NCBI RefSeq assembly: GCF_040581405.1
Contig: NZ_CP137157.1
Span: forward strand, 686,001 to 750,000
Length of the DNA: 64,000 nt
Source of the DNA: Komagataeibacter sucrofermentans DSM 15973
GTDB taxonomy: Bacteria; Pseudomonadota; Alphaproteobacteria; Acetobacterales; Acetobacteraceae
Reading direction: 5' to 3'
The notes under the pieces were generated by a model that saw only the letters and a program-made list of their open reading frames with translations, did no database searches and was not told the origin of the DNA. The position numbers were made by a program, and so were the translations under genes. Of this stretch, positions 1 to 64,000 are shown piece by piece. The stretch's first letter is position 1. The number at the start of each line of letters is the position of its first letter.

Positions 1-90
1 ACGCTGTTGTTCGTGCCGTGCGTTTTTGCGCTGATCCATTCCAGAAAGTCCAAGAAAGCCGCCGCTGCTGGCGAAGGAGAGCACGCATGA
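1..90 (+). CDS. RND efflux permease, C-terminal end (partial)
   Basis: Read from base 1, 29 codons run to a TGA at 88-90. They give a hydrophobic segment (TLLFVPCVFALIH) followed by a basic, Ala-rich tail. This is how the last transmembrane helix and cytoplasmic end of RND (AcrB/HAE-1 family) permeases look. The stop overlaps the adaptor start (ATGA, 87-90), so the two genes are translationally coupled. The body of the permease lies left of the window. The fragment is short, so the assignment leans on the adjacent adaptor and outer-membrane factor genes. Confidence 0.75.
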   Translation, partial: TLLFVPCVFALIHSRKSKKAAAAGEGEHA

Positions 91-1373
91 CCGCCTCAGG
101 GGAAAACCAGACGCCGCGCATGTCCAGGCGTGGGCGGCTGTACGTGACCCTTGGCGGGGTTGTGGTGGCTGCCATTGTTGCCGGGGGTATTCTCGAGCGG
201 CGCATCCATGTCTCGAACCTGAAGGAGGCGGCGCAGGATGCCGCCATCCCGCGCGTGCAGGTCATCACGGCTGAAAAAGGCCCCACCACCCGCACGCTCG
301 ACCTGCCGGGCAACATCTCGGCATGGTACCAGGCGCCGATCTACGCGCAGGTCTCGGGCTATGTGCAGATGTGGTACAAGGATATCGGCGCCAAGGTGAA
401 GGCGGGCGAGATCCTGGCCACCATCGACACGCCGGGCCTTGATGCGCAGTATGCGGCCTCAAAGGCCAATTTTGACGTGGCGATGGCGCGGTACCGCCTT
501 GCGCAGATCACGGCCAAGCGCTGGCGCGCGCTGCAGGGCACGCAGGCTGTCTCGCAGCAGGAGGTGGACGTGCAGGCCGCCGATGCCGAGGCCCGTCAGG
601 CCGAGGTCGAGGCCGCCCGCCACGAGGTCTCGCGCTATGCGGCCCTGATCGGGTTCAAGCAGCTTGTCGCCCCGTTTGATGGCGTTGTCACCAACCGTCT
701 TGCTGACGTGGGCGATTACGTGAATGCGGGTGGCGGCGATGTTTCCTCACGCGGCACGGCCACCGAGCTGTTCAGCGTGGCCGATGTGCATCGCATGCGC
801 GTGTTCGTGTCCGTGCCGCAGGATTATGCCGATATCATCAGCCCCAAGCTGGAGGGTGATGTGTCGGTGCCGCAATATCCGGGCCGGGTGTTCAAGGCCA
901 AGTTCCTTGCCACCGCCAAGGCGTTCAACGCGGGCACCCGCACCGTGACCACCGAACTGGTGGTCGATAACGACAAGCGCGAACTGTGGCCTGATTCTTA
1001 CGCCAATGTACACTTTGTCGCACCCGGCGACCCCGATATCCTGATAGTGCCTGAAGGCGCGCTTGTATTTCGCGCGCAGGGCATGCAGGTGGCGATCGTG
1101 GACAAGGACGACCGCATCCGCCTGCATAACGTGACGGTGGGGACGAACCTGGGTACCAAAGTGCAGATCCTGGCGGGCATCGGCCCGCAGGACCGGATTG
1201 TGAACAACCCGTCGGCAGGGCTGCTCGAAGGCCAGAAGGTCTATCTGGTCGGGTCGACGCCCGGCTATAACGATGCCGGCGCCACGGCCACGGCCGCCGT
1301 GGGCAAGGGAGATGATGTGCGCGCCATGCCAGCAGGAGACAGCAGTGCGAGTGACGCGGGAGTGCGTCAATGA
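87..1373 (+). CDS. RND efflux periplasmic adaptor (HlyD/MFP family)
   Basis: This 428-residue adaptor would bridge the inner-membrane permease and the outer-membrane channel of a tripartite drug/proton pump. A basic N-terminus is followed by one membrane anchor (about residues 18-36, YVTLGGVVVAAIVAGGIL). Next come a lipoyl/barrel-sandwich half (QVSGYVQMWYKDIGAKVKAG), an Ala/Gln-rich coiled-coil hairpin (about 125-190), and the returning half-motif LVAPFDGVVTNRLADVGDYV. The C-terminal tail is Ala/Asp-rich. A GTG start at 18 is possible, but ATG 87 has AAGGAGA six bases upstream and overlaps the permease stop, so it is preferred. The gene overlaps the downstream lipoprotein gene by ATGA at 1370-1373. 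Confidence 0.9.
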   Translation: MTASGENQTPRMSRRGRLYVTLGGVVVAAIVAGGILERRIHVSNLKEAAQDAAIPRVQVITAEKGPTTRTLDLPGNISAWYQAPIYAQVSGYVQMWYKDIGAKVKAGEILATIDTPGLDAQYAASKANFDVAMARYRLAQITAKRWRALQGTQAVSQQEVDVQAADAEARQAEVEAARHEVSRYAALIGFKQLVAPFDGVVTNRLADVGDYVNAGGGDVSSRGTATELFSVADVHRMRVFVSVPQDYADIISPKLEGDVSVPQYPGRVFKAKFLATAKAFNAGTRTVTTELVVDNDKRELWPDSYANVHFVAPGDPDILIVPEGALVFRAQGMQVAIVDKDDRIRLHNVTVGTNLGTKVQILAGIGPQDRIVNNPSAGLLEGQKVYLVGSTPGYNDAGATATAAVGKGDDVRAMPAGDSSASDAGVRQ

Positions 1374-3013
1374 GTGCAGCGCCGCGCAGCCGGTCACGTC
1401 ATATCCTGTCCCGTCGCATGCTTTCCCGTCGTATGCTCTCTCTGGCCGGATGCGCCGCCCTTGCGGGCAGCCTGGCCGGGTGCGTGGATCTGGCGCCCAA
1501 ATATCGCCACCAGCATTATCTCCTGCCCGATAACTGGAAGGGCGACAGCCTGATGCAGTACGGCACGCCGCAGGATGGCGCGTCGCGCGGGGACTGGTGG
1601 ACCGTTTTCAACGACTCCACCCTCGATGACCTCGAGGATCGCGCCAGCCGCATGAACCCCAACCTGCAGGCCGATGCGGAAACCTTCACCCAGGCGCGTG
1701 ACATCGCCGCCGAGGCGCAGTCCAACCTGTATCCGCAGATATCGGGCAACACCGGGGCCTCGAATAACCAGGCCTCCTCGCACAGGCTGTGGCGTGGCGC
1801 GGGCTCGACGGGGCCGATCTACATGTCATCGGAGCAGTACAGCGCCACTGCGCGGTGGGAGCCGGATTTCTGGTCGGCCATCCGTAACCGCAGGCGGGTG
1901 CAGCAGCGCATGGCGCAGGCGGCGGCGGCCGATTTTGCAGTGGCCCGGCTGAGCATCCAGTCCGAGCTGGCCAATGATTACATGCAGCTACGTGGCATGG
2001 ACGCGCAGCACGCCGTCTATCTCGACTCGATCCACTATTACCAGACCGCCGTGCAGATCACGAAAATGCGGCAGGCAGGCGCGATTGCGGCGGGTATTGA
2101 CGTAGCCCGCGCCCAAACCCAGCTTGCCTCCACCCAGGCGGCTGATACCGACCTGCAGGCCCATCGCGCGGTGATGGAGCATGCCATTGCCATCCTGTGC
2201 AACGTGGCGCCTTCCAGCTTCCGTATCGCGCCGCGGGCGCAGATCAGCTTCCCCAAGGTGAAGACTCCGGTCGGCCTGCCCTCGACCCTGCTCGAGCGGC
2301 GGCCCGACATCGCCAGCGCCGAGCGGCACATGGCGGCGGCCAACCGGGCCATCGGCATTTCACGCGCGGCGTTCTACCCGCATGTGACCTTCAGCGCCAT
2401 GGCCGGTTTCATGGATAACGGCTTCACGCTCGATAAGATCGCCAACGGCATGTACAATTATGCCGCCCAGGCCGTGCTGCCGCTGTTCCAGGGGGGCTTG
2501 CGCCGTGCGGAACTGCAACGCAACTGGTCGCAGTACCGCCAGGCCGAGGATCAGTACCGCGCCACCGTGCTTGATGCCTTCAAGGACGTGGAAGACGGGC
2601 TGAGCATGACGCATGACCTCAACATTGAGGCCGGCCAGCAGGCCGAGGCCGTGCAGGCCTCCATGCGCACGCAGAACATGACCATGCAGCTTTACACCGG
2701 CGGCCTGACCAACTACCTCGACGTGGTGGTGGCGCAGGTGGCGGCCCTTCAGGCCCGCATTGCCGAGGTGCAGGTGGAGACCCGCTACATGCAGGCGCAG
2801 GTGGAACTCATCCGCTCGCTCGGCGGCGGCTGGACCACGGCCGAACTGCCCAACAACAAGCAGATCCGCCCGTTTGACGTGATGCAGTACAACCACCTGC
2901 GCATGCCCAAGGCCGTAAACGGGGTCAGTGTCGATAATGGACCCGAGTCCCTTGACCTGTCCGGCAGCGGATTCCATGACAAAGACTTGACAGGCACCCC
3001 AAAACAGCGGTAG
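1370..3013 (+). CDS. Outer-membrane efflux lipoprotein (NodT/OprM-type TolC family)
   Basis: This 547-residue outer-membrane factor completes the tripartite pump. A basic N-terminus and hydrophobic stretch carry two LAGC lipobox candidates (cysteines near residues 28 and 38); the second, followed by VDLAPKY, is the likely lipidation site. The body has the two internal repeats of the family, with [15 protein letters not shown] near the start, [19 protein letters not shown] in the middle and [11 protein letters not shown] later. The C-terminus is about 50 residues longer than the usual end of the family and is polar. The start is coupled to the adaptor stop by ATGA; later Met codons in the leader (residues 17 and 22) could also be used. 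It is the last gene of the operon, 106 bp before rplK. Confidence 0.9.
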
Positions 3014-3034
3014 GTGCGCGCCTCTTATCGGAAC

Positions 3035-3068
3035 GCGGGAGGTCGCCCGCCCTGCCCATGCGGGCAGG
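3035..3068 (+). other. Tandem hairpins between efflux operon and rplK
   Basis: Two short perfect inverted repeats lie back to back: GCGGG at 3035-3039 with CCCGC at 3046-3050, and CCTGCCC at 3051-3057 with GGGCAGG at 3062-3068. No U-tract follows, so this is not a classical terminator. It could be an L1-responsive leader of rplK or a weak barrier between the efflux and ribosomal units. The rplK ribosome-binding site (AGGAG, 3107-3111) is downstream of both. Confidence 0.4.
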
Positions 3069-3119
3069 CAGGTGGCCACCAGAACCGCGGTCCGGGTGAA
3101 ACAGTCAGGAGCCCCGGAT

Positions 3120-3554
3120 ATGGCCAAAAAAATCGTTGGCTACATCAAGCTGCAAATCCCCGCCGGCAAGGCGAATCCGTCACCGCCGGTTGGTCCGGCA
3201 CTGGGTCAGCGCGGCCTGAACATCATGCAGTTCTGCAAGGAGTTCAACGCCAAGACGCAGGGCCTCGAGCCCGGTATGCCGATTCCCGTCGTCATCACCG
3301 CCTATGCCGACCGTACGTTCAGCTTCATCACCAAGACCCCGCCGAACACCTACTTCCTGATGAAGGCTGCCAAGGTCTCCAAGGGCAGCTCGACCGTAGG
3401 CAAGGCCGCGAGCGTTGGTAAGGTGACCATTGCGCAGCTGCGCGAGATTGCCGAGACGAAGCAGAAAGACATGAACGCCAACGACATCGACGGCGCCGTG
3501 CGCATGCTGGCAGGTTCTGCCCGCTCCATGGGCCTCGACGTGGTGGAGGGCTGA
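3120..3554 (+). CDS. rplK: 50S ribosomal protein L11
   Basis: L11 (144 residues) binds the GTPase-associated region of 23S rRNA and helps activate elongation factors and RelA. The N-terminal domain has the proline-rich segment [13 protein letters not shown], the thiostrepton-binding surface. The C-terminal domain has the rRNA-binding helices, including [24 protein letters not shown] 3120 was chosen because [16 protein letters not shown] is the family N-terminus and AGGAG sits eight bases upstream; an upstream in-frame start at 3072 would add 16 atypical residues. The usual neighbours secE and nusG are not upstream. Confidence 0.97.
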
Positions 3555-3559
3555 TACCA

Positions 3560-4255
3560 ATGGCAAAGAACAAGCGTCTGACCGCAGCCCGCGCCGCAGT
3601 CGATACCACCAAGCAGTATGGCCTCGATGAGGCGATCAACCTGGTCAAGAACAACGCCAAGGCGAAGTTCGACGAGACGGTCGAGATCTCCATGAACCTG
3701 GGTATTGACCCGCGTCATGCCGATCAGATGGTCCGTGGCCTGCTGTCCCTGCCCAACGGCACGGGCAAGACCCTGCGCGTTGGCGTGTTCGCCCGCGGCC
3801 CCAAGGCCGAGGAAGCGCAGGCCGCCGGTGCCGACGTGGTTGGCGCCGAAGACCTGGCCGAGAAGGTGAAGGCTGGCGAGATCGAGTTCGACCGCTGCAT
3901 TGCCACGCCGGACATGATGGCGCTCGTGGGGCGTCTGGGCAAGATCCTCGGCCCGCGTGGCCTGATGCCCAACCCCAAGCTGGGCACCGTGACCATGGAC
4001 GTGAAGGGCGCGGTTTCCGCTGCCAAGTCCGGCCAGGTCGAATACCGCGCTGAAAAGGCCGGTATCGTGCACGCAGGCGTTGGTAAGGCTTCGTTTGACG
4101 AATCCAAGCTCGCTGAAAACATCCGCGCCTTCGTGGATGCCGTGCAGAAGGCCCGCCCGACGGGCGCCAAGGGCACGTATGTGAAGAAGATCGCCCTGTC
4201 CTCCACCATGGGGCCGGGTGTTACGGTTGACGTCGCCGCTTTCACGGCGGGCTGA
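3560..4255 (+). CDS. rplA: 50S ribosomal protein L1
   Basis: L1 (231 residues) forms the mobile L1 stalk that helps release deacylated tRNA from the E site; in many bacteria it also represses the L11-L1 mRNA. Conserved segments include [14 protein letters not shown], the hinge-region motif [15 protein letters not shown] and the C-terminal [11 protein letters not shown]. It starts five bases after the rplK stop, so the two are co-transcribed. Length is normal for the family. Confidence 0.97.
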
Positions 4256-4533
4256 TTAACCAAAGAATGACCCTTTCCCGCTAGGGGGAGGGGACAGGGG
4301 CTGGCGGTTTTGCCGCCAGTTTCCGAACCTGTCCATGACCGGATGTGGCGCAAGCCTTGATGGCCCCGAAAGGGCGGCAACCGGGAGACGGGGATTACCG
4401 GATCGGGGCGAAAGCCCACACTGGTTGTTCCGTTAAAAGGACAGGCGAACCGGGATGCACCGGCTTGTCGGCGCATCCCCAGGGTAAACCCTACCTGCTG
4501 GCCCTGGCTGGCAGGTGATGATGGAGACGGGAT
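4256..4533 (+). promoter_or_regulatory. rplJ (L10) leader with alternative pairings
   Basis: This 278-base gap has no convincing ORF but much secondary structure. GGACAGG (4292-4298) can pair with CCTGTCC (4328-4334), enclosing a perfect inner hairpin CTGGCGG (4301-4307)/CCGCCAG (4313-4319). A second GGACAGG at 4439-4445 could capture the same CCTGTCC. A further hairpin pairs GGGATGC (4452-4458) with GCATCCC (4473-4479). L10(L12)4 autogenously regulates its operon through the rplJ leader in well-studied bacteria, so this leader is the expected target. The competing pairings are seen in the sequence; the switch is inferred. Confidence 0.6.
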
Positions 4534-5052
4534 TTGGACCGTACGGAGAAGCGGGAGTTTGTTGCCTCCCTCGCAGCCGTGTTCGCTGAAACGTCCATGG
4601 TCATTGTCACCCGTAATGACGGGCTGAGCGTGGCTGATGTGACGGACCTTCGGCGTCGCGTGCGTGCGGCTGGAGCTACACACAAGGTCGCGAAGAACCG
4701 GCTGGCCTCTCTCGCCCTGGCAGGGACCCAGTTCGAAGGCATCAAGCCGCTGCTTAAGGGGCCGACCGCGTTGTCGTGGGCGGATGAACCGGTAGCCGTG
4801 GCGAAGGTGCTCGTCGAGTTCGCCAAAACCAATGACAAGCTTGTTCTGCTCGGCGGATCGCTTGGTGCTCAGACGCTCAACGTCGAAAGCATCAAGGCTC
4901 TGGCCGAACTGCCGTCGCTTGACGTTCTGCGCGCGCAGCTGGTGGGGCTCATCTCCACCCCCGCTACGCGGATCGCAGGCGTGCTGCAGGCGCCGGCCGG
5001 ACAGCTTGCACGGGTTTTTGGTGCCTATGCCAAGACGGGCGAAGCCGCCTGA
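4534..5052 (+). CDS. rplJ: 50S ribosomal protein L10
   Basis: L10 (172 residues) anchors L7/L12 dimers to the ribosomal stalk base. The N-terminal rRNA/L11-contacting domain contains VTDLRRRVRAAGATHKVAKNRLA; the C-terminal helix that holds L7/L12 is the Ala-rich end. The start codon is TTG at 4534, preceded by GGAG at 4523-4526; the resulting MDRTEKREFVASLAAVF matches alphaproteobacterial L10 N-termini, and no in-frame ATG fits better. The weak start fits a gene whose translation is limited by feedback through the leader. Confidence 0.95.
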   Translation: MDRTEKREFVASLAAVFAETSMVIVTRNDGLSVADVTDLRRRVRAAGATHKVAKNRLASLALAGTQFEGIKPLLKGPTALSWADEPVAVAKVLVEFAKTNDKLVLLGGSLGAQTLNVESIKALAELPSLDVLRAQLVGLISTPATRIAGVLQAPAGQLARVFGAYAKTGEAA

Positions 5053-5155
5053 GACCCCATGGCCCGGCCCGCCGGGCTATCAACAAAACGGCATTTTCCC
5101 TAAAAAACGGGATTGTGTCGTGCCAACCAGTGTATAAATTAGGAAGACCAATACC

Positions 5156-5530
5156 ATGGCCGATCTGAACAAGATTGTTGAAGACCTTTCCGCCCTGACC
5201 GTTCTGGAAGCGGCTGAGCTGTCCAAGCTGCTGGAAGAGAAGTGGGGCGTTTCCGCCGCAGCTCCGGCCGCTGTTGCTGTTGCCGCTCCGGGCGCTGGCG
5301 CTGCTCCGGCAGAAGAGAAGACCGAGTTTGACGTTGTCCTGACCAAGGCTGGCGACAAGAAGATCAACGTGATTAAGGAAATCCGTGCGATCACCGGTCT
5401 GGGCCTGAAGGAAGCCAAGGACCTGGTCGAGGGCGCGCCCAAGACCATCAAGGAAGGCGCCAGCAAGGATGAAGCCGAGAAGATCAAGAAGACCCTTGAA
5501 GACAACGGCGCTTCGGTCGAAATCAAATAA
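5156..5530 (+). CDS. rplL: 50S ribosomal protein L7/L12
   Basis: L7/L12 (124 residues) is the multicopy stalk protein that recruits and stimulates GTPase factors. The N-terminal dimerisation helices ([17 protein letters not shown]) are followed by an Ala/Pro-rich flexible hinge (about residues 36-58). The compact C-terminal domain has the factor-binding helix, with [20 protein letters not shown]. It starts 103 bases after rplJ, with AGGAAG shortly upstream of ATG. Length and layout are typical. Confidence 0.97.
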
Positions 5531-5585
5531 GTTGGCCAATCGGGATGCGTCGTTTATGACGCACTCAGGCTGATTGTTCAGGTGA

Positions 5586-5655
5586 GGGTGGAAACCGTCT
5601 GGTTTCCGCCCCCTTGGGCGTTACAGGCACCCTGGCCGCAAGGCTTCGGGTGCCT
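5586..5655 (+). other. Two hairpins between rplL and rpoB
   Basis: The first is an 11-bp stem with one G-T wobble (5586-5596 with 5601-5611) around a four-base loop GTCT; its core GGAAACC/GGTTTCC is perfect. The second pairs AGGCACCC (5625-5632) with GGGTGCCT (5648-5655). Neither has a long U-tract. Enterobacteria have a partial terminator and an RNase III site between rplL and rpoB that lowers polymerase expression relative to ribosomal protein. These hairpins may do the same here, but that is inference. Confidence 0.45.
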
Positions 5656-5730
5656 TTGGCGGTAGTGAAGGGTTGGCCAGACTCAGGTCCGGTCGATCTG
5701 CCAAGAATTTTCAAGGGCCGCGCAGTCCGC

Positions 5731-5748
5731 GTGACATGACCATGTCAC
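5731..5748. promoter_or_regulatory. Perfect palindrome upstream of rpoB
   Basis: GTGACATG (5731-5738) and CATGTCAC (5741-5748) form a perfect 8-bp inverted repeat with a two-base spacer, 38 bases before the rpoB start. The short spacer suits a DNA operator for a dimeric regulator better than an RNA hairpin, though a cruciform or hairpin with a tiny loop is possible. No regulator is identifiable from the site. Confidence 0.4.
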
Positions 5749-5786
5749 GACCGTGCGGGCCTGTGTGGATGGGGGCTGGATAGGCG

Positions 5787-14255
<8,469 letters not shown>

Positions 14256-14268
14256 CCATACGAGAGAA

Positions 14269-14300
14269 ATGCCGGATGGCGGGGGACCGCTATCCGGCAT
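14269..14300 (+). terminator. Hairpin at rpoC 3' end
   Basis: ATGCCGGAT (14269-14277) pairs perfectly with ATCCGGCAT (14292-14300). Inside the loop GCGG and CCGC can extend the stem. It begins 14 bases after the rpoC stop, where the operon terminator is expected. There is no run of T after it, so it may act with Rho or mainly protect the 3' end. Confidence 0.5.
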
Positions 14301-14423
14301 GATTCGGTGCTGCACTATTGTCACCATCCGATTCAGGCGGTATCAGCAGCCTGACGGAGCGGTGCTCCGAGTCTGGCGGAACAGAGTCGTTTCGTCGGAC
14401 TGCTAGCGAATCCTGCGCAAGGC

Positions 14424-14452
14424 TTGACTTTTGGTCAGTTTGCCCGTAGGTA
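14424..14452 (+). promoter_or_regulatory. Candidate rpsL-rpsG-tuf promoter
   Basis: TTGACT at 14424-14429 is a near-consensus -35 element. After 17 bases comes TAGGTA at 14447-14452 as a moderate -10. It stands about 220 bases before rpsL, in the only large gap upstream of this operon, so transcripts would have a long leader. The -10 is weak, so this is a candidate only. Confidence 0.5.
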
Positions 14453-14571
14453 ACGCGCCCTCGGCTAGCCCTGTCTGAAAGACGTCGTTGGCCGTCGAAT
14501 GCAGCATGCAGACATGCGGTGCCGCAGTCCGGGAATCGGGCTGCCCAGGCCGGATGTAAATATGATGCCCG

Positions 14572-14592
14572 AACGAATGGTTGTCATTCGTT
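14572..14592 (+). other. Leader hairpin before rpsL
   Basis: AACGAATG (14572-14579) and CATTCGTT (14585-14592) form a perfect 8-bp stem with loop GTTGT. It is followed directly by GGGGTTTTG, so it resembles a weak intrinsic terminator or attenuator within the rpsL leader, about 78 bases before the start codon. Confidence 0.4.
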
Positions 14593-14670
14593 GGGGTTTT
14601 GTTGTGAACGACAGTCGGCAACCAGATATGGGGTTGGCCGGCCGAATTTTGTAAGGATCGGGAAAGGCGT

Positions 14671-15042
14671 ATGCCGACCATCAACCAGTTGATCGCGAAA
14701 GGTCGCGAACCCGCAGCCAAACGCAATAAGGTTCCTGCCCTGCAGGGCTGTCCGCAGAAGCGTGGCGTTTGCACTCGTGTTTACACAACCACACCGAAGA
14801 AGCCGAACTCGGCTCTGCGTAAGGTGGCAAAAGTACGCCTGACCAACGGTTATGAGGTTGTGAGCTATATTCCGGGTGAGGGGCATAACCTCCAGGAACA
14901 TAGCGTTGTCCTGATCCGTGGTGGTCGCGTTAAGGATCTTCCTGGCGTGCGTTATCACATCCTGCGCGGCGTTCTGGACACCCAGGGTATCGCCAAGCGT
15001 CGTCAGCGTCGCTCGCTCTATGGCGCGAAGCGTCCTAAGTAA
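14671..15042 (+). CDS. rpsL: 30S ribosomal protein S12
   Basis: S12 (123 residues) sits at the decoding centre and controls accuracy. The loop [12 protein letters not shown] has Lys at positions 43 and 44, and [13 protein letters not shown] has Lys88 and Asp89. These are the streptomycin-sensitive residues and, in other bacteria, Asp89 is the methylthiolation site. It is the first gene of the str-type operon, 15 bases before rpsG. Confidence 0.98.
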
Positions 15043-15057
15043 AAGGAATAACGAGGC

Positions 15058-15534
15058 ATGAGTCGCCGTCATCGCGCAGTCAAGCGCGAGATTCTTCCCG
15101 ATCCGAAATTTGGTGATGTCGTCATTACGCGTTTCATGAACGCCCTGATGTACGACGGCAAGAAGTCCACCGCTGAAGGGATCGTCTATGGCGCCCTTGA
15201 GGTGCTGCGCCGCCGTGGTGGCGCTGCTGCGGACCCTGTGGTCATGTTCCACAGCGCGCTGGACAACGTCAAGCCGGCTGTCGAGGTGCGTTCCCGCCGT
15301 GTTGGTGGCGCCACCTACCAGGTTCCGGTCGAAGTCCGGGCCGAGCGTCGTCAGGCGCTGGCCATCCGCTGGCTGATCGACGCCTCGCGCAAGCGTGGCG
15401 AGAACACCATGCAGGATCGTCTGTCGAACGAACTTCTTGACGCCGTCAATAATCGTGGCGCCGCGGTCAAGAAGCGCGAAGACACGCACCGCATGGCCGA
15501 AGCCAACAAGGCATTCAGTCATTACCGCTGGTAA
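15058..15534 (+). CDS. rpsG: 30S ribosomal protein S7
   Basis: S7 (158 residues) nucleates assembly of the 30S head and contacts tRNA in the E site. The N-terminal [20 protein letters not shown] and the central [13 protein letters not shown] and [10 protein letters not shown] segments are diagnostic. It follows rpsL after 15 bases. The next gene is tuf; the usual fusA is missing from this position. Confidence 0.97.
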
Positions 15535-15543
15535 AGGCGGTCA

Positions 15544-15563
15544 GGCCGGTTTATTGACCGGCC
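15544..15563 (+). other. Hairpin between rpsG and tuf
   Basis: GGCCGGT (15544-15550) pairs perfectly with ACCGGCC (15557-15563) around loop TTATTG. It occupies the gap where fusA would normally be. With no U-tract, it is more likely a processing or stability element than a terminator. Confidence 0.35.
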
Positions 15564-15627
15564 CGGCTTCCGAAACGGAACTTTCCAACCCGACTCTCGG
15601 CACGAGGCCGAGTTAACGGAGAAAACG

Positions 15628-16818
15628 ATGGCAAAGGCTAAATTTGAGCGGAATAAGCCGCACTGCAACATCGGCACGATTGGTCACGTCGATCACGGCA
15701 AGACCTCGCTGACCGCTGCTATCACCAAGACGCTGGCGAAGGCCGGTGGCGCGGAATTCAAGGCGTACGACATGATCGACGCCGCACCTGAAGAACGCGC
15801 CCGTGGCATCACCATCTCGACCGCCCACGTCGAGTACGAGACCGCCAAGCGTCACTACGCACACGTCGACTGCCCCGGCCACGCTGACTATGTGAAGAAC
15901 ATGATCACCGGTGCCGCGCAGATGGACGGCGCGATCCTGGTCGTGTCGGCCGCTGATGGCCCGATGCCCCAGACCCGCGAGCACATCCTGCTTGCCCGCC
16001 AGGTTGGCGTGCCGGCCCTGGTTGTCTTCCTGAACAAGGTTGACCAGGTTGATGATCCGGAGCTGCTTGAGCTGGTCGAGATGGAAGTGCGCGAGCTGCT
16101 TTCCGCTTACCAGTTCCCCGGCGACGATATCCCCATCATCAAGGGTTCCGCCCTGGTGACGCTGGAAGACGGCGATCCGGAAGTCGGTGAAAACCGCGTC
16201 ATGGACCTGATGAACGCTGTGGACGAATACATCCCGCAGCCGGAGCGTCCGATTGACCGTCCGTTCCTGATGCCGATCGAAGACGTGTTCTCCATCTCGG
16301 GCCGTGGCACCGTGGTGACGGGTCGTGTCGAGCGTGGCGCCGTGAACGTTGGCGACGAAATCGAGATCGTTGGCCTGCGCCCGACGCAGAAGACGACCGT
16401 GACCGGCGTTGAAATGTTCCGCAAGCTGCTTGATCGTGGTGAAGCAGGTGACAACATCGGCGCGCTGCTGCGTGGCACGAAGCGTGAAGACGTTGAGCGT
16501 GGCCAGGTGCTGGCGAAGCCGGGTTCGATCACCCCGCACACCAAGTTCAAGGCGGAAGCCTACATCCTGACGAAGGAAGAGGGTGGCCGTCACACGCCGT
16601 TCTTCACCAACTATCGTCCGCAGTTCTATTTCCGCACGACCGACGTCACCGGCGTCGTTCACCTGCCGGAAGGCACGGAAATGGTCATGCCTGGCGATAA
16701 CGTCGCCATGGATGTCGAGCTGATCGCTCCGATCGCCATGGATGAAGGCCTGCGCTTCGCTATCCGCGAAGGCGGCCGCACCGTTGGTGCAGGTGTTGTT
16801 GCTTCCATCACCGCGTGA
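15628..16818 (+). CDS. tuf: Translation elongation factor Tu
   Basis: EF-Tu (396 residues) delivers aminoacyl-tRNA to the ribosome with GTP. The G-domain motifs are GHVDHGKT (19-26), DCPGH (81-85) and NKVD (136-139). The switch I segment [10 protein letters not shown] and the domain [23 protein letters not shown] are intact. It follows rpsG without fusA. ATG 15628 is preceded by GGAG in the short gap. Many proteobacteria have a second tuf copy; none is in this window. Confidence 0.98.
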
Positions 16819-16843
16819 TTGGACAGTAACTGAACTGTGGCAT

Positions 16844-16870
16844 CCCGGTCGGAGTAATCCGGCCGGGTTT
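16844..16870 (+). terminator. Attenuator-like hairpin between tuf and rpsJ
   Basis: CCCGGTCGG (16844-16852) pairs with CCGGCCGGG (16859-16867) with one G-T wobble, loop AGTAAT, followed by TTT. The U-tract is short, so readthrough into rpsJ is likely. It marks the border between the str-type and S10 operons. Confidence 0.45.
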
Positions 16871-16923
16871 CCATTGCGGATCGGGTTCCCCCGAATCAGG
16901 TAAAGTTGGACTGAAACAGAAAG

Positions 16924-17232
16924 ATGGACAACCAGAACATCCGCATTCGCCTGAAGGCGTACGATCATCGGGTGCTAGACAACAGCACGAAGGAGATCGT
17001 CAATACGGCGAAGCGTACGGGTGCGCGGGTTCGGGGTCCTATCCCGCTGCCGACGCATATTGAACGGTTTACCGTAAACCGCTCCCCCCACGTGGATAAG
17101 AAAAGCCGCGAGCAGTTCGAAATTCGGACCCATCGCCGGCTGCTCGACATTGTCGAGCCGACCCCGCAGACCGTGGACGCTCTCATGAAACTCGACCTCG
17201 CCGCTGGCGTAGATGTCGAGATTAAACTCTAA
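16924..17232 (+). CDS. rpsJ: 30S ribosomal protein S10 (NusE)
   Basis: S10 (102 residues) is a 30S head protein and, as NusE, binds NusB/NusG in antitermination. The start [21 protein letters not shown] and the loop [31 protein letters not shown] (quoted in part: [19 protein letters not shown]) match the family. It opens the S10 cluster; only 105 bases separate it from tuf. Confidence 0.97.
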
Positions 17233-17242
17233 GGTCCAGACG

Positions 17243-17926
17243 ATGCGCACCGGATTGATCGCAAAAAAGCTGGGTATGACCCGGCTGTTCAAGGAAGACG
17301 GCACACATGTGCCGGTGACTGTCCTGCAGCTTGATGATCTGCAGGTGGTTGATGTCCGCACCACCGAGCGTGATGGCTACGCAGCCGTCCAGCTTGGCGC
17401 GGGCAAGGCCAAGGTCAAAAATGTGTCCAAGCCGAACCGTGGCCATTTTGCCAAGGCCAAGGTCGAGCCCAAGAAGAAGCTGGCAGAATTCCGTGTATCG
17501 GATGACGCCGTCCTGGAAGTCGGGGCTTCTCTGTCCGCCGCCCATTTCGTGGTGGGGCAGAAGGTGGACGTTACCGGCACCAGCAAGGGTAAGGGTTTTG
17601 CCGGCGCGATGAAGCGCTGGAACTTTGCCGGTCTCGAAGCCACCCACGGTGTCTCGATCAGTCACCGTTCGCACGGTTCCACGGGTAACCGTCAGGATCC
17701 GGGCAAGGTTTTCAAGAACAAGAAGATGGCCGGCCATCTCGGTTCCGAGCGTATCACTACGCTGAACCTTGAGGTTGCGGCTGTTGACGCCGAAAAGAAC
17801 CTGATCATGATCCGCGGCTCCGTGCCGGGCGGAAAGAATGAAACGGTTCTCGTTCGTGATGCGATCAAGAAGGCCCGTCATGCCGAGGCGCCGTATCCGG
17901 CGGCCCTGGTTGAGGCTGCGGGCTGA
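17243..17926 (+). CDS. rplC: 50S ribosomal protein L3
   Basis: L3 (227 residues) reaches into the peptidyl transferase centre. The start [16 protein letters not shown] is diagnostic, so ATG 17243 (AAGG upstream at 17231-17234) was preferred over an earlier in-frame ATG at 17213 that lies inside rpsJ. The central extension contains [18 protein letters not shown] with the Gln that is methylated in E. coli L3. A short Ala-rich C-terminal tail is present. Confidence 0.96.
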
Positions 17927-17938
17927 GGATAGAGGGCA

Positions 17939-18553
17939 ATGGATTACGAGATCAAAACCCTCGATAACGGAAGCGCAGGTACCGCCAGCCTTCCCGACGA
18001 GATTTTCGCCGCAACGCCGCGCACGGATATCCTGGCGCGTGTGGTGCACTGGCAGCTGGCCAAGCGCCGGGCTGGTACGCACAAGGTCAAGGGCATGGGG
18101 GAAGTCTCCGGCACGACCAAGAAGCCGTACCGCCAGAAGGGCACGGGTAGCGCCCGCCAGGGTTCGCTGCGCGCGCCGCAGTACCGCACCGGTGGCATCG
18201 TTCATGGCCCCGTGGTACGTGACCACGGCTATGACCTGCCCAAGAAGGTGCGTCGCCTTGGCCTGATTTCCGCCCTGTCGCAGAAGGCAGCGGAAGGCAA
18301 GCTGGTGGTGCTCGATGCCGCGACTGCCTCGGGCAAGTCGGCTGAGCTGGCCAAGAAGCTGAAGGTCCTGGGCTGGACATCCGCGCTGATCGTGGATGCC
18401 GCGGTTGAAGAGAACTTCGGCCGCGCGGCGCGCAACCTGCCGAAGATCGACATTCTTCCGACGGTGGGCGCCAATGTCTACGATATCCTGAACCACGATG
18501 TGCTCGCGATCACGCGCGCCGGGGTTGAGGGTCTGAAGGAGCGTCTGGCATGA
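17939..18553 (+). CDS. rplD: 50S ribosomal protein L4
   Basis: L4 (204 residues) lines the exit tunnel through its long loop ([20 protein letters not shown]), where macrolide-resistance changes occur in other species. In E. coli it also represses the S10 operon. Its stop overlaps the rplW start by ATGA (18550-18553). Confidence 0.97.
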
Positions 18554-18885
18554 CCAACATCCTGGCAATCCGCAAGAAGGCGGAACGCATGTCTCGGGAA
18601 GCGATGTATGACATCATCCGCTCCCCCCTGATCACGGAAAAGGCGACCGCCCTTTCCGAGAAGAACCAGGTTGGCTTCAAGGTTGCGATCAGCGCCACGA
18701 AGCCGGAGATCAAGGTTGCGGTCGAGACGCTGTTTGGCGTGAAGGTTCTGGGTGTGAACACGCTCATCCAGAAGGGGAAAGCCAAGCGCTTCAAGGGACG
18801 TCCCGGCCAGCGTTCGGATGTTAAGAAAGCGTTTGTTCAGCTTGCAGAAGGTCAGTCCATCGACCTGACCGCGAAGCTGGTCTGA
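18550..18885 (+). CDS. rplW: 50S ribosomal protein L23
   Basis: L23 sits at the tunnel exit and docks trigger factor, SRP and SecYEG. The core begins [14 protein letters not shown]. The start at 18550 has AAGGAG at 18536-18541 and couples to rplD, giving 111 residues. An internal ATG at 18589 would give a 98-residue protein closer to the family norm, so the first 13 residues may be an annotation extension. Confidence 0.93.
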
Positions 18886-18901
18886 CGCGGGGTGACAAGA
18901 A

Positions 18902-19732
18902 ATGGCATTGAAGCACTTTAATCCAGTTACCCCCAGCCTGCGCGGAACGGTTCTGATCGACCGCAAGGAGCTGTGGAAAGGCAAGCCCGTCAAGGGCCTG
19001 ACCGAGGGGAAGAACAAGAGCGGCGGCCGTAACAACCACGGCCGCACCACCTCGCGTTTCATCGGTGGCGGACACAAGCAGTCCTACCGTTATGTTGACT
19101 TCAAGCGTCGCAAGTTCGACGTGGTCGGCACGGTGGAGCGCCTGGAATACGATCCCAACCGTACGGCGTTCATCGCGCTCATCAAGTATGCTGATGGCGA
19201 GCTGGCCTACATCATCGCGCCGCAGCGCCTGAAGGTGGGTGACGAAGTCATCGCCGGTGCGCGCGCCGATATCAAGCCGGGCAACGCCATGCCCCTGTCT
19301 GCCGTTCCGGTGGGCACGATCATCCACAACATCGAGCTCAAGGCCGGTGCTGGTGGCAAGATCGCCCGCTCGGCTGGCACGTATGCACAGCTGGTCGGCA
19401 AGGACATGGGCTATGCCCAGATCAAGCTGCAGTCCGGTGAGCTGCGTGTTGTTCGTGCGGAATGCATGGCTACCATTGGTGCCGTGTCCAACCCGGACAA
19501 CATGAACCAGCACCTGGGCAAGGCCGGCCGCAATCGCTGGCTGGGCCGCCGCCCGCACAACCGTGGTGTTGTCATGAACCCGGTTGACCATCCGCATGGT
19601 GGTGGTGAAGGACGCACTTCGGGTGGGCGTCATCCGGTTACGCCATGGGGCAAGCCGACTAAGGGTTACAAGACCAGGGTCAACAAGCGTACGGACAGTC
19701 TGATCATCCGTCGCCGGAAGACCGGCAAGTAA
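18902..19732 (+). CDS. rplB: 50S ribosomal protein L2
   Basis: L2 (276 residues) is an essential 23S rRNA binder near the peptidyl transferase centre. The N-terminal [18 protein letters not shown] and C-terminal [20 protein letters not shown] carry the conserved glycines and histidines. It lies between rplW and rpsS with short gaps, so it belongs to the same transcript. Confidence 0.98.
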
Positions 19733-19744
19733 GGGGCATTTAAG

Positions 19745-20023
19745 ATGGCACGTTCCGTCTGGAAGGGCCCGTTCGTGGACGGGTATCTGCTGAACAAAGC
19801 CGATGCATCGCGCGCGTCGGGCCGTAACGAAGTGATCAAGATCTGGTCGCGTCGATCCACCATCCTGCCGCAGTTCGTCGGACTGACGTTCGGCGTCTAT
19901 AACGGGCACAAATTCCTGCCCGTGCAGGTTTCCGAGAATATGGTGGGGCACAAGTTCGGTGAGTTCTCACCGACCCGTACCTTCACGGGTCATTCTTCGG
20001 ACAAGAAAGCGAAGCGGGGCTGA
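19745..20023 (+). CDS. rpsS: 30S ribosomal protein S19
   Basis: S19 (92 residues) forms the head of the 30S with S13. [16 protein letters not shown] and the central [21 protein letters not shown] are conserved, followed by [13 protein letters not shown]. It is separated from rplV by two bases. Confidence 0.97.
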
Positions 20024-20025
20024 AC

Positions 20026-20427
20026 ATGAGCAAGCCTAAGCATCCGCGCACGCTCGCGGAAACCGAGGCGCAGGCGCTGACGCGGAACATCCGCATCAGC
20101 CCGCGCAAGCTGAACCTTGTTGCGGGTCTGATCCGCAACAAGCCGGCTGCGCAGGCAATCGCCACCCTCACATTCTCCAAGCGTCGCATTGCCCAGCAGG
20201 TCAAGAAGACGCTGGAAAGTGCGATCGCCAACGCCGAGAACAACCATCAGCTGGACGTTGACCAGCTGGTCGTTGCCCGCGCTGAGGTGGGCAAGTCGAT
20301 CGTGATGCGTCGTTTCCACGCACGTGGTCGTGGCCGTTCGGCCCGCATCGAGAAGTTTTTCAGCCACCTGACCATCGTCGTGGCCGAAAAGAAGCCCGAA
20401 GCTGAAACCGAAAAAAAGGCGGCCTGA
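20026..20427 (+). CDS. rplV: 50S ribosomal protein L22
   Basis: L22 (133 residues) contacts all six 23S domains and its beta-hairpin narrows the exit tunnel. [16 protein letters not shown] and the hairpin region [21 protein letters not shown] are recognisable. A charged Glu/Lys tail extends the C-terminus. It starts two bases after rpsS and ends three bases before rpsC. Confidence 0.96.
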
Positions 20428-20430
20428 TCC

Positions 20431-21108
20431 ATGGGACATAAAGTTAATCCGATCGGGCTTCGGCTCGGTATTAACCGGACATGGGACAGCCGCTGGTACG
20501 CCGATGCGGACTATGCCCGCCTGCTGCATGATGACCTGAAGCTGCGCGCCTACCTGCGTCGCAAGCTGGCAGGTGCGGGTGTATCCCGCGTAGTGATCGA
20601 GCGCCCGGCGAAGAAGCCGCGCGTGACCATCTACGCGGCACGCCCGGGCGTGGTGATCGGCAAGAAGGGCCAGGACATTGATGTGCTGCGCAAGGATCTG
20701 GCTCGTATGGCCAAGACCGATGTTGCGCTGAACATCGTCGAGATCCGCAAGCCGGAAATCGACGCGACCCTGGTGGCCGAGAATATCGCCCAGCAGCTCG
20801 AGCGCCGCGTTGCCTTCCGTCGCGCCATGAAGCGCGCCGTGCAGTCCGCCATGCGCCTTGGTGCGCAGGGGATCCGGATCAACTGCTCGGGCCGTCTGGG
20901 CGGCGCGGAAATCGCGCGCGTCGAGTGGTATCGTGAAGGTCGGGTGCCGCTGCATACGCTGCGCGCGGACATCGACTATGGTGTGGCGACCGCCAAGACG
21001 ACCTATGGCACCTGTGGTGTGAAGGTCTGGATCTTCAAGGGCGAGATTCTTGCCCATGATCCGCTGGCGCAGGACCGTCGCGCCGCCGAACAGGCCCCGC
21101 AGCGCTGA
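20431..21108 (+). CDS. rpsC: 30S ribosomal protein S3
   Basis: S3 (225 residues) guards the mRNA entry site. [20 protein letters not shown] is the family start. The KH domain contains [20 protein letters not shown]; the C-terminal domain has [20 protein letters not shown]. Length is normal. Confidence 0.98.
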
Positions 21109-21162
21109 TCTGCGGGGTCCAATGGACCTAGATGCGCCAGGCGGCGCGTGAGGATTTGAAAA

Positions 21163-21579
21163 ATGCTTTCTCCCAAGCGGACAAAGTACCGCAAGGCCCA
21201 CAAAGGGCGCATTCATGGGTTGGCCAAGGGCGGCACAACCCTGAATTTCGGGGCTTTTGGCCTGAAGGCTCTCCAGCCTGAACGGATCACGGCCCGCCAG
21301 ATCGAAGCGGCTCGCCGGGCCATTACCCGTGCCATGAAGCGTGCGGGTCGTGTCTGGATTCGGATTTTCCCTGATCTTCCGGTCTCGACAAAGCCGGCAG
21401 AAGTGCGTATGGGGTCCGGCAAGGGGTCGCCCGAATATTGGGTGGCTCGTGTGAAGCCGGGTCGAATCCTGTTCGAGATCGAAGGCGTGCCGCCGGAAGT
21501 CGCGCGTGAAGCGCTGGCTCTCGGTGCGGCAAAGCTGCCGATCAAGACCAAATTCGTGACCCGTATCGGAGAGGCGTGA
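21163..21579 (+). CDS. rplP: 50S ribosomal protein L16
   Basis: L16 (138 residues) helps organise the A-site tRNA region. The start [16 protein letters not shown] and the conserved [20 protein letters not shown] identify it. It ends one base before rpmC. Confidence 0.97.
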
Positions 21580-21580
21580 G

Positions 21581-21817
21581 ATGGCAAAGGCAACAAAGCC
21601 GGCCGATCTGCGTGCCAAGACTGTTGAAGAACTGGATACGCTTCTCGTCGATCTGAAGCGCGAGCAGTTCAATCTTCGGTTTCAGCATGCGACCGGCCAG
21701 ACCGAGGGGCAGTCCCGCATGCGCGTGGTTCGTCGTGAGATCGCGCGTGTGAAGACGATTGCGACCGAGGTTGTTAAGAAGAGTTCTGCTGGCCACGCGC
21801 CGGCAGCAAAGTCCTGA
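21581..21817 (+). CDS. rpmC: 50S ribosomal protein L29
   Basis: L29 (78 residues) lies beside L23 at the tunnel exit. It is two helices: a first with [21 protein letters not shown] and a second with [17 protein letters not shown]. The N-terminal [13 protein letters not shown] and the Ala-rich C-terminal tail make it slightly longer than the usual 60-70 residues. Confidence 0.95.
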
Positions 21818-21830
21818 AGGGAGACGGGCG

Positions 21831-22112
21831 ATGCCAAGGCGCGTCCTGACCGGGCGGGTAACGAGCGACAAGATGGACAAGACCGTTACGGTTCTTGTCG
21901 ATCGTCGCATTATCCACCCGCTGTATAAGAAGTTCATTCGCCGCTCGAAGAAGTATGCGGCGCATGACGGCTTGAACGAATGCAAGGTGGGCGACACGGT
22001 GCGCATTGAAGAATGCAAGCCGATTTCCCGCCGCAAGACCTGGACGGTCGTTGTCCGGAATGGCCAGCCGCTTGCGGCAGCCGCCGGTGCTGCGTCTGGC
22101 GCCCAGGCGTAA
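21831..22112 (+). CDS. rpsQ: 30S ribosomal protein S17
   Basis: S17 (93 residues) is an OB-fold protein needed early in 30S assembly. The start [19 protein letters not shown] and [20 protein letters not shown] are typical. ATG 21831 was chosen over an upstream in-frame start at 21759 that would lie inside rpmC. An Ala/Gly tail ends the protein. Confidence 0.96.
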
Positions 22113-22126
22113 AGAAGGCATAGACC

Positions 22127-22495
22127 ATGATCCATCCCGAGACCAACCTTGACGTCGCCGACAATTCCGGCGCCCGTCAGGTGCAGTGCATCAAGGTACT
22201 GGGCGGTTCCAAGCGGAAGTCTGCCTCGGTCGGCGACGTGATTGTCGTGTCCGTCAAGGAAGCCATTCCCCGTGGCAAGGTCAAGAAGGGCGACGTTCAC
22301 CAGGCGGTGATCGTGCGCACTTCCTACCCCGTGCGCCGGGCTGATGGCAGCGCCATCCGTTTTGACCGCAACGCGGCCGTGCTGATCAACAAGCAGCAGG
22401 AGCCGATCGGTACCCGTATCTTTGGCCCGGTCGTGCGTGAACTGCGTGCCCGCAAGTTCATGAAGATCATCTCGCTGGCACCGGAGGTGCTGTAA
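22127..22495 (+). CDS. rplN: 50S ribosomal protein L14
   Basis: L14 (122 residues) forms an intersubunit bridge and is the contact site of silencing factor RsfS in other bacteria. [20 protein letters not shown] and [20 protein letters not shown] are conserved. Its stop overlaps the rplX start by one base (TAATG). Confidence 0.98.
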
Positions 22496-22815
22496 TGGCT
22501 GCTCGTATCAAGAAGGGTGACCAGGTTCTGGTCACCACCGGTGGTTCCAAGGGAACCCGTGGCGAGGTCGTTACGGTCCTGCCCGCAGCCAACAAGGCCG
22601 TGGTGCGTGGCGTTGCCATTGCGAAGCGTCATACCCGTCCTTCGCGCATGGGTGAGCAGGGCGGCATTGTCCAGAAGGAAATGCCGGTGCACCTGTCCAA
22701 CCTGAAGCTGATCGACCCCAAGAGCGGTGATCCGACGAAAGTCGGCTTCCGTGTTCTGGAAGATGGTCGCAAGGTTCGTGTCGCCAAGGCGACCGGCGAA
22801 GTAATCGAAGGCTGA
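22495..22815 (+). CDS. rplX: 50S ribosomal protein L24
   Basis: L24 (106 residues) initiates 50S assembly. The KOW-type start [20 protein letters not shown] is diagnostic. The start codon shares a base with the rplN stop, so translation is coupled. Confidence 0.97.
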
Positions 22816-22825
22816 GGGGGCGGGA

Positions 22826-23395
22826 ATGTCTGAAGTGAAAGAAGCCCGCGCCCTGCCGCGCATGCAGCAGCGTTATAAAGACGAGCTGCGCGCGAAGCTG
22901 CGTGAGGAATTCGGGTACAAGAACGAGATGCAGGTTCCGCGTCTCGAGAAGATTGTCCTGAACATGGGTGTTGGCGAAGCCGCTGGCGACCAGAAGAAGC
23001 TCGACGCGGCGGTCAAGGAAATGACCCTTATCGCTGGTCAGAAGCCGGTCAAGACGGTTGCCAAGAAGGCGATCGCCGGTTTCAAGATCCGTGAAGGTCT
23101 GCCCATCGGGTGCAAGGTCACGCTGCGCCGTGCCCAGATGTTCGAATTCCTTGATCGTTTCGTGACGATCGCCCTGCCGCGCGTGCGTGATTTCCGCGGG
23201 CTGCCGGCGAACAAGGGTTTCGACGGCCGTGGCAACTTCGCGATGGGGCTGAAGGAACAGATTGTCTTCCCGGAAATCGAATACGACAAGGTAGACGAGA
23301 TCCGCGGCATGGACATCATCTTCGTGACCACTGCGAAGACGGATGCGGAAGCGAAGGCTCTGCTGAAGGCGTTTGATCTGCCCTTCGCTGCATAA
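22826..23395 (+). CDS. rplE: 50S ribosomal protein L5
   Basis: L5 (189 residues) binds 5S rRNA and contacts P-site t[23 protein letters not shown] and the C-terminal [18 protein letters not shown] identify it. The first ten residues ([10 protein letters not shown]) are a modest N-terminal extension seen in some alphaproteobacteria. A 105-base gap precedes rpsN. Confidence 0.97.
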
Positions 23396-23500
23396 AATGT
23401 AGCGAAAGGGCTTCCGTCTGAAGTCCAGAAGACCTAATACACACGTTGTTTGGAAAACCGTTGGGACTGGCCCGACAGGTTCCGGAGGGTAAAACAAGGC

Positions 23501-23806
23501 ATGGCCAAAATTTCCGCCGTAAACCGGAATGTCAAGCGCGAGCGCATGGCAGACCGGGACCGGGCTAAGCGGACAGCATTGAAGAACATCATCATGGACC
23601 GGTCTCTGCCGGTTGAAGATCGATTCGATGCTTCGCTCAAGCTTGCTGAACTTCCTCGCAATGGCTCGCGCGTGCGCGTGCGCCTGCGCTGCAAGCTCAC
23701 CGGGCGTCCTCGCGCCAATTACAGAAAGTTTGAACTCTGCCGTATCGCCCTGCGCGACCTGGCCTCTAATGGTCAGATCCCGGGCATGGTCAAGTCAAGC
23801 TGGTAA
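23501..23806 (+). CDS. rpsN: 30S ribosomal protein S14 (zinc-independent form)
   Basis: S14 (101 residues) completes the 30S head. There are no CxxC pairs, so this is the long zinc-free form. [18 protein letters not shown] and [14 protein letters not shown] are conserved. ATG 23501 ([16 protein letters not shown]) is the family start; an in-frame ATG at 23450 would add 17 residues with no counterpart. Confidence 0.96.
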
Positions 23807-23818
23807 GGGCAGGGAACG

Positions 23819-24217
23819 ATGTCACTTTCTGATCCTTTGGGTGATCTGCTCACCCGGATCCGCAACGCGCAGCGTGCACGGCATGCTGCCTGCGTGGCGC
23901 CGGCTTCCAAGCTGCGCGCCAGTGTTCTCGAGGCGCTTCGCCGCGAGGGGTATATCCGTGGTTTCTCGCGTGAGGAACTGCGCAAGGGTGTGGCCCAGCT
24001 GCGCATCGAGCTGAAATATCTCGATGGCGAGCCGGTCATCAAAGAAATCCACCGTGTGTCCAAGCCGGGGCGCCGCGTCTATTCCAAGATCAAGGAACTG
24101 CCGCGTGTCTATGCCGGGCTGGGTGTGTCGATCCTGTCGACGCCGCGTGGTGTTCTGTCCGATGCGGAGGCCCGCGCTGCCAATGTTGGCGGTGAAGTCC
24201 TCTGCCGTGTGTTCTGA
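23819..24217 (+). CDS. rpsH: 30S ribosomal protein S8
   Basis: S8 (132 residues) binds helix 21 of 16S rRNA and in E. coli represses the spc operon. MSLSDPLGDLLTRIRNAQRA and the C-terminal STPRGVLSDAEARAANVGGE are conserved. It begins 12 bases after rpsN. Confidence 0.97.
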   Translation: MSLSDPLGDLLTRIRNAQRARHAACVAPASKLRASVLEALRREGYIRGFSREELRKGVAQLRIELKYLDGEPVIKEIHRVSKPGRRVYSKIKELPRVYAGLGVSILSTPRGVLSDAEARAANVGGEVLCRVF

Positions 24218-24227
24218 GGAGGGATAA

Positions 24228-24761
24228 ATGTCGCGAGTGGGCAAATATCCCGTCGAAGTTCCGTCGGGCGTTCAGGTTTCCGTTGCTGATGGCGTGCTGA
24301 CCACGAAGGGCAAGCTCGGCGAGCTCAAGCTGCCCCTGTCCGGTCACATCGCCGTTGATGTCGCGGATGGCAAGGTTGCGGTAAAGCCGGTTGGCACCGA
24401 GGCCCAGGCCCGCATGATGTGGGGGACCACGCGTTCCCTGATCGCGAGCATGGTCAAGGGTGTGTCGGAAGGGTTTTCCAAGACTCTGGAAATCTCCGGG
24501 ACCGGTTACCGCGCTGCGGTGCAGGGCAAGAACCTGGTCATGAACCTCGGTTATTCGCATGACATCGTCTATGCGATCCCCGAAGGCATCAAGATCACCA
24601 CCCCGCGGCCGACGGCCGTGACTGTCGAGGGAATCGACAAGCAGCGGGTTGGTCAGGTTGCGCTTGATATCCGTAGCTTCCGCAAGCCTGAGCCCTATAA
24701 GGGCAAGGGTGTCCGTTATGAAACGGAAACCATCCGTCGCAAGGAAGGCAAGAAGAAATAA
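24228..24761 (+). CDS. rplF: 50S ribosomal protein L6
   Basis: L6 (177 residues) lies near the sarcin-ricin loop. It has the two related domains of the family: [17 protein letters not shown] opens the first, and [20 protein letters not shown] with [12 protein letters not shown] closes the second. Its last base overlaps the first of rplR. Confidence 0.97.
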
Positions 24762-25123
24762 TGAGCACGCAGAAGGATCTGCGGGAGCGGCGGCGCCAGC
24801 GCCTCCGTTTCCAGCTTCGCCTCAAGAGTGGTGGCCGTCCGCGTCTGTCGGTGTTCCGTTCGGGCAAGAATATCTACGCGCAGGTGATCGACGATGCCGC
24901 TGGCCGCACGCTGGCCGCAGCTTCGACGCTCGACAAAGACCTGCGTTCCACCCTCAAGGGCGGAACGGACGTGAAGGCAGCCGGTGCAGTCGGCAAGCTT
25001 CTTGCCGAACGTGCGGTGGCTGCTGGTGTGTCGAAGGTCGTTTTCGACCGCGGCTCGTATCTGTATCATGGGCGTATTAAGGCCCTGGCGGAGGCTGCCC
25101 GTGAGGGCGGTCTCTCGTTCTGA
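24761..25123 (+). CDS. rplR: 50S ribosomal protein L18
   Basis: L18 (120 residues) carries 5S rRNA into the 50S central protuberance. [20 protein letters not shown] and the C-terminal [20 protein letters not shown] match the family. Its start overlaps the rplF stop by one base (TAATG). Confidence 0.97.
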
Positions 25124-25140
25124 CGAAAGGGTCACGCATA

Positions 25141-25719
25141 ATGGCACGTGAACCGAGAGAAGGCGGCCGGGGTGGTCGCGATCGTGACCGCGAAGGCGAC
25201 GATCTGGTCGACAAGCTGGTCACGATCAATCGTGTTGCCAAGGTTGTAAAGGGCGGTCGCCGCTTTGCATTTGCGGCACTGGTTGTTGTTGGTGACCAGA
25301 AGGGTCGCGTAGGGTTCGGCGCGGGCAAGGCCCGTGAGGTTCCCGAGGCGATCCGCAAGGCAACCGACCGCGCCAAGCGGACGATGATCCGCGTTCCGAT
25401 GAAGGAAGGCCGTACGCTGCATCACGATGTGGCCGGTCACTTCGGGGCGGGCAAGGTTGTCCTGCGTTCCGCTGATGCGGGCACGGGCATCATTGCCGGT
25501 GGTCCGATGCGCGCCGTGTTCGAGAGCTTGGGCATCAATGACGTGGTGGCCAAGTCGCTCGGCACCCGCAACCCGCACAACATGGTCAAGGCGACGTTCG
25601 CCGCGCTGGAGCGTTGCGCCAGCCCGCGTTCGGTTGCCAACCGCCGTGGCAAGAAGGTTTCGGACATTCTGGGGCGCCGCGAGGCTGCGGTAGCGACGGA
25701 GGCTGCGGCCGATGTCTGA
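25141..25719 (+). CDS. rpsE: 30S ribosomal protein S5
   Basis: S5 (192 residues) acts in decoding fidelity and mRNA unwinding. The double-stranded-RNA-binding fold has [20 protein letters not shown] and [18 protein letters not shown] Gly/Arg/Asp-rich N-terminus precedes [15 protein letters not shown]. It overlaps rpmD by eight bases (ATGTCTGA, 25712-25719). Confidence 0.97.
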
Positions 25720-25900
25720 TACCAAGGCAACCATTCGCGTTACCCAGGTGCATTCTGGCAATGGCCAGAAGCCGGGCCAGCAGGCTACGCTGGTGGGCCT
25801 GGGCCTGAACAAGATCGGTCGTACCCGCGAACTGGAGGATACTCCTTCGGTTCGTGGCATGATCCGCAAGGTGTCCCACCTGATCAAGGTGGAGGATTGA
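25712..25900 (+). CDS. rpmD: 50S ribosomal protein L30
   Basis: L30 (62 residues) is a small single-domain protein. [20 protein letters not shown] and [20 protein letters not shown] are the conserved parts. It overlaps the end of rpsE by eight bases, the tightest packing in this cluster, which implies coupled translation. Confidence 0.95.
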
Positions 25901-25901
25901 G

Positions 25902-26390
25902 ATGAACCTGAACGAACTTCGTGACAACGAGGGCGCACGCTATCGCAAGAAGCGCCTTGGTCGCGGCATCGGCTCTGGCAAGGGCAAGACGTCGGGCAAG
26001 GGTGTGAAGGGTCAGAAGGCACGCTCCGGTGTGTCGCTGAACGGTTTTGAAGGCGGTCAGCTGCCCATCTACCGTCGTCTGCCCAAGCGCGGCTTCAAGA
26101 ACATCTTCCGCAAGGATTACGCGGTGGTGAACCTGGGCGTGCTCGACAAGGCGATTGCTGCTGGCAAGATCGATGCCAAGGCCGTGGTGACGGAAGAGAT
26201 TCTGGCCACTGCCGGTCTGGCCGGGTCGGGCCGCTTCGATGGCATCCGCCTGCTTGCCGATGGCGCGCTGAACCATGCCGTGACCATTGAAGTGTCCGGT
26301 GCTTCGGCCGGTGCCATTGCCGCAGTTGAAAAGGCTGGCGGCAAGGTGCAGGTCAAGGTCCAGAAGCAGCAGGCTCCTGCCGCCGAATGA
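25902..26390 (+). CDS. rplO: 50S ribosomal protein L15
   Basis: L15 (162 residues) is a late-assembling 23S binder. The Gly/Lys-rich N-terminus [19 protein letters not shown] and [18 protein letters not shown] identify it. It is one base from rpmD and is followed by the 158-base secY leader. Confidence 0.97.
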
Positions 26391-26425
26391 CCGGCTGGGG
26401 GCACAGGCACGTTCTGTACCCGAAG

Positions 26426-26498
26426 CATGATAAAAGCGATGCTGCTTGCACTCGGCGGGCGCATCGCTTTATTACTTTCTGCGGTTTTTTTTATCATG
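26426..26498 (+). promoter_or_regulatory. secY leader with nested inverted repeats
   Basis: CATGATAAAA (26426-26435) pairs perfectly with TTTTATCATG (26489-26498). Within it, AAAGCGATG (26433-26441) pairs with CATCGCTTT (26462-26470). The two stems share bases 26433-26435, so they partly exclude each other. A T-rich tract (26485-26492) follows the inner stem. This could be an attenuator or a processing element between rplO and secY. The same bases also encode a short hydrophobic ORF, described separately. Confidence 0.45.
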
Positions 26499-26585
26499 AC
26501 AGCGTCCCGTTTTCGGCGGTGGCGCTGTTCTTGTGAAAGGATGGGCGCATGGCCTCCGCGGCCGAACAGTTGGCTGCCAATCTGA
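26427..26585 (+). CDS. Possible hydrophobic small ORF upstream of secY
   Basis: An ATG at 26427 opens 52 codons ending with TGA at 26583-26585, overlapping the secY start by 37 bases in another frame. The first half is strongly hydrophobic (MLLALGGRIALLLSAVFFIM), then basic (SRFRRWRCSC). No good ribosome-binding site precedes it, and the DNA is also explained by the inverted repeats there. It may be a chance ORF; it is recorded because a translated hydrophobic leader before a translocon gene would be notable. Confidence 0.15.
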   Translation: MIKAMLLALGGRIALLLSAVFFIMTASRFRRWRCSCERMGAWPPRPNSWLPI

Positions 26586-27898
26586 ATTTCAGTTCCTTCG
26601 CCAATGCAACGGAACTGAAGAAGCGTATCTGGTTTACCCTCGGTGCGCTGATTGTCTACCGGATTGGCACCTATATCCCCGTCCCTGGCGTCGATGCGAC
26701 GGTGATGGGGCAGCTTCTGGCCCGGCATCAGGGCGGTATCCTGGGTATGTTCGATATGTTCACGGGTGGTGCGCTGGGGCGCATGACCGTGTTCGCACTC
26801 AACATCATGCCCTATATCAGTGCCTCGATCATCGTGCAGCTCATGTCAGCGGCCATTCCCTCCCTTGAAGCCCTGAAGAAGGAAGGCGAGGGCGGGCGGC
26901 GCAAGCTCAATGAATATACCCGTTACCTGACGGTGGTCATTGCGCTGTTCCAGGCCTACGGCATCGCCATCGGGCTGGAGAACATGCACACGGAGGCGGG
27001 CTCGGCCGTTGTCTCGCCGGGGCTGTTCTTCATCGTCTCGTGCGTGCTGACGCTGGTGGGTGGCACCATGTTCCTGATGTGGCTTGGTGAGCAGATAACG
27101 TCGCGGGGGGTTGGTAACGGCATCTCGCTGATCATCTTCGCGGGTATCGTGGCAAACCTGCCCAATGCGCTCGCAAGCCTGTTCCAGCTTGGCTATACCG
27201 GGGCGCTTTCGCCGTTCTTCGTGCTGGTCTTCCTGGTGCTGGCCGCGGTGACCATTGCGTTTATCGTGTTCATGGAACTGGCACAGCGGCGTGTGGTGAT
27301 CCAGTACCCCAAGCGGCAGGTCGGCCAGCGCATGTTTGGCGGTGACTCGACGCATATGCCGCTGAAGGTGAACACCGCAGGCTCGATTCCGCCGATCTTC
27401 GCGTCATCGGTGCTGCTGATTCCCGTGACCATTGCGGGATTCGTCAATAACAGCTCGATGCCTGGCTGGCTGTCCTTTCTGGGGCAATCGCTGGGGCAGG
27501 GGCAGCCGCTCTACATGCTGTTCTATGCGGCGATGATCGTGTTCTTCTCGTATTTCTATGCGGCGGTGACATTCAACCCACAGGAAACGGCCGAGAACCT
27601 GCGCAAGCAGGGTGGGTTCGTGCCGGGGATCCGGCCTGGCGCCAATACGGCGGCGTTCTTTGACCGCATCCTGACGCGTATCACGACGATTGGCGCACTC
27701 TATCTTGTCGCTGTCTGCCTGTTGCCGCAGATCCTGATCAGCCATTACAACGTGCCGTTCTATTTTGGTGGTACGAGTCTGATCATTATCGTGACCGTGA
27801 CGATCGATACGGTGACACAGGTGCAGTCGCATCTGGTGGCGCACCAGTATCAGGGCCTCATGCGTCGCGGACGGGGCCGAAAGGGCAAAATGCGGTGA
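26549..27898 (+). CDS. secY: Preprotein translocase subunit SecY
   Basis: SecY (449 residues) is the ten-helix protein-conducting channel of the inner membrane. IWFTLGALIVYRIGTYIPVP is the first membrane segment, and GGILGMFDMFTGGAL and NIMPYISASIIVQLM form the plug and second-helix region. A later cytoplasmic loop has YPKRQVGQRMFGGDSTHMPL. The protein ends in a basic tail (RRGRGRKGKMR). AAAGGA at about 26536-26541 is the ribosome-binding site. Its stop overlaps the adk GTG start (GTGA). Confidence 0.98.
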   Translation: MASAAEQLAANLNFSSFANATELKKRIWFTLGALIVYRIGTYIPVPGVDATVMGQLLARHQGGILGMFDMFTGGALGRMTVFALNIMPYISASIIVQLMSAAIPSLEALKKEGEGGRRKLNEYTRYLTVVIALFQAYGIAIGLENMHTEAGSAVVSPGLFFIVSCVLTLVGGTMFLMWLGEQITSRGVGNGISLIIFAGIVANLPNALASLFQLGYTGALSPFFVLVFLVLAAVTIAFIVFMELAQRRVVIQYPKRQVGQRMFGGDSTHMPLKVNTAGSIPPIFASSVLLIPVTIAGFVNNSSMPGWLSFLGQSLGQGQPLYMLFYAAMIVFFSYFYAAVTFNPQETAENLRKQGGFVPGIRPGANTAAFFDRILTRITTIGALYLVAVCLLPQILISHYNVPFYFGGTSLIIIVTVTIDTVTQVQSHLVAHQYQGLMRRGRGRKGKMR

Positions 27899-28554
27899 AT
27901 ATTATTTTTCTCGGGCCGCCGGGTGCTGGAAAAGGCACCCAGTCAAAGCGGCTGGAAGAACGCTACGGAATCGCCCAGATTTCAACCGGCGATATGCTGC
28001 GGGCTGAAGTCGCGACCGGCAGCCCTCTGGGGCAGAAGGTCAAGGCGGTCATGGCGAACGGGCAGCTTGTGTCCGATGACCTGATCATTGCCATGATTGA
28101 AAACCGCATCCGCCAGCCGGACTGCGCCAGGGGGTTCATCCTTGATGGATTCCCGCGCACGCGGGCACAGGCGGAAGCGCTTGACGCCATGCTGGCCCGT
28201 AGCGGGCAGCACATCGATGCCGTGCTGCTGCTCGATGTGGACGAGGATGCCCTGGCCGACCGGATCGCGGGCCGTTACACCTGCGCCAAGTGCGGCGCGG
28301 GCTATAACGACGTGTCCAAGCGGCCGAAGGTGGAAGGCACATGCGATGTGTGTGGTGGCCACGAGTTCATTCGCCGCGAAGATGACCGGCGGGACACCGT
28401 GGCTGCGCGCCTGAAGACCTATCGGGAACTCACGGCGCCGATCCTGCCTTATTACGAGGCGGAAGGCCGTCTGTACCGTGTGGATGGCATGGCGGATATC
28501 GATGATGTGACAAAGCAGGTCTTTGGTGTTATCGATCGTATCACTAAAAAGTGA
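27895..28554 (+). CDS. adk: Adenylate kinase with zinc-type lid
   Basis: Adenylate kinase (219 residues) interconverts ATP + AMP and 2 ADP. The P-loop GPPGAGKGT is at residues 7-15, the AMP-binding part includes ISTGDMLRAEV, and GFPRTRAQAEALD follows. The lid carries four cysteines, Cys130-X2-Cys133 and Cys150-X2-Cys153, the pattern of a structural zinc site that E. coli Adk lacks. The start is GTG at 27895, overlapping the secY stop, so it depends on translational coupling. It is the last gene of the spc-type transcript. Confidence 0.97.
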   Translation: MNIIFLGPPGAGKGTQSKRLEERYGIAQISTGDMLRAEVATGSPLGQKVKAVMANGQLVSDDLIIAMIENRIRQPDCARGFILDGFPRTRAQAEALDAMLARSGQHIDAVLLLDVDEDALADRIAGRYTCAKCGAGYNDVSKRPKVEGTCDVCGGHEFIRREDDRRDTVAARLKTYRELTAPILPYYEAEGRLYRVDGMADIDDVTKQVFGVIDRITKK

Positions 28555-28564
28555 TGCAAAATAA

Positions 28565-28592
28565 TTGACTCAATGGGGGGCAGCAGTATATT
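28565..28592 (+). promoter_or_regulatory. Promoter of the alpha operon (rpsM-rpsK-rpoA-rplQ)
   Basis: TTGACT (28565-28570), a 16-base spacer and TATATT (28587-28592) form a near-consensus sigma-70 promoter starting ten bases after the adk stop. A GANTC site, GACTC at 28567-28571, overlaps the -35 element, and another GAGTC lies at 28621-28625. The leader to rpsM is about 190 bases. It contains CCCGCC/GGCGGG and GCCCTG/CAGGGC hairpins close to the rpsM start. Confidence 0.7.
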
Positions 28593-28788
28593 GCGCGCCC
28601 TCAAGGTATGAGCGTCGTGTGAGTCGTCCATGAGGGGCGGCTCGTAGGGCCAGAATGTATGATGATGGGGTTGGCCGGTCCGTAAGCCGGTATGTTCACG
28701 ATGCTCCCGCCAGACAGGGCGGGTGGTGTGACGCAGCCCTGCCTGATAGTTAGTGCCCTGAATCAGGGGCGGACGAGGAGTAAGTGGC

Positions 28789-29166
28789 GTGGCACGTATT
28801 GCCGGCGTGAACATCCCTAGCAACAAGCGGGTCACAATTGGCCTTCGTTATATCTATGGTATCGGGGCCACCAAGGCCCAGGCGATCTGCGACAAGCTGG
28901 AAATCCCGGCTGAGCGGCGCGTCAACGAACTGTCTGACGACGAGATCGGCAAGATCCGTGAACTGATCGACAGCGATTACCGCGTTGAAGGTGACCTTCG
29001 CCGTGAAGTGGCGATGAACATCAAGCGCCTGATGGACCTCGGCTGCTACCGTGGCCTGCGCCACCGTCGTGGCCTGCCTGTCCATGGTCAGCGGACTCAT
29101 ACCAACGCCCGTACCCGCAAGGGTAAGGCCGTGGCTATTGCGGGCAAGAAGAAGGCGACCCGCTAA
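28789..29166 (+). CDS. rpsM: 30S ribosomal protein S13
   Basis: S13 (125 residues) bridges to the 50S and contacts P-site t[23 protein letters not shown] and the C-terminal [20 protein letters not shown] are conserved. The start is GTG at 28789 with GAGGAG eight bases upstream (28775-28780). It is the first gene of the alpha operon. Confidence 0.97.
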
Positions 29167-29243
29167 TCAGCGGATTGCCTGGTATGAGTGCATGGAGCCT
29201 GCGGGTTCCGTGCACCGTTTGAACTGACAGGATCGAGAAAATT

Positions 29244-29636
29244 ATGGCGAAAGCTGCGGCTCCGCGTATTCGTAAGAAAGAGCGGAAAAACATCATCTCC
29301 GGTGTGGCGCATGTGCTGTCCACCTTCAACAACACCATGATCACCATCTCGGATGCGCAGGGCAATGCGATTGCCTGGTCTTCCGCTGGTGCCCAGGGTT
29401 TCAAGGGCTCGCGCAAGTCCACGCCGTATGCGGCGCAGGTTGCTGCTGAAGATGCAGGCCGCAAGGCCCGCGAGCACGGCATGGAAACGCTGGAGATCGA
29501 GGTTTCCGGTCCGGGTTCGGGGCGTGAGAGCGCCCTGCGCGCGCTGCAGGCTGTCGGCTTCTCGATCACGGCCATCCGTGACATGACGCCGGTGCCGCAC
29601 AATGGCTGCCGTCCTCGCAAGCGCCGTCGCGTCTGA
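29244..29636 (+). CDS. rpsK: 30S ribosomal protein S11
   Basis: S11 (130 residues) forms the 30S platform near the mRNA exit. [20 protein letters not shown] and the C-terminal [18 protein letters not shown] are diagnostic. The gene that follows rpsK in enterobacteria, rpsD, is absent, as is usual in alphaproteobacteria. Confidence 0.97.
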
Positions 29637-29660
29637 TACGCCGTCTGCCTTAAGTCGTAT

Positions 29661-29680
29661 TTCCCCCGCATGCGGGGGAA
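29661..29680 (+). other. 20-bp perfect palindrome between rpsK and rpoA
   Basis: TTCCCCCGCATGCGGGGGAA (29661-29680) is its own reverse complement. As RNA it would form a very GC-rich stem. No U-tract follows, so readthrough into rpoA is expected. It is the first of two strong hairpins in the 122-base gap. Confidence 0.5.
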
Positions 29681-29713
29681 GATTGTCATTCCGGTATCCT
29701 GCCACAGGGTACC

Positions 29714-29737
29714 ATCTGCCACTCTCGGGTGGCAGAT
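29714..29737 (+). other. Hairpin immediately upstream of rpoA
   Basis: ATCTGCCAC (29714-29722) pairs perfectly with GTGGCAGAT (29729-29737), loop TCTCGG. It ends nine bases before the rpoA ribosome-binding site (AAAGG, 29746-29750). It could influence rpoA translation or mRNA processing. Confidence 0.5.
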
Positions 29738-29758
29738 CAGTCTTGAAAGGCCATTACC

Positions 29759-30778
29759 TTGGTCCTCCAGAAAAACTGGCAATCCCTGATCAAGCCGGAA
29801 AAGCTGGAAGTCGAACCGGGGGCGGAACCTTCACGCATTGCTACCGTCGTAGCCGAGCCGCTGGAACGCGGCTTTGGCATGACGCTGGGCAACGCGATCC
29901 GTCGGGTTCTGCTGTCGTCCCTGCAGGGGGCTGCGGTTACGGCAATCCAGATTGACGGCGTGCTGCATGAATTCTCGTCGGTGGCGGGTGTTCGTGAAGA
30001 CGTGACCGACATCGTCCTGAACATCAAGCAGCTCGCGCTGCGGATGCATGGCGAAGGCCCCAAGCGCATGGTGCTGACGGCCACGGGCCCAGGCGAAGTG
30101 CGTGCCGGCCAGATCCAGACCGGGCATGACATTGAAGTCATGAACCCCGATCTCGTGATCTGCACCCTTGATGAAGGGGTGAAGTTCGGGATGGAGTTTA
30201 CCGTGAACATGGGCAAGGGCTATGTTCCGGCAGCGGCCAACCGCCCGGAAGATGCGCCGATTGGCCTGATCCCGGTTGACGCCATCTACTCCCCGGTCCG
30301 TCGCGTGTCGTACAAGGTGGAGCAGACCCGCGTGGGTCAGGTCACCGATTATGACCGCCTGCTGCTGACGGTGGAAACCAACGGCGCGGTGACACCGGAA
30401 GATGCCGTGGCCCTGGCCGCGCGTATCCTTCAGGATCAGCTCCAGCTGTTCATCAACTTCGATGAGCCGCGCACGGTGCGTACGGAAGAGCCGCAGGATG
30501 ACCTGCCGTTCAACCGCAACCTGCTGCGCAAGGTTGACGAGCTGGAACTGTCGGTCCGTAGCGCCAACTGCCTGAAGAACGACAACATCGTCTATATCGG
30601 TGATCTGGTTCAGAAGACCGAGCAGGAGATGCTGCGTACCCCGAACTTCGGCCGCAAGTCGCTCAACGAGATCAAGGAAGTCCTGACCGCCATGGGGCTT
30701 TCACTGGGTATGAATGTCCCGGCATGGCCGCCGGAAAATATCGAAGATCTGGCCAAGAGGCTCGACGAGCCGTTCTGA
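29759..30778 (+). CDS. rpoA: DNA-directed RNA polymerase subunit alpha
   Basis: RpoA (339 residues) dimerises to start polymerase assembly; its C-terminal domain binds UP elements and activators. The N-terminal domain has [20 protein letters not shown]. The C-terminal domain has [20 protein letters not shown] and [17 protein letters not shown]. The start is TTG at 29759, eight bases after [24 protein letters not shown] is the expected N-terminus, so the TTG is well supported. Confidence 0.97.
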
Positions 30779-30811
30779 TCCTCCGAACCGGATAAAACAG
30801 GAAATTACATC

Positions 30812-31237
30812 ATGCGTCACGGTGTTGCCGGCCGTAAGCTCGGCGTTACCTCGTCCCATCGACAGGCCATGTTTCGCAACATGGCTGTCGCCCTGATCAA
30901 GCACGAACAGATCACCACCACGCTGCCCAAGGCGAAGGAACTTCGCCCGGTTGTGGAAAAGCTGATCACCCTTGGCAAGCGCGGCGATCTGCATGCCCGC
31001 CGCCAGGCTTTCGCCCAGCTGCGTGACGACAAGATCGTGTCCAAGCTGTTTGCTGCCGTGGCTGACCGCTACAAGGCGCGTTCGGGTGGCTACACCCGCG
31101 TGCTGCGTGCGGGCATGCGCCATGGCGATGCGGCCGACATGGCCGTAATCGAACTGGTTGACCGCGATGTGTCAGCCAAGGGCCAGGACAGCGGTCCGCG
31201 CCCCGAGGCCGCCACGGAAGAAAACCTGGCAGCCTGA
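30812..31237 (+). CDS. rplQ: 50S ribosomal protein L17
   Basis: L17 (141 residues) lies near the tunnel exit. [20 protein letters not shown] and [20 protein letters not shown] are conserved. The acidic C-terminal tail (about the last 20 residues) is a common lineage-specific extension. It is the last gene of the operon and is followed by a strong terminator. Confidence 0.97.
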
Positions 31238-31256
31238 GGAACCTCGTTCCTTCAAG

Positions 31257-31284
31257 AAAACCCGGCTTTATGCCGGGTTTTTTT
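31257..31284 (+). terminator. Rho-independent terminator of the alpha operon
   Basis: AACCCGGC (31259-31266) pairs with GCCGGGTT (31272-31279) around loop TTTAT and runs into seven T residues (31278-31284). This is the clearest intrinsic terminator on the plus strand and ends the ribosomal block. Confidence 0.92.
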
Positions 31285-31503
31285 GTGTCTTGGGCTTAAT
31301 TAAGCGTTTTCATCGTTATATAGATATACAGGCAGGATTGCGTATATTATTGATTAATACACTTAGGGTCTGTTTAAAAAGCCTCGAAGTGCGTGGTCCG
31401 TTTTGAAAACAGGCGGCACGCGACATTTTTTACCAATCGGGTGTTTTAAAAAAAATCGCTTACCAGCAGGGTTTCGCCTGCGCGGCAGGATAGGGCGTAA
31501 AAC
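31285..31503 (+). other. AT-rich spacer upstream of ABC importer
   Basis: Between the terminator and the importer lies an AT-rich stretch unlike the surrounding GC-rich DNA, with runs such as TTATATAGATATACA near 31315-31329 and TTTTAAAAAAAAT near 31444-31455. It probably holds the importer promoter, but I cannot pick one pair of boxes with confidence. A small hairpin CCTGC/GCAGG lies at 31477-31489. No gene or riboswitch consensus was recognised. Confidence 0.4.
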
Positions 31504-32547
31504 ATGGCAGCAAAGGTTTGGGGGCATTTGTTACGGTGCGGGCTTTACGCCATGGCCAGCGTGATGATGCTGTGCGGCACGGTGCAGGCGGCCTCCGTGC
31601 GGGTGGGCTATATTCCCGTAATCGGCTCGGCGCCGTTGTTTGTCATGCAGGGCACGAACTGGGGGCATGAGGTGGGGGTGGACCTGCAGCTTGTGCGCTT
31701 TCAGTCAGGGCCACAGGCCATACAGGCGCTGATATCGGGCAAGATCGATGCCTATGTGGCGGGCGTGCTGCCGCTGTTGCAGGCCCGCGCGCATGGGGCG
31801 GATGTCAAGGTCGTGGCCAGTGCGGCGACGGAGGAACTCGAAGTCGTTGCGCGCGGGGATCTGGCCACGGGCCTGCCCGAGCCGCCAGCAACGCTAACAC
31901 CTGATGCGCTGCGCCAGCGCCTGGCTGATTTTACCGCCAAGGCTGGCCACAAGCCCAAGATTGCCGCCCAGCCCCTGGGCTCCGTGCCCGATACGCTGCT
32001 GCGCTACTGGCTGAAGGCGGGCAACGGGCTCGACCCGGCGCAGGTTGCCGATATTGTGGGCATTGATATCGATGCCGCCCAGCAGGCTTTTCTGGCTGGC
32101 GCGGTCGATGGCGCCATCCTGCGTGAACCGGCGCTGACCATCATCCGCCATCGCCTGCCTGCAACACGGGTGCTGGCCTCGGGTCATGACCTCATGCCCG
32201 GCCAGCCGGGATCGGTGCTGGCTATCGTCAATGAAAATGCGCCTGACCGGGCCGCGTGGAAGAATGCGTTTGTCAGCGCCTTCGTCAAGGCCACGCAGCT
32301 TCTGGCCACCGACCCCGAGCAGGCGGCACCTTACGTGCAGCAGGCGCTCGGCGGCGGCATGCTGCCCAAGGCGATTATCGTCGAGGCGCTGAAGGCCTCG
32401 GCAGGCGGCTATGTGTCCGATCCCGGTCGGATCATGGAGGCCGTGGGCAAATTGCAGGATTTCGAGGTTGAAAGCGGCCTGCTGCGCAAGGCGGAGCCGG
32501 TAGCTGACCTGTTCGATCTTGAAACCTATCGGCAGGTCCGGCCATGA
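31504..32547 (+). CDS. ABC transporter substrate-binding protein (SsuA/TauA/NMT1-like)
   Basis: This 347-residue periplasmic binding protein has an N-terminal signal peptide (hydrophobic LYAMASVMMLCGTVQA, likely cleaved after AQA). The mature start ASVRVGYIPVIGSAPLFVMQ is typical of binding proteins for nitrate, sulfonates, taurine or thiamine precursors. The two-lobe fold is suggested by ISGKIDAYVAGVLPLL and GAVDGAILREPALTII. It overlaps the permease gene by ATGA. No binding-pocket residue pins down the ligand; aliphatic sulfonate or taurine is plausible but unproven. Confidence 0.85.
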   Translation: MAAKVWGHLLRCGLYAMASVMMLCGTVQAASVRVGYIPVIGSAPLFVMQGTNWGHEVGVDLQLVRFQSGPQAIQALISGKIDAYVAGVLPLLQARAHGADVKVVASAATEELEVVARGDLATGLPEPPATLTPDALRQRLADFTAKAGHKPKIAAQPLGSVPDTLLRYWLKAGNGLDPAQVADIVGIDIDAAQQAFLAGAVDGAILREPALTIIRHRLPATRVLASGHDLMPGQPGSVLAIVNENAPDRAAWKNAFVSAFVKATQLLATDPEQAAPYVQQALGGGMLPKAIIVEALKASAGGYVSDPGRIMEAVGKLQDFEVESGLLRKAEPVADLFDLETYRQVRP

Positions 32548-33308
32548 GTCAGGCGCGCGCCCGCCTGCTGCGCCCCGCTCTCGGGCTGGCTGGGCTGGTC
32601 GTGCTGTTTGGCGTATGGGAAGGGGCGGTGCGCGGGGGGTGGATACAGTCCGGTTTCCTGCCTGCCCCCTCCAGCCTTGGCCCGGCATGGCTCGATGAGG
32701 TGCGCAGCGGGGCGTGGGTGCAGGCCATTCGCGACAGCCTGACCCATTACCTGACCGGCCTTGTGGCAGGCTCGGTCACGGGCGCGCTGGTGGGGCTGCT
32801 GTGTGGGGCGTTGCCGGTGCTTGATGGGCTGCTATCGGGCATCGTGCGCGTGCTGCGCCCCATTCCGGGTCTGGCGTGGGTGCCTTTTGCCATTCTGTGG
32901 TTCGGGCTGGACACGGCAGGGGCGACATTCATCATCGCCATCTCGGTATTCTGGATCAATTTCTACGCGGCCTACGGCGCGGTGCGCGCGATCGATCCGG
33001 ACCTGTATGAAGTCGCCGCCGCATTCGGCCATGGCGGCTTCTGGGCGCGGCTGCGCACGGTGGTGCTGCCTGCCGCAAGCCCCGGCGTGCTTGATGGGCT
33101 GCGCACGGGCATCGGTCAGGCCTGGATGTCGGTCGTGGCGGCGGAACTGTTTGGCGTGCCGGGCATTGGCGCCCGGATGATGCAGGCTTCAAGCCTGCTC
33201 GCGACCGATCTGGTTGTGGTCTACATGCTCACCATGGCGCTGCTTTATGCCGTGACCGACATGCTGTTCATGCTGGTGCGGCGCAGGCTGCTGGGCTGGC
33301 AGGGATGA
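32544..33308 (+). CDS. ABC transporter permease (SsuC/TauC-like)
   Basis: This 254-residue inner-membrane permease has about six membrane segments. The first is near residues 9-26 (LRPALGLAGLVVLFGVWE). The cytoplasmic EAA loop that docks the ATPase reads EVAAAFGHGGFWARLRTVVL with PAASPGVLDGLRTG after it. It begins inside the binding-protein stop and ends inside the ATPase start (both ATGA), so the three are strictly co-translated. Confidence 0.88.
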   Translation: MSQARARLLRPALGLAGLVVLFGVWEGAVRGGWIQSGFLPAPSSLGPAWLDEVRSGAWVQAIRDSLTHYLTGLVAGSVTGALVGLLCGALPVLDGLLSGIVRVLRPIPGLAWVPFAILWFGLDTAGATFIIAISVFWINFYAAYGAVRAIDPDLYEVAAAFGHGGFWARLRTVVLPAASPGVLDGLRTGIGQAWMSVVAAELFGVPGIGARMMQASSLLATDLVVVYMLTMALLYAVTDMLFMLVRRRLLGWQG

Positions 33309-34129
33309 ATACGATGGCAAGACGCGAGACAGACTCCGCCACTACTGCGGACGTCGTGGTGCGGCTGGAGAATATCGGCCTGTCGCACGACCACGGGCGT
33401 AGTTTCATCCTGCGCCATGTCGATCTTGAAATCAGGGCAGGCGAATTCGTGGCGCTGCTTGGCCCGTCGGGCGTGGGCAAGTCCACGCTGCTGCGTGTCA
33501 TCATGGGGCTTGTGCCGCCCAGCGAGGGGCAGGTGACGCTGCAATCGCGCCCTGCGCAGGCGCATCGGCCCGCCGCCATGGTGTTTCAGGATGCCAAGCT
33601 CATGCCGTGGCGCAGCGTGCGGCGCAATGTTGAACTCGGGCTTGAGGGGCTGGGGCTGAACCGGGCCGAGCGGCAGGCCCGCGCCATGGCAGCCCTTGAA
33701 CTGGTGGGGCTGGCCGACAGGGCGGCGCGGTGGCCACGCCAGCTTTCGGGCGGGCAGCGCCAGCGCGTGGGGGTTGCGCGCGCGCTGACGGTCGAACCCG
33801 ACCTGCTGCTGATGGATGAACCCTTTGGCGCGCTCGATGCCATTACGCGGGCCAGCCTGCAGCGTGAACTGCTCGACATCCATGCCCGCAGGCAGGGCAC
33901 GGTGCTGTTCGTGACCCATGACCTTGACGAGGCCCTGCTGCTGGCTGACCGGATCATCATCCTGCAGGGGCACCCGGCAGGCGTGAAGGGTGACTTCATG
34001 GTGGGGCCGCGCCCGCGCGCGCAGGAAAGTGCTGGCATGCGCGCCATGGCCGGGCGGATGAAGCGGCTCATCGCCGGTGAAGCCGACCCCGGCGCGGATG
34101 CCGCCTATTGGCAGGCATCGGAGATATGA
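33305..34129 (+). CDS. ABC transporter ATP-binding protein (SsuB/TauB-like)
   Basis: This 274-residue ATPase powers the importer. Walker A GPSGVGKST is at residues 53-61. The signature LSGGQRQRVGVARAL and Walker B DLLLMDEPFGALD follow, and the switch histidine lies in VLFVTHDLDEA. The Q-loop reads VFQDAKLMPW. ATG 33305 overlaps the permease stop; ATG 33314 is an alternative. The last 40 residues are an extra polar tail after the usual end of the domain. Confidence 0.9.
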   Translation: MNTMARRETDSATTADVVVRLENIGLSHDHGRSFILRHVDLEIRAGEFVALLGPSGVGKSTLLRVIMGLVPPSEGQVTLQSRPAQAHRPAAMVFQDAKLMPWRSVRRNVELGLEGLGLNRAERQARAMAALELVGLADRAARWPRQLSGGQRQRVGVARALTVEPDLLLMDEPFGALDAITRASLQRELLDIHARRQGTVLFVTHDLDEALLLADRIIILQGHPAGVKGDFMVGPRPRAQESAGMRAMAGRMKRLIAGEADPGADAAYWQASEI

Positions 34130-34228
34130 TAAGTCTCGGCACTCACCCTGCCTGGCGCAGGTAGGCATGAAGGCATGGGGGCAGGGCGGTCGGGTCTGCG
34201 CCCCTGGCAAGCATAGGGAAGACAGAAC

Positions 34229-34489
34229 ATGACAAATCCCCCCAATCTTGAAGCGCATCTCGAGGAAGGCATTGGCCGCCTTCAGGATGGGCTGGATGGT
34301 TTTGTCGGTGATTCCGGCATGCCGCTGTCAGCCCGCATGCAGGGTGCTGGAGGCGCAGCACAGCAGGGCATGGGCGAGATCTGCGACAGCCTGCGTGACG
34401 TGACCGCCGACCGCCCGCTCGTGGCGCTGCTCGGTGCATCCTTTCTGGGCTTTATCGTGACCGCGTTCCTGCGCCGCAGGCGTGGCTGA
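34229..34489 (+). CDS. Small tail-anchored stress-type protein (CsbD/DUF883-like)
   Basis: An 86-residue protein with an amphipathic, Gly/Gln-rich N-terminal part (EEGIGRLQDGLDGF) and one C-terminal membrane helix (RPLVALLGASFLGFIVTAFL) ending in RRRRG. The first part resembles CsbD-like general stress proteins, and the tail resembles DUF883 (ElaB/YqjD), which in E. coli anchors ribosomes to the membrane in stationary phase. It is a clear paralogue of the protein at 45846-46151. The function is inferred from family resemblance only. Confidence 0.7.
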   Translation: MTNPPNLEAHLEEGIGRLQDGLDGFVGDSGMPLSARMQGAGGAAQQGMGEICDSLRDVTADRPLVALLGASFLGFIVTAFLRRRRG

Positions 34490-34550
34490 GGCAACATATG
34501 CGTTGCTGCTGCGTTGAACGGTGCATGACTGATTTGCAAGGAAATAAGCC

Positions 34551-34727
34551 ATGCTGAAACTGGCACTGTTTTTTCTTATTGTCTCACTCGTGGCCGGTGT
34601 GTTCGGGTTCAGTGGCATTTCCGCGGCTTCGGCCGGCGTGGCGAAGATTATCTTCTTTGTCATGATCGTGCTGTTCGTGATCACGCTGCTGATCGCGCTG
34701 CTCACGGCCAGCGCCCTATTCAGGTAG
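34551..34727 (+). CDS. DUF1328 (YtjA-like) small membrane protein
   Basis: A 58-residue ORF, MLKLALFFLIVSLVAGVFGF at the start, with two hydrophobic helices separated by a short loop (SGISAASAG). The second ends TASALFR. This is the layout of DUF1328/YtjA proteins, whose role is unknown. AAGGAA (34538-34543) lies seven bases before ATG. It follows the CsbD/DUF883-like gene by 61 bases and is followed by a bidirectional terminator, so the two likely form one transcript. Confidence 0.85.
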   Translation: MLKLALFFLIVSLVAGVFGFSGISAASAGVAKIIFFVMIVLFVITLLIALLTASALFR

Positions 34728-34746
34728 CCACCGTCCCTTATTAACG

Positions 34747-34783
34747 AAAAACCCCCTGTCGCCATGGGCGCAGGGGGTTTTTT
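34747..34783. terminator. Bidirectional intrinsic terminator
   Basis: AAAAACCCCCTG (34747-34758) pairs with CAGGGGGTTTTTT (34771-34783). The stem is flanked by A-tract and T-tract on both strands. It serves the plus-strand DUF1328 gene and the convergent minus-strand efflux operon, whose last stop is at 34789. Confidence 0.92.
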
Positions 34784-34788
34784 CATGC

Positions 34789-36345
34789 CTATTTGTTAGT
34801 GTCCTTCTGGATGAAGGAGGGCAGGAGCGGGTTGTCTTTCTGCAGCGAGTGCTTGCTGGGCAGGCGGGAGGTATCCCACCCGCCGCCAAGCGCCTGCACC
34901 AGGCTCACGCTATCGACCATGCGCTGCTGCTGGATGCCAAGCAGCGTCTCGGCATCGCTCAGGGCCGCATTCTCGTTGGTGATGACGGTGGTGTAGATCG
35001 CGGTTCCGGCCTGGTACTGGTTGAGCGAGACCTCGACCGTGCGGTTGGCCAGGTCGAGCGCCTTCTGCTGCTGGCTGCCCTGCTCGGCCAGGATGCGCAG
35101 GTTCGAGAGCTGATCTTCCGTGTTCTGCAGGGCCGTCAGCACGGTCTGGCGGTAGGTGGCCACCGCGCTGTCATACTGGGCGTTGGCCTCATGCACGGCG
35201 GCCGTGCGCGAGCCGCCTTCAAACAGCACTTCGGTGGCCGAGGCGCCAAGCGACCAGACCCGGTTCATGGCCTGCATCAGCGAGGTCACGGGGTCGCCGC
35301 CACTTTGTGAATAGCTGGCATTGATGGTGATGTCGGGGAAGAAGGCCGCCATGTCCGCGCCGATCATGGCGTTGTACTGCTCCATCGTGCGCTCGGCGGC
35401 GGCAATGTCGGGGCGGCGTTGCAGCAGGTCGGCCGGCACGCTGACCGGAATGGGCGGCACGGTGCGCGACAGTGCGGCCGGGGCGATCGTGACATCGGCG
35501 GGCGGCTTGCCCACCAGGACGGCAATGGCGTGCTCATACTGCGCGCGGTTGATGCCCGCCTGCACCAGCGAGGCCCGGTTCTGCTCCAGCGTGGTGCGGG
35601 CCTGCAGCACGGCGGTCGGGTCCGCCGTGCCCGCCTCGAACTGGTTCTGGGTGATCTGGAGCGCCTGTTCATTGAAGTGGACATAGCGTTGCAGAAGATC
35701 GGTTAGGCTGTCCTGATAGCGCAGGTTGAAATAGGCCGTGGCCAGCTGCGCCTGATAGGACAGCGTGGCGTTGGCAAGGTCGGCGGCACTCGCCTGCGCC
35801 GCCGTTACCTGCTCCTGCACCTGCCGGCGGATCTTGCCCCAGATGTCGAGATCCCAGCTGGCGCTGGGGCCGATGTTATAGGTGTTATAGGTCGAGCCCT
35901 CCTTGGCGTAATTGCTGCCGCTCGAGGAAAGCGACCCCGCCCCATGCCCCGCGCGGTTGAAGCCAAGGCTACCGCTGATGGTGGGAAAAAGCTGGGCCCG
36001 CACGCTGTCGATCATGGCGCGCGCGTTACGGTAATTGGCCTCGTACTGCTTCACGTTCTGGTTGGAGATCGCAACCTGCGCCTCCAGCGCGTTCAGCACG
36101 GGGTCGTTATAGATTGTCCACCAGTCATGCTTGGGCAGTTCCGCAAGCTTGGGGTTGGCGGTTTCCCAACCGGGTTCGGGCCGCAATTCCTTGAAGTGGG
36201 CCGAGACAATGGCGGCGGGGCGATGGTATTTCGGCCCGATCATGCACCCGCCCAGCGCCGCGAACGGCACGAGGGCCAGGGCAAGGCGCAGGCGGCGGCC
36301 CGGTACATGGCTGGCGCGGATGGGGGATGGCGAGGGACGTGTCAT
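34789..36345 (-). CDS. Outer-membrane efflux lipoprotein of the MdtABC-like system
   Basis: This 518-residue TolC-family outer-membrane factor has a signal peptide with lipobox LGGC (cysteine near residue 34) followed by MIGPKYHRP. The family motifs DWWTIYNDPVLNALEAQVAI, LLQRRPDIAAAERTMEQYNA and LFEGGSRTAAVHEANAQYDS appear in order. It is the last gene of a four-gene minus-strand operon, five bases after the second permease, and terminates at the bidirectional hairpin. It is a distant paralogue of the protein at 1370-3013. Confidence 0.92.
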   Translation of the reverse strand: MTRPSPSPIRASHVPGRRLRLALALVPFAALGGCMIGPKYHRPAAIVSAHFKELRPEPGWETANPKLAELPKHDWWTIYNDPVLNALEAQVAISNQNVKQYEANYRNARAMIDSVRAQLFPTISGSLGFNRAGHGAGSLSSSGSNYAKEGSTYNTYNIGPSASWDLDIWGKIRRQVQEQVTAAQASAADLANATLSYQAQLATAYFNLRYQDSLTDLLQRYVHFNEQALQITQNQFEAGTADPTAVLQARTTLEQNRASLVQAGINRAQYEHAIAVLVGKPPADVTIAPAALSRTVPPIPVSVPADLLQRRPDIAAAERTMEQYNAMIGADMAAFFPDITINASYSQSGGDPVTSLMQAMNRVWSLGASATEVLFEGGSRTAAVHEANAQYDSAVATYRQTVLTALQNTEDQLSNLRILAEQGSQQQKALDLANRTVEVSLNQYQAGTAIYTTVITNENAALSDAETLLGIQQQRMVDSVSLVQALGGGWDTSRLPSKHSLQKDNPLLPSFIQKDTNK

Positions 36346-36350
36346 CCGGT

Positions 36351-39300
36351 TCAGGAATCCTGCTGGTGGGAAAGACGATGGCGTCGGGACAGCCGTCCAT
36401 ACAGCCGGTTGAAACGGTCGCGGCAGGCTACCCCCATATGATCGAGATAGAGATAGACAACCGGCGTGGTATAAAGCGTGAGCGCCTGGCTGACGAGCAG
36501 CCCCCCCACGATGGCGATGCCCAGCGGGCGGCGCAGCTCCGAGCCGTAACCATGACCGAAGATGAGCGGCAGCGCGCCAAGGGCTGCTGCGAACGTGGTC
36601 ATCATGATCGGGCGGAAGCGCAGCAGGCAGGCGGTGCGGATGGCCTCGAGCGCGGTATGGCCTTCGTCACGCTCGGCGGTGATGGCGAAATCAACCAGCA
36701 TGATGGCGTTCTTTTTCACGATGCCGATCAGCAGGATCACCCCGATCATCGCAATCAGCGAGAACGCCTCCCCAAAGAACTGCAGCGCCAGCAGCGCGCC
36801 CACCCCGGCTGAGGGCAGGGTGGAGAGAATGGTCAGCGGGTGCACGTAGCTTTCATACAGGATGCCCAGCACCATGTACACTGCCGCCAGGGCGGCGAGG
36901 ATGAGCAGCGGCTCGTTATTGACCGATTTCTGGAACTGCGCGGCATTGCCCGCAAACGCGCCCTGTATGTTGTCGGGCATGTGCAGGCGCACCATCTCCT
37001 CATTGATGATCTGCACCGCCTGGCTGAGCGAGACGCCATTGCTCAGGTTGAACGAGACCGTGCTCGAGACCGTCTGCCCGTCATGATTAATGCTGAGCGC
37101 GGTCTTGGTGGGCTTGAGGGTGGAGACCAGCGTGAGCGGCACCATGGATTCCGAATTGGTGGAAACCGCCGAACCGGTCGAGGCGCTGTTGCCGCCCGCC
37201 AGCTTGTTGGCCACCTGATTGCGGAAGGACTGGGCACTGAGCTGCGCGGCGGTATTGCCGGTATCGGCCTTGACGCGGATGGTGTTGGACTGCGTGCCGC
37301 CGCCCGCCGTGCCGCCCGCAACACTGACCCAGACCTGCTTGAGCGTGGTCGGGTCCGCCCAGAAGCGGGGCTCGACCTCCATCACCACGCGGTACTGGTT
37401 CAGCGCATTATAGATGACCGAGGCCGAACGCTGGCCATAGGCATCATAGAGCGTGTTTGACACAAGCTGCGGCGTGATGTTGAGCCGGCTTGCGGTATCG
37501 CGGTCGATCTGCACGTCAAGCGCCGAGCCGCCCTGAAGCACGTCCGATGAAATATCGGACAGTTCATGATGCTTCTGCAGCGCCGAGACCAGAAGCGGCG
37601 TCCATTTGTACAGATCCTTCGAGGAATCGGAATGCAGCGAATACTGGTAGGCCGCATTGCTCTGCCGCCCGCCAATGCGCAACTGCCCCGGCGCCGAGGC
37701 ATAGAACGTCGCCCCCACCATGTTGCGCAGCCGGTGCGAGATGCGGGCAATGGTCTGGGCGGGGGTGTCGTTGCGCTCCGACTTGTCCTTGAGGGTGACG
37801 AACATGTTGGCCTGGTTGGAACTGCCGCGCCCGCCCATGAAGCCCATGACATGCGCCACGTCCCGATCCGCGATGATGGCGGACTGCACGGTATGGACCT
37901 GCGCCTGCATGGCATGGAACGAAATCGACTGATCCCCCATCAGGTGGCCCATCAGCATCCCGGTATCCGATTCAGGGAACAGGCTCTTGGGCATCTTGAT
38001 GAACAGCCCGACCATGATGGCAATGGTGACAGGCAGCGACAGGATGGTGATGCGCCGGTGCGTGATCGCCCATTCCAGCGAGTGGGCATAGCCCTGCTGG
38101 GCGGCGTTCAGCCCGGCTTCCAGCCACAGCCCGAGCCGCCCGAACATGCCCTTGCCCGTGGTGGGTTTTTCATACTGCCTGAGCAGGCGCGAGGTCATCA
38201 TGGGGGTGAGCGAGAGCGACAGCACCATGGAAATGACGATGGTGAGCGACATCGTCATGGCGAATTCATGGAACAGCCGCCCCGCCACCCCGCTGAGCAG
38301 CAGGATGGGCAGGAACACCGCAATCAGCGACACCGTAATCGACAGCACCGTGAACGCCACCTCGCGCGTGCCGAGCAGGGTGGCCTGCAGCCGGTCCATG
38401 CCCGCCTCCATGTGGCGGCTGATGTTCTCCACCACCACGATGGCGTCATCCACCACGAAGCCGGTGGAAATGGTCAGCGCCATGAGCGAGAGATTGTCGA
38501 TCGAATACCCCATCAGCTTCATCGCGCCAAAGGTGGTGATGATGGAGGTGGGCACGACAATGGCGGGAATGATGGTGATGCGCGGCGAGCGCAGGAACAG
38601 AAGCACCACCAGCACCACCAGCACGACCGACAGCACCAGCGTGAACTGCGTATCGGCCAGGGCCGCGCGGATGGTGGTGGAGCGGTCCATGAAGTTGCCA
38701 AGGTCCACATCCGCGGGCAGGGCGGCGCGCAGCATGGGCAACTGCGCGCGGATCTGGTCATTGGTGTTGATGATGTTGGCCCCGGCCTGCGCGAAGATGA
38801 TGGCCAGCACGCCGGACTTGCCATCCACGTAGCCCGCGTTGCGCACATCCTCCACGCTGTCATGCACGTAGGCTACGTCTTCAAGCCGCACGGGCCGGTT
38901 GTCATGGTAGGCCACGATCAGGTCGCGATAGGCCTGGGCGTTATGCGCCTGGTCATTGGTGGACAGCACGAAGCGGTTGTCGCCCTGGTCGATGAAGCCC
39001 TTGGGCGTATGTGCGTTGGCCGAGGCGAGGGCCGCGCGGATATCTTCAAACCCGATGCCGAATTTGTACAGTGCCAGCGGGTTCATCTCTACCCGCACGG
39101 CAGGCAGCGAACTGCCGCCAATCTCGACCTGGCCCACGCCCTGAATCTGCGAAAGATGCTGCTGCAGCACGTTTGATGCCAGGTCGTAAAGCTGCGGCGG
39201 CGTGCGCGTGCGCGAGGTCAGCGCCAGGATCATGACCGGCGCGCCGTTGGGGTTGGCCTTGAAGTAGCTCGGGTTCTGCCGCAGCGAGGAAGGCAGGTCG

Positions 39301-39650
39301 GCATGGGCGGCCTGAAGGGCGGCCTCAACATCGCGGGCAGCGCCGTTGATGTCGCGGTCAAGAGAGAACTGCAGCGTGATCCGCGCCTGATTGGCCGATG
39401 ACTGCGAGGTCATTTCCGTCAGGTCCGCAATGGCGCCCAGATGCCGCTCGAGCGGGGCGGCCACGGAACTTGCAATTTCCTCGGGCGAGCCGCCGGGCTG
39501 CTGCGCCTGCACCTGTATGACCGGAAAGTCCACATTGGGCATGTCGGCCACCGGCAGGGTGGTATAGCCGATCACGCCGCCCAGGATCAGCGCCACCGTC
39601 AGCAATACGGTGGCGACCGGCCTGCGCACGAAGATGGCAAGCGGATTCAT
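36351..39650 (-). CDS. RND multidrug permease, MdtC-like
   Basis: A 1099-residue RND proton/drug antiporter with 12 membrane segments and two large periplasmic loops. It starts [20 protein letters not shown]. The proton-relay acids lie in [18 protein letters not shown], and [16 protein letters not shown] is in the first loop. It overlaps the upstream permease by ATGA (39647-39650). In E. coli MdtB and MdtC form a heterotrimer; the same is likely here. A small polar insertion rich in Ser/Thr/Gly ([19 protein letters not shown]) is unusual. Confidence 0.93.
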
Positions 39651-42600
39651 GCAGAAGCCTGCGGGCCGGGCTGACCATCAGGGTCGGCCTCATCCGTTGT
39701 GCCAAAGCGGCGGGCCAGCTTCTGGCTGATCCCGTCCATGAGCAGGTAGATGACCGGGGTGGTGAACAGCGTGAGCAGCTGGCTCACTGCAAGCCCGCCC
39801 ACGATGGCGATGCCCAGCGGGCGGCGCAGTTCCGAGCCGGTGCCGGTGCCCAGCATCATCGGCACCGCGCCCAGCATCGCGGCCAGCGTGGTCATGAGGA
39901 TGGGGCGGAAGCGCAGCAGGGCGGCGTGGCGGATGGAGTGCAGCGGCGTCATGCCCTCCACCCGTTCGGCCTCAAGCGCGAAGTCGATCATCATGATGGC
40001 GTTTTTCTTGACAATGCCGATCAGCAGCACCAGCCCGATGATGCCCATCACATCCAGCCCCGATCCCGTCAGCCACAGCGCCAGTAACGCCCCGATGCCA
40101 GCCGAGGGCAGGGTGGACAGGATGGTGATGGGGTGAACAAAGCTCTCATACAGGATGCCCAGCACGATATAGACCGCCACCAGCGCTGCGAGCACCAGCC
40201 ACGCCTCGTTTGACAGCGAACTGCGGAAGGCCGCCGCCGTGCCCTGGAACGAGGTCTGGAAGCTCGAGGGCAGGTGGATGTCCTTCGCCGCGCGCTCGAT
40301 CGCATCCGTAGCATCCCCCAGCGCATAGCCGGGCCTGACGTTGAACGAGACGGTGGTGGCCGGGAACTGCCCCACATGCGTGATCAGCAGCGGCGCGGTA
40401 TCCTGCGTTACCGTGGTGACGGATGCGAGCGGCACCAGCCCCGACGTGGGCGAGCGGGTGGGGCCTGATGTGCTCTCGCCCGCATTGCCGCTGATGCCCG
40501 GCAGGTAGATCTGGCTCAGCGAGCTCATGTCCTGCTGGAAGGAGGGCGTGGCCTCAAGGATCACGCGGTACTGGTTGGACTGGGTGAAGATGGTCGAGAT
40601 CTGGCGCTGGCCAAAACTGTCATACAGCACGTTGTCGATGGTCTGCGGCGTGATCGAGTAGCGCGCGCCCGTGGTGCGGTCGAGATCGACATGCGCCACG
40701 AGCCCTGCCGCCTGCAGGTCCGATGTTACATCCGACAGCGCCTTTTCGTGCTGCAGGCGGGCGATGAATTTCGGCACCCAGGTGGTGAACTGGCTGTAGT
40801 CGGGGTTTTCAAGCAGGAACTGGTACTGCGTGGCGGCGACCGAGGTATCGAGCGAGAGATCCTGCACCGGCTGCACGTACAGTTCAGCCCCCGGTATGTC
40901 GGCGGTTTCCGCCCGCAGGCGGGTCGCGACCTGCTGCGCGGTAGCCGAGCGCTTGTCCACCGGCTTGAGGTTGATGAGGAAGCGCCCCTGGTTGAGGGTG
41001 ACGTTCTGCCCATCCACCCCCACGAAGGAGGACAGGCTGGCCACGTCCTTATCGCTCAGGATCCGGTCGGCAAGTTCCTGCTGGTGGCGCTTCATGGCGC
41101 TGAACGAGGTGGACTGCGCCATGACCGATATGCCCTGGATCACGCCCGTGTCCTGCACGGGGAAGAACCCCTTGGGAATGATTACCGCCAGCACGCCGGT
41201 CAGCATCAGTGTCGCGCCAAACACGCCCAGCGTCAGCCTGCGGTGGCGCAGCACGACGTCGAGCGCGCGGCCATAGCCCTCGATCGTGGCGACCGTCCAG
41301 CGCTCGATGGCGGCCGACCACGCGGGTTCGGCATGTTTGGTGTCGTGTTCATGCAGCAGGCGGGCGCACATCATGGGCACCAGCGTGAGCGAGACCACGG
41401 CGGAGAGGATGATGGTGACCGCCAGCGTCATGGCGAATTCATGGAACAGGCGGCCCACCACATCACCCATGAACAGCAGCGGGATCAGCACCGCGATCAG
41501 CGATACGGTGAGAGAGATGATGGTGAACCCGATCTCGCCCGCGCCCTTCAGCGCGGCCTGCATGCGGGTGTCGCCCATTTCGATGTAGCGGGCGATGTTC
41601 TCGATCATGACGATGGCGTCATCCACCACGAAGCCCGTGGCGATGGTGAGCGACATGAGCGAGAGGTTGTCGAGCGAGAAGCCGAACAGGTACATCACCG
41701 CCAGCGTGCCCACCAGCGACAGCGGCACCGACAGGCTGGGGATCAGCGTTGCGGGCACGTTGCGCAGGAACACGAAGATCACGCCCACAACCAGCACCAG
41801 CGCCAGACCAAGCTCGAACTCCACATCCTCCACCGAGGCGCGGATGGTGGTGGTCCGGTCGGTCAGCGGGGTGATGGTGATGCCCGGCGGCAGGGATTCC
41901 TGCAGGCGGGGCAGGGCGTATTTGATGTTGTCCACCACCGCGATCACGTTCGCGCCCGGCTGGCGCTGCACGTTCATGACCAGGGCTGGCGTGCGGTTGG
42001 CCCAGGCGGCAAGCTCGGTGTTCTCGGGGCCGATCACCACGCTGGCCACGTCGCGGATGCGCACGGGGCCGTTGTTCTGGTAGGCGATGACCTGGTCAAG
42101 CAGTTGCTGCACCCCGGTGATCTGGCCATCAATGCGCAGCGTGGTCGCGCGCTTGGGGCCATCGAACGTGCCGGTGGGGGAGTTGATGTTCACGTTGCCA
42201 ATGGTGGTGCGCAGCGTATCGAGATCAATGCCGAACGAGGTCAGCTTGGGGATGTTGACGCGCACCCGCAGCGCCTTGCGGTTGCCGCCCGAAAGCGTGA
42301 CAAGCCCCACGCCCGAGATCTGGCTGATCTTTTCGGCCAGGCGGGTATCGACGTAATCCTCCACTTCCGTCAGCGGCATCGTCTTGGACGAGATGCCAAG
42401 GGTCACGACCGGCGTATCGGCGGGGTTGACCTTGGCATAGACCGGCGGGGCTGGCAGGTCGGTGGGCAGCAGGGAATTGGCCTGGTTGATCGCGGCCTGC
42501 ACTTCCTGCTCGGCAATGTCCATGGTCATGGTCAGGCCAAAGCGCAGGGTAATGACCGACGAGCCACCCGATGAGCGTGATGTCATCTGCTGCAGCCCCG

Positions 42601-42823
42601 ACATTTCGCCCAACTGCGTTTCAAGCGGGGCGGTGACGGAGGTGGCCATCACATCGGGGCTGGCGCCGGGGTAGAAGGTCTGCACCGTGATGGTGGGGTA
42701 TTCCACCTCCGGCAGGGCCGATACGGGCAGGAAGTGATAGCCCAGCAGCCCCGCCAGCAGGATGGCCAGCATGAGCAGCGTGGTCGCGACCGGACGGTGT
42801 ATAAAAAGGCGGGAGGGATTCAC
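39647..42823 (-). CDS. RND multidrug permease, MdtB-like
   Basis: A 1058-residue RND permease whose N-terminus reads [20 protein letters not shown]. Proton-relay acids lie in [18 protein letters not shown], and the periplasmic docking region is complete. The start codon is GTG (42821-42823) with GGAG about ten bases upstream. It is the first of two adjacent permeases, the signature of MdtABC-type pumps that export bile salts, novobiocin and similar amphiphiles in enterobacteria. Confidence 0.93.
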
Positions 42824-42886
42824 GCAGTAATCTCCGGCAACGCGCAGGGCAGGTCAGGCAGGGTGGCGGGCAGGCGGGCGCGCACC

Positions 42887-44101
42887 CTATTCCTTGCCCT
42901 TCTGCACGGCGGCGGGGCTGTCAGGCTGGGGAATGCTTACCTTTACCCCATCACGCAGGTGGTCCACGCCATCGGTCACCACGCGCTCGCCTTCCTTTAC
43001 GCCGTCTGTCACCACGGTCATGGTGTTGTTGGCATGGCCGGTCTGGACGTTGCGCACCTCGACCGTGCTGTCCGCCTTGACAATATAGACGAACTGGCCG
43101 TTCGGGCCGTTCTGCAGGGCATTGGTGGGCACGAGCAGGGCATCATGGTCGGTGCTGACCAGCATGCGGGCGTTGACGAACTGGTTGGGGAACAGTTCTT
43201 CTTGCGAATTGGGGAAGATCGCGCGCATGCGCACCGTGCCGGTCGAGGTATCGATCTGGCTGTCGAGCACGCTGGCCTGGCCGGTTGCGATCTTGTTGAG
43301 GTTGGCGCTGTCCCAGGCATCGACCTCGAGCGGCGTGCCTTCGCGCAGGCGGGTGGCGACGGGGCCGATATCATTTTCGGGCAGGGTGAAGATGACCGAG
43401 ATCGGCTGCATCTGCGTCAGGATCACGAGGCCATTGGTCTGGCCCGCGGTGATGTAGTTGCCCATATCGACCTGGCGGATGCCCACGCGCCCGTCAACGG
43501 GGGCCACGATATGGCAGTAGGTGATCTGGAGCTTCTCGTTATCGACAAGGGCCTGGTCGGCCTTGACCGTGCCTTCGAGCTGCTCGACCTTGTACTGCTG
43601 GTCCTTGGCCGTCATGGCGGCAACGCTGTTCTGCTGGATCAGGCGCTGGTAGCGGGCGTTATCCACCTGGGCGGCCCTGAGCTGGGCCACGTCCTGCGCC
43701 AGCTGGCCTTCGTACTGTGCCAGCAGCACCTCATAGGGGCGCGTGTCGATCAGGGCCAGCAGGTCGCCCTTGTGCACGTGCTGCCCCTCGGTAAAGAGCA
43801 CCTGCATCAGGTAGCCATCAATGCGCGACTGCACGGTAACGTTGGTGATGGGCACCACCGTGCCGAGTTCCGTCAGCACCACGGGCATGTCGCCCCTGCT
43901 TACGGCGGTGACCGCTACCGGCTGGTCGCCGCCTGCGGCGTGCTTCTTTTGGGTGCCGCCATGGGGGCGCAGGAACGCGACCGCCAGGATGACCGCCAGC
44001 GCCCCGCCCGCCAGGTAGAGCACGCGCCGCCCACGGCGCGGTCGGTCGGTCGGGGGCGTGGGTGTGGCGGTGGTGCGGGGCGGGGGGGGCGTCGTATCCA
44101 T
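42887..44101 (-). CDS. RND periplasmic adaptor, MdtA-like
   Basis: A 404-residue membrane-fusion protein. A Pro/Thr-rich, basic N-terminus precedes a membrane anchor (RVLYLAGGALAVILAVAFL). The lipoyl halves are VQSRIDGYLMQVLFTEGQHV and YCHIVAPVDGRVGIRQVDMG, and the barrel includes PISVIFTLPENDI. ATG 44101 (MDTTPPPPRTTA) was chosen; a TTG at 44182 in the same frame would add 27 residues. Neither has a strong ribosome-binding site. It is the first gene of the efflux operon, 63 bases before the MdtB-like gene. Confidence 0.9.
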   Translation of the reverse strand: MDTTPPPPRTTATPTPPTDRPRRGRRVLYLAGGALAVILAVAFLRPHGGTQKKHAAGGDQPVAVTAVSRGDMPVVLTELGTVVPITNVTVQSRIDGYLMQVLFTEGQHVHKGDLLALIDTRPYEVLLAQYEGQLAQDVAQLRAAQVDNARYQRLIQQNSVAAMTAKDQQYKVEQLEGTVKADQALVDNEKLQITYCHIVAPVDGRVGIRQVDMGNYITAGQTNGLVILTQMQPISVIFTLPENDIGPVATRLREGTPLEVDAWDSANLNKIATGQASVLDSQIDTSTGTVRMRAIFPNSQEELFPNQFVNARMLVSTDHDALLVPTNALQNGPNGQFVYIVKADSTVEVRNVQTGHANNTMTVVTDGVKEGERVVTDGVDHLRDGVKVSIPQPDSPAAVQKGKE

Positions 44102-44232
44102 GCGGTCGGGGTTCTGCCTGCTTGCTGTCGGATGGGGACCGGTGTGAATGACCGGGTCGTTATGAAAAAAGCGTAGGGTCAACCCTGGGATGGCCCAGTA
44201 TTAACATGGCGCGTGAATGGAAGAAGTTATCG

Positions 44233-44245
44233 AATGTAACATTCT
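44233..44245. promoter_or_regulatory. Operator-like palindrome upstream of MdtABC-like operon
   Basis: GAATGT-A-ACATTC is a perfect 13-base dyad in the gap between the MFS gene and the MdtA-like gene, 132 bases before the chosen adaptor start. Its size suits a TetR- or MerR-type dimer. No regulator gene is adjacent, so the match to a regulator is only inferred. Confidence 0.4.
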
Positions 44246-44281
44246 GTGCAGCGGGTGGAAGGGCCAAAACCGGACCATGTT

Positions 44282-45796
44282 TCATAACCGGTTCTTTTGT
44301 GCGGCGGTGTGGTCATGACCACTCACCGCCGCCCCCGCGCTGGGTGAAAGCCGCAGCAGAACGGGCAGCGCGATCGTGGCGACAATACCGCACAGGATAA
44401 AGGTCAGGCGGTAATCCCGCATCTGGAGCGATGGCGGCAGAACCAGCCGCGCGGAGGTCAGCGCGCCTGCCGCAAAGCATATGCCCAGCGTGAGCATGAC
44501 CTGCTGGGCGGTTGAATAGAGGCTTGTCGCCGCCCCCATGCGCGCAGGCGGCATGTCGGCATAGGCGATGGTGTTGTAGCCGGTATAGACCGTGGTCTGC
44601 CCCATGCCATGCACGGCCAGCAGCGCCAGCAGCACGACCGTGCCCATGGCGGGGTTGTACAGCGCCAGCAGCAGGCACACGCAGGGCAGGGTGAGGCTGC
44701 TGGCGCACATGACGGCACGGTAGCCCCGGGCGCGGTACAGCGCGGGTGCGGCAAAACGCATGACCAGCGCGCCCATGGGGGCGATGAAAGTGATCAGCCC
44801 GCTCTGCGCGGCACTCGCGCCAAAGCGGGTCTGGAGCAGGGAGGGCAGGAGAAAGATGATGCCCCCGGTGGCGATGCGCGTGCACGCCCCCGCCATGACC
44901 GAGATGCGGAAGGTGCTGACCCGCAGCAGCGACAGGTCAAGCACCGGATGCGCGACCCGGCCCGCGTGGCGGATATACGCCACGCTGCACACCGGCGGCA
45001 GTACGAGCAGGGCGCAGGCCACGATGCGGGCCGTGCCGGAATGGGTCAGCAGTTCCAGCCCGAAGATCAGCCCCGCCAGCCCCAGCGCGCACCACGCGTT
45101 GCCCCTGAGGTCAAACGGTGGGGGATGGGGCTTGCGCACCTGCGGAATGAACCGCCCGATCAGCCCGATGGCCAGCAGCCCGAGCGGGATGTTGATGTAG
45201 AACACCCACCGCCATGACAGCAGCGAGGTCAGCACGCCGCCCAGCACCGGGCCGGCCATGGGCCCGATGGTGGCGGTGAGCATGACCCACGCCATGGCCG
45301 ACATCAGCTCCGACTTGGGCACGTTCTGCAGGATCACGAGCCGGCCCACCGGCACCATCATCGCCCCGCCCAGCCCCTGCACCAGCCGCGCAAGCGCCAG
45401 CACGGGCAGGTTGGGCGCAAGCCCGCCAAGCAGCGAGCCGCCAAGGAACACGATGATGGCCCAGCGCAGCGTGACCCGGTTGCCAAACCGCTCGGCAATG
45501 CGGCCCGAGGCCGGGATCAGGGCCGCAAGCCCCAGCATGTAGACCGTAAGCGTGATGCTGGTCTGGGGAATATCGACATGGAAGTCCGTTGCCATGGCGG
45601 GCAGCGCCGTGGTCAGCGCCGTGCCATCGATCTGTTCCATCATCATCAGGCTCGACACGATCAGCGCCATAAGCCTTTTGCGCCGGGGCGAAAGAGGAGG
45701 CATGTCGGCGCCGGGCGCGGGCCGTTCGGTTTGGGCTGTCGTCAAGGGCGGCATCATCATGCATGATAGTAAGGGGTACGGAACCGTATGCGCCAT
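44282..45796 (-). CDS. MFS drug exporter, DHA2 family (14 TM)
   Basis: A 504-residue major facilitator of the EmrB/QacA type. The first helix begins RLMALIVSSLMMMEQIDGTA, and motif A-like SGRIAERFGNRVTLRW follows helix 2. Motif C appears as MLTATIGPMAGPVLGGVLTS. The N-terminal start is uncertain: ATG 45796 lacks a ribosome-binding site, and Met codons at residues 13 and 32 are alternatives. It lies upstream of and parallel to the RND operon with about 180 bases between, so it may be a separate unit. There is no EmrA-type partner. Confidence 0.85.
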   Translation of the reverse strand: MAHTVPYPLLSCMMMPPLTTAQTERPAPGADMPPLSPRRKRLMALIVSSLMMMEQIDGTALTTALPAMATDFHVDIPQTSITLTVYMLGLAALIPASGRIAERFGNRVTLRWAIIVFLGGSLLGGLAPNLPVLALARLVQGLGGAMMVPVGRLVILQNVPKSELMSAMAWVMLTATIGPMAGPVLGGVLTSLLSWRWVFYINIPLGLLAIGLIGRFIPQVRKPHPPPFDLRGNAWCALGLAGLIFGLELLTHSGTARIVACALLVLPPVCSVAYIRHAGRVAHPVLDLSLLRVSTFRISVMAGACTRIATGGIIFLLPSLLQTRFGASAAQSGLITFIAPMGALVMRFAAPALYRARGYRAVMCASSLTLPCVCLLLALYNPAMGTVVLLALLAVHGMGQTTVYTGYNTIAYADMPPARMGAATSLYSTAQQVMLTLGICFAAGALTSARLVLPPSLQMRDYRLTFILCGIVATIALPVLLRLSPSAGAAVSGHDHTAAQKNRL

Positions 45797-45845
45797 CGTG
45801 GCGTTATGGGTCCACGCTACAGAACAGCGATATTACGGAGTGTGA

Positions 45846-46151
45846 ATGATGTCGGAAGACAAGGCAAAAAACATCGAGACCAAGGGCGAAGGCATGATCG
45901 ATGAAGGCATTGGCCGCCTGAAGGACGCCGCTGGCGGCCTTACGGGCAATGTGGGCATGCAGGCCGAAGGCAAGGTCGACCAGCTTTCGGGCATGGCGCG
46001 GCAGGAATTTGCCGATCTGTATGATGAAAGCGAGGGCAAGCTCGAGCGCGCCGTGACTTTCGTGCGCGAACGCCCGCTGTTTTCCCTCGGTATCGCGGCG
46101 GTGCTCGGCACCATCCTGGGGCTGATTTTCATCCCCCGTCGCAAGGGCTGA
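45846..46151 (+). CDS. CsbD/DUF883-like stress protein
   Basis: A 101-residue protein. The N-terminal half has the CsbD-like pattern KGEGMIDEGIGRLKDAAGGL with VGMQAEGKVDQLSG. The C-terminal half is a short amphipathic helix, then one membrane helix (RPLFSLGIAAVLGTILGLIF) and IPRRKG, as in DUF883. The fused layout suggests a membrane-anchored stress or stationary-phase protein. GGAG at 45837-45840 is spaced five bases from ATG 45846 and eight from ATG 45849; the latter may be the real start. Paralogue of the protein at 34229-34489. Confidence 0.8.
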   Translation: MMSEDKAKNIETKGEGMIDEGIGRLKDAAGGLTGNVGMQAEGKVDQLSGMARQEFADLYDESEGKLERAVTFVRERPLFSLGIAAVLGTILGLIFIPRRKG

Positions 46152-46160
46152 TCGCGGGTC

Positions 46161-46284
46161 GAGTCGTTTTTTTTCATTTTAAGGGACTCGATGAGTCCAC
46201 AGCATCTTGCACAACCGTGCATAAAAATGGTTTCCATCCTTCCAGAACATGAATCTGGTGCGAATCGGGCCTGAACCCCGATTC
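46161..46284. promoter_or_regulatory. GANTC cluster upstream of rnhB-ccrM
   Basis: Six GANTC sites (the CcrM target) occur in 124 bases: 46161-46165, 46185-46189, 46193-46197, 46251-46255, 46262-46266 and 46280-46284. By chance about one per 256 bases would be expected. Two of them form a GGACTC/GAGTCC dyad (46184-46198). In Caulobacter the ccrM promoter region contains GANTC sites whose methylation state controls transcription, so methylation feedback on this operon is likely. Confidence 0.7.
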
Positions 46285-46290
46285 GCACCA
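46256..46290. promoter_or_regulatory. 14-bp perfect inverted repeat before rnhB
   Basis: TGGTGCGAATCGGG (46256-46269) and CCCGATTCGCACCA (46277-46290) are perfect complements with a seven-base loop CCTGAAC. A GANTC site lies in each arm. The repeat ends 16 bases before the rnhB ATG, just ahead of its ribosome-binding site. It could be a regulator operator or a 5' UTR hairpin; there is no T-tract for termination. Confidence 0.6.
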
Positions 46291-46306
46291 TGACGGGAAG
46301 GACTGG

Positions 46307-46960
46307 ATGCCGGATTACACGCTTGAGCACGCCCATGGGGGACGGGTCGCCGGTGTCGATGAAGTCGGTCGCGGCCCGCTGGCGGGTCCGGTCGTGGCAG
46401 CGGCGGTCATGTTCCTCTCGGGCGTGCCAGGCAACCTGGCCGACACGCTTGATGATTCAAAAAAGCTCAGGCCAAAGGTCCGGCAGCAGCTTTACGATAC
46501 GCTGCATGACACCCCTGATGTCCTGATCGGGGTGGGCGCGGCCTCCGTGGCCGAAATCGAACAGCACAACATCCTGCGCGCGTCATGGATCGCCATGCAG
46601 CGCGCTGTCGGTCGCCTGCCGCAATGGCCCGAACTGGTTCTGGTTGATGGTAACGCCGCGCCCGATTTCGGGTGCCCGGCGCAATGCGTCGTGGGCGGCG
46701 ATGCGATCAGCCTGTCCATTGCCGCGGCCTCGGTCGTGGCCAAGGTCGTGCGCGACCGGGCCATGGAGCGCCTGGCCCGGCGCTGGCCCGCCTATGGCTG
46801 GGAGCGCAATGCCGGTTACGGCACGCCCATCCATCGCGCGGGCCTGATGGCCCACGGCGTCAGCCCCCACCACCGGGCGGCATTCGGCACGGTGCGCCGC
46901 ATCATGCAGGCTTCCGGTCCTTCTTCCTTACATTCAAGCGCGGAGCAGCCATCATGCTGA
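46307..46960 (+). CDS. rnhB: Ribonuclease HII
   Basis: RNase HII (217 residues) nicks DNA at single ribonucleotides and degrades RNA in RNA/DNA hybrids. The motif [20 protein letters not shown] carries the first catalytic Asp and Glu. [14 protein letters not shown], the third-motif [11 protein letters not shown] and [17 protein letters not shown] supply the rest. AAGGA precedes ATG 46307. It is followed after seven bases by ccrM, a pairing common in alphaproteobacteria. Confidence 0.96.
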
Positions 46961-46967
46961 ACAATTC

Positions 46968-48071
46968 ATGAGCGGTGCGGTAATGATGGAATTGCCCCTT
47001 GACCAGGTGCTGCGTGGCGACTGTGTCGAGATGATGCAGACCCTGCCCGCAGGGTCGATCGACTGCGTGTTCGCCGATCCGCCATACAACCTCCAGCTCA
47101 AGGGCGAGCTGCGTCGCCCGGATGACAGCGTGGTTGATGGCGTGGATGATGACTGGGACAAATTCGCCGACCTGCGGGCCTATGACGAATTCACCCGCGC
47201 CTGGCTGACCGAGGCGCGGCGCGTGCTGCGCAAGGATGGCACGATCTGGGTCATCGGCTCGTATCACAACATCTTCCGCATCGGGGCGATTTTGCAGGAT
47301 CTGGGGTTCTGGATTCTTAATGACGTGATCTGGCGCAAGTCCAACCCCATGCCCAACTTCCGTGGGCGGCGCTTCACCAACGCGCATGAAACGCTGATCT
47401 GGGCGGCGCGTGGGCCAGACAGCCGCTACCGCTTCAACTACCAGGCCATGAAGGCGCTCAATGACGATGTGCAGATGCGCTCGGACTGGTACCTGCCGCT
47501 CTGCACCGGCGGCGAGCGGCTGCGCAACGAACATGGCCTGAAGCTGCACCCCACCCAGAAGCCCGAAAGCCTGCTGCACCGCGTGCTCGTGGCCTCGACC
47601 AATGTAGATGACGTGGTGCTCGACCCCTTTACCGGCACCGGCACCACCACGGCCATGGCGCGCAGGCTGCGCCGCCGCTTTATTGGCATCGAGCGCCACC
47701 CGGACTATGCCGAGGCCGCGATTGGCCGCGCCCGGCGCGAAAAACCCGTGCCGCTGGACAGCGTGCTGACCACGCCCGCCCGGCGCGAAAGCCCACGCGT
47801 GCCCTTTGGCGTGCTGGTCGAGCGCGGCATGGTGCCTGCGGGCACCGTGCTCATGGACCGGCAGAAGCGCGTGCGCGCCACCGTCTCGCCCGATGGCACG
47901 CTGGTCAGCGGGCGGCACCGGGGCTCCATTCACAAGATGGGGGCGACACTGACCAACGCGCCCTCGTGCAATGGCTGGACGTTCTGGTATTTCGAGCACG
48001 AAGGTGAACTGGTGCAACTCGATACGCTGCGCAGCGAGATCCGGGCGGAGCAGGCAGCCGTCGCGTCCTGA
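46968..48071 (+). CDS. ccrM: Cell-cycle DNA adenine methyltransferase CcrM (GANTC)
   Basis: CcrM (367 residues) methylates adenine in GANTC after replication and in Caulobacter times cell-cycle transcription. Motif IV DPPY is at residues 37-40 and motif I FTGTG at 221-225, the beta-class order. The target-recognition region lies between. The C-terminal part from about residue 265 (VPFGVLVERGMVPAGTVLMD) is the extra DNA-binding domain typical of CcrM. ATG 46968 has no close ribosome-binding site and probably relies on coupling to upstream translation; ATG 46983 or 46986 are alternatives. Confidence 0.95.
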   Translation: MSGAVMMELPLDQVLRGDCVEMMQTLPAGSIDCVFADPPYNLQLKGELRRPDDSVVDGVDDDWDKFADLRAYDEFTRAWLTEARRVLRKDGTIWVIGSYHNIFRIGAILQDLGFWILNDVIWRKSNPMPNFRGRRFTNAHETLIWAARGPDSRYRFNYQAMKALNDDVQMRSDWYLPLCTGGERLRNEHGLKLHPTQKPESLLHRVLVASTNVDDVVLDPFTGTGTTTAMARRLRRRFIGIERHPDYAEAAIGRARREKPVPLDSVLTTPARRESPRVPFGVLVERGMVPAGTVLMDRQKRVRATVSPDGTLVSGRHRGSIHKMGATLTNAPSCNGWTFWYFEHEGELVQLDTLRSEIRAEQAAVAS

Positions 48072-48093
48072 TGGCGGGGGAAGGCAGGGTGGC

Positions 48094-49368
48094 ATGAACC
48101 GGTGCCCCGATCCTGACGGGCCGCATGGCCTGCCCAGCATGGAATGGAGCCCGGCCCGCCATGCCGCGCTGCTGACCGAGGATTACCTGTTCAGCCAGCT
48201 CATTCCCTATATCGGCAACAAGCGAAAGCTGCTCGGCCTGATCGCGCAGGCCATCGCGGCCACGGGCGAGGCGCCACCCCGCACGGACTTCATCGACCTG
48301 TTTGCAGGCACCGGCGTGGTATCAAGGCTGGCCAAGCAGCTTGGCTTTCGCGTGCTGTGCAATGACTGGGAGCCCTATAGCGAGCAGATCAACCGCTGCC
48401 ATGTGGCCCAGTCGCGCGCGCCGGTCTTTCATGGCGGGCGCAGTTATGAACAGGTCATGGCGGAACTCAACGCCCTGCCGCCCCTTGAGGGCTGGATCAC
48501 CCGCCACCTGTGCCCTGATGATGACGTGCATTATGACACCGCGCGCGACCGGATGTTCTACATGCGCAAGAACGGCATGCGCATTGACGCCATCCGCACG
48601 CAGGTTGCGCAGTGGGAACACGATGGCCTGCTTGATGCCGGACAGAAGGCCTGCCTGCTGGCCCCGCTGCTGTACAGCGCCAGCTACAACAGCAATACCA
48701 GCGGGCTGTTCAAGGGGTTTCATCGCGGCTGGGGCGGGCGCACGGGCACGGCGCTGTACCGCATCGCCGCCGACCTCATGCTCCGCCCGGCGGGTTTTAT
48801 TGATAACGGGCATGAGCACAGGGTGCTGCGCATGGATGCCCATGCCCTGGCCGCCAGCCTGGCGGGGGAGGTGGGGGAAGCGGCCATCGCCTATATCGAT
48901 CCACCCTACAATCAGCACCCCTATGGCGCCAATTACCACGTGCTCAACACCATTGCCCTGTGGGACAGTCCGCCCGTCGCGCCAAAGATTACCGGGCGCG
49001 ACAAGGCGGCCATACGCCAGGACTGGCGCACCGAGCGCCGCAGCCCCTACAACCACCGCAGGCAGGCGCTTGCGGCCTACCGGCACCTGCTCTCGGTGCT
49101 TGATACGCGCTGGATCGCCACGAGTTACAGCACCGATGGCTTCATTGCGCTCAAAGACATGCTGCGGGCCAATTGCGAGCGCGGCGCGGTGCAGGTCTTT
49201 ACCCGCCCCTACAAGCGCTATCGCGTCAGCCGCCAGCGCTATTCCGCACGCCCCATGACGCTGGAATTCGTCGTGCTGACCAACACCCGCCGCCCGCCAC
49301 AGCGCACGGCCGATGAGATCTGGCACGAAATCACCACTCTTGAGGCCAGCCTGAACAAGGTGCCCTGA
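48094..49368 (+). CDS. D12-class DNA adenine methyltransferase (alpha class)
   Basis: A 424-residue N6-adenine methyltransferase of the D12/Dam fold. The pocket motif YIGNKRKLL (39-47), the AdoMet-binding FIDLFAGTG (66-74) and the catalytic DPPYN (269-273) appear in alpha-class order, opposite to CcrM. It starts 22 bases after ccrM. No restriction endonuclease accompanies it, so it looks like an orphan methyltransferase. ATG 48094 was chosen over an in-frame start at 47971 that lies inside ccrM. Target sequence cannot be told from sequence alone. Confidence 0.85.
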   Translation: MNRCPDPDGPHGLPSMEWSPARHAALLTEDYLFSQLIPYIGNKRKLLGLIAQAIAATGEAPPRTDFIDLFAGTGVVSRLAKQLGFRVLCNDWEPYSEQINRCHVAQSRAPVFHGGRSYEQVMAELNALPPLEGWITRHLCPDDDVHYDTARDRMFYMRKNGMRIDAIRTQVAQWEHDGLLDAGQKACLLAPLLYSASYNSNTSGLFKGFHRGWGGRTGTALYRIAADLMLRPAGFIDNGHEHRVLRMDAHALAASLAGEVGEAAIAYIDPPYNQHPYGANYHVLNTIALWDSPPVAPKITGRDKAAIRQDWRTERRSPYNHRRQALAAYRHLLSVLDTRWIATSYSTDGFIALKDMLRANCERGAVQVFTRPYKRYRVSRQRYSARPMTLEFVVLTNTRRPPQRTADEIWHEITTLEASLNKVP

Positions 49369-49374
49369 ATAAAG

Positions 49375-49440
49375 ATGTTTCTGGTGAAGCTTTTTTCAAA
49401 AAGCTCTGGAAAGGCTGCCGTACTTTAAAAAGCAGCCCCT
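49375..49440. repeat. Degenerate copy of two-hairpin repeat
   Basis: Hairpin AGCTTTTT (49388-49395)/AAAAAGCT (49398-49405) is followed by GGCTGC (49413-49418)/GCAGCC (49432-49437). The order, spacing and the GGTGAAGCTTTTT core match the better-kept copy at 63743-63818. The outer stem is eroded here. It lies between convergent genes (methyltransferase and ankyrin protein), where it may also serve as terminator for both. Confidence 0.65.
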
Positions 49441-49473
49441 GATGTGCCCGTATTTCTGTCAGTGCCGAGGGGT

Positions 49474-50070
49474 TTAGCTGCCGCCAAAGCCCAGAAACCC
49501 GATCGACGGGTCGGCATGGCCGCCCGAGGCATCATAGCGCCGGTCGGGCGAGGCGGTGGTCGAGGCATGTTTGGGCATGGTCAGCGGCGGGGTGTCGTCC
49601 GCGCCGCTTTCAAGGTTGTTGGAGGCGAAATGCGGGTCCGCGTCCGAGAAGGTGCGCATCGACAGCAGCAGGAAGGTAATGTCGTTACGGTTCAGGTCGA
49701 TGGCCATATCAAGCGGCGTCTGGCCAAGCTGGTTCTGGGCCGTCATGTCAGCACCGCGGTTCAGCGCTTCCTTCGCCGCGCCAAGGCTGCCACGGTTGAT
49801 GGCATCGAACAGCGCATTGGTCGGGTTCATGTCGGAATTGGCGTGGCCGTGCTCTTCCTCGCGCGATTCAGCGCCAGGCAGCGCCGCTGGCGGGGCTGCG
49901 GCCTTGGCCGCGCGGCGGGCCTCGGCCTTCTTGGCGGCCTCGGCGGCGTCAGCCTCGGCTTCAGCATCTTCGGCATCCTGCGCATGTGCCACATGCAATG
50001 GCATGCACATGGCAGGAAGGCCCGCGAACAGGGCGGCAACAAGAAGATATATACCGGATCTGGAAATCAT
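49474..50070 (-). CDS. Exported ankyrin-repeat protein
   Basis: A 198-residue protein with a signal peptide (ISRSGIYLLVAALFAGLPAM, cleavage likely after AHA). An Ala/Lys/Glu-rich probably helical segment (about 35-70) is followed by roughly two ankyrin repeats (NALFDAINRGSLGAAKEALN and GQTPLDMAIDLNRNDITFLL). The C-terminal 60 residues are low-complexity and polar. The start was placed at ATG 50070 because the signal peptide begins there; the open frame extends upstream to 50214. Partner and role are unknown. Confidence 0.8.
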   Translation of the reverse strand: MISRSGIYLLVAALFAGLPAMCMPLHVAHAQDAEDAEAEADAAEAAKKAEARRAAKAAAPPAALPGAESREEEHGHANSDMNPTNALFDAINRGSLGAAKEALNRGADMTAQNQLGQTPLDMAIDLNRNDITFLLLSMRTFSDADPHFASNNLESGADDTPPLTMPKHASTTASPDRRYDASGGHADPSIGFLGFGGS

Positions 50071-50271
50071 GTCCTGTCCCGAGAGTGAGCGTTCAGCCAG
50101 CCGCGCAACAGCCCTGCGCTGCCTGCCGGTTCTGCTGATTACCGCAAAATCGTGGTGGATGCGACGATTAATCCACTTTCCCGCCACCGCTGCCTGAAAA
50201 GCCAGTCCGCTCAACAGCCTGCCATCATGAAGGTGGTTGTGACGATGCTTTTTTCCAGGGCATTGCCATAC

Positions 50272-52407
50272 TCAGGGGCGGCTCTCCCGCCACCATGCCA
50301 TGAACACCATCAGCAGCACGAACAGCCCCATGACCCAGGCCGGGAGCACGGCATTGGCCTGTTGCCCCGATATGCTGTGCGCATTGCGGGCCGGGAAGGC
50401 AAAGCGGCTGGCTGATGAAGCGTGGCCGCCCTCTGTCATCACCATCTCCGGCATGGAAGGGGTCTGCGCGTCCGCGCCAAGCCAGTGCACGCCGCCGCCG
50501 GTTGCTGCTGCCATGGGGCCAAGCACGGAGGCCGTGGCCCGCAGGTCGGCAAATTCCAGCGGGTCTTCCACGCGCGGGGCGGCGAAGGCTTCATGCCCGG
50601 CATCATCGCGCACGGTCCATATGCCTTCCTGCGTTGCGGGCAGGCGGGCGCGGGCGAGGCCGGTATTGCCCGCAGGCTCGAGTGTGACCTGCTGGCTCTT
50701 GCCATCAGGCGCCGTGACATGCACCACCGGCGCGGGCCCGGTCGTGACCGAGCGGCGGGTGATGGTCATCTGCCCTGCCGTAATGCTGGCCTCAAGCTGG
50801 TTTTCCTCGAGTTCCGGCTCTTTCATCAGCCAGTGCGAGATGCGGCGCAGCAGTTCGGACTGCGGGCCGCCGCCACCCTCCCCATGCGACCACAGCCATG
50901 CCTGGTCAGACATCAGGAAGGCCACGCGCCCCTTGTCCGCATGGTCGAGCACCAGCAGGGGCTGGTGTTCGGGGCCGGTCATCAGCACCTCGCCCCGGGC
51001 GGAATCGCTGCGCAGGCTGCGATACCACGGCCCCCAGCCCGGCCTGGCCCCTGCATGCTCGGGCGCGCCCGGCAGGCCGGAGGTGACCGGGTGGCGCATG
51101 CCGGTTTCGGTCAGGTCTGGCCTGAAGCGCTGGATGGCCATGCCATCGCCCGTGGTTACGTGCGCGGGCAGGATATCGGAAAGTGGCGTATCCTGCAGCG
51201 AACCGGCGGTGAGGAATTCCGGCCCGCCAATCAGCAGCAGCCCACCGCCTTCACGGATGTGGTTGACGATGTTGCGCAGATAGGCCTCGGGCAGGATGCC
51301 ACGGTTTTCAAACCCGTCGAGAATGATGAGATCGAATTGCCCCACCTTCTGCTGGAACAGTTCATTGACCGGGAAGGCGATCAGCGCCAGGTCCGAAAGC
51401 GGCGTGCCATCATCGCGGTCGGGCGGCCGCAAAATGGTGAAGTGCACGAGATCAACCGAAGGGTCGGCCTTGAGCAGCCGCCGCCACACGCGCTCGCCCT
51501 GGTTGGGCGTGCCGGATACCAGCAGCACGCGCAGCCGGTCGCGCACGCCGTTGATGCGGATGACATCATGGTTGTTGCGCGTCGAGACCTCGCCGGGCAG
51601 TTCGGGCGCTGACAGGCCGATCAGCATCTCGCCCGGATGGGTGACAGGCAGGGTAATGTCCTGCGGCTCGCCAATTTTTACCGGGCGGGTAAAGGTCGCG
51701 CCATCGCCCTGCGTGAGCGTAAGCTGCGTGGCCGCCCCCGGCTGAGGGGGCGCGCCCTGGTCATCAATCTGCACGCGGATGGTCACGTCCTTGCCCACGA
51801 TGGCAAAGGGCGGGGCCTGAAGCACGCGCAGGTGGCGGTCGGTTTCCTCGCCCTTGCCGGTCAGCAGTACGTGCAGCGGCAGAAGGGTGCGGTGGCCATG
51901 GCCATCATCGGGGTTGAGCGTGTCGGGCACGGCGGCGGGCACGTCATGGTCCTCGCCATCGGTAATCAGCACGGCCCCCGCCAGGCGGGAGGGGGGAATG
52001 TCAGCCGCCGCCTGCTGCAATGCTGCAAACAGCCGCGTGCCGCCATGCTGCGCCTCGCGCACGGTCACGATGCGCGGCACGAGGCCGGGCACGCGGTTCA
52101 TGGCGGCCTGCACGCGCGCTGCCGTGTTGCGCGCCATCTCGCCCCGGTTGCGCTCGTTCATCGAGGCCGACTGGTCCACCACCACAAGTGCTGTTTCAGG
52201 CAGGGGGTGCCATGTCTCGGTAATGCGCTGGGGGTTGTACAGCCACAGGGCCACCCCCAGCCCGGCCAGCAGCCGCCACATGCTGCCGCGCACGCGGCGG
52301 GCAAGGCCCCACAGGGCAAGGGCTGCGCAGGCGGCCACCAGCAGGTTGATGCACCACGGCGGCACAAGCGGGCTGAGCGCCATCATGTGGCGCGACAGAT
52401 CAGGCAT
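50272..52407 (-). CDS. Membrane VWA / glutamine-amidotransferase-like protein of MoxR cluster
   Basis: A 711-residue protein. Two N-terminal membrane helices (about 18-35 and 43-57) precede a VWA-like domain with an intact MIDAS signature DQSAS (78-82) and TDGED later. The middle contains a class-I-amidotransferase-like Rossmann region (REGGGLLLIGGPEFL) that lacks a nucleophilic cysteine. A single C-terminal membrane helix ends in WWRESRP. It starts five bases after the DUF4159 stop and is the last gene of the MoxR cluster. Function is unknown in this family; a chaperone-like role with MoxR is inferred. Confidence 0.8.
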   Translation of the reverse strand: MPDLSRHMMALSPLVPPWCINLLVAACAALALWGLARRVRGSMWRLLAGLGVALWLYNPQRITETWHPLPETALVVVDQSASMNERNRGEMARNTAARVQAAMNRVPGLVPRIVTVREAQHGGTRLFAALQQAAADIPPSRLAGAVLITDGEDHDVPAAVPDTLNPDDGHGHRTLLPLHVLLTGKGEETDRHLRVLQAPPFAIVGKDVTIRVQIDDQGAPPQPGAATQLTLTQGDGATFTRPVKIGEPQDITLPVTHPGEMLIGLSAPELPGEVSTRNNHDVIRINGVRDRLRVLLVSGTPNQGERVWRRLLKADPSVDLVHFTILRPPDRDDGTPLSDLALIAFPVNELFQQKVGQFDLIILDGFENRGILPEAYLRNIVNHIREGGGLLLIGGPEFLTAGSLQDTPLSDILPAHVTTGDGMAIQRFRPDLTETGMRHPVTSGLPGAPEHAGARPGWGPWYRSLRSDSARGEVLMTGPEHQPLLVLDHADKGRVAFLMSDQAWLWSHGEGGGGPQSELLRRISHWLMKEPELEENQLEASITAGQMTITRRSVTTGPAPVVHVTAPDGKSQQVTLEPAGNTGLARARLPATQEGIWTVRDDAGHEAFAAPRVEDPLEFADLRATASVLGPMAAATGGGVHWLGADAQTPSMPEMVMTEGGHASSASRFAFPARNAHSISGQQANAVLPAWVMGLFVLLMVFMAWWRESRP

Positions 52408-52412
52408 GCCGC

Positions 52413-55160
52413 TTACTCCCCAAGCCGTTTGAGCAGCGCAGGCACATGCACCTGGTCCGCCTTGTAGTTGCCGATCAGGGCATAGATCACGGCATTCACG
52501 CCAAAACGGTAGGCCGTGACGCGCTGTTCCGCCCCGTCGGGCACGGGGGCGTAGGGCGTGTTGCCTGCTTCATCCACCGCCCAGGCATGTGCCCAGTCAT
52601 TGCTGCCGATAATGACCGGGCTCACCCCGTCATTCGTGCTGTCACCCTCCTGCGCCACCCAGACGGGCATGCCATCGTACCGGCCGGGAAAATCATGCAG
52701 AAGGTAGAAGGTGTGCGAGAGCACATGATGGCTGTCGAGCTGGGCGAGCGGCGGAATGTCCAGCCCCGCCGTCATGCGCTTCAGTGCTGCCGCCGTGCCG
52801 GGTGCCGAGCCGGTATAGCTGCTGGCGTTTTCGGGTGCCGTGGCCGGGTCCTGGCCCTGCGTGTCGATCAGCAGGATGCCGCCGTGGCGCATATAGGTGT
52901 TCAGCGCTGTCGTGCGGGCCGGGCTGGTGAGGGCATCAGGCGTAACCGGCCAGTAGATGAGCGGGTAATAGGACAGGTCATCACGTTCCGGCGTCACGCC
53001 ATCGGGGTGGCCCAGCACGGCGGAGGTGCGGGCGTTGACGTAGTCCGACAGGCCCTGAAGCCCTTCTTTCGACACGTCATCAATCTCGGGGTGGCCGGTC
53101 ACGATATAGGCCAGCCGGGTTTCGAGCGCGGCACGCGGCACGTCGGGCGGTATGTCGGCGCCCTGTGCCGCGGCGCTGGCCATGCCCATGCCGCAGCACA
53201 GAACAAGAGCCGCAAGCCCGCGCCCGCGCCATGGCTGCCCGCGCTGCAGGATGCTGACCAGCCCGTCGGCCAGCAGCAGCACGGCGGCGAGCACGAGCAG
53301 CACCGGCCCGATGGACAGGTCAGCCACCTGCCCGCGCAGGTCGGATACGGTGCCGATGGGGGCCTGGGCTGCAAGGGCTGCCGGGTCATCGCCCATATTG
53401 AGCGCGCGGCGGCTGCTGCGCGGGCCATACAGCCCCGGCGGGTGTTCGGGGCCGGGGGCGGTGTGGCCAAACGCATCGGCCCGCAGCGCCTGCGCGCCCG
53501 CGGGGGGTGCGACCAGCGTGCCATCGCCATCAAGCGCCATATAGGGGGCGAGCAGCGTGGCGCCAGCGGGTGTTTCGATGCCCGAGGCCTGATCGATCAG
53601 GTGCTGGAGCATGCCCACGAACAGCCCCGACAGCGGCAGGTTCGACCATTCCGCCGTGCTGGTCACATGGAACAGCACGACCTGCCCCGCGCCCAGTGCT
53701 GCGTGGGTGACCAGCGGCGTGCCATCATCGAGCCGCGCCCAGCTATGGCTGTCGAGATCGGTGGAAGGCTGGGCCAGCACCTGCCGCGATACCGTGACAT
53801 CGGCCGGGATGTCCAGATCATGGAATGGCGATGTGGCGGGGAAGGGAGCGAGATGTTCAGGCCTGCTCCATGACATCGCGCCGCCAAGCACGCGGGCGCC
53901 ATCCATCAGCGGCACGGGCACAAGCGGGTCGGCCTGCGGCTGTGGCGTGTCGCTCCCGCCATTCGTGGCATCCGCCCCCTGAATGAGCAGCGGGCCGGCA
54001 AAACGGATCAGCGTGCCGCCCGCGCGCACCCATGCCGCGACTTTCTTGCGGCTGTCAGGGCTGCCCAATGTGCCGTCGGGCGCGATGATGACCGAAAGCG
54101 GGCGCGCGAGCAGCGTATCGAGGTCGCCCTCACGCAGTTCGGCTGTGGGTTGCAGCGCGCGCCGCAGGTAGAACAGGCTGCCCATCAGCGGCGTGTCGGA
54201 ACTGCCGGTTGCGATCAGCCCCACCGGGCGCTGGCGCTCGCGCTCGTCCAGCAGGCGGATGCCAGCAGGCCCCCCCATGCCATCAAGGGCGAGGTGATCG
54301 ACCTTGTTGCGCAGTTCGGCGGGCAGGTCGGGGGCAAGATCGGCGTGGTCGGCGCCTGCGGGCAGGTTGACCGGCAGCAGGCCGAGCGTGCCGCCGGTCG
54401 CGGTTTCAAGGCGGAGCTGGCCGGTGCGCGGATGGTCGCGCGGCACGGTGCGCAGCCGTGTGGCCAGATTGCCCTGACCGCTGGCAGGCGGCGCCAGCAG
54501 CATGATATCGGATTGCGGCACCTGCATGTCATGCACGGGGCCAATGCTAGCCAGGGCGGCTGCAAAATCTGCGTCGCCCCCCGTCGCCAGTCCGTCGGCA
54601 ATGTAAACCACCGGCCCGCGCCAGTTCTGGTCTGCAAGGGCCTTGAGCGCATGGGTGGCCGCGATACGGTCGGCGGCCCATGCGCGGGGCAGCATCGGGT
54701 CGATCTGACTGCGTAGCAGGTCGGCCTGCACGGCGGGCTGGACCGTGATGGGATCAAGCGCATCATTGCGGGCAGTGAGCAGCAGGCGGGCGGTGTGGCC
54801 CGTGCGGGCAAGGTGATCGAGCAGGCCATCAAGCGCGTGGATGCGCTGCGACCACGTGCCCGCCGCGGCCCAGCCATTATCAAGCACGATCAGGCAGTCG
54901 GCATCGGGCAGGCCGCCCTGGCCACGCGGAAAGACCGGCTGCGCCAGCCCCAGCACCAGCCCCAGCACGGCCAGACAGCGCAGCAGCACGCGCCACAGCG
55001 GGGCGGAGGTCGCATCAGGCGGCGGGGCCGTGAGGGCGCCCAGCAGCCGCATGGGCGGGAAGGACTGCGTGCGTGGCGCGGGTGGGCGGGCATGCAGCAG
55101 CCACCACACAAGAGGCAGGGCCAGCAGGCCAAGCAGCATCCAGGGTGCCAGCAGGATCAT
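52413..55160 (-). CDS. DUF4159 protein with BatA-type N-terminus
   Basis: A 915-residue membrane protein. The N-terminus MILLAPWMLLGLLALPLVWW is the BatA-type anchor, and a second helix lies near residues 58-76. A VWA-like domain follows, but its metal site reads DNGWA (94-98) rather than DxSxS. A third membrane helix is near the C-terminal third. The last 210 residues form DUF4159 (SYYPLIYWPV, HGGILLIDTQGQ, VWVAQEGD). ATG 55160 overlaps the DUF58 stop (ATGA); the frame is open further upstream, but those residues are unlike the family. Confidence 0.82.
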   Translation of the reverse strand: MILLAPWMLLGLLALPLVWWLLHARPPAPRTQSFPPMRLLGALTAPPPDATSAPLWRVLLRCLAVLGLVLGLAQPVFPRGQGGLPDADCLIVLDNGWAAAGTWSQRIHALDGLLDHLARTGHTARLLLTARNDALDPITVQPAVQADLLRSQIDPMLPRAWAADRIAATHALKALADQNWRGPVVYIADGLATGGDADFAAALASIGPVHDMQVPQSDIMLLAPPASGQGNLATRLRTVPRDHPRTGQLRLETATGGTLGLLPVNLPAGADHADLAPDLPAELRNKVDHLALDGMGGPAGIRLLDERERQRPVGLIATGSSDTPLMGSLFYLRRALQPTAELREGDLDTLLARPLSVIIAPDGTLGSPDSRKKVAAWVRAGGTLIRFAGPLLIQGADATNGGSDTPQPQADPLVPVPLMDGARVLGGAMSWSRPEHLAPFPATSPFHDLDIPADVTVSRQVLAQPSTDLDSHSWARLDDGTPLVTHAALGAGQVVLFHVTSTAEWSNLPLSGLFVGMLQHLIDQASGIETPAGATLLAPYMALDGDGTLVAPPAGAQALRADAFGHTAPGPEHPPGLYGPRSSRRALNMGDDPAALAAQAPIGTVSDLRGQVADLSIGPVLLVLAAVLLLADGLVSILQRGQPWRGRGLAALVLCCGMGMASAAAQGADIPPDVPRAALETRLAYIVTGHPEIDDVSKEGLQGLSDYVNARTSAVLGHPDGVTPERDDLSYYPLIYWPVTPDALTSPARTTALNTYMRHGGILLIDTQGQDPATAPENASSYTGSAPGTAAALKRMTAGLDIPPLAQLDSHHVLSHTFYLLHDFPGRYDGMPVWVAQEGDSTNDGVSPVIIGSNDWAHAWAVDEAGNTPYAPVPDGAEQRVTAYRFGVNAVIYALIGNYKADQVHVPALLKRLGE

Positions 55161-56155
55161 GGCCGTCCTCCCGCCGCAAGCACGGTGTGTAGCGCCATCA
55201 GCGCCGTAAGCGACGGCTGGTCGGTCATGTGTACTACGGGCGGGCTGCCTGCGGCCGTGCACAGCGCGCGCAACTGCGCCTGATGGCGCTGCCAGATCAC
55301 GGCATAATCCTGTTGCAGCGTGGGGCTGCCATAAAGCAGGCGGGCCGTGTCATCCTCCACGCCGGTAAAGCGGGTGGGGCCGGAATAGGGCAGGGTGGTC
55401 TCCGCCGGGTCAAGGGTCTCCACCAGCGTGGCGGTGGCCTGACGCGTGGCAAGCTGGCGCAGGAAGGCCTCCAGTTGCGCGGGCGGGTACAGCCCGTCAC
55501 CAAACAGCAGCACGCGACTGCGGGCGGGGATGGCGGCGGTCAGTGGCAGGTCTGGCGTATCGGGCGCGTGGCGCAGGGCCGCCAGCAGGGCATGGGCCAT
55601 CTGTTCCAGCGCGCGATGGCCATGCAGGCGCAGCGGCGGGGTTGTGGGGTTGGTGGCCAGCAGGCGGATCTGCTCGCCCTGCCGTAGCAGCATGGCCGCA
55701 CTGGCCAGCGCCAGCACGAAGGCCCGCTCGGCCTTGGGCGGCAGGCCCTGCTCTGAATGCCAGCGCATGGAGGCGCTATTATCGCACCAGATGCATATGG
55801 TGTGGGGAGTCTGGGCTTCGCGCTCGCGCACGAAGGCCCGGTCGCCCCGTGCCGACTGCCGCCAGTCAATGGCGCTGGCCGCCTCGCCCTGTGTGGCGGG
55901 GCGGTATTGCCAGAATTCGTCGCCCTGGCCCGCCCTGCGGCGTGCATGGCTGCCCTGGCCCACGGCATGGGCAATGCGCTCGGCGGCCACCAGCAGGGCG
56001 GGCAGCCTGCCTGCCAGGTCATCGGCCAGCGCGGTGGCGGTGATGGCATTGCGCGGCAGGAATCCAGTCCCCGCCGCCTGTGCGGGGCGTGACGCGCCGG
56101 GCGCGCGGGCGGCGTTCGGGATCAGCCGCGACAGGAAGGAGGGAAAGGCAGCCAA
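55157..56155 (-). CDS. DUF58 protein (VWA-like) of MoxR cluster
   Basis: A 332-residue DUF58 protein. The core signature GQGDEFWQYRPATQGEAASA leads into IDWRQSARGDRAFVRE, followed by a VWA strand ending in the MIDAS motif DNSAS (125-129). No membrane helix is evident. It lies two bases after moxR and overlaps the DUF4159 gene. DUF58 genes almost always sit beside moxR; the pair is thought to act in assembly or activation of metal- or envelope-associated complexes, but the substrate is unknown. Confidence 0.88.
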   Translation of the reverse strand: MAAFPSFLSRLIPNAARAPGASRPAQAAGTGFLPRNAITATALADDLAGRLPALLVAAERIAHAVGQGSHARRRAGQGDEFWQYRPATQGEAASAIDWRQSARGDRAFVREREAQTPHTICIWCDNSASMRWHSEQGLPPKAERAFVLALASAAMLLRQGEQIRLLATNPTTPPLRLHGHRALEQMAHALLAALRHAPDTPDLPLTAAIPARSRVLLFGDGLYPPAQLEAFLRQLATRQATATLVETLDPAETTLPYSGPTRFTGVEDDTARLLYGSPTLQQDYAVIWQRHQAQLRALCTAAGSPPVVHMTDQPSLTALMALHTVLAAGGRP

Positions 56156-56157
56156 TG

Positions 56158-57210
<1,053 letters not shown>

Positions 57211-57304
57211 TCCAACAGTCTGACAGGTCCGGGGGTTTCATCAAGCCGGTGTTGATCCCTATATCAAGTCCAGCAGCTTCCATAGTGTCGGGTTAACGCA
57301 ATTG

Positions 57305-57874
57305 ATGGACGATTTCGAGACAGGACAGAACCCGCCAGCCCGTGCGCCGGGGCAGGCGGGAACATGCGGCGCGCTGCCGTTTGTCATCAGCCGTGACGGA
57401 ACGTGGCTGTACCGTGGCTCCCCCATCCGCCGCAAGCCGATGGTCTGCCTCTTCGCCTCGACCCTGCGGCGCGACGCGCAGGGCGGCTTCAGGCTCCAGA
57501 CGCCGGTGGAGCAGGGCACGATCGAGGTGGAGGACGCCCCGTTCGTGGCCAACCACCTTGAATGGCACGGCTGCGGGCGGGGGCAGGTGCTCTCGTTCCG
57601 CACCAATGTCGATCAGGTGATCTGCGCAGGCCCGGACCACCCGATTCGATGTGACTGGAACGTGCCGTGCGAAGGCTGCGGCACCGGCCCGGTGCCCTAC
57701 CTGCATGTGCGCGATGGCGATGGCGCGCTGCCGATCGAAGCCCGCATTGCCCGGCCGGTTTATTACGAACTCGCCGCCCTTGCGGTGGAGGGGTACCATC
57801 AGGGCGTGCCCTGCCTTGGCGTGTGGAGCCAGAATGTGTTCTTCCCGCTTTCCGCCATGGAGGCCGCTTCGTGA
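57305..57874 (+). CDS. DUF1285 family protein
   Basis: A 189-residue soluble protein. LPFVISRDGTWLYRGSPIRR and VEDAPFVANHLEWHGCGRGQ match DUF1285, a two-domain alphaproteobacterial family of unknown function. Three cysteines lie close together in CDWNVPCEGCGTG. ATG 57305 was preferred to the adjacent TTG at 57302. Its stop overlaps the GTG start of cca (GTGA), so the products are made in a coupled way. Confidence 0.85.
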   Translation: MDDFETGQNPPARAPGQAGTCGALPFVISRDGTWLYRGSPIRRKPMVCLFASTLRRDAQGGFRLQTPVEQGTIEVEDAPFVANHLEWHGCGRGQVLSFRTNVDQVICAGPDHPIRCDWNVPCEGCGTGPVPYLHVRDGDGALPIEARIARPVYYELAALAVEGYHQGVPCLGVWSQNVFFPLSAMEAAS

Positions 57875-59091
57875 GCAGCCCGCTTGCCACGCTGGCCCAC
57901 GCCATGCCCGGGGCGCTGGAACAGCTTGGCCGGATCTGGACCATCATCCCCGATGCAAGGCTGGTGGGCGGCGCCGTGCGTGACCTGCTGCGCGGGCAGG
58001 CGGTGGCCGATATCGACCTGGCCTGCGCCGAGCCGCCCGACAGGGTGATGGCGAAGCTGAAGGCTGCGGGCATGAAGGTGGTGCCCACCGGGCTTGCGCA
58101 TGGCACGGTCACCGCCATCATCGACCGCCGCCCCTTCGAGATCACGACCCTGCGGCGCGATGAGGAAACCGATGGCCGCCACGCCACCGTGGCCTGGACG
58201 CAGGACTGGCGCGAGGATGCGGCAAGGCGTGATTTCACCATCAACGCCATGTCGTGCGACAGCGCGGGCGTGGTGCATGATTATTTTGGCGGTCAGGCCG
58301 ACCTTGCGGCAGGCCGTGTGCGTTTTGTGGGCGATGCCCGCCTGCGCATTACCGAGGACGCGCTGCGGATCCTGCGCTTCTTCCGCTTTCAGGCCCGGTA
58401 TGGCCGCGGCCAGCCTGACCCGCAGGCGATTGCCGCCATGACCGATCTCGCTGGCCTGATCGACCGCCTCTCGGTCGAGCGGATCTGGTCGGAGCTGCGG
58501 CGCATCCTGACCGGGCCGGAGGTGGTGCGCACGCTACGGCAGATGCACGATTGCGGCGTGCTGGCCCATGTCCTGCCCGAGGGCTGCGATATTCCCCGCC
58601 TTGAGCGCCTGCTGGCCTGCGGCGCGCCGGATGAGCCGGTGTTGCGACTGGCGGCGCTGGTTGCGGGCGACGCGCGTGCGGTGGCGCGGCGGCTGAAGCT
58701 GTCGCGCGCGGAAACGGGCGCGCTGGCCCATGCGCGCGGCGAGCCGGTGCCGTGCCCTGACCTTGATGGCGCGGCCATCCTGCGCCTGCTGGCTGACCAT
58801 GCCCCGCGCGACCTGCTGTGGCGCGCATGGCTGCGGCAGGCGGACGTGCCGGGCCACCCCGATGCCGGGTGGGATGCCCTGCGCCACCAGCTTGCGCATA
58901 CGCAGCCGCCGGTTTTTCCGCTCAGCGGGAGCGACGTGGTGAGCGCAGGCTGCCCACCCGGCGCCGTGGTGGGGCAGGTGCTGGGGAAGGTGCGGCAGTG
59001 GTGGCTGGAAAAGGGCTGTGCGCCGGACCATGCAGCCTGCATCGCGCGCCTGCGCGTCGTGCTGGGTGAAGGTGCCACGCGCGCGACATAA
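57871..59091 (+). CDS. cca: CCA tRNA nucleotidyltransferase
   Basis: A 406-residue class II tRNA nucleotidyltransferase that adds or repairs the 3' CCA. The head has LVGGAVRDLL (31-40), the metal acids Asp47 and Asp49 (ADIDLA), and RRDFTINAM. The neck region with GDARLRITEDALRILRFFRF follows. The start is GTG 57871, with GGAGG at 57859-57863 and overlap with the DUF1285 stop; an in-frame ATG at 57667 lies inside DUF1285 and is rejected. Confidence 0.93.
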   Translation: MSSPLATLAHAMPGALEQLGRIWTIIPDARLVGGAVRDLLRGQAVADIDLACAEPPDRVMAKLKAAGMKVVPTGLAHGTVTAIIDRRPFEITTLRRDEETDGRHATVAWTQDWREDAARRDFTINAMSCDSAGVVHDYFGGQADLAAGRVRFVGDARLRITEDALRILRFFRFQARYGRGQPDPQAIAAMTDLAGLIDRLSVERIWSELRRILTGPEVVRTLRQMHDCGVLAHVLPEGCDIPRLERLLACGAPDEPVLRLAALVAGDARAVARRLKLSRAETGALAHARGEPVPCPDLDGAAILRLLADHAPRDLLWRAWLRQADVPGHPDAGWDALRHQLAHTQPPVFPLSGSDVVSAGCPPGAVVGQVLGKVRQWWLEKGCAPDHAACIARLRVVLGEGATRAT

Positions 59092-59102
59092 TTTGTAACC
59101 GT

Positions 59103-60935
59103 ATGTCGCAGCGCTTTGTTTTGCGCTGGCTTGCGGCTATAGGCCGATTGATGAACGCTATAAAACTGACTGCGCCGGATCGTGCGGCGGCGCCTGATGC
59201 AGCCGCGCCGTCACGTCGCCTCATGCGGCGACTGTGGCGCGATGAACTGGCCTGCCACAAGCTGCGTATCATGACCGTCATGGTGCTGACGGCGTTCATG
59301 GCCATATTCAGCGCGCTCTACCCGCTGGTGATCCAGCGCGCGCTCGACATGTTTGCCGATCATGACCCCCGCATCCTGTATCAGGTGCCCATTCTGGTGG
59401 TGGTGATTACGGTGGCCAAGGCCATCTCGCAATACGGGCAGGCAATTGCGGTGCAGTCACTGGTGCTGCTGGTGATCCGGGGCCTGCAGGGGCGCATGTT
59501 CCATCATCTGGTCAATGCCGATATCTCGCGCATCGAAACCGAGGCCCCCGCCCAGATCGCCGCGCGCTTCACCACCGATGCCGTCTCGATTCGCGAGGCC
59601 ATGATCCGCGCCACGAATTCGCTGGGCGATGCGGTGACCGTGGTGGGGCTGATCGCCTCCATGCTGTACATGGACTGGGAACTCAGCCTGATCGCCGCCG
59701 TGCTCTACCCCATCGCGGCCCTGCCCGTGCGCAGGCTGGGCAAGCGGCTGCGGCGGGAATCCGGCGGCGTACATGAACAGATTGGCGAGACCAGCGCCAT
59801 GCTGGCCGAAAGTTTTGGCCAGTCGCGCACCATCCGCGTCTATCGCCTTGAAGCCGAGGAGGAAAGCCGCGCCGCCCGCGTGCTCGACACCCTGCATGAC
59901 CGCCTGCTGCGTATTGCCCGGGGGCGTGCGCGCGTGGACCCGATGCTTGAGGTGCTTGGCGGTATTGCCGTGGCCGCCGTGCTGGGCTTTGCGGGCTGGC
60001 GGGCCACGCAGGGGGGCGCCACGCTGGGCGATTTTTCGGGCTTTGTGGCAGCCCTGCTGCTCGCTGCCCGCCCGCTGCGCTCGCTCGGCACGCTCAACAT
60101 TGCCCTGCAGGAAGGGCTGGGCGGGCTGCAGCGCGTATTTGATGTGATTGATGAGCCCGTAGCGGTGGCGCAGGCGCCCGATGCCATCAGCCTGCCCGCG
60201 GGCGGCGGCGACCTGCGCTTCGAACAGGTGGCCTTTCGCTATCCCGATGGGCGCATGGGGCTGGACGGGCTGGATTTCGTGGCCGCTCCCGGCCTGACCG
60301 TGGCCCTTGTCGGCCCATCGGGGGCAGGCAAGTCCACGGCACTTTCACTCATTCCGCGCCTGCATGATGTAACCGGCGGGCGCATCACGCTTGATGGCGT
60401 GGACCTGCGCCGCCTGATCCTGGCCGATCTGCGCGATGCCATCGCCTATGTCAGCCAGGACACGCTCCTGTTCGACCTGCCGGTGATCGACAACATCCGC
60501 ATGGGCAACCCGCGGGCTACTGACGCGCAGGTGCATGAAGCCGCCCGGGCCGCTGCGGCCGATACGTTCATTCAGGCCCTGCCGCAGGGCTACGCCACCG
60601 TGGTTGGCCCCGGCGGGCAGCGCCTTTCGGGCGGGCAGCGGCAGCGCGTGGCGCTGGCCCGCGCCCTGCTGCGCAACCCGCGCGTGCTGCTGCTTGACGA
60701 GGCGACAAGCGCGCTTGATAGCGAGAGCGAGGCCATCGTGCAGCAGGCCCTGACCCATCTGCGCCACGGGCGCACGACCATTGTGGTGGCGCACAGGCTT
60801 TCCACCGTGCGCTCGGCGGATCTGGTGGTGGTGATTGCCCAGGGCCAGAAGGTCGAATGTGGCACGCATGATGCGCTGATGGAACATGATGGCCTGTATG
60901 CCCGCATGGTGCGCAATCAGGCCTTCACGCTCTGA
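59103..60935 (+). CDS. ABC exporter with fused membrane and ATPase domains (MsbA-like)
   Basis: A 610-residue half-transporter with six membrane helices (the first near residues 55-75) and a C-terminal ATPase. Walker A GPSGAGKST is at 404-412, signature LSGGQRQR at 508-515, and Walker B/D-loop VLLLDEATSALD follows. This is the MsbA/multidrug type, likely a homodimer exporting lipid or drug. ATG 59103 lacks a ribosome-binding site; ATG 59151 is an alternative start. It follows cca after 11 bases. Confidence 0.88.
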   Translation: MSQRFVLRWLAAIGRLMNAIKLTAPDRAAAPDAAAPSRRLMRRLWRDELACHKLRIMTVMVLTAFMAIFSALYPLVIQRALDMFADHDPRILYQVPILVVVITVAKAISQYGQAIAVQSLVLLVIRGLQGRMFHHLVNADISRIETEAPAQIAARFTTDAVSIREAMIRATNSLGDAVTVVGLIASMLYMDWELSLIAAVLYPIAALPVRRLGKRLRRESGGVHEQIGETSAMLAESFGQSRTIRVYRLEAEEESRAARVLDTLHDRLLRIARGRARVDPMLEVLGGIAVAAVLGFAGWRATQGGATLGDFSGFVAALLLAARPLRSLGTLNIALQEGLGGLQRVFDVIDEPVAVAQAPDAISLPAGGGDLRFEQVAFRYPDGRMGLDGLDFVAAPGLTVALVGPSGAGKSTALSLIPRLHDVTGGRITLDGVDLRRLILADLRDAIAYVSQDTLLFDLPVIDNIRMGNPRATDAQVHEAARAAAADTFIQALPQGYATVVGPGGQRLSGGQRQRVALARALLRNPRVLLLDEATSALDSESEAIVQQALTHLRHGRTTIVVAHRLSTVRSADLVVVIAQGQKVECGTHDALMEHDGLYARMVRNQAFTL

Positions 60936-61001
60936 CAGCACGGGTGAATGTGCACGTGAACCGGGGTTGGCGGTTGAAGTGTGGCAAGCTTCGTGCAATG
61001 G

Positions 61002-61024
61002 ATTGACCGACCCGTTCGGTCAAT
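61002..61024. promoter_or_regulatory. TetR-type operator overlapping emrAB promoter
   Basis: ATTGACCGA (61002-61010) and TCGGTCAAT (61016-61024) form a perfect 9-bp inverted repeat with a five-base spacer. The left arm contains TTGACC, a good -35 box, so a bound repressor would block transcription. Arm length and the GACCGA core fit the TetR/AcrR family. The -10 is not clear. No TetR gene is in the window. Confidence 0.65.
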
Positions 61025-61075
61025 GCGTGAGATGACAGGATCAGGGGCTGCAATCAAGGATGATGAGGGAAGCAG

Positions 61076-62164
61076 ATGGCCGCGGACGAAGGCAAGGCAC
61101 CTGAAGACGGACAGGACAAGCAGAAAAAGGAAGTATCGCCGCGCCGCAAGCTGATCCTGATCGGTCTTGTTGTTGTGGTGGTGATACTGGGCGGGCTTTA
61201 CTGGTTCCTGCACCGCAACGAGGTGGAAACCGATGACGCCTTCACCGCGGGCCGCGCCGTGGCGGTGGCCCCCCATGTGTCCGGCTACGTGACCGAACTG
61301 CTGGTGAACGACAACCAGTTCGTCCATCAGGGCGACATCATTGCCCGTATCGATGATCGCAACTGGCGCGCCCAGCGTGACCAGGCGGCGGCTGCCGTCG
61401 ATATTGCGCGCGCGCAGGTGCAGAACTATGCCCTGCTTGCCGAAGTGGCCAAAAAGAACTTCCCCGGTCACCTCATGGTGGCGCAGGGCCAGTTGCAGCA
61501 GGCGCAGGCGCAGGAATTCAGGGCCGAGACCGATTATCGCCGCCAGCATGGCGTAACCCGCGAGGCGACATCGCAGCAGAACATTGATTACGCCACGGCG
61601 GCGCTGAACGCGGCCAAGGCGCAGGTGCTTGAAGCGCAGGGCAACCTTGAAACCGCGCTGCCCGTCATCCCCAACATTGCCAGCACCGAGGCCCGCGTGA
61701 GCGAGCAGCAGGCCACCCTGACACAGGCCGAGGCGAAGCTGCGCGAGGCGGAACTGAACGTGGAATGGACCACCATCCGCGCGCCCCATGATGGCTGGAT
61801 CTCGCAGCGCAACATAGAGCGCGGCACGTATGTGACCGCAGGCCAGACGGTCGTGTCCGTGGTCGAGCCGGAAATATGGGTCGTGGCCAACTACAAGGAA
61901 ACGCAGCTTACCCACATGCGTCCGGGCCAGAAGGTTGATATCGCGATTGATGCCTACCCGTTCCTGAAACTGAAGGGCCATGTTGACTCGCTGCAGCTTG
62001 GCACCGGGGCGACCTTCAGCGCCTTCCCGCCCGAGAACGCCACCGGCAACTACGTGAAGATCGTGCAGCGCGTGCCGGTCAAGATCCTGATCGACGAGGG
62101 GCTGCGTGCTGACCTGCCGCTCTCCCTCGGGCTGTCGGTTGAGCCTACGGTCCATACGGAATGA
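61076..62164 (+). CDS. HlyD-family adaptor, EmrA-like
   Basis: A 362-residue membrane-fusion protein. A charged cytoplasmic N-terminus precedes a single membrane helix (ILIGLVVVVVILGGLYWFL, about 25-44). The lipoyl halves are VAPHVSGYVTELLVNDNQFV and IRAPHDGWISQRNIERGTYV, with a long Ala/Gln-rich coiled coil between. AGGGAAG precedes ATG 61076. The gene overlaps the MFS gene by ATGA. It would link the MFS pump to an outer-membrane channel encoded elsewhere. Confidence 0.9.
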   Translation: MAADEGKAPEDGQDKQKKEVSPRRKLILIGLVVVVVILGGLYWFLHRNEVETDDAFTAGRAVAVAPHVSGYVTELLVNDNQFVHQGDIIARIDDRNWRAQRDQAAAAVDIARAQVQNYALLAEVAKKNFPGHLMVAQGQLQQAQAQEFRAETDYRRQHGVTREATSQQNIDYATAALNAAKAQVLEAQGNLETALPVIPNIASTEARVSEQQATLTQAEAKLREAELNVEWTTIRAPHDGWISQRNIERGTYVTAGQTVVSVVEPEIWVVANYKETQLTHMRPGQKVDIAIDAYPFLKLKGHVDSLQLGTGATFSAFPPENATGNYVKIVQRVPVKILIDEGLRADLPLSLGLSVEPTVHTE

Positions 62165-63735
62165 GCGCGCAGGCAGCGCCTGCGGCCCCGGCGGATGGCG
62201 CGGGCTGGAAACCGAAGCACAACCCATGGCTGATCGCCGTGGTCGTGACGGTGGCCGCCTTCATGGAAATTCTCGATACCACCATCGTCAACGTGGCGCT
62301 GCCGCATATCGCAGGCAGCCTGTCCTCCACCTATGATGATGCGACATGGACGCTCACCTCCTATCTGGTGGCCAACGGCATCGTGCTCACCATATCGGGC
62401 TGGCTGGGCAAGCTGTTCGGGCGCAAGCGCTATTTCCTGATCTGCATTGCCATGTTCTCGCTCTCGTCGTTCCTGTGCGGCATTGCGACGAGCCTGCCCG
62501 AGCTAATCCTGTTCCGCCTGATGCAGGGCTTCTTTGGCGGCGGGCTGCAGCCCAACCAGCAATCCATCATCCTGGACACCTTTCCGCCCGACAAGCGGGC
62601 CGCGGCCTTTGGCCTGACGGCGATCGCCACCGTGGTGGCCCCCGTGCTCGGCCCGTCGCTGGGCGGGTGGATTACGGATAACTATTCGTGGCGTTGGGTG
62701 TTCTTCATCAACGTGCCGGTGGGCATCCTTGCCACCATCGCGGTCTCGATCATGGTTGATGATCCGCCATGGGCGCGCAAGCAGCACGCGCCGCTCGACT
62801 TCGTGGGCATCGGGCTGATCACCATCGGCTTCGGTTGCCTTGAAGTGGCGGTTGACCGTGGCGAGGACGAGGACTGGTTCGGCTCGCGCATTATCGTCAC
62901 CATGGCCATCCTTGCTGTTCTCGGCATAGGGGGCGCCATCATCTGGCTGCTGCGGGCCAAGAACCCGGCGGTGGACCTGCGGGTGTTCAAGGACCGCAAC
63001 TTTGCCGTGGGCACCGGGCTGATGGGGGCGGTGGGCGCGCTGCTCTATTCCTCGGCCATTATCGTGCCGCAGTTCTCGCAGCAGATCATGGGCTATACCG
63101 CAACACTGTCGGGGCTGATCCTCTCGCCCGGCGGCATTGTGGTGATCGTGCTGATCCCGTTGGTGGGCATTGCGATGAAATACGTGCAGTTGCGCTATAT
63201 CATCGCGCTGGGCTTCTTCCTGATGGGTGTATCCATGATCTGGTCGGCGCAACTGGTGCCTGACCTTGATTTTAGGCACCTGGTGCTGTTCCGCATGAGC
63301 CAGACGGGCACGATGGCCTTCCTGTTCGTGCCGATCTCGACCATTACCTACGCCACCTTACCACGCAGCCTGAACGCTGATGGCTCGGCGCTGTTCAGCA
63401 TGGCGCGTAACGTGCTGGGCTCGCTCAGCATTTCGGGCGCGACGGCCATGGTGACGGAACTGCGTCAGGCGCACCAGAACCAGATGGTGCACTGGATGAC
63501 ACCCTACCATCAGCCCTTTAACGAATACCTCGCCCAGAGCCGGGGTGTTGCGGTCATGCGTGGCTATGCGCAGGGCGCGCTCAATAACGTGGCGATGGGG
63601 CGGCTGTATAAGGAGTTTCAGCGCCAGGTGGCCATCCTTGCCTATAACGAGGTCTTCATGATCCTCGGCATCGGGTGCATGCTGGTCGTGCCGTTCTGCT
63701 TTCTCATGTCGCCGCTCAAGGGCGGGGACAAGTAG
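62161..63735 (+). CDS. DHA2-family MFS exporter, EmrB-like (14 TM)
   Basis: A 524-residue proton-driven drug exporter. The first helix ends in the family motif VAAFMEILDTTIVNVALPHI. SGWLGKLFGRKRYFL is motif A, and VAPVLGPSLGGWITDNYSWR is motif C. It is co-translated with the EmrA-like adaptor. It is followed by the well-preserved repeat element that may also act as terminator. Confidence 0.92.
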   Translation: MSAQAAPAAPADGAGWKPKHNPWLIAVVVTVAAFMEILDTTIVNVALPHIAGSLSSTYDDATWTLTSYLVANGIVLTISGWLGKLFGRKRYFLICIAMFSLSSFLCGIATSLPELILFRLMQGFFGGGLQPNQQSIILDTFPPDKRAAAFGLTAIATVVAPVLGPSLGGWITDNYSWRWVFFINVPVGILATIAVSIMVDDPPWARKQHAPLDFVGIGLITIGFGCLEVAVDRGEDEDWFGSRIIVTMAILAVLGIGGAIIWLLRAKNPAVDLRVFKDRNFAVGTGLMGAVGALLYSSAIIVPQFSQQIMGYTATLSGLILSPGGIVVIVLIPLVGIAMKYVQLRYIIALGFFLMGVSMIWSAQLVPDLDFRHLVLFRMSQTGTMAFLFVPISTITYATLPRSLNADGSALFSMARNVLGSLSISGATAMVTELRQAHQNQMVHWMTPYHQPFNEYLAQSRGVAVMRGYAQGALNNVAMGRLYKEFQRQVAILAYNEVFMILGIGCMLVVPFCFLMSPLKGGDK

Positions 63736-63742
63736 CGTATAA

Positions 63743-63818
63743 AAGTTTTTGGTGAAGCTTTTTGCAAAAAGCTTCAAAGAACGCCGCCTTTTTGAAAGAA
63801 GGCGGCACCCAGAAACTT
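63743..63818. repeat. 76-bp two-hairpin repeat with closing stem (three-way junction)
   Basis: A 22-base perfect palindrome GAAGCTTTTTGCAAAAAGCTTC trimmed to its core (63754-63775) is followed by a GCCGCCTT (63783-63790)/AAGGCGGC (63799-63806) hairpin. Outer arms AAGTTT (63743-63748) and AAACTT (63813-63818), plus GGTG/CACC, could close them into a three-way junction. A degenerate copy is at 49375-49440. Such repeats resemble REP-type intergenic elements. It lies between the EmrB-like gene and a NUDIX gene. Confidence 0.75.
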
Positions 63819-63845
63819 GTATTCGTTTCAGGCAGGAGAAAGGCC

Positions 63846-64000
63846 ATGACAAAAGTAATCCGGGTCGTCTGCGCCGCGATTATTGAACAAGAGCGGTTGC
63901 TGGTCGTGCGCAAGCGCGGCACCACGGCCTTCATGCTGCCCGGCGGCAAGCCCGAGGCTGGTGAAAGCCCGCAGCAGGCATTGCGGCGTGAAATTGACGA
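63846..64000 (+). CDS. NUDIX hydrolase (partial, 5' end)
   Basis: The first 51 codons of a NUDIX enzyme run off the window. It starts MTKVIRVVCAAIIEQERLLV and reaches the Nudix box start FMLPGGKPEAGESPQQALRRE, quoted here up to the conserved Glu. Family members hydrolyse nucleoside diphosphates linked to X. GGAG lies at about 63836-63839 upstream of ATG 63846. Substrate cannot be told from this part. Confidence 0.85.
   Translation, partial: MTKVIRVVCAAIIEQERLLVVRKRGTTAFMLPGGKPEAGESPQQALRREID

Follow-up and report, generated by a model that had tools for sequence, protein, structure and literature searches.

The window analysed here, a stretch of 64,000 nucleotides from Komagataeibacter sucrofermentans DSM 15973, carries the ribonuclease HII gene rnhB and the adenine methyltransferase gene ccrM, preceded by a 155-bp gap that follows a CsbD-like gene (Table 1). 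CcrM combines an N6_N4 methylase domain (PF01555, 3.7e-61) with a C-terminal RAMA domain (PF18755, 1.2e-17), and its closest solved structure is 6pbd_A, Modification methylase CcrMI (471.5 bits, residues 12-360 of 367). It scored 623.6 bits against the NCBIfam equivalog NF050803 (Caulobacter-type CcrM), below the cut-off of 830, so the gene is filed as a CcrM homologue and not as that equivalog. Five Komagataeibacter records (L001-L004, L051) have a CcrM whose match rounds to 100 percent, and in two of the five it is exactly that. From this homology, and from the depletion of GANTC in the window and the sampled genome, we infer that the enzyme methylates GANTC. The genome also contains a gene for GcrA, and a second adenine methylase lies alongside, as a D12-class adenine methyltransferase ORF (PF02086) at 48094-49368, directly 3' of ccrM.

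Table 1. Genes and features of the rnhB-ccrM locus, in positions of the window
Feature	Position	Strand	Remarks
CsbD-like gene	45846-46151		gene preceding rnhB
GANTC site 1	46161..46165	+	CGAGTCG, fits YGAKTCK
Perfect 15-bp palindrome	46184..46198	undefined (.)	GANTC sites 2 (46185) and 3 (46193)
Conserved block, possible core promoter	46203..46228	+	low confidence, from alignment
5' tract, outer helix	46229..46243	+	predicted pairing with rnhB ribosome site and start
GANTC site 4	46251..46255	+	
Inner hairpin, 14-bp stem, 7-nt loop	46256..46290	+	arms are sites 5 (46262) and 6 (46280), both CGANTCG
rnhB Shine-Dalgarno (46296-46302) and start codon	46294..46311	+	3' side of outer helix
rnhB, ribonuclease HII	46307-46960	+	PF01351 1.2e-36; NF000595 217.3 bits against a cut-off of 167
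ccrM, adenine methyltransferase	46968-48071	+	aligned start 7 nt past rnhB stop

The genes rnhB and ccrM look like one unit, and the preliminary description, which had treated them as an operon, fits the spacing between the rnhB stop and the ccrM start; a simple pattern search found no Shine-Dalgarno-like tetramer at the latter. A location of ccrM near the terminus, which would fit late hemimethylation, was considered and dropped. The gene, at 0.733 Mb, is placed at about mid-arm of C1 (2.95 Mb) because of the GC skew, which in sampled stretches turns near the C1 ends and at ~1.1-1.5 Mb, and because of the position of mnmG at 2.87 Mb, despite the presence of dnaA at 1.96 Mb.

Six GANTC sites lie within 124 bp before rnhB (46161, 46185, 46193, 46251, 46262 and 46280), all of them where the preliminary description had placed them. 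GANTC is otherwise scarce. Shuffles of the window predict 217 copies and it has 72; a 400-kb sample of the same genome (20 stretches of 20 kb from 3.44 Mb, with 5000 bases read as N) has 394, or 0.985 per kb, where base composition predicts 1401. The density before rnhB is about fifty times the mean rate of the sampled genome, and even four GANTC within 124 bp occurred in none of the 20 sampled stretches. Masking ORFs of at least 100 aa gives a crude rate of 1.39 per kb for non-coding DNA; at this rate the 155-bp gap is expected to hold 0.215 sites, giving a Poisson probability of about 1e-7 for six or more. The earlier claim of a density above chance therefore stands against a background of about one site per kb, although the rate of one per 256 bp on which it was based is wrong and the six sites are not independent, since 46185/46193 and 46262/46280 form two palindromes, leaving about four independent units. 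Elsewhere in the window, five GANTC occur in 112 bp between rpoC and rpsL (14301-14412) and four in 99 bp within the secY coding sequence (27344-27442); the rpoC-rpsL gap was matched in 9 of 60 family genomes, its own included, and the matches L203, L204, L208 and L209 have 3-5 GANTC in some 35-170 bp nearby.

Sites 2 and 3 are kept in all 17 aligned rows of the Komagataeibacter/Novacetimonas group, four of which (L013-L016) read GACTC and GATTC and have lost the palindrome. Site 4 is confined among Komagataeibacter to the window, L001-L004 and L051, and its alignment columns read GATTC in Gluconacetobacter rows. Sites 5 and 6 each occupy one arm of an inverted repeat that is perfect over 14 bp. 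A promoter scan returned no sigma-70-type promoter; in the conserved block listed as a possible core promoter, 46223-46228 aligns by eye with TATAAT of one Acetobacter (L054), with no good -35. The CtrA site TTAA-N7-TTAA was absent from the six upstream regions, of 80, that were examined, including the 260 bp of the window, whose upstream region holds one TTAA half.

GANTC cluster in the family and the class

The CcrM scan of named genomes provided the best 80 of 292 loci, 79 of them with rnhB upstream; L074, with just 178 bp before ccrM, was dropped, and the final set comprised 80 loci, namely 79 relatives and the window. At least three GANTC are present in the 200 bp before rnhB in 66 of the 80 loci (relatives from the best 80 of 292), with a mean of 4.5, so the cluster is kept in the corresponding upstream regions of relatives. 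Seven control palindromic pentamers of like composition had means of 0.19-0.64 and reached three copies in 0-3 of the 80 loci. Among the aligned rows listed, GANTC positions are mostly constant inside a genus and different between genera. Over 260 bp, eleven deep family members have just 1-2 GANTC, and the Acetobacter MAG L041 lacks the site altogether. Of 360 upstream sites, 199 fit the GcrA-type extended motif YGAKTCK (PMC7987155) and 166 fit CGANTCG, compared with 99 and 36, respectively, of 460 sites in the background; the species in these counts are not independent. YGAKTCK fits three of the six sites in the window.

Across the class, CcrM was matched in 87 of 115 genomes, of which 84 were used, the window's genome, G010 and G110 (best match about 42 percent over some 240 residues) being left out. 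The ccrM starts were placed from the protein match and not from annotation; 83 of the 84 loci have 200 bp upstream (L201 has none), and one, L103, belongs to the window's family. These loci have a mean of 2.71 GANTC before ccrM, with at least two in 57 of 83, against 0.5 for control pentamers. An rnhB gene lies upstream in the same direction in 65 loci and was not found in 18. The 65 loci with rnhB average 3.0 GANTC before ccrM and 0.45 before rnhB, whereas the 80 Acetobacteraceae loci (relatives from the best 80 of 292) average 0.06 before ccrM and 4.5 before rnhB, in 200 bp each. In 51 of the 84 class loci (L104-L200 included), a GANTC lies no more than 14 nt after TTGAC (shuffles, mean 0.84, maximum 3), and TTGAC-N1-7-GANTC-N2-8-GANTCA fits 25 of 84; the TTGAC-GANTC arrangement occurs in just 6 of 80 family loci and is absent from the window.

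The spacing of the two genes differs in parallel. Of the 80 family loci, 69 have the ccrM start at -4 to +8 nt from the rnhB stop (49 of them at -4 or -1), and the remaining 11 comprise five in which no start was found, five at -277 to -19 and one at +60. In the class sample the distance is at least 50 nt in 50 of 61 loci, 11-49 nt in eight and 10 nt or less in three. On these counts, the GANTC cluster is located between rnhB and ccrM in the class sample and before rnhB in Acetobacteraceae, in which ccrM overlaps or abuts rnhB. Our reading is that the control region in Acetobacteraceae has its place ahead of rnhB and that ccrM has come to depend on it; the direction in which the position changed in evolution is one we infer.

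Leader structure ahead of rnhB

The leader (46152-46330) folds far better than its shuffles (z -4.8). In 49 of 52 loci from Komagataeibacter, Novacetimonas, Gluconacetobacter and Acetobacter, the window included, GANTC lies in the left arm of the best inverted repeat, the exceptions being L014, L041 and L042. Komagataeibacter has the arm sequences GAATC/GATTC, Acetobacter GACTC/GAGTC. Over 37 distinct rows, six outer pairs are matched in 157 of 222 cells, a value equalled by none of 5000 within-group arm swaps, which ignore relatedness. Pairing of own against swapped arms was 0.762/0.701 in Komagataeibacter/Novacetimonas, 0.765/0.561 in Acetobacter and 0.417/0.400 in Gluconacetobacter, whose hairpin is no better than chance: own arms pair about as well as swapped ones, and 13-52 of 100 shuffles score as well as the real hairpin. 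Ten hairpin pairs were followed along an rnhB-ccrM tree of 49 rows. The pair is maintained by 15 inferred double changes and, as G-U, by 12 single changes, and a further 7 restore it, against 30 single changes that break it, 5 double changes that fail to keep it and 8 others. Because two of the sites are hairpin arms that change together, part of the GANTC conservation reflects structure. In rows of the Novacetimonas group and most of Gluconacetobacter (not L024 and L027), the second GANTC is lost and the stem is partly pairable and partly G-U. In many Acetobacter leaders (L026-L059), three GANTC could, by eye, form mutually exclusive, attenuator-like helices.

The two helices differ in how far they point to RNA. 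In the inner hairpin, G-T and A-C mismatches number 6 and 2 under a strand-neutral choice of stem and 9 and 7 in alignment A1; as they hardly differ, the inner stem taken by itself gives no indication of RNA. At the outer-helix ends in Acetobacter, sense-strand G-T mismatches outnumber A-C by 20 to 6, and in A1 by 48 to 4, the latter a biased count in that the fold was chosen with RNA energies. Mismatches in the outer helix thus favour a sense RNA, and those in the inner hairpin hardly do so.

The core of the outer helix is predicted to pair 46237-46243 with the Shine-Dalgarno sequence at 46296-46302. Permutations reached the real value in none of 2000 trials in Acetobacter (23 rows), 40 of 2000 in Komagataeibacter/Novacetimonas (14 rows) and 193 of 2000 in Gluconacetobacter (5 rows). 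A consensus fold of Komagataeibacter-Gluconacetobacter contains both helices, with a double change in just 2 of 20 pairs; that of Acetobacter contains the inner hairpin only, with double changes in 6 of 13 pairs, and the outer helix, missing from it, lies at varying places in that genus.

The predicted probability that the window's ribosome site is unpaired at 37 C is 0.003-0.03 for 5' ends up to 46236, and the site is predicted to be mostly free when the 5' end lies at 46240 (0.68) or 46246 (0.60). Access in real and shuffled leaders was 0.184 and 0.43 in Komagataeibacter/Novacetimonas (12 of 18 below 0.2) and 0.364 and 0.401 in Acetobacter, in which 11 of 24 leaders fall below 0.2 against 10 percent of shuffles. 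The values for Gluconacetobacter (0.286/0.301), Asaia (0.511/0.482), the Gluconobacter group (0.363/0.351) and deep lineages (0.475/0.421) are near equal, and the predicted clamp is therefore well supported only in the window's genus and in part of Acetobacter. By these predictions, the leader would mask the ribosome site of rnhB in Komagataeibacter and in roughly half of Acetobacter. An RNA thermometer was rejected, since the predicted unpaired probability rises only from 0.002 to 0.003, or from 0.022 to 0.030, between 30 and 37 C.

With leaders that sequester a ribosome site, such as RNA thermometers and autogenous leaders, this leader shares a Shine-Dalgarno sequence predicted to pair with an upstream tract, and paired changes that are evident in Acetobacter, weaker in Komagataeibacter/Novacetimonas and lacking in Gluconacetobacter. 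It differs from them in its small predicted change between 30 and 37 C, in a stem built around methylase targets and in having no Rfam counterpart: Rfam covariance models gave no match up to E 1 in 45800-46500. Among the 150 of 2909 first-look candidates scored in its own genome, no second copy was found at E 1 or below except its own mirror strand. The leader model R1 was found in 4 of 100 family genomes, its own included. On 53 loci outside its building set it gave 10 matches at E 1 or below, three of them below 0.01, nine at the rnhB start and one (L067) about 40 nt further upstream; the scan also matched the window itself, once per strand.

Control of rnhB and ccrM

CcrM timing plays a central part in the alphaproteobacterial cell cycle, and most of what is known about its control comes from Caulobacter. 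The ccrM promoter there has two GANTC that are hemimethylated at replication, a state linked to higher ccrM expression, and the comparison drawn in the preliminary description is backed by a review to this effect (PMC10073500). The control region described here likewise contains GANTC, and differs in having six sites before rnhB instead of two before ccrM, a structured leader and no TTAA-N7-TTAA CtrA site in the 260 bp upstream. With the GcrA/CcrM promoters ctrA P1 and mipZ it shares YGAKTCK sites and a GcrA gene in the genome. For Caulobacter promoters, a GANTC between -35 and -10 is associated with activation at 40-60 minutes, whereas those with sites outside are then at their lowest level (PMC4287350); the promoter in the window is a candidate from alignment. 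Sites become hemimethylated after passage of the fork, and GcrA binding is reported to depend on methylation (PMC3667746). An earlier count of GANTC upstream of cell-cycle genes in Alphaproteobacteria states that methylation control was not derivable (PMC2877005).

The reading favoured here, with a probability of roughly one half, is that transcription of rnhB and ccrM is timed by replication through the GANTC sites, probably with GcrA, and that an RNA clamp acts on rnhB and, by coupling, on CcrM. The gap before rnhB would be the control region of the unit, and its GANTC sites would be fully methylated before replication and hemimethylated once the fork passes. This state would be read, probably by GcrA with sigma-70 RNA polymerase, giving a burst of rnhB-ccrM transcription that would end when CcrM re-methylates the sites, which is the favoured sign of control. 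The leader RNA would keep translation of rnhB low; as ccrM starts where rnhB stops and would be translated in a coupled manner, the same clamp would also limit CcrM. The methylation autoregulation suggested in the preliminary description is upheld in part: the cluster, its conservation, the CcrM homologue and GcrA speak for it, the first two of these also passing two of the refuting conditions set there. That description had missed the use of two sites as hairpin arms and the position of the cluster before ccrM, not rnhB, in the class sample.

A further proposal, less likely than not, is that a cis-acting RNA outside Rfam clamps rnhB and sets the level of CcrM by coupling, so that the same DNA would serve as sensor and clamp; in its boldest form, CcrM would bind the hairpin of its own message. 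CcrM has been reported to open a bubble at its DNA site (PMC6787082).

The alternative that survives best, possible but doubtful, places control at the DNA level only, as methylation-sensitive transcription, with the hairpin a by-product of either a dyad operator or a quasi-palindrome symmetrised by templated replication errors. Templated correction can mimic paired changes. This alternative agrees with the location of site pairs 2/3 and 5/6 within palindromes, with Asaia, whose rows keep 4-5 GANTC with inverted repeats at chance level only, with most Gluconobacter rows, which have GANTC in a single arm, and with the nearly equal G-T and A-C mismatches of the inner hairpin. However, the arm sequences co-vary instead of holding one operator sequence, the outer helix has its excess of sense-strand G-T over A-C (in Acetobacter and in the biased A1 count), and L042, which has no GANTC arms, retains the outer helix and an inverted repeat equalled by 4 of 100 shuffles.

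Control at the RNA level only, in which the leader would be a translational regulator or mRNA stabiliser and GANTC would be frequent because it is self-complementary, is unlikely. It would account for the paired changes in hairpin and outer helix, and for the Novacetimonas-group and most Gluconacetobacter rows, in which the stem remains partly pairable without the second GANTC, but GANTC is far commoner than the seven self-complementary pentamers of the same composition, and GANTC clusters also occur without a long hairpin and, in the class sample, before ccrM. It is more improbable still that the hairpin is an opposite-strand transcription terminator, or an attenuator, and not a ribosome clamp. 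In its favour, a scan marked minus-strand 46290-46256 as resembling a terminator, and the three GANTC of many Acetobacter leaders could form alternative helices; against this, no T run follows the stem in the rnhB direction (by eye, in the aligned rows shown and in alignments A1 and A2), and the sole minus-strand ORF above 80 aa across the hairpin (45833-46336) is antisense to the CsbD-like gene and looks spurious. A chance cluster in a short gap is scarcely credible given the Poisson value and the clusters of relatives, even though GANTC is reported to be enriched between genes in Alphaproteobacteria generally (PMC3973325).

That methylation feeds back on ccrM is already a known idea. What these sequence comparisons add to the preliminary description is the contrast between the cluster before rnhB here and that before ccrM in the class sample, the hairpin with paired changes formed from sites 46262 and 46280, and the predicted cover of the ribosome site. 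No paper on ccrM with rnhB or ribonuclease HII was found among publications outside subscription; the match for ccrM, RNase HII and operon was on a Bacillus methylase (PMC9973331). The tie to ribonucleotide repair put forward in the preliminary description is suggested by gene order.

If the favoured reading is right, CcrM of acetic acid bacteria would be subject to self-control at two levels. As the methylation-rich control region stands upstream of rnhB, one gene further upstream, RNase HII would share the switch of CcrM in these organisms, and an RNA layer may have been added to the control of CcrM.
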